A stretch of 40,082 bases of DNA from Synergistaceae bacterium (lineage in GTDB: Bacteria > Synergistota > Synergistia > Synergistales > Aminobacteriaceae). The notes under the pieces were generated by a model. The model did no database searches, had not been told where the DNA came from, and saw only the letters and a program-made list of their open reading frames with translations. Both the position numbers and the translations under genes were made by a program. The DNA lies in the NCBI GenBank assembly GCA_031272035.1, contig JAISUO010000111.1, positions 1 through 40,082 of the forward strand. Reading direction: 5' to 3'. Shown in pieces: positions 1 to 40,082 of the stretch (positions are counted from its first letter, which is position 1; every line of letters begins with the position of its first letter).

Positions 1-138
1 CAAAGGATTTACCGAGAGTAATCCGTGATTGGGTGGAATAATGGTTTCAATCCCTCAAAGGAAGACTTCAAAGGCTTTCTGAGGAAAAACAGAAGCTGAT
101 GATTGAAAGTTTCAATCCCTCAAAGGAAGACTTCAAAG
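1..138 (-). CRISPR. End of a CRISPR array (two full repeats, one partial)
   Basis: Two identical 30-nt repeats lie at 44-73 and 109-138. On the plus strand they begin GTTTCAATCCCTC and end GACTTCAAAG. The first five bases of the window (CAAAG) match the tail of a third repeat, so spacers are 6-43 (38 nt) and 74-108 (35 nt) and the array continues to the left. Read on the minus strand the repeat ends ATTGAAAC, the usual 5' handle of many type I-B and type III crRNAs. I therefore infer transcription on the minus strand, with the leader to the right. No cas gene lies in this window. The type is an inference from the handle only. Confidence 0.9.
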
Positions 139-240
139 CCGCTGCGACGTTGGTACTTCTGGAACTACGAAAAGCCCCCTTTTGCTTTTCTCATGAAATA
201 TATTTTCACATACCTTCTATTTTATTGTCAAGGTGCTGTT
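139..240 (-). promoter_or_regulatory. Possible CRISPR leader
   Basis: This stretch adjoins the last repeat on the side that would be upstream of minus-strand crRNA transcription. It contains no further repeat and turns A+T-rich from about 180 to 240, as leaders usually are. No promoter boxes were assigned. The first 35-40 bases could instead be one more spacer followed by a lost repeat. Confidence 0.35.
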
Positions 241-627
241 TTATCCCATATTCGCGACTGTTGTCGAAGTCCCGCGATATTGACAGGATAACACATCGAC
301 GACAAAATTTATATCATAGCCGTCGTATATCTCCTCGCTTCGAATTCTGTTATGTGTCGCTGACGGTCGCCTGTTGTGAGAACGGGTAATATTGCGTTTG
401 GATAAACGCGCCGTACGAGCTTTTTCCACAATTTGTTCCAGGGCCTCATTTGTCACTTTAACGGCGTCTCCATTTTTAACAACCTTCAACTCGATAATCC
501 TGACTCGATCCCTGACGCCGGTTCTTCTATCTGAATCTTCCCGGTTCGTATGCCGCTCGGCCTCCGTGCCGAACAATATAACGCCGTCATAATCGCCATA
601 CGGACTGATTTTCACGAATGATGCCAA
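241..627 (-). pseudogene. Remnant of a PD-(D/E)XK-type nuclease-superfamily protein
   Basis: A 128-codon open frame starts with TTG and has no good ribosome site. Its middle reads RVRIIELKVVKNGD followed by EALEQIVEKA. This resembles the C-terminal nuclease-like domain of the large AAA-ATPase/PD-(D/E)XK family (DUF1703 type), where a G-x-x-D strand, an (I/F)E(F/L)K strand and an ALxQIxEK helix occur in this order. A possible aspartate lies upstream in YGDYDGVILF. The family's large N-terminal ATPase part is missing, and the last 45 residues no longer look like the family. The frame starts inside the degenerate inverted-repeat element at 621-816, so the 5' part was probably lost around that insertion. 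The family call is from memory of the motif. It could also be a chance frame. Confidence 0.35.
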
Positions 628-816
628 TTTGCTTTCATAAAGAGTGTTAATGAGGAAGCTAATGTTTGAATGTCATTGCTTTTAACTATTTTAACTTTAT
701 AAGCGGCGAACCGGTGAAGCATGAGCCGTGTGAACAGCTTCGCGCCTGTTCCCCAAGAGGGGAAAATCTGCGGTCCGCCTGGTTTCATTATCAGGCCTTT
801 GACTTCAAACTGGTAT
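621..816 (+). repeat. Degenerate, interrupted copy of the 101-bp inverted-repeat element
   Basis: 621-699 matches the first 78 bp of the element at 14038-14138, with about ten substitutions and one 1-nt indel. 794-816 matches its last 23 bp with three substitutions. The ends are ATGCCAATTTG and CAAACTGGTAT. Between the halves, about 94 bp (700-793) are absent from the other two copies. This extra part contains a TTCCCC-AAGA-GGGGAA hairpin. Either another sequence was inserted here, or this is a longer ancestor from which the 101-bp form was derived. Confidence 0.75.
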
Positions 817-905
817 GACAATATCAACTGTCTGTTGATGGAACGTTACACTGTTCAGAAAATACGTCGCGCCGGCAGGAGCTTTGCAGCCGGAATTAGC
901 GGGAC
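817..905. other. Intergenic, no feature seen
   Basis: These 89 bp lie between the degenerate element and the phoU stop. A weak 5-bp hairpin (CCGGC/GCCGG) is visible at about 872-893. It has no T-run, so I do not call a terminator. Confidence 0.3.
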
Positions 906-1661
906 TCACTCTGAGACAGACGTTTTCGTCAGCTCCGCCAATAACGCTCGCTCCTTATCTTTTGTCAGAGTTTCGCCTTTATCCATGAAGTAGACCCGTT
1001 CCGCGATGTTCGTCACGTGGTCGCCGGTCCGCTCCAGGTGACGGGCGATCCACATTTGGCCCGTGATGGCGCGGACGATGTTTGTGTCTCCCGTACTGGA
1101 CGAGGCCATCAAATCGATGAACTCATTGAATATGGTGGAATAGTTCCGGTCCAGCAGGTCGTCCCGGGCGCAAATTTCCGCGGACATGTTTCCATCCGAG
1201 GTTCTGAACGCCTCCATTGCGTCCTGGAGCATGCTTCCCGCAATTTTCCTCATGTCGCCGAGAACGGGGTTCACTTCGATTCGGGGATATTTTTTCAACT
1301 CCAGAGCCCAGCGAGCGATGTTGACCGCCTGATCTCCGATTCGCTCCAGGTCCGTTATCGTTTTGAGCACCGCGAAAATAAAGCGCAGCTCCTCTCTGAC
1401 AGGCTGACGCATCGCAATCGATCTCAGGCACTCCTGGTCGATTTCCTCCTCCACGGTATCAATCTCGTCGTCGCCCGCCACGACCTTTTCCGCAAGCTCT
1501 TCATCCGCCGTAATGACGGCTTCCACCGCGTCTTTCAGGGCCACTCCCGCCAGTTGCCCCATTCTCATCACGTGTCTGACGATGCGTTCCTTGTCCGAAG
1601 CGTATAGAAAAGACTCCACTGACTTGCTTTTATCCAAAATGTTCCATTCCTTTCTCTCCAT
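906..1661 (-). CDS. phoU: PhoU-family phosphate regulator
   Basis: The 251-residue product has the two-repeat PhoU fold. Each half carries the family's ER-x-GD-x(3)-NIA signature (ERIGDQAVNIA near the middle and ERTGDHVTNIA near the end), which bears metal-ligand residues. PhoU proteins restrain phosphate uptake and signalling in the cytoplasm. The ATG at 1661 is preceded by GGAAAG and gives a length close to the family's. A TTG at about 1640, behind AAAGGA, is an alternative start. The gene overlaps the end of the Na/Pi cotransporter gene by about 30 bp, so translation is likely coupled. That neighbour already has a PhoU-like C-terminal domain, so two PhoU modules are made together. I would expect them to act on the cotransporter, since no pst or phoR gene is nearby. 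Confidence 0.9.
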   Translation of the reverse strand: MERKEWNILDKSKSVESFLYASDKERIVRHVMRMGQLAGVALKDAVEAVITADEELAEKVVAGDDEIDTVEEEIDQECLRSIAMRQPVREELRFIFAVLKTITDLERIGDQAVNIARWALELKKYPRIEVNPVLGDMRKIAGSMLQDAMEAFRTSDGNMSAEICARDDLLDRNYSTIFNEFIDLMASSSTGDTNIVRAITGQMWIARHLERTGDHVTNIAERVYFMDKGETLTKDKERALLAELTKTSVSE

Positions 1662-3270
1662 TTTTGCTTTCCGTCTGAATCCATTCGGCAAAAACGTCGC
1701 CCCGAACGACCTCCTGAGCGGCATGCAGGAAACGCCTCGCCACAGTCGCGAAATCCATCACAGCGGAATTGCCTCTGCGTCCCGTTTCGCCCTCCAGCAG
1801 CCGACCGCGCAGGTGCGAAGTGAATTTTTCAAATTCTTTCGATCTTTCAATGGCCTCCTGGGCGAGGTCCGCGTCTCCCAGCGCAAAAGCGTGAAAGGCG
1901 TCGCGCACCGTTTCCATAAACAGAGCCGTCATTTGGTTCCACTCCGATTTTCCGACCTCTTCGGCCAGAATGTCCAGCCGGTATTCACGGAAAAGTTCAG
2001 CGAGACGCCCTGTGGCAAGGCGCGAGGTTTCCCGGAGGGACAGCATGGCGTAGGAAATTGTTCGATATTCCCGCACGGTTGCCCGATCCTCCGCGATGGA
2101 GGGAGGCTGAATGGCGTACATGTACTGTTCACAGGCTTCCGTCAGATCCTGAATACCATCCGGCAGGAGATTTTTCAGATCGTTTCCGCCCTTTTCCGGA
2201 TAGAACTGCATCTGAAGCAGGGCCTCGATGTAGTTGGTGAGGCGAATCATTTCTCTGGCCAGAAGATGAACCGCCAGAGAGGGAATTTCGAGCAGATCGT
2301 CGTCCAGATAGACGGGCTCCCTCAAACCGGCTCCGGATACGCGGGTGAGAAGAAAGGAACTTCCATGAACCAAAATCTGAGGCCAGGGATAGAAAATCGC
2401 CGCGTTTAAAAGAACCAGCAACACCTGGGACAGCACAATGTTGGTCGGCATGGAAAAACCCAGCCTGGCCAGAAAGGCGTTTGCCCAGGGAATGCAGGGA
2501 AGGAACGCAAGTACCCCCGCCAGCTTGTACAGAAACGTCGCGACGCCCAGTACCCGTGCGTTGCGACGCCCTCCCGCCGCAGCCAGAAGCATGGCGACCG
2601 TGCTGCCCAGATGCGACCCCAGAGAAACGGGAAAAACCGCGCTTTGAGGCAGAGCTCCCGTCATGGCGATGGTGACGGCAAGGGCCATGACCGAGGCGGA
2701 ACTCTGCAAAATGGCGGTTCCAAACACGGCGGCGAAGAACATCGTCCAGGGACGGAGCGCGATGGCCAGGACGGCGTGGCGCAGGGAGGTGTCGTTCAAC
2801 AGTGGCTCCGCGCCGAGTTTCAGCAAAAACATGCCAAGAAGAATCAACGAAAGCGCCTGAAGCACGTTGCCAATTTTTCTGACCCAACTGTTCCCAAAAC
2901 GGGTCATCAGGAAACTCACCGTCAGGAACAGCGGCGAAAAGCTGACGATGTCGAGGCTGATGAGGAAGGTAACAAAAGTCCCTCCCACGCTGGCCCCCAT
3001 CGTAACCACCACCGCGCCGGCCAGCGAGAGCATCCCCACGTCGGCGAAGCTGATCGCGATGGAAGAAGAAACGGTACTCCCCTGAGTGATGGCGGCCAGA
3101 AGGATTCCAAAGATCATCGCCTGGGGTTTACGCTGGGCAAAACGGCTCATCGCCTCCCGGGCGCGGGCGCCGAATGCGGAACGAAAAGCCTCCGTGGCCT
3201 GCGACGCTCCGTAAAGAAAGAGGCAGATTCCCCCCAGAAGGTTAATGATTGGATAGAAATACAGAAACAT
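1630..3270 (-). CDS. Na+/phosphate cotransporter with C-terminal PhoU-like domain
   Basis: The 546-residue protein belongs to the NptA/YjbB (SLC34-like) family, which couples sodium to inorganic phosphate transport. Two inverted membrane repeats cover roughly residues 1-310. Each has the re-entrant Q-x-S motif: ITQGSTVSSSIAI near residue 60 and ILQSSASVMAL near residue 190. The first has G where many members have S. From about residue 340 the protein is soluble and helical, like PhoU, as in the long forms of the family. The start lies 6 bp after the tctA stop and the end overlaps phoU, so these genes are almost certainly one transcript. YjbB-like proteins can also export phosphate, so the direction of transport is not settled by sequence. 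Confidence 0.9.
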   Translation of the reverse strand: MFLYFYPIINLLGGICLFLYGASQATEAFRSAFGARAREAMSRFAQRKPQAMIFGILLAAITQGSTVSSSIAISFADVGMLSLAGAVVVTMGASVGGTFVTFLISLDIVSFSPLFLTVSFLMTRFGNSWVRKIGNVLQALSLILLGMFLLKLGAEPLLNDTSLRHAVLAIALRPWTMFFAAVFGTAILQSSASVMALAVTIAMTGALPQSAVFPVSLGSHLGSTVAMLLAAAGGRRNARVLGVATFLYKLAGVLAFLPCIPWANAFLARLGFSMPTNIVLSQVLLVLLNAAIFYPWPQILVHGSSFLLTRVSGAGLREPVYLDDDLLEIPSLAVHLLAREMIRLTNYIEALLQMQFYPEKGGNDLKNLLPDGIQDLTEACEQYMYAIQPPSIAEDRATVREYRTISYAMLSLRETSRLATGRLAELFREYRLDILAEEVGKSEWNQMTALFMETVRDAFHAFALGDADLAQEAIERSKEFEKFTSHLRGRLLEGETGRRGNSAVMDFATVARRFLHAAQEVVRGDVFAEWIQTESKNGEKGMEHFG

Positions 3271-3276
3271 CTGACG

Positions 3277-4776
3277 TTACAGATCCTTTTTTCGTTTTTT
3301 TCTGTCCCTCATGTCCGCGATGAAGGGCCACGCGACAAGAGCGATGGAGATGACCAGCAGAACGGCGCTGATCGGGCGGGTGAAAAGAAGCGATACCCCT
3401 CCCATCATAAGCGTCATCTGCAGATACGTTTCGATCATGGTACCCAGCACCAGCCCCAGGACAATGGGAGAAACCGGGTAACGATAACGATTCAGAATCC
3501 AGCCCAGAAGGCCGAACCCAAAACACACCCCAACGTCAAAAAGCGAAGAGCGCACCGCGTAACTGCCGATCATGGAAAAAACGAAAATAAAAGGATAGAG
3601 AATTCTTTTGGGGATCAGAGAAACCTTGATCCACAGACGGCTTCCAAAGGCGCCGAGCCCCAGAAGGACCACGTTGGCGACCAGGAGACTGGAAAACAGC
3701 ATGTAGACCAAAAGAGGAGAACGGGTGAACAGCTCCGGCCCCGGACGAAGTTCGTGAATCATCAGAGCCCCCACCAGCACGGCGGCTGAGGCGCTTCCCG
3801 GAATCCCCAGCGCCAGCAGAGGCACCAGCGCCCCTCCCACGGAGCTGCTGTTGGCCGCCTCCGCCGCAGCCACACCGTGGGGGTTGCCCTTACCGAAGGT
3901 CTCGGGCTCACTGCTGAGGCGTTTTTCCACGTCGTAGGCGATAAACGAGGCGATGGTTCCTCCCGCGCCGGGGAAAACTCCGATGACGGTGCCCAGCACT
4001 CCCGCCCGCAGCATCGTCCATTTCAGTTTCATGTAATCTTTCAGCGTGGGCCAGACGGACTTCAGGTCCGCGACCTCGATTTTTTCCATGTGAAAGTTGA
4101 AGGTTTCTATGTTGGAGAGAACCTCGCTGATCGCAAAAAGTCCGATGAGGGCCGGCACGAAGGAAAATCCGTCGTACAGCCTCACGAGGTCGAAGGTGAA
4201 ACGGGACGAGCCCGTCATGTGGTCCATGCCGATGGTGTTGAGCAGAAGCCCCAGCAGCACCGCAAGGAAGGACTCCACCCACTTTCCGCCTCCCAGCGAG
4301 GCCACCGTCGTCAGTCCCATAATCGCCAGGGCGAAGTACTCCGCCGGCCAGAATTTCAGAGCCAGCTCGGCCAGAGGGATGGCGAAAAGAATCAGAATAA
4401 AAATTCCCACAAAACCGCCCACAACGGAGGCCACCAGGGAAACGCCAAGTCCAATTCCCGCTTTTCCGTCCCGGGCCAGGGGATAGCCGTCAAAGGCCGT
4501 CACCACCGCCGACGGAGTCCCAGGGGTATTGATCATCACCGCCGTTATGGAGCCGCCGTAGTTGGCCGCCAGGTAGATGGCGCAGAGCATGACGATGCCC
4601 AGCTCGGGCGACATGCCAAACGTAAAGGGCAGAAGGAGCGCCACCGCCATGGAAGGGGAAATTCCGGGCATGGCGCCGCCCAGGATGCCGACGACAACCC
4701 CCGCCAGAATGACAAGAAGCGGTTTCACGCCAAGAAGGGGCACCAGGCCTTCATAAAGGTGGGATAAAATGCTCAT
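3277..4776 (-). CDS. tctA: Tripartite tricarboxylate transporter, large membrane subunit TctA
   Basis: At 499 residues this is the normal size for TctA. It has about twelve hydrophobic segments and the conserved N-terminal features of the family: GGAMPGISPSMAVALLLPFT near residue 35, then NYGGSITAVMINTPGTPSA near residue 75, and a second G/P-rich stretch (GVFPGAGGTIASF) near residue 265. TctA is the channel-forming subunit of a secondary carrier for di- and tricarboxylates driven by an ion gradient and fed by a periplasmic binding protein. It lies 12 bp after tctB and 6 bp before the Na/Pi carrier. The substrate cannot be read from the sequence. The charged C-terminal tail (RDRKKRKKDL) is cytoplasmic. 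Confidence 0.95.
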   Translation of the reverse strand: MSILSHLYEGLVPLLGVKPLLVILAGVVVGILGGAMPGISPSMAVALLLPFTFGMSPELGIVMLCAIYLAANYGGSITAVMINTPGTPSAVVTAFDGYPLARDGKAGIGLGVSLVASVVGGFVGIFILILFAIPLAELALKFWPAEYFALAIMGLTTVASLGGGKWVESFLAVLLGLLLNTIGMDHMTGSSRFTFDLVRLYDGFSFVPALIGLFAISEVLSNIETFNFHMEKIEVADLKSVWPTLKDYMKLKWTMLRAGVLGTVIGVFPGAGGTIASFIAYDVEKRLSSEPETFGKGNPHGVAAAEAANSSSVGGALVPLLALGIPGSASAAVLVGALMIHELRPGPELFTRSPLLVYMLFSSLLVANVVLLGLGAFGSRLWIKVSLIPKRILYPFIFVFSMIGSYAVRSSLFDVGVCFGFGLLGWILNRYRYPVSPIVLGLVLGTMIETYLQMTLMMGGVSLLFTRPISAVLLVISIALVAWPFIADMRDRKKRKKDL

Positions 4777-4788
4777 CGTTCACGCCCC

Positions 4789-5319
4789 CTACAGCCAGAA
4801 TTTTCCGACCGGCAGACCCAGTCGCAGCAGTTTTTCGAAGGTGAGCCACGAGAAAAGAGACCAGCCCGCGGGAGATAAAAGGAGCGTTTTCCAGCGATAC
4901 TCGCCCAAAATCAGCAACATCAGCACAATCAATCCTGAAGTGGCGATATAGAACCCCAGATATTCGATTCCCCAAATGCAGGCAACCACAAGAACAATCG
5001 TCAATATTACCTTGTCGATGCGGCCCGTTTCAGGATCGGGCGGCGTTTCGCCCTTCCACACGCGAGAGAGCTGATAGAAGGCGAAGAAAGCCAGCGCCGC
5101 TGCCCAGGTGATGGGCACGGTCGACGGGTTCGAGTCCATAAGCGGCGATATTTCGAGGTTCACCGCCATCCAGATGAAGAGCCCGGCAATCTCCAGCAGG
5201 ACGACTGCGACCACGATCTGCCCTGAACGTTCCCTGCGTCCGAAACGAAACGCCGCCCCAACCACGAGGAATAACAGGACAACGCAACCCGCTAAAAAAA
5301 AGTACAGATCCTTCGTCAA
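4789..5319 (-). CDS. tctB: Tripartite tricarboxylate transporter, small membrane subunit TctB
   Basis: The 176-residue protein has four predicted membrane segments, at about residues 7-25, 35-55, 70-85 and 105-140 (the last is a pair). This is the pattern of TctB/DUF1468 subunits, which associate with TctA in the inner membrane. The start is TTG, supported by GGAGG eight bases upstream; no better ATG is near. It stands between tctC and tctA as in the typical operon. A hairpin lies in the 153-bp gap between tctC and this gene. TctB sequences diverge quickly, so position in the operon is as important as similarity for this call. Confidence 0.88.
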   Translation of the reverse strand: MTKDLYFFLAGCVVLLFLVVGAAFRFGRRERSGQIVVAVVLLEIAGLFIWMAVNLEISPLMDSNPSTVPITWAAALAFFAFYQLSRVWKGETPPDPETGRIDKVILTIVLVVACIWGIEYLGFYIATSGLIVLMLLILGEYRWKTLLLSPAGWSLFSWLTFEKLLRLGLPVGKFWL

Positions 5320-5385
5320 CTCAATCGCCTCCTGCAGGGCATTGCCTTGTGCAATACCTCATGATTTTTGAATAATATTTATATT

Positions 5386-5417
5386 GCGGGGAAGGATTTC
5401 TGTCCTCCATTCCCCGC
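5386..5417 (-). terminator. Hairpin in the tctC-tctB gap (processing or partial terminator)
   Basis: Arms GCGGGGAA and TTCCCCGC pair perfectly around a 16-nt loop that can itself close by GGA/TCC. On the minus strand it follows tctC and is trailed by an A/T-rich stretch without a clean T-run. It may stabilise tctC mRNA or stop part of transcription, so that more binding protein than membrane subunits is made. This is inference. Confidence 0.5.
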
Positions 5418-5472
5418 CTGGGAGATTGAAATGAAAATGAACAGAAAAACAGAAATTCTTTGCCGCCGGTTT

Positions 5473-6429
5473 TTATTTAATGATTCCGTACTCCTTCAGA
5501 TAAAGCAGAGAGTCTTCCACGTCCTTCTTAACCTGCTCCGTGAATTTTTCCCGGCCCCAGTCCACCACTTCGATGCCGTCGGCCTCCAGGTAAGAGCGCC
5601 ACTCGGGGTCCGCCGCGACTTTCTTCAGAAGGTTTTCCCACCAGACCATAGCCTCTTCCGGGGTTCCCTTCTTCACGCAGAAGCCCCGCCACATGGTCTC
5701 GTCGTCCATGCCCGTCAGTCCCAGTTCTCCGAAGGTCGGAGCGTCGGGAAAAACCTTCAGCCGCTCTTTGGAGGAGACGGCGATGATGTTGAACCCCTCC
5801 CGACCGCCGATGTCCGCGGGGTTACCCACGTACACGACGCCCTGTCCGCCGAGAACGCCAAGCATGGCTTCAGGTCCGGATTTATAAGGGACGTATTTGC
5901 CTTTAATGCCTGCCACAGCCCATGTTTTCATTGCCATGATGTGGTCGTTGCCTCCAGCAGCGGGACCGGTCCATATCTGAGCGCCATTTTTCTCCCTGGC
6001 GTCCTTTACGACGTCAGCCCAAACGTGAACCGGGTTTTTGACGGAACCAATAAGGCATTCCGGATCCCGCATCAGCATGGCAATCCATTCAAAGCTCCAT
6101 ATGTACTGATCGATGTCCTTATTCGAGGTCAGAACTTTCAAAATTACGGAAGTCGTTGGAGCAAAAACGGTATAGCCGTCCGCCGGCTGTTCCAGAACCG
6201 CCTCAATACCGATAAGTCCGCCCGCCCCTTCCTTGTTTTCCACCACAAAGGTCGCGTCGGTGTACTTCTGGGCGACGGCGATAAATTTACGGCTGGTAAC
6301 GTCCATCAGCCCTCCCGGTCCCACGTAGTTGACGATTTTGATCGGTTTGTCGGGGTACGCGGCAAAAGCCGCCGAGGCGGACATAACGATCGCGCACATC
6401 ACCGCAAGCCACAAAGATTTTTTCATCAT
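5473..6429 (-). CDS. tctC: Tripartite tricarboxylate transporter substrate-binding protein TctC
   Basis: The 318-residue protein begins with a signal peptide: two lysines, then a hydrophobic core, and likely cleavage at AAFA before AYPDKP. The mature start AYPDKPIKIVNYVGPGG is the classic opening of TctC/BugT binding proteins, whose first loop binds a carboxylate of the ligand. It acts outside the inner membrane, delivering an organic acid to TctA/TctB. ATG with AAAGGAG upstream supports the start. Its gene comes first in the transporter operon and 46 bp after the Ppx gene, so read-through from that gene is possible. The ligand is unknown; Bug-type proteins bind very different small acids. 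Confidence 0.93.
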   Translation of the reverse strand: MMKKSLWLAVMCAIVMSASAAFAAYPDKPIKIVNYVGPGGLMDVTSRKFIAVAQKYTDATFVVENKEGAGGLIGIEAVLEQPADGYTVFAPTTSVILKVLTSNKDIDQYIWSFEWIAMLMRDPECLIGSVKNPVHVWADVVKDAREKNGAQIWTGPAAGGNDHIMAMKTWAVAGIKGKYVPYKSGPEAMLGVLGGQGVVYVGNPADIGGREGFNIIAVSSKERLKVFPDAPTFGELGLTGMDDETMWRGFCVKKGTPEEAMVWWENLLKKVAADPEWRSYLEADGIEVVDWGREKFTEQVKKDVEDSLLYLKEYGIIK

Positions 6430-6475
6430 AATGATAAAATTCTCCTTTCTTTTTTCTTTACTTTATTTAAGAATT

Positions 6476-7387
6476 TTATTTCATTAATTCATACATCAGT
6501 CCGTGCCGCAGTCCCCGATCGCTCACCGTCAGCTTTTCGACCCCCAGCATTTTCATGATGACTCTGACGATGCAGGCTCCCGCCAGAATCACATCGGCGC
6601 GCTTCGGCTGAAGGCCCACGATTTTTTTTCGCTCTTCCAGGGTTTTTCCTTCATAGTCTCTGATCTGCGCGGCGATGTCTCCGGCGGTAAGAGACGAACC
6701 CTGCACCACGTCCGGGTCATAGACCGCCATTTTATGTTTCACGGAGGCGATGCTGGTGACCGTCCCTCCCATGCCCACGAGGAAATCTGTTTGCCCGTCG
6801 ACGCCGCCCGCCGCAAGCTCTTTTTCGATGAGGGCTTCGGCCTCGCTCACGCTGCCGGCCGCTACGGGATCGGCATTGAAGAACTGTTCCGTGAGACGAA
6901 CCGCACCCAGGCTGACGCTGAATTTTTTCAGCATCGTTTCGCCTCTGCCGTAGACGAACTCCGTGCTTCCTCCGCCGGTATCGAAGGTGACCAGGTTTTT
7001 ACCTCCCACGTCGATTCCCGACATAACGGCGATATAGGAGAGTCGGGCCTCTTCGTCGCCGGGAATGACCCGGACTCCGACCTTTGCCAGTTCTTTCACC
7101 CGGTCGATGAAAGCGGCCGCGTTTTTCGCCGTGCGCAGCGCCATCGTCCCCACCGCCACAATTTCCGCTGCGCCCAGCGAACGCGCCGTATCCGCGAATT
7201 CAGCCACGGCGACGGCGTTGCGCTCCAGCGCGTCCGGCGCGATGGAACCCGTTTCCTTCAATCCTTCACCGAGACGGGCAATGTTGTTGGCGTCTTTCAG
7301 AACTTTGAGAGTTCCTCCATTTTTCTCCGCCACGTGAAATTTAATCGAACCCGTACCGATATCTATGACCGCTTTGATTTCTCCCAT
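6476..7387 (-). CDS. Ppx/GppA-family phosphatase
   Basis: The 303-residue protein is the short, catalytic-core form of the exopolyphosphatase/guanosine pentaphosphatase family (ASKHA fold). It opens with IDIGTGSIKFHV (phosphate loop 1), has FDTGGGSTEFVYG near residue 148 (loop 2 with the catalytic region), VGMGGTVTSIASV near residue 210, and ends with SDRGLRHGLMYELM. It lacks the C-terminal HD-like domain of long E. coli Ppx. Such enzymes remove phosphate from polyphosphate or pppGpp; which one is preferred cannot be told. AAGGAG lies 8 nt before the ATG. It follows the CYTH-like gene by 31 bp, and this pairing suggests a shared role in polyphosphate or related phosphate metabolism. Confidence 0.92.
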   Translation of the reverse strand: MGEIKAVIDIGTGSIKFHVAEKNGGTLKVLKDANNIARLGEGLKETGSIAPDALERNAVAVAEFADTARSLGAAEIVAVGTMALRTAKNAAAFIDRVKELAKVGVRVIPGDEEARLSYIAVMSGIDVGGKNLVTFDTGGGSTEFVYGRGETMLKKFSVSLGAVRLTEQFFNADPVAAGSVSEAEALIEKELAAGGVDGQTDFLVGMGGTVTSIASVKHKMAVYDPDVVQGSSLTAGDIAAQIRDYEGKTLEERKKIVGLQPKRADVILAGACIVRVIMKMLGVEKLTVSDRGLRHGLMYELMK

Positions 7388-7418
7388 TATGCGTGTCTCC
7401 TTCGACTCAGGACCGCGG

Positions 7419-8006
7419 TCAGGCCATACCGACGGTCTTTTTCATGGCCTGGATATAGTTGATGTTGGGGTAATCCTTCAATCCCAGCTCGACCACCGTT
7501 TTATAGACGTTTTCGGGATCTTCGTGTTCCACACAGATCGTTTTCAGCGCCACGCCGTCGAAGATTGTTTCTGCAATTTCCACGATACAGTTATTGATGA
7601 CGTAAATGTAACGTTTCTTTTTGACGTCCACCAGACGCAGGTTCTCGTTGGGGCGGATCAGTTCTTTGATAAACTGGTCGTACGTGTACTCCGTACGGCC
7701 ATAGATGGGCTCCGGAACTTTGAAAATGGCGAAAAGTTTTTTCAGCGCCTCCAAACCGATGGGGAAACCTTCCTTCATAACGGGCAGCCACTGCTCCAGC
7801 TTATGGGCGTCCACCTTCTGGAGGGACTTTATGTCCATCAAATCGTCACGAATCTTGGTGTTTTCGTCGCTTTTGCGGGATAAAATGTAGTCTTCCCCGC
7901 TCTCCTTGAAATTGCCCTGCTCGTAAGCGCGTATTTTGTCCTCCGCCGGTCCGAACCCCGCCCCGAATGTGCGCCATTCCCAACGCGCCACTATAGGCTT
8001 ACCCAT
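7419..8006 (-). CDS. CYTH-like (triphosphate-tunnel) protein paired with Ppx
   Basis: The 195-residue protein starts MGKPIVARWEWRTFG at an ATG with GGAGGTG nine bases upstream; longer upstream frames run through a terminator and lack a ribosome site. It has the alternating strand pattern and several charged strands (ILSRKSDENTKIRD, RYIYVINNCIVEIAET, KTICVEHEDPENV) expected of a CYTH/triphosphate-tunnel fold. The hallmark E-x-E-x-K at the N terminus is degenerate here (W-E-W-R). From memory, similar domains occur next to or fused with Ppx/GppA phosphatases in other bacteria, which fits the neighbouring gene 31 bp downstream. The likely substrate is polyphosphate or another triphosphate, but catalysis is not proven. 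A terminator hairpin lies in its leader. Confidence 0.65.
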   Translation of the reverse strand: MGKPIVARWEWRTFGAGFGPAEDKIRAYEQGNFKESGEDYILSRKSDENTKIRDDLMDIKSLQKVDAHKLEQWLPVMKEGFPIGLEALKKLFAIFKVPEPIYGRTEYTYDQFIKELIRPNENLRLVDVKKKRYIYVINNCIVEIAETIFDGVALKTICVEHEDPENVYKTVVELGLKDYPNINYIQAMKKTVGMA

Positions 8007-8054
8007 AACACGCAACACCTCCGTTAAGGTTTGTGAAACACGTGAAACACAAAT

Positions 8055-8086
8055 AAAAAAAGCCCCCTTCGCTGTAAGAGGGCTTT
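8055..8086 (-). terminator. Intrinsic terminator in the leader of the CYTH/Ppx operon (attenuator or sRNA end)
   Basis: On the minus strand, AAAGCCCTCTT and AAGGGGGCTTT pair (one mismatch) around a six-base loop and run into seven T. It lies about 50 bp upstream of the start codon at 8006 and about 120 bp downstream of a good minus-strand promoter. No minus-strand gene lies upstream for it to end. It may therefore control read-through into the operon, or end a short RNA. Confidence 0.7.
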
Positions 8087-8211
8087 GATTGACTTCACAC
8101 ACAGAAAACCCCCTGCTTTCGGTTTTTCGCAAAACTGCCGCCAAAATCCGAATCCGAGATATTCTGCTTTGTATGTAGCGTCTATATAAACCAGATTATT
8201 TCTCATTGCTT

Positions 8212-8239
8212 AATTTATCATATTCTCCGACATTGTCAA
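8212..8239 (-). promoter_or_regulatory. Minus-strand promoter for the CYTH/Ppx leader
   Basis: On the minus strand TTGACA (8239-8234) is followed after 16 bp by TAAATT (8217-8212). Transcription would start near 8205 and give a leader of about 200 nt before the CYTH-like gene. The -35 region overlaps that of the divergent promoter for DUF2148. Confidence 0.5.
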
Positions 8240-8263
8240 GAAAATTGTCGTATCTGTGATAAT
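8233..8263 (+). promoter_or_regulatory. Candidate divergent promoter for the DUF2148 gene
   Basis: TTGTCA (8233-8238) is followed by GATAAT (8258-8263), with an upstream TG giving an extended -10 form. The spacer is 19 bp, longer than ideal. It lies about 35 bp before the start codon at 8298. The -35 bases are the complement of the minus-strand promoter's -35, so the two promoters should interfere. Confidence 0.4.
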
Positions 8264-8297
8264 GTATTCTCATAAGTTATCCAAGGGGGGATATACG

Positions 8298-8837
8298 ATG
8301 ATTGACTCGAAAAAAGCGGAGGAACAGGCGGTTTTGAATTTGGCTTATTCCGTATGCGCGGCGGTGCGAACCGCGCCCAAGGCCTGCGGAACGGACCATT
8401 TGGAAACGGGAATATTGACGGGTGAAGAGAAGAAAAAACTGGCGGATGAAATGAGGCGCCTCGGAAAAAGCTTCGGAGAAGAGGGGAAATTTTTTATCCG
8501 CGACGCGGGGAACGTGGACGCGAGCACAGCTGTCGTAATTGTCGGCGCCAAATACGAGGTCAGAGGACTGGAAGAATTATGCACACTCTGCGGTTTTTCG
8601 GGCTGTAAAGCCTGCTCGGAAGCCGGAGCGACGTGTATTTATACGCCTCTTGACCTGGGGATCGCGCTGGGGTCGGCCGTCGCGCTCGTTGCGGACAATC
8701 GGGTGGACAGCAGAATCATGTTTACCATCGGGAAAGCCGCCGCTTCTCTGGGGTTGCTTGGCGAATATAAAATGATTATGGGCGTTCCTCTGTCTGTTTC
8801 AGGAAAATCTCCGTTCTTCGACAGGGCTCCGCACTGA
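8298..8837 (+). CDS. DUF2148 ferredoxin-domain protein
   Basis: The 179-residue protein matches the DUF2148 family of small ferredoxin-domain proteins. Its C-terminal half has the characteristic LCTLCGFSGCKACSEAG cluster of cysteines (about residues 94-110) followed by another Cys and LDLGIALGSAVALV. The cysteines probably bind an iron-sulfur cluster. Members are common in anaerobes and their role is not known. ATG at 8298 is chosen because AAGGGGGG lies at the correct distance; an upstream in-frame ATG has no such site. It is transcribed away from the CYTH/Ppx operon and stands alone. Confidence 0.85.
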   Translation: MIDSKKAEEQAVLNLAYSVCAAVRTAPKACGTDHLETGILTGEEKKKLADEMRRLGKSFGEEGKFFIRDAGNVDASTAVVIVGAKYEVRGLEELCTLCGFSGCKACSEAGATCIYTPLDLGIALGSAVALVADNRVDSRIMFTIGKAAASLGLLGEYKMIMGVPLSVSGKSPFFDRAPH

Positions 8838-8859
8838 GGAATACTTTCTGACCGGTATC

Positions 8860-8885
8860 AAGGGCGGGTCGCAAAGCCCGCCCTT
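8860..8885. terminator. GC-rich hairpin between convergent genes
   Basis: AAGGGCGGG and CCCGCCCTT form a perfect stem around an 8-nt loop, between the DUF2148 stop and the CoA-transferase stop. There is no T-run on either side, so it is a weak terminator candidate for both strands. Confidence 0.45.
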
Positions 8886-8907
8886 CAGGGCCGCTTATAG
8901 TAATCGG

Positions 8908-10089
8908 TCATATAATCCCCTCGCTGCGCAACTGGTCATATTCCTCCCGCGACAGTTTGAGTTCTTCAAGATAAAGTTTTTCATTATAAGATCCCATTTT
9001 CGGGCCAGCCCAATGGACATGCCCTGGCGTCTCAGAAAGTATGGGCGTTACATTCTGCATCGAAAGTTTGCCGAATTGCTCAGTCTCCAGGCTGATAATA
9101 TCATTTCTGGCGGCAAAATGCGGGTCTTTGAACATATCTTCAACAGTGAAAACTTTACTGCAGGGAATGTCATTGCCTAATATATCCAGACACTCCTGGA
9201 TCGTATGCTCCCTAACCCAGGCTTCCGCAATCTGTTCCATTTCGTCATGATGTACAGCACGGGCGTTCATCGTGTTGAATCGCTCATCTTTAAGTAATTC
9301 AGGCATATCAATCAGATTTGCAAACTTTTGAAACAGTTTGTCTCCTCCTACGGCCATGACCAGATACTGTTCATCTTTAGTAAGGTAATGACCAGAAGGC
9401 ACCGTCGCTATATGACGATTACCATTTCTCGTCTTTACAATGCCCGCGTAAGAATATTCCACTAAACCAGATTCCATGAGACGCAAGATACTTTCATACA
9501 GAGTGGAATCGATTTGCTGACCTCGCCCTGTTTCCACCACATCTCTGTTATAAATTGCAATAAGAGCTCCCATCGCGCCAAAAATGCCCGCCGTAAAATC
9601 TGCCAAAGCTATGCCGGTTCTGGTCGGTGGACCATCTCTATAACCCGTCACATGAGTCAAACCGCCCAGCGCCATGCCTATTCGATCAAAAGCAGGCTTA
9701 TCTCTGTAAGGGCCATCCTGTCCATAACCTGAAATATTGACCAGGATCAAACGTGGATTAATTTCCTGTAACCGATCCCAGGGGAAACCCAATTTTGTCA
9801 GTGTTCCAGGACGCATATTTTGTATCAGAATGTCGGCATCTCGCAGTAAATCTGTGAATAATTCCTTACCTCGTTCGCTTTTTATATCCAAAGTTACACA
9901 TTTTTTATTGCGGTCTTCCACGGTAAACCACAGATTGGGAAACAGTCCCATCCCGCGCAACATGTCTCCGCTTCCAGGCGCCTCGATTTTCAATACATCT
10001 GCTCCAAAATCCGCCAAAAGGCAACTGCAAAAGGGCCCCGCAACCGCATGTCCCAATTCAATCACTTTCAAACCCTGCAATGCTTCCAT
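8908..10089 (-). CDS. Class III (CaiB/BaiF-type) CoA transferase
   Basis: The 393-residue protein has the normal length and motifs of family III CoA transferases: GLKVIELGHAVAGPFCS at the N terminus, LLADFGADVLKIE, then the active-site region GIALADFTAGIFGA with the catalytic Asp at residue 164, and GRGQQIDSTLYESIL. These enzymes move CoA between carboxylic acids through an aspartyl-CoA thioester. AGGAGGG precedes the ATG. The gene follows an MFS carrier gene by 16 bp, so the pair probably imports an organic acid and activates it. This recalls oxalate/formate antiporter plus formyl-CoA:oxalate CoA transferase, but no decarboxylase is present and the substrate is open. Its base composition is somewhat more A+T-rich than that of core genes. 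Confidence 0.92.
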   Translation of the reverse strand: MEALQGLKVIELGHAVAGPFCSCLLADFGADVLKIEAPGSGDMLRGMGLFPNLWFTVEDRNKKCVTLDIKSERGKELFTDLLRDADILIQNMRPGTLTKLGFPWDRLQEINPRLILVNISGYGQDGPYRDKPAFDRIGMALGGLTHVTGYRDGPPTRTGIALADFTAGIFGAMGALIAIYNRDVVETGRGQQIDSTLYESILRLMESGLVEYSYAGIVKTRNGNRHIATVPSGHYLTKDEQYLVMAVGGDKLFQKFANLIDMPELLKDERFNTMNARAVHHDEMEQIAEAWVREHTIQECLDILGNDIPCSKVFTVEDMFKDPHFAARNDIISLETEQFGKLSMQNVTPILSETPGHVHWAGPKMGSYNEKLYLEELKLSREEYDQLRSEGII

Positions 10090-10105
10090 GAAAAACCCTC
10101 CTGAT

Positions 10106-11353
10106 TTATCGGTCGCTTTCGGTTTCTTTTATCGCCAGGCTGACGGCGGAAGCCGCGATGCCGAACACGATGGCAGCGGTCCATACCGCCGTGTAGCTTT
10201 TTGTCGCCTCAAAACATATCCCGGCAAACCACGCTCCGAAAAAACCGCCGATCTGGTGGACAAAGAAGACCAAACCATACAGCGTGGCGATGCTGCCCGC
10301 GCCAAAGACCCTGTTGATGATCCCCGACACGGGAGGGACGGTTGCCGCGCCTGAGAACCCGAACAACGCCGTGAAAAGCGTCACGGTCGGCAAAGTTTTG
10401 GGAACCACCAGAAAAAGCAGAATGGTTATGGGCCGTAAGCCATAATAAAACCCAAGAACGTTTTTCATTTTGAATTTTCCGCACAGACTTCCGCTTAAAA
10501 CCGAGCCAACTATCGTCGCGACGCCGTAAACCGAAAAGGCGTAAGCTACGGCTTCGGGGGAAAATCCGAAGGAACGGATTTGTGTGGGGAGGTGATTGGT
10601 GATGAGCGCCATGTGAAAGCCGCAGGTAAAAAAACCGAGCATGAGATAGATGTAAGTTTTGCTTTTCAAAGCCCTTTGGAACATCGCTTTGATGTTTACC
10701 CGGTCTTCCGCTAAATGCGAGGAAGACGAGGGAGAAAGATTTTCCCCGGACCGAACCTGCTTTTTGTCCTTTTTGCCCATCCAAAGCGATACGGGCAGCA
10801 TCAGAGACAGGGGAACGGCCAGAACGAGCATTCCGTGCATGAGGCCGCCGGTCCTTATCAGCGAATTGATGACAGGGGACAGGGCTGTGTTGCCGACGCC
10901 GCTGCTCGCGTTCACGATCCCCGAAACGGCAGAAACCGACCGGGGCGGAATTTTGGGCGTGAGCGTCCCCATGATGATTCCATAAGAAAGCGCTCCGGTG
11001 CCGGCGGGCAGTATGAAGCCCAAACACAGAATGAGCGGAGCGATCGATTTGCATAACGGTGTAAGGACCATTCCGACGAGCATGAGCGCGATGCCCGAGA
11101 CGAGAACAGACACGTTTCCTTTCTTCGCGGCCATAATCCCGAACAGAGGCTGCACCAGGCCGAATATCAACTGTCCCACGGCCAGCACAAAACTGACGGA
11201 GGCGAAGGAGGTTCCGGAGCTGTCGATAATGGAATGGAGCATGATCCCGTAATTATTTCTGATGCCGGCGCTCATGGCGTAAATCAATACGCCCGCGAAA
11301 GTCAGAAGAACAACTCTAAAAATGACGTTCAATTTATTCCCGTCTTTCATCAT
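10106..11353 (-). CDS. MFS transporter, probably for an organic acid
   Basis: The 415-residue protein has about twelve membrane segments in two halves joined by a charged loop near residue 200 (MGKKDKKQVRSGEN). This is a standard major facilitator architecture. A conserved-type motif GLVQPLFGIMAAKKG follows the second segment. The overall style resembles oxalate/formate-antiporter-like and monocarboxylate carriers, though I do not recognise a specific substrate signature. Start chosen at 11353 because AAAGGACC lies just upstream; an upstream ATG at 11374 has no ribosome site. The CoA-transferase gene follows directly, suggesting the cargo is a carboxylic acid. The 101-bp inverted-repeat element ends 49 bp upstream of the start and may affect its promoter. 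Confidence 0.85.
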   Translation of the reverse strand: MMKDGNKLNVIFRVVLLTFAGVLIYAMSAGIRNNYGIMLHSIIDSSGTSFASVSFVLAVGQLIFGLVQPLFGIMAAKKGNVSVLVSGIALMLVGMVLTPLCKSIAPLILCLGFILPAGTGALSYGIIMGTLTPKIPPRSVSAVSGIVNASSGVGNTALSPVINSLIRTGGLMHGMLVLAVPLSLMLPVSLWMGKKDKKQVRSGENLSPSSSSHLAEDRVNIKAMFQRALKSKTYIYLMLGFFTCGFHMALITNHLPTQIRSFGFSPEAVAYAFSVYGVATIVGSVLSGSLCGKFKMKNVLGFYYGLRPITILLFLVVPKTLPTVTLFTALFGFSGAATVPPVSGIINRVFGAGSIATLYGLVFFVHQIGGFFGAWFAGICFEATKSYTAVWTAAIVFGIAASAVSLAIKETESDR

Positions 11354-11401
11354 AAGAGGTCCTTTCAGCGTCATATTGTGAAGTGCCGATTAAAGCCAAT
11401 A

Positions 11402-11502
11402 ATACCAATTTGAAATAAAAGGCCTAAAGTTAGAATAGCTAAAAGCAGTGATATTCAAACATTAGCTTCTTCATTAACGCTCGGTTGAAAGCAAATTGGT
11501 AT
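11402..11502 (-). repeat. 101-bp inverted-repeat element, copy A (MITE-like)
   Basis: The ends ATACCAATTTG and CAAATTGGTAT are perfect 11-bp terminal inverted repeats. The 101 bp are the exact reverse complement of 14038-14138. A TA lies one base inside each end, so the core could be CCAATTTG...CAAATTGG flanked by a TA duplication, as left by IS630/mariner-type transposases. It has no coding capacity. It lies just upstream of the MFS gene. Confidence 0.92.
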
Positions 11503-11526
11503 AAAACTAAGCGGTCGAATGCACCG

Positions 11527-11577
11527 CAGCTGCGCTGAATTTTCGTCAGATCTGCGCAGGCAGATTCAGCGCAGTTG
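11527..11577. repeat. Inverted repeat downstream of the PhzF-like gene
   Basis: Arms CAGCTGCGCTGAAT (11527-11540) and ATTCAGCGCAGTTG (11564-11577) are complementary apart from one G/T pair, around a 23-nt loop. It starts 3 bp after the PhzF-like stop. It could protect or end that transcript, but there is no T-run. Confidence 0.6.
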
Positions 11578-11580
11578 GCT

Positions 11581-12363
11581 CTAATCAGCGTTTACGTAAA
11601 TTTCAGCTTCGGAGAAAAGCGCAGCTTTCCCGCTCAATAGAATGCGTTCCCCCAAGTATTGACAGTAAAGGACACCGCCCCGGGCGGAAGCCTGATACGC
11701 TGTCCATTCATTAGAGCCGGTTTTCCCCGCCCACAGCGGCACCACATGACAATGCCCTCTTCCGCAGACAGGGTCTTCCGCCACGTTACATTTCGGGGCA
11801 AAGGATCGGGTCACGCAATCATATTGTTCGCCCAAGGCGGTGATATGCAGGCACAGTCCCTCCATCCTGCGGATGAGTTCCTGATTTGCCGTGACCCCCC
11901 GGACTTGAGCCTCATTCTCCAGCACACAGACCAGGTCCGCGCCCATGTACGCCTCAACGGGCATGACGCCCAGAGCCGCGGCCATGTCTTCTGTGACAGG
12001 AATGGGCGTGAGTTGGAAAGACGGAAAATCCATCGTCAACATATCGCCGTTTTTCTCCACCGTCAGCCGCCCGCTCAGAGTGTCGAAAGCCACTGTCGTC
12101 AACTCCGGCCGCACGAAGCGGAAAATGACATAGGCGGTGGCCAGGGTGGCGTGGCCGCAGAGTTCCACTTCGCCGCCCGGCGTGAACCAGCGCAGATGAC
12201 AGACATTCCCCTCTTTAACGGCAAAAGCTGTTTCAGAGAGGTTGTTTTCTGCTGTAATTTTCATCATCAGTTCATCCGAGAGCCAGGCATCCAGAATGCA
12301 GACAGCGGCAGGGTTGCCGCCAAATACCCTGTCCGTAAATGCGTCAACTACATATTGTTTCAT
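11581..12363 (-). CDS. PhzF-family isomerase-like protein
   Basis: The 260-residue protein belongs to the PhzF (DapF-like fold) family. Seen are the N-terminal VDAFTDRVFGGNPAAVCILD with the conserved G-N-P-A, NLSETAFAV with the catalytic-type Glu near residue 45, FTPGGEVELCGHATLATAYV, and a C-terminal EDPVCGRGHCHVVPLW, where most members have GSGH. In phenazine producers PhzF isomerises dihydro-hydroxyanthranilate; no other phz gene is here, so this is a family member of unknown substrate. AAGGAG precedes the ATG. It follows a MocR-type regulator gene on the same strand, and a 17-bp palindrome lies about 100 bp upstream of its start, so regulation by that neighbour is plausible. Both genes lie between the two perfect copies of the 101-bp element. 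Confidence 0.9.
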   Translation of the reverse strand: MKQYVVDAFTDRVFGGNPAAVCILDAWLSDELMMKITAENNLSETAFAVKEGNVCHLRWFTPGGEVELCGHATLATAYVIFRFVRPELTTVAFDTLSGRLTVEKNGDMLTMDFPSFQLTPIPVTEDMAAALGVMPVEAYMGADLVCVLENEAQVRGVTANQELIRRMEGLCLHITALGEQYDCVTRSFAPKCNVAEDPVCGRGHCHVVPLWAGKTGSNEWTAYQASARGGVLYCQYLGERILLSGKAALFSEAEIYVNAD

Positions 12364-12464
12364 TTTTGCGCTCCTTCTCTATATTTATTTTTAAGCTTCT
12401 TTATATTCTTTTAATTCTAACTTCCCTAATATTAATATAGAAAAATACGCCACACAATATATTT

Positions 12465-12481
12465 ATTGTACGGCGTACAAT
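12465..12481. promoter_or_regulatory. Palindrome upstream of the PhzF-like gene (operator candidate)
   Basis: ATTGTAC and GTACAAT are perfect arms around GGC. A further half-site TTGTAC lies at 12569-12574. The region down to the start codon at 12363 is very A+T-rich and would hold the promoter. The MocR-type regulator encoded just upstream is the obvious candidate to bind it. Confidence 0.5.
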
Positions 12482-12595
12482 GTTTTAACGATGCTCAGGC
12501 AGTGCCTGGAAATAAAATTTACAACTTCCTGCTTTTAATGTTACTGCACCTATTTTTAAGTGAATGAATTGTACACCTCAGTTTCAGGCGCTCCA

Positions 12596-13972
12596 TCAGG
12601 ACTCGATCAGCTCCGCTAATATTTTTATCCCCTTTTCAAGCTGTTCCAAGTCTTTGGGAGCACAGATGGAAAGCCGAACGGCATGAGCAGGGGGTGTTTT
12701 GCCTATGGCAAACCTTTCTGCCGCATAAACCTGGACACCCTTTGAAAGCGCAATATCTTCAAATCCCTTACCTGTATGTCTTTCAGGCAACAGCAGCCAT
12801 CGAAAAATATCTGTTTCTTTTCCTCGGCATATTTCTCCTGAGAGCCATTGATCGACGACCAGGCTTCGCAATGCCGTATTATCTTTATGGTTTTCAATTA
12901 TAGTTTCAAATTGCCCGGAAGCTATAATACGAGCTGACAATTCCGCCATCAAGGGAACAACCGATACATTCAAATTATAAAGTGCGTCCGAAACGGCACT
13001 TTTATAAAGCGGCGGCACTGACAGATATGCTATTCTAAGTCCGGGGGCTATTACTTTTGATAAGGTAGCGATGTAAATGCCCTTATTTTTAATATAGTCA
13101 GATATGGCGGTCATGCCGGTTTCCATAAGCTGATAGGTTCCATCTTCAATCAAAATACAATCATGCTGTGTCGCAACCTTTGCAATTTCCATCCTTTGCG
13201 CTTCCGGCATTGTAATCGTAGTGGGGTTATGGCAAGCCGGAATAACGTATATGCCATTCATTCTTTCCCGGTTGCATATCGTTTCCAGGGCGCTCACATC
13301 CATGCCTTCATCACCCTGAGGAACAGGAATTAGCTGTATTCCCAACATTGCGGCTGCGGTTTTGATCCCTGGATAGGTATGTTCGTCCACAGCAATTTTG
13401 TCACCGCGTTTGAATACAGCGGCGAGAACGGCGGACAGCGCATTTTGCCCGCCACTGGCAAACAGGACTTGTTCGCGGTCAATATTGTGACCACAACAGC
13501 TTAACAATCTAACTGCCGCATCTTTTTGCCATCCCATTGTCCGATCTGTTTGATAGCTGAACAGATCGACAGCCTGGGCGTTATTGGTAATCTCCTTCAG
13601 CATTTGCATTAAAACCGCATTGCCCGACGACTCTGGAACGGTGGCGCCCATATCGATGTTACCATCAATATTTTCCGATACAAGTCGCCTATTTGTAAGC
13701 GCACCGTAAGACACGAATGTTCCATTTCCAACCGTAGCAGATAATAACCCCTTTAACTCGCACAACTTAAAGGCTTTTGATACTGTGCTTACATTCAGAT
13801 CAAGGAAATCGGCAAGCTCCCTTTGTGGAGGCAGTTTTGTACCGGGTTTAATTACCCCGTCTGTAATATCCTGTTCTAATTGACGGGCTAAACTTTGATA
13901 TAAAGATCTGTTGCTTCTATCCAGTTTCGGTTTCCATGTCAAAGGGTAATCTTCAAAAGAATTGACTGGCAC
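12596..13972 (-). CDS. MocR-type regulator (GntR HTH plus aminotransferase-like domain)
   Basis: The 458-residue protein joins a winged helix (SLYQSLARQLEQDITDGVIK, then LPPQRELADFLDLNVSTVSK and a G-x-G-T-F wing) to a fold-type I aminotransferase-like domain. The latter has ASGGQNALSAVLAA, a D/Y region near VIPACHNPTTI, and the PLP lysine in TLSKVIAPGLRIAYL. MocR proteins sense amino-acid or vitamin B6-like ligands through PLP and usually control a neighbouring gene. GTG at 13972 is chosen because GAGGTG lies six bases upstream; an ATG at 13993 has no such site. Codons and bases are visibly more A+T-rich than in core genes here (13021-13080 is 40% G+C by count, against 60% in 23101-23160). 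The gene was probably acquired. Confidence 0.9.
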   Translation of the reverse strand: MPVNSFEDYPLTWKPKLDRSNRSLYQSLARQLEQDITDGVIKPGTKLPPQRELADFLDLNVSTVSKAFKLCELKGLLSATVGNGTFVSYGALTNRRLVSENIDGNIDMGATVPESSGNAVLMQMLKEITNNAQAVDLFSYQTDRTMGWQKDAAVRLLSCCGHNIDREQVLFASGGQNALSAVLAAVFKRGDKIAVDEHTYPGIKTAAAMLGIQLIPVPQGDEGMDVSALETICNRERMNGIYVIPACHNPTTITMPEAQRMEIAKVATQHDCILIEDGTYQLMETGMTAISDYIKNKGIYIATLSKVIAPGLRIAYLSVPPLYKSAVSDALYNLNVSVVPLMAELSARIIASGQFETIIENHKDNTALRSLVVDQWLSGEICRGKETDIFRWLLLPERHTGKGFEDIALSKGVQVYAAERFAIGKTPPAHAVRLSICAPKDLEQLEKGIKILAELIES

Positions 13973-14006
13973 AATTATCACCTCGCCGAGCATCCATTAA
14001 TTGAAA

Positions 14007-14019
14007 TGTTCATTGAACA
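14007..14019. promoter_or_regulatory. Palindrome upstream of the MocR gene (possible autoregulatory operator)
   Basis: TGTTCA and TGAACA are perfect arms around one T, 35 bp before the GTG start. A second palindrome ATACGTAT lies at 14023-14030. These would overlap the regulator's own promoter. The sites differ from the palindrome before the PhzF-like gene. Confidence 0.35.
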
Positions 14020-14037
14020 TTCATACGTATATGATTG

Positions 14038-14138
14038 ATACCAATTTGCTTTCAACCGAGCGTTAATGAAGAAGCTAATGTTTGAATATCACTGCTTTTA
14101 GCTATTCTAACTTTAGGCCTTTTATTTCAAATTGGTAT
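14038..14138 (+). repeat. 101-bp inverted-repeat element, copy B (MITE-like)
   Basis: It is identical over 101 bp to the reverse complement of copy A at 11402-11502, with ATACCAATTTG and CAAATTGGTAT ends. It fits between the end of the FCD/GntR gene, 6 bp away, and the promoter region of the MocR gene. Complete identity points to recent movement or conversion. Confidence 0.92.
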
Positions 14139-14144
14139 GAAACA

Positions 14145-14834
14145 TCAATCTCTTACACGCATGTGGGTTTGCAGGTCCCGGGAGGTGTTTTTCAGATGAA
14201 ACTCCAGCGCGGCGGTGGCGGCTTCCAGGTCTCCCGCCCGGACGGCCTCCAGGATTTTCCGGTGCTGCTGCTGAGATTCTTCCCGCATGGACTCCAGGTG
14301 CAGACGAACATAGCGGTCGATCTGCTGACGCAGGCGGGCGATCATGTCCAGGGTCAGAGGACGGTCCGCCGGTTCGTGAAGAGTATTGTGAAATTCGATA
14401 TTCAGCTCTCGCCAGACCATGCAGTCCGGTTCGGTTTCCATTCTGTCCAGCAGAGCCTCTGCCGCTGCCACGACCTCGTCTGAAATCGAAGGCAGCGCAA
14501 TTCGCAAAACACTGACTTCCAGAGCGGTCAGCATTTCGTAAATCTCACGGGCTTCCTCAAGGGTCAGCTTCGTCACCGTCGCTCCCCTTCTGCCGTGAAA
14601 ATCCACGAGTCCCTCCATTTCCAGGAGGCGTAACGCTTCCCGCAGGGGAATAGGGCTGACGTTAAGGCGTTCTGCCAGCTGACTCTGATGAAGAGCTTCC
14701 CCTTCCAGCAAAATCCCGCGGTAAATGGCCTCGCGCAGAACATTGGCAATATAATAGGAAGCAGAGTTATTCTGCATCTGCGCGGGAATCAGCTCCTGCA
14801 ACGGATCTTTGCCAGGTGTACATTCGTTTGTCAT
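14145..14834 (-). CDS. FCD-domain GntR-family transcription regulator
   Basis: The 229-residue protein has an N-terminal winged helix (about residues 25-85) with ALHQSQLAERLNVSPIPLRE as recognition region and GLVDFHGRRGATVTKL as wing. It is followed by an all-helical FCD ligand domain, where Asp/His residues that usually hold a metal are present (FHNTLH near residue 150, QQHRKIL near 190, LEFHLKN near 212). Such repressors answer to organic acids or their derivatives. It is encoded upstream of the MocR gene on the same strand and divergent from kbl, so likely targets are the acid carrier/CoA-transferase pair or kbl itself. The proposed ATG has GAAGGG about 12 nt upstream, a rather long spacing. 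Confidence 0.9.
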   Translation of the reverse strand: MTNECTPGKDPLQELIPAQMQNNSASYYIANVLREAIYRGILLEGEALHQSQLAERLNVSPIPLREALRLLEMEGLVDFHGRRGATVTKLTLEEAREIYEMLTALEVSVLRIALPSISDEVVAAAEALLDRMETEPDCMVWRELNIEFHNTLHEPADRPLTLDMIARLRQQIDRYVRLHLESMREESQQQHRKILEAVRAGDLEAATAALEFHLKNTSRDLQTHMRVRD

Positions 14835-14987
14835 GTCGTTTCACACCCTTCGTCTGTAACGGTTCTCGGGCAACGTCCAATCTGGATTATACCCCGTCAG
14901 AGGCTCGAACTCCGAATATATTTTATATTCCTTTGTGTTCACCTTGTTCTTTCCCGTTTTCTGTGACACACTGAGGAAAATTGCCTG

Positions 14988-15015
14988 AACCGGGGGAGGC
15001 CGGTTGCGCTCCCCC
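14988..15015 (+). promoter_or_regulatory. Alternative hairpins in the kbl leader
   Basis: AACCGG (14988-14993) can pair with CCGGTT (15000-15005), or GGGGGAG (14992-14998) with CTCCCCC (15009-15015); the two hairpins exclude each other. They lie about 33 bp before the kbl start. A regulatory role is a guess. Confidence 0.3.
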
Positions 15016-15047
15016 TGAGTTTGACGACGAGTATGGAGGGATGACAG

Positions 15048-16235
15048 ATGGCAGTTTCAACGACGTTCATGAGAGAAACACTGGACCAGATGAAAAGAGA
15101 CGGGCTTTATGGCAACATTCGAGTGCTGGAAAGTCCCCAGGGCGCCTGGGTGAAAATTGAGGGCAAAGATTATCTGAACCTCTGCTCCAACAATTATCTG
15201 GGTTTGGCCAATCATCCGAAATTATGCGCCAGAGTCAGAGAAGCGATCGAAAAATATGGAGTTGGACCGGGAGCGGTGCGAACCATCGCGGGAACCATGA
15301 ATCTCCATCTGGAGCTGGAAAGAAAGCTGGCCAGCTTCAAGGGGGCCGAGGCGGCCATCGTGGTTCAGTCGGGGTTCTGCGCCAACCTCACCGTAGTTCC
15401 CACGCTGATGGGAGAAGGAGACCTGATCTTCAGCGATTCACTGAATCACGCGTCCATCATCGACGCCTGCCGGCTCTCCAAAGCAAAAACCCTGCGGTAT
15501 GAGCACTCCGACATGGCCGATCTGACCCAAAAACTCGAAGAAAACGCCTCTCATTCCGGGAAAAAACTGGTCATTACCGACGGAGTATTTTCCATGGACG
15601 GCGACGTGGCCCGACTGCCGGAGATCGTGAAAATCAGCGAAAAATTCGGCGCAATGGTGGCCGTGGATGACGCTCACGGAGAAGGCGTGCTGGGTCGGGG
15701 CGGACGTGGGATCGTGGATCACTTCGGTCTGCACGGCAAAGTCGACGTCGAAATCGGCACGATGTCCAAGGCTTTCGGAGTCATGGGCGGAATGGTCGCG
15801 GGCAGCGCGACGCTGGTGGAATTTCTGCGGCAGAAAGCCCGCCCGAACCTTTTCAGCAGCGCTCTCACCGTACCGGACGTGGCAGCCAACCTGGCGGCGG
15901 TGGAGATCATGGAAGAAAACGACGATCTGGTCCGCAAACTCTGGGACAACGGCAACTATTTAAAGGCTCAGCTGAAGAGCCGGGGGTTCGACGTGGGCCA
16001 GAGCGAGACGCCCATAACGCCCGTCATCATCGGAGAAGCCCAGACGGCAAAAGATTTCAGCGTTAAACTTTTCGAGAGAGGAATTTTCGCTACCGCCATC
16101 GTGTTCCCCACCGTTCCCAAAGGAACCGCCCGCATCCGCGTCATGGTCAGCGCCGTCCATTCCCGGGAGGACCTGGACCGGGGCGTCGAGATCTTTACGT
16201 CCATCGGCAAAGATATGGGAATTTTGACGAAATAA
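15048..16235 (+). CDS. kbl: Glycine C-acetyltransferase (2-amino-3-ketobutyrate CoA ligase)
   Basis: The 395-residue enzyme is a PLP-dependent alpha-oxoamine synthase. It has [11 protein letters not shown] near residue 48, the glycine-rich [33 protein letters not shown] with the cofactor Asp, and the PLP lysine in [12 protein letters not shown]. Kbl splits 2-amino-3-ketobutyrate with CoA into glycine and acetyl-CoA. GGAGG before the ATG supports the start. The SDR threonine dehydrogenase follows 11 bp downstream, so the two genes make a threonine-to-glycine pathway. Closely related family members include 8-amino-7-oxononanoate synthase, but that neighbour and the motif details favour Kbl. The pathway suits an amino-acid fermenter. 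Confidence 0.93.
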
Positions 16236-16246
16236 GGCGAAATAAA

Positions 16247-17188
16247 ATGAAAAAAATACTGATCTCCGGAGCCAACGGTCAAATTGGCATTGAGCTGACG
16301 CGGCATCTCAGAAAAATCTACGGCGAGAGCAATGTTACCGCAACGGACATAAAACGGGTTTCGGGCTCCTTTTCCGAAGAGGGCCCCTTTGCGATTCTGG
16401 ACGCCCGGGACGGCGCGGCGGCGGCGGCTCTGCTGGAACAAACGAAGGCCGATACCGTCATCCATCTGGCGGGCGTCCTTTCCGCCACAGGAGAAATGCG
16501 TCCCCAGCTGGCCTGGGACACGAATATGAACGGGCTTTACACCATGCTGGAAGCGGCCCGGGCGCGAAACTGCTCGTTTTTCTTTCCCAGTTCCATAGCG
16601 GCCTTCGGTCCGGGAACCCCGGCCAGGAACACGCCTCAGGACACCTTACAGCGCCCCGAAACCATTTACGGCGTCGCAAAAGTGGCAGGAGAGCTGCTTT
16701 GCGACTATTATCACAAAAAATATGGAATGGATACGCGAGGCCTGCGTTTTCCGGGGCTTATCTCTTACGAGGCGCTTCCCGGAGGCGGAACCACAGATTA
16801 CGCCGTCCACATCTATTACGATGCCCTCGCAAAAAAGGAATACAGGAGCTACATCGCCCGGGGCAGTTTTATGGATATGATGTACATGCCTGACGCGCTG
16901 GAGGCCGTGGTGCAGCTGATGGAGGCCAATCCACAAAAGCTGAAGCACCGCAACGCCTTCAACATTTCCGCCATGAGCTTTGATCCGGAGGGCATTGCCG
17001 GATCTATTCGGAAAGTTATCCCGGATTTCACCCTCTCCTACGACGTAGATCCCCAAAGGCAGGCCATAGCGGATTCCTGGCCCGATTCTTTGGACTGTTC
17101 CACCGCTCGTGAAGAATGGGGCTTCTCTCCTAAATTCGACCTGGATGCCATGACCCGGGATATGCTCACAAAGCTTTCCAAACGATAA
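16247..17188 (+). CDS. SDR-type L-threonine 3-dehydrogenase
   Basis: The 313-residue protein is an extended short-chain dehydrogenase. It has the NAD-binding GANGQIG at residues 8-14, an acidic residue in ATDIKR near residue 33, DTVIHLAGVLSA, the catalytic Ser in FFPSSIAAFG and the YGVAK motif (Y and K of Y-x-x-x-K) near residue 144. Its close partner kbl upstream and the sequence style identify it as the UDP-galactose-epimerase-like threonine dehydrogenase, which oxidises threonine to 2-amino-3-ketobutyrate. It is unrelated to the zinc-dependent Tdh of E. coli. The spacing to kbl is 11 bp, so one transcript is expected. The reaction call leans on the operon. Confidence 0.9.
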   Translation: MKKILISGANGQIGIELTRHLRKIYGESNVTATDIKRVSGSFSEEGPFAILDARDGAAAAALLEQTKADTVIHLAGVLSATGEMRPQLAWDTNMNGLYTMLEAARARNCSFFFPSSIAAFGPGTPARNTPQDTLQRPETIYGVAKVAGELLCDYYHKKYGMDTRGLRFPGLISYEALPGGGTTDYAVHIYYDALAKKEYRSYIARGSFMDMMYMPDALEAVVQLMEANPQKLKHRNAFNISAMSFDPEGIAGSIRKVIPDFTLSYDVDPQRQAIADSWPDSLDCSTAREEWGFSPKFDLDAMTRDMLTKLSKR

Positions 17189-17279
17189 AATAACGGCCGG
17201 GCGCACCAGGCTCGGCCCTTGCACCTTGCAGAATTTTCTCAGGCAGCGCCCGAAGGCTTCCGGAAGATACGGGGGAGTA

Positions 17280-19355
17280 TTATTTTGCCCGACGAAGAAC
17301 GGCAATTTCAGCTTTATCGCCGAACTCTTCCATTTCATCGGTAATGAAACGCTCCATCATCTCCTCAAGACGCTCAGAAATGGCGGCCACGTTTTCGGCT
17401 TCCTCCGCTACCTTCCGGATCGCTTCCTGCGTGTACCCCGCGGACTGTGAAATAGCGGAGATTTCATTGCTGACGTTGCCTATACTGTTTTGCGCCTGTC
17501 TGGAGGATTCCGCGATTTCGTTGCTGGAGGCCGCCTGCTCCTCTGCCGCCGCCGCAATGGTCTGCACGGCCTCGTTGACCTTGTCGATCTCTGTCAGGGC
17601 ATTTTTCAGACTTGCCTGGGTTTCTTTGGCCCTTGTCATGATGGCTGCGATAATCTCCGCGGACTCCTGAGTGGAGGTGACGGCGTTCCGGGTTCCCAGC
17701 TCCAGTTTTTCTATCATTTCCGCCACGTGGTGGGAGGCGATATTGGATTCTTCCGCCAGTTTGCGCACTTCGTCCGCCACCACGGCAAATCCCCGTCCGG
17801 TTTCTCCCGCCCGGGCCGCTTCGATGGCGGCGTTCAAAGCCAGCAGGTTGGTCTGGCTCGCAATGTTCCGAATCGTGATGACGAACTCCGCGATGGCGGT
17901 TACGGAACTGCCAACCTCCATCATTCCCTGACGGTTTTCGGCGGAAGCGACGCCAACTCCCTGCAGTTCTTCGACGAAAGCATTCATCATCGCGGCAACG
18001 GAGGCGCTGAGTTCCGAGGTTGCGTTTGAGGCCTCAGCCCCCCGCGTCGCCGAAACAGCCGTCATCGTCGCGGCCTGGGTCACTTCCTGAACGGAGAGGA
18101 CTGTATTTTCAACGGAACTCAGAGCGTCCCTGGCCAAACGCTCAACATTCACAGCGGATTTGCCCACATCCTCGACTTCGGTTGTGGCCTCCAGCCTCAG
18201 GCTATCCAGAGAATTCGAGGAGGATGCCAGTTGTTTCACCTCGTCCCGGACGGAACCCACGATGTCGATAAAGGCATCGCGCATGTGCCGCATCGCCGTC
18301 ACCATGGAGCCCAGTTCCGTTTGGGGGTTGAGTTTCGCGACGATTTTCACGGCTTCAGGGTCCGGCGTCAAATTCAGAGAGGCCATGCGTTCGGCGGTTA
18401 CCTGAACGGCTCTCATGGGTTTTGTTATGCTGAGGATTGTACAAAACATACAGACAATCAAAAAAACCATGGCGGTCACGCCGATCACGATCTGCACCGT
18501 CGTCGCATTTCGAACGATAACGGACAGCTGCTCTTTGGGAAACATCAGCGCCGAGACGTACCCGGCCTCGCCCGTGGTATAATAAAGCCTTCGAGAGCTC
18601 CCCTGCCATTCGTAATCCCCGAAGCCGCTGCCGCCGGCGATCATCTGTCGTCCCAACTCCGCCAGGTCTTCATGGATATTACTGCTGGTTTTGGCCAGAT
18701 TTTCCTCCGCGATGAAAGACGATGTGGGGTGCTCCAGAACCAGGCCGTCCGAAGCCAGAAGAATACCGTATCCTGCTCCAAATACTTTGGCGTTCCGGAT
18801 TTTCATGCCAATTTTCTCCAGGGATACGTCAATGCCGATGACGCCCAAAAGTTTGTTATTTGCTCCATATATGGGAGTTCCCGTGGACAGGATGATTTTT
18901 CCCGTATTGGCGTCGAGATACGGCGGAGTGACCACCGTTTTCCCTGCCGCCACGGCATTCCTGTACCAGGGGCGGGTTCGGGAATCGTAGGCCGCGGGTG
19001 CGTCCCAGCCCGTGGTGGAACCATCCTTTTCAATGCCGGCGTACAGGTCGAACACATCCTGCTTTATATTCTGATTCAGGGCATCGGTCAGAGCCGTCTC
19101 CAGGTGCTTTCTGTCGATGCTTCCGTCTTCGGCAAACAACTGCCGGACCACCGGAGCGATATTGTCGCCGATGCTCTTTATGAAGGTAAAATAGGTGTCC
19201 ACAGCATCGCTCAGGTGCTGAACGGTCTGCATCGCCTCCGTATCGACAAGGCCCGAGGCGATACGCGATGTTCTGAAGTACATGATTCCAATGAGCGACA
19301 GCACCAGCACCACGACAATACCCGACAGCAAAAGCAGTTTCGTTTTGATTTTCAT
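17280..19355 (-). CDS. Methyl-accepting chemotaxis protein with dCache sensor domain
   Basis: The 691-residue receptor starts MKIKTKLLLLSG with a membrane segment at about residues 8-30. An extracytoplasmic dCache-type domain follows to about residue 280 (RTRPWYRNAVAAG, IILSTGTPIYG, GVIGIDVSLEKIG), then a second membrane segment, a HAMP region and a long signalling coiled coil. The conserved hairpin tip is present as AAIEAARAGETGRGFAVVAD plus EVRKLAEES. These receptors pass ligand occupancy to CheA/CheW; dCache domains often bind amino acids or organic acids. Longer upstream frames have no ribosome site; GGGGAA lies before the chosen ATG. There is no C-terminal CheR-binding pentapeptide. It converges on the threonine dehydrogenase gene and stands alone. 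Confidence 0.93.
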   Translation of the reverse strand: MKIKTKLLLLSGIVVVLVLSLIGIMYFRTSRIASGLVDTEAMQTVQHLSDAVDTYFTFIKSIGDNIAPVVRQLFAEDGSIDRKHLETALTDALNQNIKQDVFDLYAGIEKDGSTTGWDAPAAYDSRTRPWYRNAVAAGKTVVTPPYLDANTGKIILSTGTPIYGANNKLLGVIGIDVSLEKIGMKIRNAKVFGAGYGILLASDGLVLEHPTSSFIAEENLAKTSSNIHEDLAELGRQMIAGGSGFGDYEWQGSSRRLYYTTGEAGYVSALMFPKEQLSVIVRNATTVQIVIGVTAMVFLIVCMFCTILSITKPMRAVQVTAERMASLNLTPDPEAVKIVAKLNPQTELGSMVTAMRHMRDAFIDIVGSVRDEVKQLASSSNSLDSLRLEATTEVEDVGKSAVNVERLARDALSSVENTVLSVQEVTQAATMTAVSATRGAEASNATSELSASVAAMMNAFVEELQGVGVASAENRQGMMEVGSSVTAIAEFVITIRNIASQTNLLALNAAIEAARAGETGRGFAVVADEVRKLAEESNIASHHVAEMIEKLELGTRNAVTSTQESAEIIAAIMTRAKETQASLKNALTEIDKVNEAVQTIAAAAEEQAASSNEIAESSRQAQNSIGNVSNEISAISQSAGYTQEAIRKVAEEAENVAAISERLEEMMERFITDEMEEFGDKAEIAVLRRAK

Positions 19356-19576
19356 TATCGGTTTTCCCCATTTATCATTTTTATCACGATTTATATTTTT
19401 GCCACAATCATCACGATCATATTGATAACTGTTGCGCGCGCGACCTTTCTCTGACGGAGTTCTGTGAAACCCCTGCAACTCCCTCACTCTTTTTATAACC
19501 TGTGCCTTCTTTTTTGTCCTCGGTGTCATCACGCAGGCGAAAATCCGATTTTTTCCGAAAAAGATCAGCGTCATGC

Positions 19577-19614
19577 AAAAAGCGCGGCTTCCTCTGTCAA
19601 TCGGAAGCCGCGCT
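19577..19614 (-). terminator. Terminator of the glycogen operon
   Basis: On the minus strand AGCGCGGCTTCC and GGAAGCCGCGCT form a perfect 12-bp stem around a 10-nt loop, running into TTTTT. It lies about 65 bp after the glgC stop. Confidence 0.85.
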
Positions 19615-19679
19615 CGCTCTGTTCTGCACTGCCGCTGGAATCAGCCCATCAAAAAATTTTGTTCAATAATTTTGTTCAA

Positions 19680-21008
19680 TCAGGAAAATGTGGTCCAGGA
19701 AAAAGTGTCGATCGCCTTTTCGTCGATGTCCTTCTGATACTGGATGCGCGGCATCCCCAGGGTTACGATGCCCGAACCGGGGTCGATGGAATAATTACGG
19801 GCGTCGGCCTCCGGGTCCTCCCCGATAACGGTGTTGTCCGCAATGTTGTTGTGGGCGTCGATAATGGCGCGCCGAATACGGCAGTTTTTCCCGATGACAA
19901 CACCCTGACCGATAATGCTCTCCTCGACGCGAGAGCCCGGCTGGATCACACAGTTGCGGGACAGCACGGAGTTGTGGACCTGAGCGCCGAGAATACGGCT
20001 GCCCTCCGCCAGAAGAACGCGGTTGACCGTGCAGTCCTGCCCCTCCACGGGATAGGAATAGGACGGAGGATCCGCAAAGGAGACCGTACGTATTGGCCAG
20101 AGGGGGTTGTAGAGCGTCATCTCCGAATCGTAGGAAAGCAGCTCCATATGGGCCTGCCAGTAGGCTTTGATCGTTCCCACGTCGCGCCAGTAGGGCTTGT
20201 CCTCGCGCCACTGGTGAGTGTGCTCGATTTCCCGCGCGGAACGGGGCAGCACGTTCGTCGAAAAATCATAGGCGTAAACCCTGGCGTTCTGCTGCACCAG
20301 CCCTGGAATGATGTCGCGGCCGAAATCGTGGCTCGTGGGCTGCTGAGAATCAAAAACCAGCGACTCCTCCAGGATGTCGCGTCTGAAAATGTAGTTGCCC
20401 ATGGAAACATAGCAAAATCCCGGATTGTCGGGAATTTCCGGCGGAACTGTGGGTTTTTCGAGAAATTCGATGATACGCCCCGAGCTGTCGGTTTTGATGC
20501 AGCCGAACTGATGGGCTTCCGACGCAGGAACAACGTTGGCGGCGACGGTAACGTCCGCTTTGCGGTCCACGTGACGGGCGAGCATCTGCTCAACGTCCAT
20601 CTTGTAGATGTGGTCCGCGGCAAAAATGCAGACTAAATCCGCCCGAAAGATGGAAATGAGATGGAGGTTCTGAAAAACGGCGTCCGCCGTGCCCTGAAAC
20701 CAGTGCTCTCCACGCCACATTTGCGCGGGAACGAGAGTCACGAAAAAATCGCGACCCCGCAGGGCTCCGCCAAACTGCCAGCCTCGCTCGATGTGCTCGT
20801 TCAGGGACTGGCTCTTGAACTGAACAAGGACATAGATGGCAAAGATCCCGCTGTTGACGAGATTGGAGAGGGCAAAATCGATAATACGATACTTCGCTCC
20901 GAAATACACGGCCGGTTTCGCCCGATAACGCGTCAGAGGCATCAGGCGTTCTCCCTTGCCTCCGGCGAGCACAAGCCCCAACACGCGCCCATATTTCCCT
21001 CCGTACAT
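19680..21008 (-). CDS. glgC: Glucose-1-phosphate adenylyltransferase
   Basis: The 442-residue enzyme makes ADP-glucose from ATP and glucose 1-phosphate, the committed step of bacterial glycogen synthesis. It begins with the nucleotide-binding LVLAGGKGERLMPLT, then RAKPAVYFGAKYRIIDFALSN, and has AADHIYKMD (Asp for metal) and IIEFLEKP near residue 170. The C-terminal third is a left-handed beta-helix (repeated hexapeptides with V/I, such as VVIGKNCRIRRAIID). ATG at 21008 is chosen because AAGG lies eight bases upstream; a GTG nine bases earlier is possible. It begins one base after the glgA stop, so translation is coupled. It is the last gene of malQ-glgP-glgA-glgC. Confidence 0.96.
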   Translation of the reverse strand: MYGGKYGRVLGLVLAGGKGERLMPLTRYRAKPAVYFGAKYRIIDFALSNLVNSGIFAIYVLVQFKSQSLNEHIERGWQFGGALRGRDFFVTLVPAQMWRGEHWFQGTADAVFQNLHLISIFRADLVCIFAADHIYKMDVEQMLARHVDRKADVTVAANVVPASEAHQFGCIKTDSSGRIIEFLEKPTVPPEIPDNPGFCYVSMGNYIFRRDILEESLVFDSQQPTSHDFGRDIIPGLVQQNARVYAYDFSTNVLPRSAREIEHTHQWREDKPYWRDVGTIKAYWQAHMELLSYDSEMTLYNPLWPIRTVSFADPPSYSYPVEGQDCTVNRVLLAEGSRILGAQVHNSVLSRNCVIQPGSRVEESIIGQGVVIGKNCRIRRAIIDAHNNIADNTVIGEDPEADARNYSIDPGSGIVTLGMPRIQYQKDIDEKAIDTFSWTTFS

Positions 21009-21009
21009 G

Positions 21010-22485
21010 TTATCCACCTTCTTTCAGAATAGCCTGATACAAACCCCGATAGAGCAAAGCCGACTTTTTCCAGGAAAAGTCTTCCTTCATTCCTCTGGTC
21101 TGTATTTTTTTCCAGGCTTTCGTGTTCCTGAAACGTTCGACAGCTCTGCGTAAAGACCATAACATTCCCTGGGTATCGTACGTCAGGAAAGTAAAGCCGT
21201 TGCCGCCCCCTTCCGCATCCACATCGGTCACAGTGTCGATCAGACCTCCGACCTCCCGAACCACCGGAACGGTTCCGTAACGCATGGCTATCATCTGGGA
21301 AAGACCGCAGGGCTCAAAAAGCGAGGGCATCAGGTAGATGTCGCCTCCGGCGTAAAGAAGGTGCGCCAGAGGTTCGTTGTACCCGGAAAAAAAACACAGC
21401 GAGTCTCGATGAGACGTCACCGCTTCACGCAGGGCGCTCTCGATCCAGCTGTGTCCGCTGCCCAGAAAAATGAACTTTGCCCCGAGAGTCGCAATGTGCC
21501 TGAGCGCGGGAAGAATGATGTCAAACCCCTTTTGTTCCACGAGGCGGGAAACGCAAACCACCAGAGGGCCTTCCCAGTCGAGGCTGAAATCCGTATTTTT
21601 CAAAAGCTCTTTTCGGCAGGCGTGTTTTCCCGTCGGCGAAGCCAGCGAATAGCACTCCGGCAGCAACGGATCCGTCTCCGGGTTCCAGTAGTCCACGTCG
21701 ATTCCGTTCAGAATGCCGCGCAGTTTGTGACGCTGCTCGTAAATGACCCCGGACAGCACCTGCGTGGATTCCCAGGTCTGTATTTCCCAGGCGTAACGCG
21801 GAGAAACCGTGGTGACGGCCGTGGAGCTCACAATTCCTCCCTTCAGAAGATTGATCACTCCATAAAATTCCAGTTCCTTCATGTTGAAACAGGACGGATC
21901 CAGCCCGGACTCCTCAAAAAAGGGCCCCGGGGAGAAAATACCCTGATGAGCCACGTTATGCAGAGTCAGAACGGTGGCAGGACGGCCCTCCTTCCGGTAT
22001 TGTCCCCGATAATGACGATGCCACTTCAGAGCGCAGGGCAGATACGCCGTGGGCCAGTCGTGGCAGTGAAAAACATCGGGCTCCCAGTCGATGACTCTGC
22101 CCAGCTCCAAAGCCTGAGTGCAGAAAACCACAAAAGGTCGTACCGACTCGGCGTCCAGCGTCCAGGGGTACATATCTCCCCCATAGTAATCCGATTCCAG
22201 GAAATACGTGGGAATACCATCCACGTCGACACAGTGAATGGCGGCCTCCACCGTTCGCCAGGCACAGGCCGCCGTCACCCGCAGAGGAAGCGTGACAACG
22301 GTACAGCCTCTGTCCCGAATTTTCTGCAAAACACCCGGCCACGCGGGAGTCACCACCCGAACATCGACGCCGCACTGAGCCAGGGCCTTCGGCAGAGACC
22401 CCATAACATCGCCCAGTCCTCCCACTTTGGAGAAGGGAGAGAGCTCCGTACCTACAAAGAGAACCCGCGCAGGCCGCGTTTCCAT
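21010..22485 (-). CDS. glgA: Glycogen synthase (ADP-glucose, GT5)
   Basis: At 491 residues it has the usual length of bacterial GlgA. The N terminus reads VLFVGTELSPFSKVGGLGDV, with Lys20 of the K-x-G-G-L ADP-glucose motif. DVFHCHDWPTAYLP lies near residue 130. The second domain carries the retaining GT-B loop PSLFEPCGLSQMIAMRYGT, with the catalytic-type Glu and the glycine turn. It extends alpha-1,4-glucan from ADP-glucose made by GlgC, encoded next to it. It starts 12 bp after the glgP stop. No branching enzyme gene is in the cluster. Confidence 0.96.
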   Translation of the reverse strand: METRPARVLFVGTELSPFSKVGGLGDVMGSLPKALAQCGVDVRVVTPAWPGVLQKIRDRGCTVVTLPLRVTAACAWRTVEAAIHCVDVDGIPTYFLESDYYGGDMYPWTLDAESVRPFVVFCTQALELGRVIDWEPDVFHCHDWPTAYLPCALKWHRHYRGQYRKEGRPATVLTLHNVAHQGIFSPGPFFEESGLDPSCFNMKELEFYGVINLLKGGIVSSTAVTTVSPRYAWEIQTWESTQVLSGVIYEQRHKLRGILNGIDVDYWNPETDPLLPECYSLASPTGKHACRKELLKNTDFSLDWEGPLVVCVSRLVEQKGFDIILPALRHIATLGAKFIFLGSGHSWIESALREAVTSHRDSLCFFSGYNEPLAHLLYAGGDIYLMPSLFEPCGLSQMIAMRYGTVPVVREVGGLIDTVTDVDAEGGGNGFTFLTYDTQGMLWSLRRAVERFRNTKAWKKIQTRGMKEDFSWKKSALLYRGLYQAILKEGG

Positions 22486-22497
22486 TTCAAAGCCCGC

Positions 22498-24243
22498 CTA
22501 CATTCCCCGGAAATCGATAAAATACGCCTTCGAAGCGTACTCCCGAACCACGCGATGAGTGTTGAAGAAAGAGGCGTTGAGGGCGATAGTGTGCTGCATC
22601 ATGCTTACCCATTTTTCATGATTGTTATAGTAGGTGGGTATGATTTTCTGCTCCAGTTTATTGTAGAGGTCGATGGCGTCCAGGGATTCGTCGTAACGCC
22701 GGTCGTAATCGGCCGCGCTGGGCTCCGGCCCGATGGACCAGCCCGTGACGTCTTCAATCCAGCCCTCGATCCACCATCCGTCCAAAACGGAAAAGTTCAT
22801 AATGCCGTTCAACGTGCATTTCATCCCGCTGGTTCCGCTGGCTTCCCTGGGACGCATGGGCGTGTTCAGCCACAGATCCACGCCCTGAGTCAGCAGAGAC
22901 GCGATTTCCATGTTATAGTTATCGATAAACACAATGGAAACCTTGTCCTCCAGCTCTTTGGTCGTCTTTTTGATCTTCTGAAGCACGGCCTTCCCCCCGT
23001 TGTCGTGAGGATGGGCCTTACCCGCGAAAATAAACTGCACCTTCCGGTCTCCCACCACCTCCATGAACCGCTTCAGATCGGAAAACAGGAGGTCGGCCCG
23101 TTTATAGGTGGCGGCCCGGCGGGCAAACCCAAGGGTCAGAATTTCGGGGTCCAGCTGACTGCCCGTGGTTTCCAGAACCCGGGCGAAGAGCCGAAGCTTC
23201 GCGGCCTGATGAGCCGCCCAAAGCTCTTCCTTCGGGATGGTGAGGGCCTGAACGAGACGCCCGGGGTCCTGCTCCCATCCTGGAATATGTTTGTTGTAGA
23301 GCCGGCGCATTCCGGAGCTCACCCAGGTGGTGGGATGAACGCCATTGGTGATCCAGTCCACCGTTTCCATTTTGAACATGGCGTTGCTCACCTCGGCGTG
23401 CTTTTTCGCCACGCCGTTGACGTAGCGGCTGTAGCGCAGGCCCAGCTCCGTCATGGAAACCCCTGGCAGGTCGGGCATCATGCGCTTGATGGTACTGAGG
23501 GCATCCGGCGGAAACGCCCGGTCGATGAGCCCGAACTCGAAATAATCGTGCCCCGCGGGAACCGGCGTGTGAGTGGTGAACACCACCTGCTCCCGAATTT
23601 TATCCGGATCGTAGTATCCCTGCTCCCGCATCAGCTCCAGGGTGAGAAAACCGGCGTGTCCTTCGTTCAGGTGGAAGGTTTCGATGTTCATGTAACCCAG
23701 GTCCCGCAGCATGCGAAGACCGCCTACGCCAAGGATGAACTCCTGACAGAGGCGATAATTATTGTCTCCGCCGTAAAGATACCAGCAGAACTTGCGATCC
23801 TCCGGATTGTTGGGCTCGAAGTCGGTGTCGAGGAAATACACCGGAAGGGGATACCCCGTGGCTCCGATGATTTCGTAGACCCACACGCCTATCTGAATTT
23901 CCCGGCCCTGCAGGGTGATGGAAACGCGGTTGGGAAGCAGCCGCAACTCGTGAGCGGGATTCCACTGGACCGGTTTTTCCTTCTGCCAGCCGTCGTCGTT
24001 GAACTCCTGAACGAAATAGCCCTTGCGATAAAGCAGAGTCACCCCTGCCATGGGGACGCTCAGGTCGGCCGCGCTTTTCAGGATGTCTCCGGCCAGCACC
24101 CCAAGGCCGCCGGAATAGGTGGGAATGGACTCCTTCAGGCCCACTTCCATGGAAAAATAGGCGAGAGGCCGGAAGGCGGGGTCATTTTCCATCAGTGTTC
24201 TCAAAGAATTACTAAGGTCGCTGCGATGAAGTCGTGGTATCAT
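22498..24243 (-). CDS. glgP: Alpha-glucan phosphorylase (short form)
   Basis: The 581-residue protein is of the short alpha-glucan phosphorylase type, well below the 800 or so residues of E. coli GlgP/MalP. It has PLAYFSMEVGLKESIPTYSGG at the start, GGLGVLAGDILKSAADL, ETFHLNEGHAGF, and the pyridoxal-phosphate motif EASGTSGMKCTLNG, in which the lysine carries the cofactor (around residue 475). The enzyme cleaves alpha-1,4-glucan with phosphate to release glucose 1-phosphate. It lies between malQ and glgA, so breakdown and synthesis enzymes share a transcript. The C terminus ends soon after the PLP region, as normal for this subfamily, and I see no frameshift. Confidence 0.94.
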   Translation of the reverse strand: MIPRLHRSDLSNSLRTLMENDPAFRPLAYFSMEVGLKESIPTYSGGLGVLAGDILKSAADLSVPMAGVTLLYRKGYFVQEFNDDGWQKEKPVQWNPAHELRLLPNRVSITLQGREIQIGVWVYEIIGATGYPLPVYFLDTDFEPNNPEDRKFCWYLYGGDNNYRLCQEFILGVGGLRMLRDLGYMNIETFHLNEGHAGFLTLELMREQGYYDPDKIREQVVFTTHTPVPAGHDYFEFGLIDRAFPPDALSTIKRMMPDLPGVSMTELGLRYSRYVNGVAKKHAEVSNAMFKMETVDWITNGVHPTTWVSSGMRRLYNKHIPGWEQDPGRLVQALTIPKEELWAAHQAAKLRLFARVLETTGSQLDPEILTLGFARRAATYKRADLLFSDLKRFMEVVGDRKVQFIFAGKAHPHDNGGKAVLQKIKKTTKELEDKVSIVFIDNYNMEIASLLTQGVDLWLNTPMRPREASGTSGMKCTLNGIMNFSVLDGWWIEGWIEDVTGWSIGPEPSAADYDRRYDESLDAIDLYNKLEQKIIPTYYNNHEKWVSMMQHTIALNASFFNTHRVVREYASKAYFIDFRGM

Positions 24244-24364
24244 AATTTTACAAGCTCCTTTCCCTCCTGCAAGGGATCTGCGCCATTAGCAGTGCTGATT
24301 CGCGGATCATGACAGATTATCTCATAAATTCGTTCGCCCGGCACACGCCGAGTGACGCTTCAGA

Positions 24365-25885
24365 CTACGCCATCATGACTTTCACGGGGTCAGCGGGTAA
24401 GCGTCCGTAGAGTTTCGTTATCTCCAGCATACGGGCGGCCAGCTCATCGGTGATCTGAGAAGGCGTCAGACGCCACTCCCAGTTTCCGGAGGGGGTGGAA
24501 GGAACGTTGATCCGGCTCCGGGCATCCAGCTCAAGATAATCCTGCATCTGCACAATGGCCGTCTCCGCCACGGAACACATCGCCATGCGTATCATGTCAC
24601 CGCAGATGGTGTCCCGGGAGATCTCTCTGCCGAGGTACAAAATGAGGTTGGCAATTTCAACGGGGGTCGCGTCTTCCTCGAACCAGCCGAGTGACGTGTT
24701 GTTGTCGTGGGTTCCCGTGTAGACGATGCTGTCGGGGGTATGGTTGTGGGGCGCGTAGGGATTGTCGGCGGGGGAATCGAAGGCAAAATGCAGCACCAGC
24801 ATCCCCGGCAGGCCCATGCCTTTTCGGGCGAGTTCGATTTCAGGGGTGAGGAAGCCCAGGTTCTCGGCCCAGAATGGATGCTCGGGAAACTCCCAGCACA
24901 GCCTTTCGAAAAAACGCTCGTGGGGAGCGCTGCGCCAGAATCCCTTTTCGGCGGTGGCGGCCCCTCCCGGCACCGTCCAGTAGCCGATGAGCCCCCGAAA
25001 ATGGTCGATTCTCACTTTATCAAAATAACGCAACAGGTGATGGAGGCGGTTCATCCACCACTGGAATCCGTCCGCCGCCATGGCATCCCATCGATAGAGA
25101 GGGTTTCCCCAGAGCTGTCCGGTTTCGCTGTAGTAGTCCGGCGGAACTCCGGCCACGGAAACGGGCTCCATCTTCTCATCCAGCTCGAAAAGATGGGGAT
25201 TCGCCCACACGTCGGCGCTGTCAAGGGTCACGTAGATGGGCATATCTCCAACCAGCTCAATGTCGAACCGGTCGAGGCATTCCCGGAGCTTTCCGATTTG
25301 ACTGTAAAAAACGAACTGAACGAATCGATGATATTCTATGACGTCCGACAGGGTTTCCCAGGTGCGGTGCAGGGCTTCATGGTGCCGGAATTTCAGCCCT
25401 TCCGGCCATTCAAGCCAACACTGCCCTCCCCTGTCCTGTTTGATGGCCTCAAAAAAACTGTAGGCCTCCAGCCAGTAACGGTTATTGACAAAAAAATCGT
25501 CAAATTCTCCCCGGCGCCGGGAGCTTTTGAAGTTGAGCCACGCCCGCTGCAGAAGCGTCTTTCTCGACGCCCGCACCAGCTCATAGTCGACCCTTCCCGA
25601 CGAGAACTCGGAGACGTCCCTCAGGTCGTCCCTGTCCAGAAGCCCTGAGTTCACCATCAGTTCAGGACTTATCAAAAGCGGGTTTCCGGCAAAAGCCGAA
25701 GGAGAACTGTAAGGAGAGTTTCCCTGGCCGTCGTCAGTGACGTTTAAAGGCAAAACCTGCCATATCTTCTGGCCGGCCTTCTTTAAAAACTCGATGAAAC
25801 GAGTCGCCTCCGGACCCATATCTCCGATTCCATACTTTGATGGCAGTGAACTCAGGGGCAGGAGCACACCACTTTTACGTACCAT
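24365..25885 (-). CDS. malQ: 4-alpha-glucanotransferase (GH77)
   Basis: The 506-residue protein is amylomaltase. Family features are SGVLLPLSSLPSKYGIGDMG at the start, KIWQVLPLNVTDDGQGNSPY, the nucleophile Asp in KVRIDHFRGLIGYW (near residue 293), the acid/base Glu in FWAENLGFLTPEIE, and the stabilising Asp in YTGTHDNNTSLGW. It moves alpha-1,4-glucan chains between acceptors, so that short maltodextrins can be used by the phosphorylase encoded next to it. GGAGG lies six to seven bases before the ATG. It is the first gene of the operon, with a 121-bp gap to glgP. The A+T-rich stretch 25886-26030 upstream should hold the promoter, but I found no clear boxes. Confidence 0.95.
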   Translation of the reverse strand: MVRKSGVLLPLSSLPSKYGIGDMGPEATRFIEFLKKAGQKIWQVLPLNVTDDGQGNSPYSSPSAFAGNPLLISPELMVNSGLLDRDDLRDVSEFSSGRVDYELVRASRKTLLQRAWLNFKSSRRRGEFDDFFVNNRYWLEAYSFFEAIKQDRGGQCWLEWPEGLKFRHHEALHRTWETLSDVIEYHRFVQFVFYSQIGKLRECLDRFDIELVGDMPIYVTLDSADVWANPHLFELDEKMEPVSVAGVPPDYYSETGQLWGNPLYRWDAMAADGFQWWMNRLHHLLRYFDKVRIDHFRGLIGYWTVPGGAATAEKGFWRSAPHERFFERLCWEFPEHPFWAENLGFLTPEIELARKGMGLPGMLVLHFAFDSPADNPYAPHNHTPDSIVYTGTHDNNTSLGWFEEDATPVEIANLILYLGREISRDTICGDMIRMAMCSVAETAIVQMQDYLELDARSRINVPSTPSGNWEWRLTPSQITDELAARMLEITKLYGRLPADPVKVMMA

Positions 25886-26040
25886 GTTTGATCCTCCACA
25901 ATTACCCCCGCGTCACGACATGAAGAAAATTTAAATTCAAAGTCGACAACCCAAGTGTAAATTTCAATTCAACACAATATGTTTTATTTTATCACTTTAT
26001 TTGGCGATACTCATAAAGAACATATCCTGATCCAAAATGA

Positions 26041-26075
26041 AAAAACCTGCCTCTTTGCTTACAAGGCAGGTTTTT
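26041..26075 (-). terminator. Terminator downstream of hpf
   Basis: AAAAACCTGCCT and AGGCAGGTTTTT pair perfectly over 12 bp around an 11-nt loop; on the minus strand the stem runs into six T. It lies about 110 bp after the hpf stop. The stem also ends in T on the plus strand, but no plus-strand gene precedes it. Confidence 0.85.
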
Positions 26076-26184
26076 AAAAAACAGACGTTCAACAGACGCT
26101 TATTTATGGGAAAAACTCAATTTCGATTGAACACCCCGTTCATTTGTGTGGTATTGAATAAATATTCAGTGGAAATACTGATTT

Positions 26185-26748
26185 TTACTTCAGGGGCTCC
26201 AGCTGGCCGTAGTTGCCATCCCGGCGTTTGTAAACCACATTGACGTCGCCGGTTTCCGCATTTTGAAACATGAAGAAACTGTGTCCCACCAGGTCCATCT
26301 GCATGACGGCCTCCCGAGGATCCATGGGATAGAGAGGGATTTTCTTGATCTTTTCGATGACGGGATCCTCTATGGCAAAATCCTCGCCGTTCGACGGACT
26401 GGTTTCAAACCCCTCGATGCTGAATGAAAAATCGCTGAAGGAAAGGGTCGATTCGTTCTGCCCCTTCGATTTGAGGTAAGAATTATGACGCTTGATTTGA
26501 CGCTCAAGATTTTTCAGGGCCAGATCGAAAGCCCTGCGGGGATCGTTGGCGTTTTCCTCCGCACGCAGGATCACCCCGTTCGCGTTCACGGTCGTCTCCA
26601 CGTTGTAATTGCCCTTATGAAGGCTGATAACCACCTGGCTGTTCAATATCTTACTGAAAAATTTTTCCAGCTTGGCAACTTTGCCCTCCATGTAACCTCT
26701 GAGTCCCCCGTCGATCTCTGTACCTCGCAACACAAAACGGACTTCCAT
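26185..26748 (-). CDS. hpf: Ribosome hibernation promoting factor, long form
   Basis: The 187-residue protein is the long HPF type, in which an N-terminal ribosome-binding S30AE domain (residues 1-100, MEVRFVLRGTEID to ERQIKRHNSYLK) is joined by a linker to a C-terminal domain. That domain has the motif PMDPREAVMQMDLVGHSFFMFQN, which dimerises ribosomes into inactive 100S particles. GGAGGC eight bases before the ATG at 26748 decides the start; the upstream in-frame extension lacks a site. It is a single-gene unit, with a terminator downstream and the divergent thiW gene upstream. An AGCGT/ACGCT hairpin lies at about 26802-26816. Confidence 0.95.
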   Translation of the reverse strand: MEVRFVLRGTEIDGGLRGYMEGKVAKLEKFFSKILNSQVVISLHKGNYNVETTVNANGVILRAEENANDPRRAFDLALKNLERQIKRHNSYLKSKGQNESTLSFSDFSFSIEGFETSPSNGEDFAIEDPVIEKIKKIPLYPMDPREAVMQMDLVGHSFFMFQNAETGDVNVVYKRRDGNYGQLEPLK

Positions 26749-26846
26749 CGACTTTCGCCTCCATTCACAGATAGGATAGGTTAGGGTCATTGTATCATAT
26801 AGCGTCTTTTACGCTCACCGGTGTTTTATGTATGTATGAATACAGA

Positions 26847-26875
26847 TTGACATGCCTGGTATTGAAGATTAAAAT
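26847..26875 (+). promoter_or_regulatory. Promoter of thiW
   Basis: TTGACA (26847-26852) and TAAAAT (26870-26875) are separated by 17 bp, close to the sigma-70 consensus. Transcription would start near 26882 and leave a leader of about 117 nt before thiW. Confidence 0.65.
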
Positions 26876-26898
26876 CAACCCGACAACGAAAATTTAAA

Positions 26899-26975
26899 AA
26901 TGATGCTTTAAATTGATGCTTTAAAGATGATGAGACGCTTTAAGGATACTGAATTTATGTCACCGGATCCGGTGA
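26899..26975 (+). repeat. Direct repeats and a palindrome in the thiW leader
   Basis: GATGCTTTAAA occurs twice, 13 bp apart, and a third variant GACGCTTTAAGG follows. At 26960-26975 there is a 16-bp perfect palindrome with arms TCACCGGA and TCCGGTGA, six bases before AAAGGAG. It could form a hairpin near the ribosome site or bind a dimeric protein. No TPP-riboswitch consensus is visible. Confidence 0.55.
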
Positions 26976-26998
26976 AATCATAAAGGAGTTGGTTCGAA

Positions 26999-27526
26999 GT
27001 GCTGCTCTTTGAAATCGATACAAAAAATCCTCTGCGGGCGCGTCTGCAGAAGATGGTTCTGGCGGCGCTTTTTGCCGCCGTGGCTGTTTTGCTTTCTCCG
27101 TTCTCCTTTCCTCTGGGCCCTTCGAAGTGCCTTCCCTTTCAGCACGCCGTAAACGGCCTCGCGGGTGTAATTCTGGGTCCATTTTGGGCCTGCGGCGCGG
27201 CGTTCGTCTCCAGTCTGGTCAGGAACACCCTTGGAACGGGGACGCTTCTGGCCTTCCCTGGCAGTATCTTTGGAGCTCTGGCCGTCGGATTCGCGGCGAA
27301 ACTGCTGCCGGCCAGACTCCGTTTCTGGGCGGCTCTGGCCGAACCCTTCGCCACCGCCACGCTGGGAGCGGGGGTCGCCGCCTTCATTGCGTCTCCTTCC
27401 GGCGGATGGGCGGGAATGTACGCCACACTGGCCCTGGCCTTCCTCGCCAGCAGCGGACCTGGAGCCATCCTGGGCTGTGTGCTGCTGCGCTTTCTGCACT
27501 CCCCTGCCCCTCAGAAGACCGTTTGA
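26999..27526 (+). CDS. thiW: ECF transporter substrate-binding subunit ThiW
   Basis: The 175-residue, very hydrophobic protein has about five to six membrane segments and matches ThiW, the S component of an energy-coupling-factor importer thought to take up a thiazole precursor of thiamine. Recognisable parts are LFAAVAVLLSPFSFPLG, GPSKCLPFQHAVNGLAGVIL, VSSLVRNTLGTGTLLAFPGS and FGALAVGFAAKLL. The start is GTG with AAAGGAG ten bases upstream. The A and T ECF subunits are not in this window, so it probably uses a shared module encoded elsewhere. The specificity rests on family resemblance. Confidence 0.88.
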   Translation: MLLFEIDTKNPLRARLQKMVLAALFAAVAVLLSPFSFPLGPSKCLPFQHAVNGLAGVILGPFWACGAAFVSSLVRNTLGTGTLLAFPGSIFGALAVGFAAKLLPARLRFWAALAEPFATATLGAGVAAFIASPSGGWAGMYATLALAFLASSGPGAILGCVLLRFLHSPAPQKTV

Positions 27527-27652
27527 CCCGCTCGAACGCGCAGGCTTGGACGATGGCGCCCGAAAAGGAAAAGGCATAGCTGTCGTCCAGCGCATACGCG
27601 TTCCTGCCTGCCTTGAGATTTCAGGGCTTTGAGGTTTCAGGGAAAAATGTCG

Positions 27653-28747
27653 TTATCGATGCCTTCGGAAGGACGCGCCGATCATTTCGAGAAGCAAAAT
27701 TCCCCCGCTGCCCGCGCAGGCATAAAACCCCACCGTCTGCAGCCATTCCGGCATTTTGTAAAAGTTCATCGCCTGGATGGTTCTGTAATCCCACATATAT
27801 TTGAAATTCAGCCGGGCCGCGAGCTGCGAGATCCAAAGAAGTAAAAATCTCACATTTTCCAGGTCCGCAGTCATCAGCAGCCATCCCCCCAGGCAGGCGA
27901 CGTAAAGCAGCCACTGCAACAACCGAGGATTGGGCAGCAGGTTAAAGAGAGAATTCACTCCTGTGTAACGCCATCCGAAATACCAGTAAAAAAACACCGC
28001 CGAAAGCCCCCAGTAAGGAAGCGTCGACGTCAGGAAAGTGTTCTGCATCCCCATGGACAGCCAAGCCCTGAGAATTTCCGTTCCGCAGAACAAAAGAGTG
28101 ATTCTCAGCAGCCATCTCAGCACAGGGAAAAAGTGCGCCGGAATTTCATTTCTGTAACGGGTCGGTCGAGGCTCCCAGACCACCCGTTCCCGCATGGCCG
28201 CCCGCTCCTTCACCGGCCGCCCCTTCGCGGGAGACCTCGGCGCCGGCGTCCTGACCGGATTGACAATGGGCGTCGCGGAAGGCAACGGCGACGACGGGGA
28301 AGGTTTCCGCACCTCCGCCTTGATGTTCTGCTGCATCAGCCACTTGCATATTTTGAAGATGATCGTCTGAGGATCGCTGCCCTCTATCCCCTGGGTCGAA
28401 TGCAACATCAGAGACAGCCCCGGAGGCATAACGTCCATCCCCTCCAGATAAATGGGAATGACCTTTACGTTTTTATCCAGCGCAAATTCCACTTCAGACC
28501 GAACGTAGTGAGACGCCATGGAGGCCTTCGTCACGAAGACGACGAAAACCCTGCTCCCCAGAATGGCTTTTGCGATTTCATCGGTCCATATGGTGGTAAC
28601 ATCAATTCCCTGGTCGTACCACACTTTGTAGCCATTGGCCACAATCCCCTCGATGACCGAGGATACCACATAACCGTCCTCGTGAGCGTAACTCACGAAA
28701 ACAAACGGCTCTTCTCCACTCCTGTCGGAACCATCATTCCATGCCAT
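27653..28747 (-). CDS. TIR-domain protein with C-terminal membrane domain
   Basis: The 364-residue protein has a TIR domain at residues 12-140: FVFVSYAHED (strand A), YKVWYDQGID, a hydrophobic VFVVFVTKASM strand, then S-x-Y-V-R-S-E, where Glu85 sits at the catalytic position of NAD-cleaving TIR domains. A Pro/Ser/Arg-rich linker (about 145-205) follows, then four to five hydrophobic segments between residues 210 and 360. It is probably a membrane-anchored TIR effector. Bacterial TIR proteins with membrane parts occur in antiviral systems, but no sensor or cyclase gene lies next to it. ATG at 28747 follows GGGTGA; a GTG nine bases earlier is possible. It converges on thiW and has its own upstream gap, with a palindrome at 28804-28821. 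Confidence 0.85.
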   Translation of the reverse strand: MAWNDGSDRSGEEPFVFVSYAHEDGYVVSSVIEGIVANGYKVWYDQGIDVTTIWTDEIAKAILGSRVFVVFVTKASMASHYVRSEVEFALDKNVKVIPIYLEGMDVMPPGLSLMLHSTQGIEGSDPQTIIFKICKWLMQQNIKAEVRKPSPSSPLPSATPIVNPVRTPAPRSPAKGRPVKERAAMRERVVWEPRPTRYRNEIPAHFFPVLRWLLRITLLFCGTEILRAWLSMGMQNTFLTSTLPYWGLSAVFFYWYFGWRYTGVNSLFNLLPNPRLLQWLLYVACLGGWLLMTADLENVRFLLLWISQLAARLNFKYMWDYRTIQAMNFYKMPEWLQTVGFYACAGSGGILLLEMIGASFRRHR

Positions 28748-28803
28748 AAAATTCACCCATCTTCACTCTTCGCAGAAATACCAGAAACGTCAAAATCTGG
28801 TAA

Positions 28804-28821
28804 AATTTTAACATTAAAATT
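28804..28821. promoter_or_regulatory. A/T palindrome upstream of the TIR gene
   Basis: AATTTTAA and TTAAAATT are perfect arms around CA, 57 bp before the start. On the minus strand TAAAAT overlaps it as a possible -10, with a weak TGTTCT 17 bp upstream as -35. An operator or simply part of the promoter. Confidence 0.35.
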
Positions 28822-28915
28822 CCAAAAAGAACACATCAGCACAGAAAACCGTCGTCCGATACTTCAAAAAGGCAAAAGAAGACTCACGGAGAAAGAGAAC
28901 CCGCAAGCCCTGACT

Positions 28916-29368
28916 TTACAAAACCTGCGCTCCGGCCGCTTTGTCGCCCTGCTCCTTCAGGGAATGAAACAGCTCATAAAGCTCCGGAATTGCCCTTTTC
29001 AGGGACACGGGTCGGGCGTCCGTCTTTCTGAAAAAGAAATGAAAGCTCTCCCCCAGGGTTCGAAGCGCGCCGGACCGGGCATCCGTCACGCGATAACAGA
29101 TAGCCATCCTCGACAGATCGCACTGGGAGACTCCGGGAAACACGTGCACCGTCTCTCCGAAACGCACCGGGGATTTATACTCGCAGGAGAGGCTCAGAAC
29201 GGCGAAAGTAATGTCCCGAGCCTCCACCTCTTCATAGGGAAACCCCATCTGCTGCATGAGATCCACCCGGGCTTCCTCAAACCAGTGGATGTAATTGGAG
29301 TGATGCACCACTCCCATCTGGTCGGTTTCATAAAATTGAACTTTACGGACGTATGGCAAGATATTCAT
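28916..29368 (-). CDS. YbgC/FadM-type acyl-CoA thioesterase
   Basis: The 150-residue protein has the hot-dog fold of 4-hydroxybenzoyl-CoA-type thioesterases. Y-E-T-D-Q-M-G-V-V-H-H-S-N-Y at residues 13-26 matches the active-site pattern, with Asp16 as the catalytic residue, and FEEARVDLMQQMG follows as the central helix. Such enzymes hydrolyse acyl-CoA or acyl-ACP; the chain specificity is not known. AGGGAG at eight bases supports the ATG at 29368 over an earlier ATG. It is the last gene of the lepA operon, 46 bp after the MBL hydrolase. The 159 bp between its stop and the TIR gene contain no terminator that I could see. Confidence 0.9.
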   Translation of the reverse strand: MNILPYVRKVQFYETDQMGVVHHSNYIHWFEEARVDLMQQMGFPYEEVEARDITFAVLSLSCEYKSPVRFGETVHVFPGVSQCDLSRMAICYRVTDARSGALRTLGESFHFFFRKTDARPVSLKRAIPELYELFHSLKEQGDKAAGAQVL

Positions 29369-29414
29369 ATCTGTCGCTCCCTGCTTTATTATCATTGTGG
29401 ATTAACATCATGTA

Positions 29415-30428
29415 TTATCGCTGTTTTTCATTTTTGCCCGCCGAACTGAAGAAGACGAAATGTTCCCCCTCCATTTCACGCGTTATTTTTCCCTCGGCGG
29501 CCAGGTAATCGAGATGAGCCGCCGCCTCCCCCACCGCAAACCACTTTTGCGCCACGGAAAATCCCGGCCAGCCCGTGCGGGATACCCAGGTCATTTTAGC
29601 CGCAATTGCATAAACAGTTGAACGGGGATATGCTTCCACCAGATTTTGAGCTTCTTCCAGTCTGACCCGATGATGCCGGAGCAGCTCGTCAATGCGTTTC
29701 TCGAAGTCCCCTATTGCCCGACGGTGAGCGGACAGCGCCGTTTTCACCTCGAAGGTCCGTATCAGGGCCAGGCTTTCCATGTACAGGCGCAGAGGAAGCC
29801 GTTCGTCCTTCCAGGAAACGATGTTGGGAGAGATGTCGAAAATAACGTGGTCTCCACAAAAAAGCAGTTTTTGTTTTTCCTCGTACAGGCACATATGTCC
29901 GGGCGTATGCCCAGGCGTTTCCACCGCACGGAGGCGATAGCGCCCCACATCAAGGGAAAATCCGTCCGCCACGGGCGTCCAGAGGGTGTCCCAGGCGGGC
30001 GCGTACTTTCGTATGGGATTGGTCAGATGGTTTTGCCGGATTTCCTCCTCGGAAAAACCCAGACTAAAAAGAAAACCGTCGATATCCCGCCAGCCCTCCG
30101 CGGAAAGAACCTGCCGAAAATAAACGCAGTCCTTCTCTCCCATGTAAATTTTCGAGGCGCCACCGGCGATGCGGGACGCCAGCCCGCTGTGGTCCGAATG
30201 CATGTGCGTAATAAAAAGGTCGGTCCGGTCCCTGTCCTCGCCCAGCTCCGCCAGAGCGCCGGCAAGAGCTTCGTAACATTCCTCCCGGTTGAAACCGGTG
30301 TCGATGAGCAGGTTTCGATCTTTTCCCCGAATGAAATAACTGTTCAGATTCCGGAGCGGGTTCTCCGGCAGGGGAACTTCAATTAAATAAACGTCAGGCA
30401 GAACTTCCTTCGGTATCGTGGCAAACAC
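29415..30428 (-). CDS. Metallo-beta-lactamase-fold hydrolase
   Basis: The 337-residue protein has the binuclear-metal signature T-H-M-H-S-D-H-S-G (His75, His77, Asp79, His80), a further His in VETPGHTPGHMCLY (around residue 178) and Asp in LLFCGDHVIF. The last 80 residues form a helical extension with a winged-helix look (YAIAAKMTWVSRTG, HLDYLAAEGKIT), as in the LACTB2-like group of hydrolases. The substrate is unknown; thioesters or nucleic acids are the usual options. The start is probably GTG, but AAGG lies too close to it, so the true start is uncertain by a few codons. It lies 48 bp after the serpin gene within the lepA operon. Confidence 0.85.
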   Translation of the reverse strand: MFATIPKEVLPDVYLIEVPLPENPLRNLNSYFIRGKDRNLLIDTGFNREECYEALAGALAELGEDRDRTDLFITHMHSDHSGLASRIAGGASKIYMGEKDCVYFRQVLSAEGWRDIDGFLFSLGFSEEEIRQNHLTNPIRKYAPAWDTLWTPVADGFSLDVGRYRLRAVETPGHTPGHMCLYEEKQKLLFCGDHVIFDISPNIVSWKDERLPLRLYMESLALIRTFEVKTALSAHRRAIGDFEKRIDELLRHHRVRLEEAQNLVEAYPRSTVYAIAAKMTWVSRTGWPGFSVAQKWFAVGEAAAHLDYLAAEGKITREMEGEHFVFFSSAGKNEKQR

Positions 30429-30476
30429 CCCTTAACGCCAGCTTAAAGTCAAAAATCTGATTGAGAAAAAGCCCGT

Positions 30477-31718
30477 TTATTTCCCGTCCCGGGGATCCGT
30501 CATCCGCCCCATGAAAAGAATCGTTCCGGTCCGGTCGTCCAAAACGCAATAGATGAAGGGGTGATCCGCAACAAATTCTACCGGCTTCACCCTGTCGACT
30601 GTGGCGGTGGCCTTCATCCTCATGACCACGGCAGTGGCCGCGGCGGCCTCCGTTCCTTTCTCGTCAAGAGCGATAAAAGCCCTGTGAACTACAGAACTGA
30701 CGCAGAGATCGCCTCCATTTTTCCGGGGGTCTTCCACCATTCCGGAAAAATCCGCATCCCGGGTGAAGGCAAGCTTCATTCCCAAACGCTCCAGAACGTC
30801 CTTCAGCCCGTAACGGCCTTCGTCTCGAAACCGAGGAAGTCTCAAAGCGACTTCACGGCCCTTCATGGCAGCCGTCCACTCCTTCAGCGCCGCCCGTGTC
30901 AGCTTCTTCTCCAGGTTCTCCAGTTTTTTCAGAGGGTCGGAGTTTTCGTCCAGCCGGGGCAGAAGGACCAGAAGAACCAGTCCTCTGATTTTGTAAGGAA
31001 TTTTGACGAGCTGCAGTTCCGGGGTTTCACCATAGGAAAACCGGTCCGTCTTCCTCATCATGGAGACGTCTTTCCGCTTGTTCCGCCCCATGCGGAAAGG
31101 TTCTTTCTTCGTCAGACGTTCCTGGAAGGGCTCCCGCCAGGCTGACAGGAAATAAATCGCGTTGGTCAGAACCAGACGGGTGACCGGAGTGACGTCCTCT
31201 TTGCTCAGAAGATCGTTGATTTTCCCGTTGGTTTTCTCAGAAACCCAGCGGTTGATCGTATCCCGTGAGCCATCCGCATTTTCCCAAAAATCCAGCCGTT
31301 CGATGCCGCCGTCGTAGTCCTCTGCCGCAAGGGCGGCGTACTCCGGAAGCAGCGTCTGTCTCCGGTCGAGCCAGAGCCGGTTGGCGACGTTCAGGGCCCC
31401 CGCGTCATCGGCCAGGGCGTTGAAATGATCCTGAAGGGCTTTCATCGAAGCGTGCAGAGAAACTCCGGGCGTCACATGCAGAACTTTTGCCATTTCCTCC
31501 GCCGTATCGCCCCGCGCCCCTCCACAGGTCAGGGCAAGCCCCGTCGCGATGCTGCAGGGCGAAAAAAACAGGCTGTTCTCTCCGGAGACCAGAGAACGAT
31601 ACATATCGATCGCAAAGGCGTTGAGGTTCTCCGTCAGCCCATCCTCCGCAAACGAGGGCCTCGCAGGCCATGAGAACAGCCACAGAAAGGACAGCAACAG
31701 AACTGACAACTGGCGCAA
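30477..31718 (-). CDS. Secreted serpin (serine protease inhibitor)
   Basis: The 413-residue protein carries a signal peptide (LSVLLLSFLWLFSW, cleavage near SFA before EDG) and a complete serpin fold. Seen are NSLFFSPCSIATGLALT, ANRLWLDRR, the breach region LVLTNAIYFLSAWREPF, the hinge GTEAAAATAVV starting at residue 355, and the C-terminal signature DHPFIYCVLDD then ILFMGR. The alanine-rich hinge is of the inhibitory type. Counting from the hinge puts P1 at Lys369 (M-K before A-T-A), which predicts trypsin-like targets. The start is TTG with GGAGAGGG seven bases upstream. Serpins are uncommon in bacteria. Here the gene sits in the lepA-hemW operon, so it is probably expressed constantly. It may protect the cell from host or community proteases. 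Confidence 0.94.
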   Translation of the reverse strand: MRQLSVLLLSFLWLFSWPARPSFAEDGLTENLNAFAIDMYRSLVSGENSLFFSPCSIATGLALTCGGARGDTAEEMAKVLHVTPGVSLHASMKALQDHFNALADDAGALNVANRLWLDRRQTLLPEYAALAAEDYDGGIERLDFWENADGSRDTINRWVSEKTNGKINDLLSKEDVTPVTRLVLTNAIYFLSAWREPFQERLTKKEPFRMGRNKRKDVSMMRKTDRFSYGETPELQLVKIPYKIRGLVLLVLLPRLDENSDPLKKLENLEKKLTRAALKEWTAAMKGREVALRLPRFRDEGRYGLKDVLERLGMKLAFTRDADFSGMVEDPRKNGGDLCVSSVVHRAFIALDEKGTEAAAATAVVMRMKATATVDRVKPVEFVADHPFIYCVLDDRTGTILFMGRMTDPRDGK

Positions 31719-31765
31719 CTCACATCCCTCTCCTTTTCATTTTGCATTTTTCACTTTTCGCTTTT

Positions 31766-32902
31766 TCATTTTGCAGAATCCAGCAGTTCCACCCAAATGG
31801 CGTTGCCGACTCTCATTCCCTCGGGAGTCAGCCGCGCTCCGGTGGAATCCGCCTGAACCAGACGCGGGGGAAGACGACCCAGCAAACTCACAATTTCCTC
31901 CCACAGAGCCGGGCCGAAGCGAAGCGCAAAGGCCGCTCCATCAATTCCCCATCGGGTTCGCAGGGCCAGAATCGCGGCCTCCAGCCCTCTCTCGCGTCCC
32001 TCAAGGCGTTCGGAACCCGCAAGGGGCAGAGTATCTCTCACAGAAAGATACTCTTCAAGTGTGGAGACATTATGATAGCGCAAACCGGACCCCGACAGGT
32101 ATCCCCAGGCGGACGGCCCGAGAGCCAGAACGTTTTCCTGCCGCCAGTAGGCCAGATTGTGCAGGCATTCGTGGTTTACCCTGGCAAAACTGGCAATTTC
32201 GTACTGTTCAAGCCCTTTTTTCGGAAGATACCACTGAGCGAAGCGGTAAAAGGGATACCCTTCCGGCAACCCGTAATTTTCCATGTGAAAGAGTTTTTTC
32301 CCCAGCGGCGTGTCAGGCTCCAGCGTCAGCTGATAGGCGGAGACATGGGAAACCCCCAGGGCCGTGACCCGGCGCAGAGAGTCGCGCCACCCCCGCAGCG
32401 TCTGAAGAGGAAGTCCGAAGATCAGGTCGGCGGATACGTCGAAGCCCTGGTTCAGCGACAGGTCGATTGCGCCGGCGGCCATGGTCCTGTCGTGTCGCCG
32501 TCCCAGCCAGCGCAATTCCTCGTCAATCATGCTCTGAACGCCGATGCTGACGCGCGTGATGAAGGAATCCCTCCACAGCCGCAGATGTTCCTCCGTCAGA
32601 GAGCAGGGATTCGCCTCCACCGTGGCCTCCCGAAGTTCCGAAATGTCGAAAGCCCCCTCAAGGATCCGAAGCAAACGGGCCCAGGAGGAACAGGACAACA
32701 CCGTGGGCGTTCCCCCTCCGATAAAAATCGTTCTCAGAGGAGGGCGTCCTTCCCATATCCGCCCGATATTTTTCGCCTCTCCGGCTGTCGTCTCAAGCCA
32801 GGCCTCTTCGGAGGCGGAGTCGCTCTTTCGACTGTAAAACGAGCAGTAGCCGCATTTGGAAAGGCAGAAGGGAACGTGAAGATAAAGAGAAAAAAGAGAC
32901 AT
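31766..32902 (-). CDS. hemW: Radical SAM protein HemW
   Basis: The 378-residue protein begins MSLFSLYLHVPFC and has the radical-SAM cluster motif C-x3-C-x2-C at Cys13, Cys17 and Cys20, followed by TIFIGGGTPTVLS and EANPCSLT. It lacks the N-terminal part of true HemN. HemW is a heme-binding chaperone-like protein that delivers heme to membrane proteins and is often mislabelled coproporphyrinogen oxidase. ATG at 32902 fits the family's N terminus; a TTG seven codons upstream is possible, and no strong ribosome site is visible for either. It lies 32 bp after lepA, an arrangement seen in many bacteria. Confidence 0.93.
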   Translation of the reverse strand: MSLFSLYLHVPFCLSKCGYCSFYSRKSDSASEEAWLETTAGEAKNIGRIWEGRPPLRTIFIGGGTPTVLSCSSWARLLRILEGAFDISELREATVEANPCSLTEEHLRLWRDSFITRVSIGVQSMIDEELRWLGRRHDRTMAAGAIDLSLNQGFDVSADLIFGLPLQTLRGWRDSLRRVTALGVSHVSAYQLTLEPDTPLGKKLFHMENYGLPEGYPFYRFAQWYLPKKGLEQYEIASFARVNHECLHNLAYWRQENVLALGPSAWGYLSGSGLRYHNVSTLEEYLSVRDTLPLAGSERLEGRERGLEAAILALRTRWGIDGAAFALRFGPALWEEIVSLLGRLPPRLVQADSTGARLTPEGMRVGNAIWVELLDSAK

Positions 32903-32934
32903 CACAGAAGAGCCGCGCCGCAAATTTCCCGTTT

Positions 32935-34743
32935 TTATTTTTCTTCCCCGTCGATCTGGAGGAACGCCAGAAAAGCCTCCTGGGGAATTGAAACTCTGCC
33001 GATCTGCTTCATGCGCTTTTTACCGTCTTTTTGTTTTTCCAGGAGCTTACGCTTACGGGTAATATCGCCTCCGTAACATTTGGCGAGGACATCCTTCCGC
33101 AGGGCTTTGACGTTGACCCGAACGATAACGCGCTTACCGATGGACGCCTGTATGGGAACCTCGAAAAGTTGACTGGGGATCAGTTCCTTCAGTTTTGTCA
33201 CGGCTGCGTGCCCTCGATTGTAGGAGGCGTCCCGATGGCAGATGAAGGAAAACGCGTCGGCCGCCTCTCCGTTGACCAGCACGTCCACCCGCACCAGATC
33301 CGAGGCCCGCAGGCCGATGAACTCGTAATCCAGAGAAGCGTAACCTCGCGTCTGAGACTTCAGTTTATCGTGAAAATCGGTGATGAACTCCGCCAGAGGA
33401 AGGTCGTAAACCAGCCGCACCCGCTCCGGAGTCAGGTAGTCCATGGATTTATAGAGACCTCGCTTTTCCTGGGCGAGCTGCATGACCCGCCCTACGTACT
33501 CGGAAGGCAGGAATACCGAGAGTTTTATAAAGGGTTCGCGAATTTCCTCGATTTCTCCCACATCCGGGAAGTCGCTGGGACGATGAGCTTCGATGACCGT
33601 TCCGGAGGTGGTCGTAATTTCATAGACCACGTTGGGGGCGGTCGCCACGAGATTCACATCGAATTCCCGCTCCAGACGCTCCCGGGCCACGTCCATGTGC
33701 AGCATCCCCAAAAAGCCGCAGCGGAAACCAAACCCCAAAGCGACGGATGTTTCCGGCTCGAAGGTAATCGCCGAGTCGTTCAGACAGAGTTTCTCCAGAG
33801 CGTCCCGCAATTGGGGATATTCATCGCGTTCTACGGGGTAAAAACCGCAGAAAACAACGCTCTTGACCTTTCGATAACCCGGCAGGGGGGTTTCCGTCGG
33901 GTTGGCCGCGTCGGTGATCGTGTCGCCCACGTGGGCCTCCGCCAGGGTTTTGATGCTGGCCGAAACGTAGCCCACCTCGCCCGGGCCCAGCCGTTCTACC
34001 GGAGTGAACCCCGGCCGGAATACTCCGACCTCATCCACGGGATAACGGCCGTTGGTGGCCATGAACAGAATGTTCTGCCCCGGCCGCAGTGTCCCGTTCA
34101 TCACTCTGACGTAGCAAATAACGCCGCGATAATTGTCGTACACGGAGTCGAAGATCAGAGCCTCCAGCGGAGCCTCCGGGTCCCCATCCGGCGCGGGAAT
34201 GGAGTTCACGACCCCTTCCAGAATCTCCTCTATCCCCGTCCCTTCCTTCGCGCTGGCCAGGATGGCATCCGAGGCGTCCAGCCCCACCACGTCGGTAATT
34301 TCCTTTCGAGCCACGTCAGGGCGCGCGGAAGGAAGGTCAATTTTATTGATGACCGATATGATTTCAAGCCCCTGATCCACAGCCTGACAGGCGTTCGCCA
34401 CGGTTTGAGCCTCGACGCCCTGGGTGGCGTCCACCACGAGAAGCGCCCCCTCGCAGGCGGCCAGCGAGCGGGAGACCTCATAACCGAAGTCCACATGGCC
34501 AGGCGTATCGATGAGGTTCAAAATATAGCTGCGTCCGTTTTTGGCGGTATAGTCCATACGAACGGGAACGAGTTTGATGGTGATGCCCCGTTCGCGCTCC
34601 AGAGACAGGGAATCCAGAAGCTGCTCCCGCATATCCCTGGAGGATACGGTATGAGTGACCTCGATCAGACGATCCGCGAGCGTCGATTTCCCATGATCAA
34701 TGTGGGCGATGATGCAAAAATTTCTTATATTATCCTGTTTCAT
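32935..34743 (-). CDS. lepA: Elongation factor 4 (LepA)
   Basis: The 602-residue GTPase has G1 AHIDHGKST at residues 13-21, RERGIT in switch I, DTPGHVDF (G3) and NKIDLPSA (G4). It ends with the LepA-specific C-terminal domain ([21 protein letters not shown]). LepA binds ribosomes and acts on translation initiation or on stalled ribosomes. GAGGAG seven bases upstream supports ATG at 34743; the longer frame is discarded. It is the first gene of lepA-hemW-serpin-MBL-thioesterase. The terminator of the preceding receiver gene lies in its upstream gap, so its promoter should be between about 34745 and 34787. Confidence 0.97.
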
Positions 34744-34787
34744 GCCGCAACTCCTCTGTACAAACAAATGGCGAACAGGGGACCACT

Positions 34788-34811
34788 AAAAAAGGGGCCC
34801 TCAGGCCCCCT
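34788..34811 (-). terminator. Terminator after the receiver gene
   Basis: On the minus strand GGGGCC and GGCCCC pair around TGAG and run into six T. It lies about 45 bp after the stop of the CheY-like gene and just before lepA. Confidence 0.85.
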
Positions 34812-34857
34812 CGATTCGGAATCAGTATGCAGGCCCGATGCCCTCGGCGTAACCTCA

Positions 34858-35226
34858 TCACCATTTTTCGAGCAACTCCAAAAGGGTTTTGGGTTCGAAG
34901 GGTTTGGCAATAAAAGCGTCCACACCCGTCTCTTTGGCTTTCATTACAATGGGAAGCGTCGCATGGGCGCTGATCAGTAAAATCCGTACTCCCGGCAAAA
35001 GCGCGCGAATCCTGTTGATCGTCTCCAGCCCATCCATTTGAGGCATGTGAAAATCCACAGTAACAATATCAGGAACCGAATCCTCCGGAAGTTTTTCTAT
35101 CGCTTCCAGTGCCTTCGGCCCGTTGAAAGCGCTGCCGACAACCTTGTACCCCGCGCCCTCCACAATAACCCGCAACATGTCCACTATAAAATCGGCGTCA
35201 TCGACGAGAAAAACTTTTTTAGCCAC
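34858..35226 (-). CDS. Single-domain response regulator (CheY-like)
   Basis: The 122-residue protein is only a receiver domain. It has the acidic pair in FLVDDADF, the phosphoacceptor Asp in IVTVDFHMPQMDG (near residue 55), Ser in LLISAHAT and Lys in FIAKPFEPK. All phosphorylation residues are present. There is no output domain, so it works by binding a partner, for example a flagellar switch or another kinase/phosphatase. The start is GTG with GGAGGG just upstream. Its partner kinase is not nearby. The coiled-coil membrane protein gene upstream on the same strand may be co-transcribed. Confidence 0.92.
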   Translation of the reverse strand: MAKKVFLVDDADFIVDMLRVIVEGAGYKVVGSAFNGPKALEAIEKLPEDSVPDIVTVDFHMPQMDGLETINRIRALLPGVRILLISAHATLPIVMKAKETGVDAFIAKPFEPKTLLELLEKW

Positions 35227-35306
35227 AAGTCCCTCCGCTCGTTTCCACAAAACGACAGGGCAACCGCCTGGATATACCGCTTCTGTTTCTACTTCTACTC
35301 CTACTC

Positions 35307-35726
35307 CTACTTCACGGCAAGGTTTCTGAGCAGTTCGAGGTAGGCCTTCTGATTTTCCACTTCTTTCGTGAGCGATTCGAGCTTCGCCTCTTCCGTCTGG
35401 ATGAGGGAGTTCAGCTTCGTTTCAAAGCTCGTGGTGGCTCCCCGGATGGATTCCACATCGGCTTTGAGAGCATCGGCGTCCACCGTAACTCCTTTTTCCG
35501 CCTCGGCAACCCGAGTTTCAAAGGCCGCCACCGTGTCCTTCAGTTTCTGCACTTCCTCGGACAGGGGCGCGATGCGGCTGCTCGCCAGAGTCCAGACAAT
35601 ATTAAACAAAATAATGAGAAGAACAACGACACCCGCTATGTACTTCCAGTTCGTTTTTGCCTTATCCAAAATCGCCGCGGCCTTTACATCGATATTCTCT
35701 TTTCCGCCCTTCTCCTTCTTGTCCAT
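35307..35726 (-). CDS. Membrane-anchored coiled-coil protein, function unknown
   Basis: I do not recognise this 139-residue protein. It has a charged N terminus (MDKKEKGGKENID), one strong membrane segment at about residues 28-49 (YIAGVVVLLIILFNIVWTLA) and then roughly 85 residues of heptad-like sequence (SEEVQKLKDTVAAFETRVAE and similar) without Pro and with few Gly, so an extended coiled coil. The topology is probably N-in, coiled coil outside. GGAGG lies 11 bases before the ATG at 35726. The last codons and the stop fall in a short tandem repeat of CTACT(C/T) units, so its C terminus may vary between strains. It lies 80 bp upstream of the receiver gene. Confidence 0.75.
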   Translation of the reverse strand: MDKKEKGGKENIDVKAAAILDKAKTNWKYIAGVVVLLIILFNIVWTLASSRIAPLSEEVQKLKDTVAAFETRVAEAEKGVTVDADALKADVESIRGATTSFETKLNSLIQTEEAKLESLTKEVENQKAYLELLRNLAVK

Positions 35727-35851
35727 TACGTACATTTCCTCCGTTCTGTATGTGTGACCTGAAAATGTGTCTTCTATTCTACAATACCGGACGTATTCCG
35801 CAATGCCGGAGGACCGAAATTATGAGGGGCCCGGAAAACTGTCAAAACCTC

Positions 35852-35880
35852 AAAAAACGGGTCGCTCCCGCGGCCCGTCT
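35852..35880 (-). terminator. Terminator after rplL
   Basis: On the minus strand ACGGG and CCCGT pair around a GC-rich 12-base loop and run into TTTTTT. It lies 20-50 bp after the rplL stop and closes the ribosomal protein cluster before any RNA polymerase gene. Confidence 0.8.
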
Positions 35881-35899
35881 TCTTTTCAGGCAAAAAAAC

Positions 35900-36277
35900 T
35901 TACTTCACTTCGACCTCGGCTCCAGCCTCGGCGAGCTTCTTTTTAATCTCTTCGGCCTCTTCTTTGGCAATGCCTTCCTTGACGGGCTTGGGAGGATTGT
36001 CCACCAGCTCTTTGGCTTCCTTGAGGCCAAGACCCGTAATTTCACGCACCACCTTGATGACATTGATCTTATTGGCCCCGGGAGCCTTGTAGATCACGTC
36101 GAATTCCGTTTTCTCCTCTTCGGCGGCGGCAGCGGCGCCAGGCACGGCCATCATGGGCATCGCCATGGCGGGAGCGGCGGCGGAAACGCCAAATTTATCC
36201 TCCAGAGCCTTGACCAGCTCGGAAAGCTCCAGCACCGTCATTTCTTCAATAGCCTTGATCAGTTCGTCGTGAGACAT
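35900..36277 (-). CDS. rplL: Ribosomal protein bL12 (L7/L12)
   Basis: The 125-residue protein has the N-terminal dimerisation helix ([20 protein letters not shown]), an Ala-rich hinge ([21 protein letters not shown]) and the C-terminal factor-binding domain with [20 protein letters not shown]. It forms the stalk of the 50S subunit with L10 and recruits translational GTPases. AGGAGG precedes the ATG. It lies 146 bp after rplJ, and that gap contains short degenerate repeats. A terminator follows instead of rpoB. Confidence 0.98.
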
Positions 36278-36423
36278 ATTTTTTACCTCCTGAAATTTTT
36301 AATTCTAAAATTTTTAATTCTGAAATCCTGTCTGAAATCTTATCTGGAATCTCCGATCCCAGGATCTCAATTTTTTGCACAAATTTTTGCGCGGGAAGAC
36401 CCTGTTCCAAACAGGAACCTGGA

Positions 36424-36957
36424 CTACGCGGCTTTTTCCTTCTGCTCCCTGATCTGGTCGAGGCAGGTCACAAGACCGCGTATCGTTCCGGAAAGCACCG
36501 TTACCAGGCCCGTCAAAGGCGCGGCGATGGTCCGCACCACCTGTCCCACCAGGACATCCTTCGGCGGCAGGTCCGCAAGAGCCTGAAGCTGTCCCGCACT
36601 CAAAACCTTCTGTCCCAACAGGCCCCCCTTCAGAATGAAAGCCTTCTGGGTCTTGTCCGCGGCGTAATCCCGCAGAACCTTGGCGACGGTCACGGGATCT
36701 CCGTAACACAGGGCGTAGATATTGGGTCCCGAAGTTATGGATTCGGGCAGAGCAGTCATTCCCAGCTCCTTCATGGCGATGGAGAAGAGCGTATTTTTCG
36801 CGACTTTAAGTTCACCTCCGGCCGCACGCACCGTCGCGCGCAGTTTCGTGCTCTGCGCCACGGTCATACCCCGGTATTCGCCAACGAAAACAGCCCCGGA
36901 CTTCTCCAGTTTGCTCTTCAAAAGTTCGACCTGCTCATATTTAATCGTTGCCGGCAT
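36424..36957 (-). CDS. rplJ: Ribosomal protein uL10
   Basis: The 177-residue protein is L10, with VFVGEYRGMTVAQSTKLR and LKVAKNTLFSIAM near the N terminus (rRNA-binding region) and a C-terminal helix (LVTCLDQIREQKEKAA) that holds L12 dimers. GGGAGGAGG lies just before the ATG. The leader upstream carries the conserved L10 autoregulatory RNA with an attenuator, so L10/L12 synthesis is probably controlled by L10 binding to its own mRNA. Confidence 0.97.
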   Translation of the reverse strand: MPATIKYEQVELLKSKLEKSGAVFVGEYRGMTVAQSTKLRATVRAAGGELKVAKNTLFSIAMKELGMTALPESITSGPNIYALCYGDPVTVAKVLRDYAADKTQKAFILKGGLLGQKVLSAGQLQALADLPPKDVLVGQVVRTIAAPLTGLVTVLSGTIRGLVTCLDQIREQKEKAA

Positions 36958-37000
36958 AGTTTATTTCACCTCCTCCCGAAAAATTCCAAAATCGCAGTTC

Positions 37001-37135
37001 AAAAAAATGTCCCCCGCAACCCAAAACGGAGGACACCATAAACATCATGCACAGTTTATCTGTTCATATCTGCTTAAAGGCCTCGGCAGGAAATTGAGCC
37101 GTCCAGGACGGCGCCTGCTGTTTTCGGTCCTGATC
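37001..37135 (-). ncRNA. L10 leader RNA with attenuator
   Basis: On the minus strand the gap between rplA and rplJ contains GACCGAAAACAGCAGG, an inner stem GCCGTC/GACGGC, and then CCTGCCGAGG. This order matches the conserved core of the ribosomal protein L10 leader (Rfam L10_leader). CAGCAGG pairs with CCTGCCG to close the core. Downstream, GTCCTCCG and CGGGGGAC (37034-37009) form a hairpin followed by seven T, an intrinsic terminator placed before rplJ. Binding of L10 (with L12) to the core is known to reduce rplJL expression. Attenuation by this hairpin is inferred from its position. Confidence 0.88.
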
Positions 37136-37242
37136 TGTTTCTGTTTTATTCCAGTTTCTGTTTCAAATTCTGTTGCAACGCGAAAAATTCATTTCGCGGG
37201 CAAACTCCTCTGATGTTGAAGCCTGAAGTTGAGGTCTGAAGC

Positions 37243-37950
37243 TCAGGAAACCGCTATTTCACGGGTCGCGGCAAGAACGTCCACCGTGATTCCCGGCCCC
37301 ATCGTCGGCGCAATGGAAAGGCTTCTGATGTACGTTCCCTTTACCGACGCGGGTCGCGCACGGATGATGGCCTGCAAAAGAGCCCGGGTGTTCTCAAAAA
37401 GCTGCTCCGTCGTAAACCCTTTTTTGCCCACAAAATTATGAATGATTCCCGCCTTGTCCACACGAAATTCTACACGTCCCGCCTTGATTTCCTTCACCGC
37501 GTTCGCCAGATCGAAGGTGACCGTCCCCGTCTTCGCGCTGGGCATCAGTCCCCGGGGTCCCAGAATCTTACCCAGACGTCCCACCGATTTCATCATATCC
37601 GGCGTCGCGATAACGGCATCGAAGTCCATCCAGCCGCCCGTGATTTTCTGCACGAGATCCTCGCCGCCCACAATATCGGCGCCCGCCTCTTCGGCTTCTT
37701 TGATCTTCTCCCCTGCCGCCAGAACCAGCACTCTTTTGGTGACGCCCGTACCGTGAGGCAGGCCCACGGTGCTTCTCACCTGCTGGTCGGCATGGCGGGG
37801 ATCCACTCCCAGACGCACGTGGACTTCCATGCTTTCATTGAACTTCGCCGTGGCGATCTGCCCAAACAGTTCGATGGCCTCTCTCAGGCCGTACTGCTTC
37901 GTCAGGTCGATTTTTGCCGCCGCTTCCCTGTAACGTTTGCTTCTCTTCAC
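37243..37950 (-). CDS. rplA: Ribosomal protein uL1
   Basis: The 235-residue protein is a full-length L1: [16 protein letters not shown] at the start, [50 protein letters not shown] and the C-terminal [21 protein letters not shown]1 binds 23S rRNA to form the mobile stalk at the tRNA exit side. It lies 106 bp after rplK on the same strand. A short degenerate TGAAG-type repeat covers its stop region (37211-37246). Confidence 0.98.
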
Positions 37951-38056
37951 AACAATCTGCCTCCAAAGTGGTCATAACGGATAAAATCCTCCCACCAGAT
38001 CCCCTTTCCAGAAGTTTCGTTTTCCGCAAAAGGGGTGTTGCCTGCCGCAGGAATCC

Positions 38057-38479
38057 CTACTGTACCTCGATCCCCATGGAACGCGCCGTTCCCTCGATCA
38101 TGCGTATCGCGGCTTCCACGTCGTTGGCGTTGAGGTCCTGACGCTTGAGCTCCGCGATCTCCTTCACCTTCGCCCGGGTGATTTTGGCTACCTTGTTCTT
38201 GTTGGGAACTCCGGACCCGGACTCAATGCCAGCCGCCTTCTTCAGAAGTACGCTGGCGGGAGGAGTTTTCAGCTCGAAGGTGAAACTTCGGTCCGCATAC
38301 ACGGTGATGATCGCGGGAATGATCATGCCGGGCTGATCCGACGTTTTGGCATTGAACTGCTTGCAAAACTCCATGATATTGACGCCATGCTGCCCCAAAG
38401 CCGGTCCCACAGGCGGAGCAGGAGTTGCCTTGCCGGCCGGAAGCTGCAATTTGACCTGTCCTACTACCTTCTTTGCCAT
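38057..38479 (-). CDS. rplK: Ribosomal protein uL11
   Basis: The 140-residue protein is L11. The N-terminal domain has [20 protein letters not shown] and [15 protein letters not shown], and the C-terminal rRNA-binding domain ends [10 protein letters not shown]. It forms the GTPase-associated centre with 23S rRNA. It follows nusG by 75 bp, with rplA next, as in most bacteria. Confidence 0.98.
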
Positions 38480-38554
38480 AAAACAAAATCCCCTCTCGTA
38501 AACAAACCTTACTTCCTGAATTTTATGCGAAATATATGGCCGCCGTTCGCCGCC

Positions 38555-39097
38555 CTATATTTTTTCAAGCAGAAAATAGTCGGTTTCCACCATGGTCTCG
38601 CGCCCGAAGACGCTGACCATAAATTTTACCTTGCCCTTTTCGGGAACGATTTCCGCCACGGGTCCCGCCTGTCCCTCAAAAGGCCCGCTCTTCACCCGCA
38701 CCGTATCGCCCGGCTTCAGGCTGATTTCAATTTTGGGCTTCGCCTGCTCCTTACCGATCCGTCCCATAATTTCGCGGACTTCCTTTTCGGAAAGAGGCAA
38801 AGGATAACTGCCGGCTCCCACAAACCCGGTCACTCCCGGCGTGTGACGCACCACATACCACGACTGTTCGTCAAGGCACATTTCCACGAGAACATAGCTG
38901 GGATAGAGTTTTCTGGAGACCTTGCGGCTTTTCCCGTCCTTGACAAAAACCCGTTCTTCTATGGGAATCAGAACTCTGAAAATATTGTTCTCCATTCCCA
39001 TAGTGGCGATACGCTGCTCCAAATTCGCCTTTACGCGATTTTCATAACCGGCGTATGTCTGGACTACATACCAGCGGCGTCCGTCCTGTGGCTCCAT
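38555..39097 (-). CDS. nusG: Transcription antitermination factor NusG
   Basis: The 180-residue protein has the NGN domain (RRWYVVQTYAGYENRVKANL, SYVLVEMCLDEQSWYVVRHT, PGVTGFVGAG) and a C-terminal KOW domain (GDTVRVKSGPFEGQAGPVAE). NusG binds RNA polymerase and links it with ribosomes or Rho. It lies between secE and rplK in the usual order. The ribosome site is unclear: a G-rich hairpin (39106-39128) lies directly upstream of the ATG where a Shine-Dalgarno sequence would be expected. Confidence 0.97.
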   Translation of the reverse strand: MEPQDGRRWYVVQTYAGYENRVKANLEQRIATMGMENNIFRVLIPIEERVFVKDGKSRKVSRKLYPSYVLVEMCLDEQSWYVVRHTPGVTGFVGAGSYPLPLSEKEVREIMGRIGKEQAKPKIEISLKPGDTVRVKSGPFEGQAGPVAEIVPEKGKVKFMVSVFGRETMVETDYFLLEKI

Positions 39098-39105
39098 AAA
39101 CTTAA

Positions 39106-39128
39106 GGGGGATCTACCCCCCACCCCCC
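39106..39128 (-). promoter_or_regulatory. G-rich hairpin directly before nusG
   Basis: On the minus strand GGGGGGTGGGGGG is followed by TAGAT and CCCCC. The second G-run can pair with the C-run as a 5-bp hairpin ending about eight bases before the nusG ATG. No ordinary ribosome site is seen between them. It may influence nusG translation. Confidence 0.45.
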
Positions 39129-39207
39129 AACTCGTACGACCTGACAATTCCATCGCTTTCACATTTTTAAGAAACACGCAAATTCCAAATCTTTTTTGCA
39201 TTCGTTC

Positions 39208-39411
39208 CTAACGCAAAATCGTCGTAAAGAGTCCGGTAAGAATAAAATCAAGAATTCCCAGATAAATCGCCACACAAACCGTAAAGGCTATGACGATAAG
39301 AGTCGAATACCAGATTTGCGTTTTTCCTGGCCAGGTCACCTTTTTGAGCTCAGCTCTCGCCTCCCGCAAAAAGGAAAATCCCGGAATGGAACGTACTATA
39401 TCCTTCGACAT
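39208..39411 (-). CDS. secE: Protein translocase subunit SecE
   Basis: The 67-residue protein has the SecE signature FSFLREARAELKKVTWPGK and a single membrane segment (WYSTLIVIAFTVCVAIYLGI). This is the short, one-segment form common outside gamma-proteobacteria. It clamps SecY in the translocon. GGGAGGG six bases before the ATG at 39411 decides the start; the longer frame reaches toward the tRNA gene and is discarded. Confidence 0.96.
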   Translation of the reverse strand: MSKDIVRSIPGFSFLREARAELKKVTWPGKTQIWYSTLIVIAFTVCVAIYLGILDFILTGLFTTILR

Positions 39412-39462
39412 CAATTGCCCTCCCGTCACGCTCTCGCACACTACCACCATTTAATGAGAAAT

Positions 39463-39538
39463 TGGCAGGCCCGGCAAGACTCGAACTTGCAACCCCCGGT
39501 TTTGGAGACCGGTGCTCTACCAATTGAGCTACGGACCT
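39463..39538 (-). tRNA. tRNA-Trp (anticodon CCA)
   Basis: On the minus strand a complete 76-nt cloverleaf is seen. AGGTCCG pairs with CGGGCCT (one G-T pair) as acceptor stem. The anticodon loop CTCCAAA sits on a CCGGT/ACCGG stem, and a T-arm with GTTCGAG is present. Discriminator G and CCA are encoded. It lies between rpmG and secE, its usual place. Confidence 0.97.
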
Positions 39539-39677
39539 GCGTAGAGACAACGTTGGGTATTCTACACTACTTCAAATTCTTATGCAAGTCAGCATCGAGA
39601 GCAAATCCACCAAAAACATAATATATTCTTTAAACCTTCTCTCCCGCGCCTTTTTCGCTTCTCTTTTTCAAGCGGAA

Positions 39678-39697
39678 GGGCCCGGCAGACCGGGCCC
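39678..39697. terminator. GC hairpin between rpmG and tRNA-Trp
   Basis: GGGCCCGG and CCGGGCCC form a perfect 8-bp stem with loop CAGA. There is no T-run on either strand, so processing or partial termination after rpmG is more likely than full termination. Confidence 0.5.
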
Positions 39698-39734
39698 CTC
39701 AGAGATCCGCATTCCTGTTTCCCAGACGGTTCCC

Positions 39735-39884
39735 TTACTTCGATTCTTTGTGCACAACCGACGCCCGGCACCATTTGCAGTATTTTTTGAGCTCCAGCTT
39801 CTTCGCCTGCTTTTTCTTGTTGACCGTCGTCGTGTAGTTGCGTCTTTTGCACTGAGTGCAGACCAGTCCCACAATGTCCGCCAT
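39735..39884 (-). CDS. rpmG: Ribosomal protein bL33
   Basis: This 49-residue frame reads [20 protein letters not shown] and ends with [17 protein letters not shown]. It is L33 with two C-x-x-C pairs (Cys9/Cys12 and Cys36/Cys39) that form a zinc ribbon. A run of G (GGGGGG) provides the ribosome site upstream. It lies between tuf and tRNA-Trp as in most bacteria. Other overlapping frames in this place are not genes. Confidence 0.95.
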
Positions 39885-39929
39885 GGAATAACCCCCCTCT
39901 CCCTGATTCTCCGCTAAATCGCAATATTT

Positions 39930-40082
39930 TTATTCGAGGATCTGAGTGACGACGCCGGCGCCCACCGTGTGACCGCCCTCACGCACCGCGAAGCGAAGCC
40001 CGTCTTCCATCGCTATCGGCACGATCAGCTCAACCTCGAAGTTCGCGTTGTCTCCCGGCATTACCATTTCCACTCCCTCAGG
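39930..40082 (-). CDS. tuf: Elongation factor Tu, C-terminal part (continues beyond the window)
   Basis: The last 50 codons of tuf are present: [20 protein letters not shown] near the window edge, then [18 protein letters not shown] and a stop. This is the typical C terminus of domain 3. The gene enters from the right edge on the minus strand and is 45 bp from rpmG. Nothing suggests damage. Confidence 0.97.

Follow-up and report, generated by a model that had tools for sequence, protein, structure and literature searches.

A MITE family with TNA target duplications in a Synergistaceae genome and its probable mover in trans, an IS630-family enzyme

Introduction

RUP, a repeat of Streptococcus pneumoniae, is among the described systems closest to the one reported here. 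At 107 bp it is of similar size, it is present in many copies, its ends resemble those of the IS630 family (we liken the two by description), and the duplication that it makes is TA. It has been proposed that RUP is moved by IS630-Spn1 (PMC3049150). Nezha, a MITE of cyanobacteria, has likewise been matched to an insertion sequence by its ends, with ISNpu3-like elements as the proposed movers, as it is cited in the same work (PMC3049150); here too the comparison is by description, not sequence. BOX elements of the pneumococcus are also modular small repeats, but their modules are different (PMC3049150), the modularity in our case lying in an insert of 53 bp that follows base 24 and in the tandem arrays of relatives. 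As for target sites, the IS630-Tc1-mariner superfamily is described as using TA, with TAA in Fot elements, and Pogo/Fot elements also have a 3-bp duplication instead of TA (PMC7386202).

The family described here differs from RUP in its TNA duplication, its Synergistaceae host, its 154-bp version and its conserved left module, and from Pogo/Fot, which are eukaryotic and have TAA only, in that the middle base varies. No MITE family of Synergistaceae was found in the literature searched, and this one is, as far as our searches show, new for the group. Its wider interest is twofold: its ends and its 3-bp TNA duplication tie it to a widespread IS630 subgroup of a superfamily usually called TA-specific, and its left module, common to MITEs whose tips differ, offers a concrete and testable starting point for asking how such passengers adjust to a new transposase.

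The two repeats and their boundaries

The window (the whole stretch of 40,082 nucleotides that was analyzed) contains two 101-bp sequences, at 11402-11502 and 14038-14138, whose cores are identical as exact reverse complements and end in ATACCAATTTG / CAAATTGGTAT, 11 bp each. Extended to 104 nt (11402-11505 and 14035-14138), the inverted-repeat arms are 99% complementary. Copy 1 lies 27 bp 5' of the ATG of an MFS gene, and copy 2 lies 44 bp 5' of a MocR gene and 6 bp 3' of the stop codon of a GntR/FCD gene. Between them are a PhzF gene (PF02567) and the MocR gene (GntR plus aminotransferase domains), the latter with a G+C of 0.43-0.47 against 0.51-0.59 in most adjacent stretches; none of the genes of the enclosed segment codes for a transposase or for a recombinase. 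All this agrees with an earlier note on this DNA, which had described perfect 101-bp inverted elements with 11-bp ends, both just upstream of genes (MFS and MocR), enclosing a PhzF-like gene and a low-G+C MocR gene and no transposase; inverted-pair detection and the domain content gave the same picture.

The boundaries of the element were set by its flanks. Of the 38 complete copies in the genome, 32 have the same three bases on either side, and nearly all flanks are of the form TNA. At the middle base the two sides match in 92% of copies, against a chance expectation of 31%, and a 4-bp duplication was seen in none of the 38. Since the exact TNA duplication lies outside it, the element proper is 99 bp long, TACCAATTTG...CAAATTGGTA, with perfect terminal inverted repeats of 10 bp. 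Copy 1 occupies 11403-11501 (+ strand), between TAA at 11400-11402 and TAA at 11502-11504; copy 2, in the opposite orientation, occupies 14039-14137 (- strand) between TGA at 14036-14038 and TGA at 14138-14140 (flanks read on the + strand). Both assignments rest on pair detection, genome copy search and flank analysis. Besides, in two tandem pairs the copies are exactly 3 bp apart with a single TNA (TCA) between them, the spacing expected from insertion into a duplicated target. The earlier note had read the TA one base inside each end as suiting an IS630/mariner-type transposase acting in trans. The IS630 part of that reading holds up well, by the shared tips, the subterminal bases and the duplication rule described below, but the TA duplication, classical for the superfamily, is replaced here by TNA.

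These sequences have several of the features by which MITEs are recognized. The element is 99 bp long (the usual limit being 600 bp), has terminal inverted repeats and a target-site duplication, carries no transposase gene and is present in many dispersed copies. It also has an end in common with an autonomous type of insertion sequence: over 27 bp, its right end agrees at 85% with the end of an element on contig C55 of the same genome. The left end matches known IS ends over no more than ca. 10 bp.

Copy number, variants and placement

The window belongs to a 3.18-Mb Synergistaceae MAG assembly (G000) of 122 contigs, and the relatives named below are Synergistaceae MAGs as well, which, to judge by their isolate names, may come from termite guts. 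The genome has a minimum of 42 copies of full or nearly full length, spread over many contigs, and seven of these are 100% identical to the window copies; about ten solo ends come in addition. As 40 of 70 candidates were scored, these copy counts are lower bounds. The end pattern TNATACCAATTTG gave 119 matches with at most one mismatch against none for a reversed-pattern control, so the repetition is far beyond chance. The earlier note had proposed the recent spread of a mobile element, and had named a genome without further copies, together with the same arrangement in all relatives and no empty sites, as evidence against it. The genome-wide search, which it had suggested, clearly goes in favor of the spread. 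Its 21-base core had no match in the viral contigs searched, and the whole element none in the plasmids.

Not all copies have the same structure. A few are incomplete on one side, and about ten are longer by an insert of 53 bp that follows base 24. This 154-bp version occurs on contigs C6, C18, C39, C50, C80, C92 and C108 (L059-L068), and contigs C35 and C39 begin inside it, i.e., the assembly breaks there. Left ends (TNATACCAATTTGAAGTAAAAGGCC or a TAGTG version) that lack a right end were seen at L103, L104, L113, L044, L088 and others, several of them directly adjoining terminator-like hairpins; right ends on their own are less common.

The copies lie between genes. No copy was placed within an open frame, though some of the ends run into the end of one. 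With genes assigned by a simple rule (longest frame), 33 copies have one on each side; the two neighbors are convergent for 12 of these copies, divergent for two and point the same way for 19. This placement fits promoter avoidance, and a similar preference for regions between convergent genes is described for RUP (PMC3049150).

Candidate helper transposases

IS630-family transposases (PF13358) are present in half of the ten genomes searched, and the host lineage includes DDE_3 transposases of this family within elements whose ends match those of the MITE. The autonomous elements have the tip TACCAA(G/T)TTG. One, on contig C59 of G012, ends in TACCAAGTTGCAATC and codes for its transposase in two overlapping frames (winged HTH plus DDE_3), and another, of 1119 bp on contig C114 of G024, reads TACCAAGTTGC...GCAACTTGGTA (tips TACCAAG...CTTGGTA) between two TGA. 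The genome itself holds a single member of the subgroup, the C55 element already mentioned, which lies at the end of its contig, cut by the contig end and with its second frame broken; a search of this genome for an intact helper turned up only that broken copy, and the transposase search in viral contigs gave no relative. The resemblance of the C55 element to the MITE right end is with the termini aligned, and in copy 2 it corresponds to 14040-14066 (+ strand, tip inward).

Outside the host lineage, a cyanobacterial plasmid element (Acaryochloris pMB01) reads TACCAATTTG...CAAATTGGTA between two TCA, and the 10 bp of its tip are identical to those of the MITE. The two-frame elements of Acaryochloris pMB01, Azospirillum p6, G024 and G012 all have TACC tips, measure ca. 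1.1 kb and are mostly flanked by TNA; they differ from the MITE in coding for a transposase and, like the known IS630-type ends in general, in lacking its left module. Matching flanks were also found for other distant members on annotated plasmids, those of Azospirillum (TGA/TGA), Lichenicola (TAA/TAA) and Rhizobium (TTA/TTA). The plasmid elements of Paraburkholderia and Caballeronia are flanked by TTA/TTA as well, but have TTC tips. The exceptions without a matching duplication are the G012 element (TTA/TAG) and that of Pararhizobium (TGA/TTA), and no ends were recognized for four further plasmid elements. TNA is thus the target duplication of most members of this IS630 subgroup with identified ends, a subgroup that with its TACC tips spans Synergistaceae, cyanobacteria and alphaproteobacteria. 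We found no report of TNA duplications in bacterial IS630 elements in the open-access literature.

There is another class of enzymes that also makes TNA duplications, the IS5/IS1031 type (PIF/Harbinger-like), and a transposase of that kind would fit the flanks. However, a single DDE_Tnp_1 (PF01609) protein was found in the genome and its locus has no TACCAATTTG-type MITE ends at up to one mismatch, save one TATAGTGAAT-like chance site, while the IS630-type elements have the tip, the subterminal bases and the duplication of the MITE. We consider an IS5/IS1031-type helper improbable.

The copy number, the duplications and the shared ends are established. We are confident that both window sequences are independent copies of one MITE family inserting at TNA, with an IS630-family enzyme as its most likely mover in trans. 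According to this reading, the 99-bp, non-autonomous element with its 10-bp terminal inverted repeats would insert at TNA between genes, whereby those 3 bp would be duplicated. Its helper would be an IS630-family transposase coded in two overlapping frames (winged HTH plus DDE_3), from elements with TACC tips and TNA duplications. The choice of this enzyme class as the most likely mover is drawn from the common tips, the subterminal sequence and the duplication rule.

Other IS630-type elements were seen in these genomes. A second type, with TAGCAATTTGACA ends, is found at L161 (G012, contig C63), with the flanks TTTTA/TAAAA, and at L163 (contig C53 of G000), where it is cut by the contig start. 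At L160 (G031, contig C90) an IS630-type transposase is followed by the end TAGTGAATTT; it is a candidate for moving the TAGTG-tipped MITEs described next.

A conserved module at the left end

Positions 9-46 of the element, which we call module M (TTGAAATAAAAGGCCTAAAGTTAGAATAGCTAAAAGCA; 11411-11448 on the + strand in copy 1, 14092-14129 on the - strand in copy 2), are far more conserved than the rest. They are 95-100% identical in MITEs of G012, which belongs to another genus, 82-95% identical in TAGTG-tipped MITEs of G001, G002, G022 and G031, and 79% and 87% identical in two further relatives with TACC or TACA tips. The remaining 53 bp give an alignment identity with these relatives of only 46-74%. 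For coding regions compared between these genomes, the identity is 68-76%. The TAGTG-tipped MITEs have apparent TA duplications, which could be told apart from the inverted repeat only with the help of empty sites. The core of the module is present in 10 of 188 Synergistota genomes, from six genera of one family, both by itself and as part of MITEs or tandem arrays. Such arrays were seen at G020:C9:13165-13533, G020:C38:10966-11207 and G022:C1:13644-13823, with periods of ca. 71, 42 and 41 bp.

It is possible, and we put it forward only tentatively, that this left module of ca. 38 bp (TTGAARTAAAAGGCCTAAAGTTAGAATAGCTAAAA) acts in cis, and that MITE families of several Synergistaceae genera, some tipped TACC with TNA and others TAGTG with apparent TA, either exchange it or retain it under selection. 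A conserved host factor, or a transposase domain that the helpers share, might bind to it, and the MITEs could then switch helpers by a change of their tips alone.

The strong conservation of module M across genera could also be taken to mean that the repeat is kept by the host for a regulatory or RNA role, such as that of a promoter, a terminator or a small RNA, and the + strand does fold somewhat better than shuffled sequences, by a modest margin (z -2.75). Yet the copies favor downstream and convergent positions, promoter and terminator scans stay at the level of shuffled sequence with no such site within either copy, and an Rfam search around the elements gave nothing of note, with no family matching them. 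A role of this kind seems to us quite unlikely.

The two copies in the window

If the copies are members of a dispersed MITE family, the question is whether their arrangement as an inverted pair has any meaning of its own. The earlier note had described them as bracketing a regulator/PhzF segment and had suggested that the enclosed 2.5 kb could invert. The flanks speak against a mobile unit between the copies and against such an inversion. Inversion by recombination between the copies would swap the inner flanks and break both duplications, and the outer ends of a composite transposon would be expected to share a single duplication. Here both duplications are intact and they are different, which indicates two independent insertions; the outermost flanks (TAA and TGA) differ, so the pair is not a composite transposon, and the match at each copy means that the segment has not, in the assembly, become fixed after being inverted an odd number of times.

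The perfect inverted identity over 101 bp at a distance of 2.5 kb could permit a rare RecA-dependent inversion, and the pair might then be seen as a functional switch flipping the PhzF-MocR segment. We regard this as very improbable, since the duplications would no longer match after an odd number of inversions, the copies are part of a scattered repeat family with at least 42 members, and the enclosed segment has no recombinase gene; a rare flipping of the segment may still occur in the population. No more credible is a composite transposon formed by copies 1 and 2 that brought in the MocR gene (with PhzF), in spite of the lower G+C of that gene and the position of the block in relatives, given the different outer flanks and the perfect duplication of each copy's own. 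The window copies are independent insertions of the MITE and play no special part together. For the window itself this is an ordinary situation, and beyond the two insertions the repeats are uninformative on PhzF and MocR.

In the same region of G003 and G022 there is no element beside the GntR gene, and the intergenic DNA there cannot be aligned. Comparison of the window with relatives gave no true empty site, because their coding regions align and their intergenic DNA does not. The MocR gene (12596-13993) stands out by its lower G+C than its neighbors, and in relatives the MFS-PhzF-MocR block does not adjoin the conserved GntR gene. From these two features together the block may have been acquired; judged by the duplications of the MITEs, this is unrelated to them.
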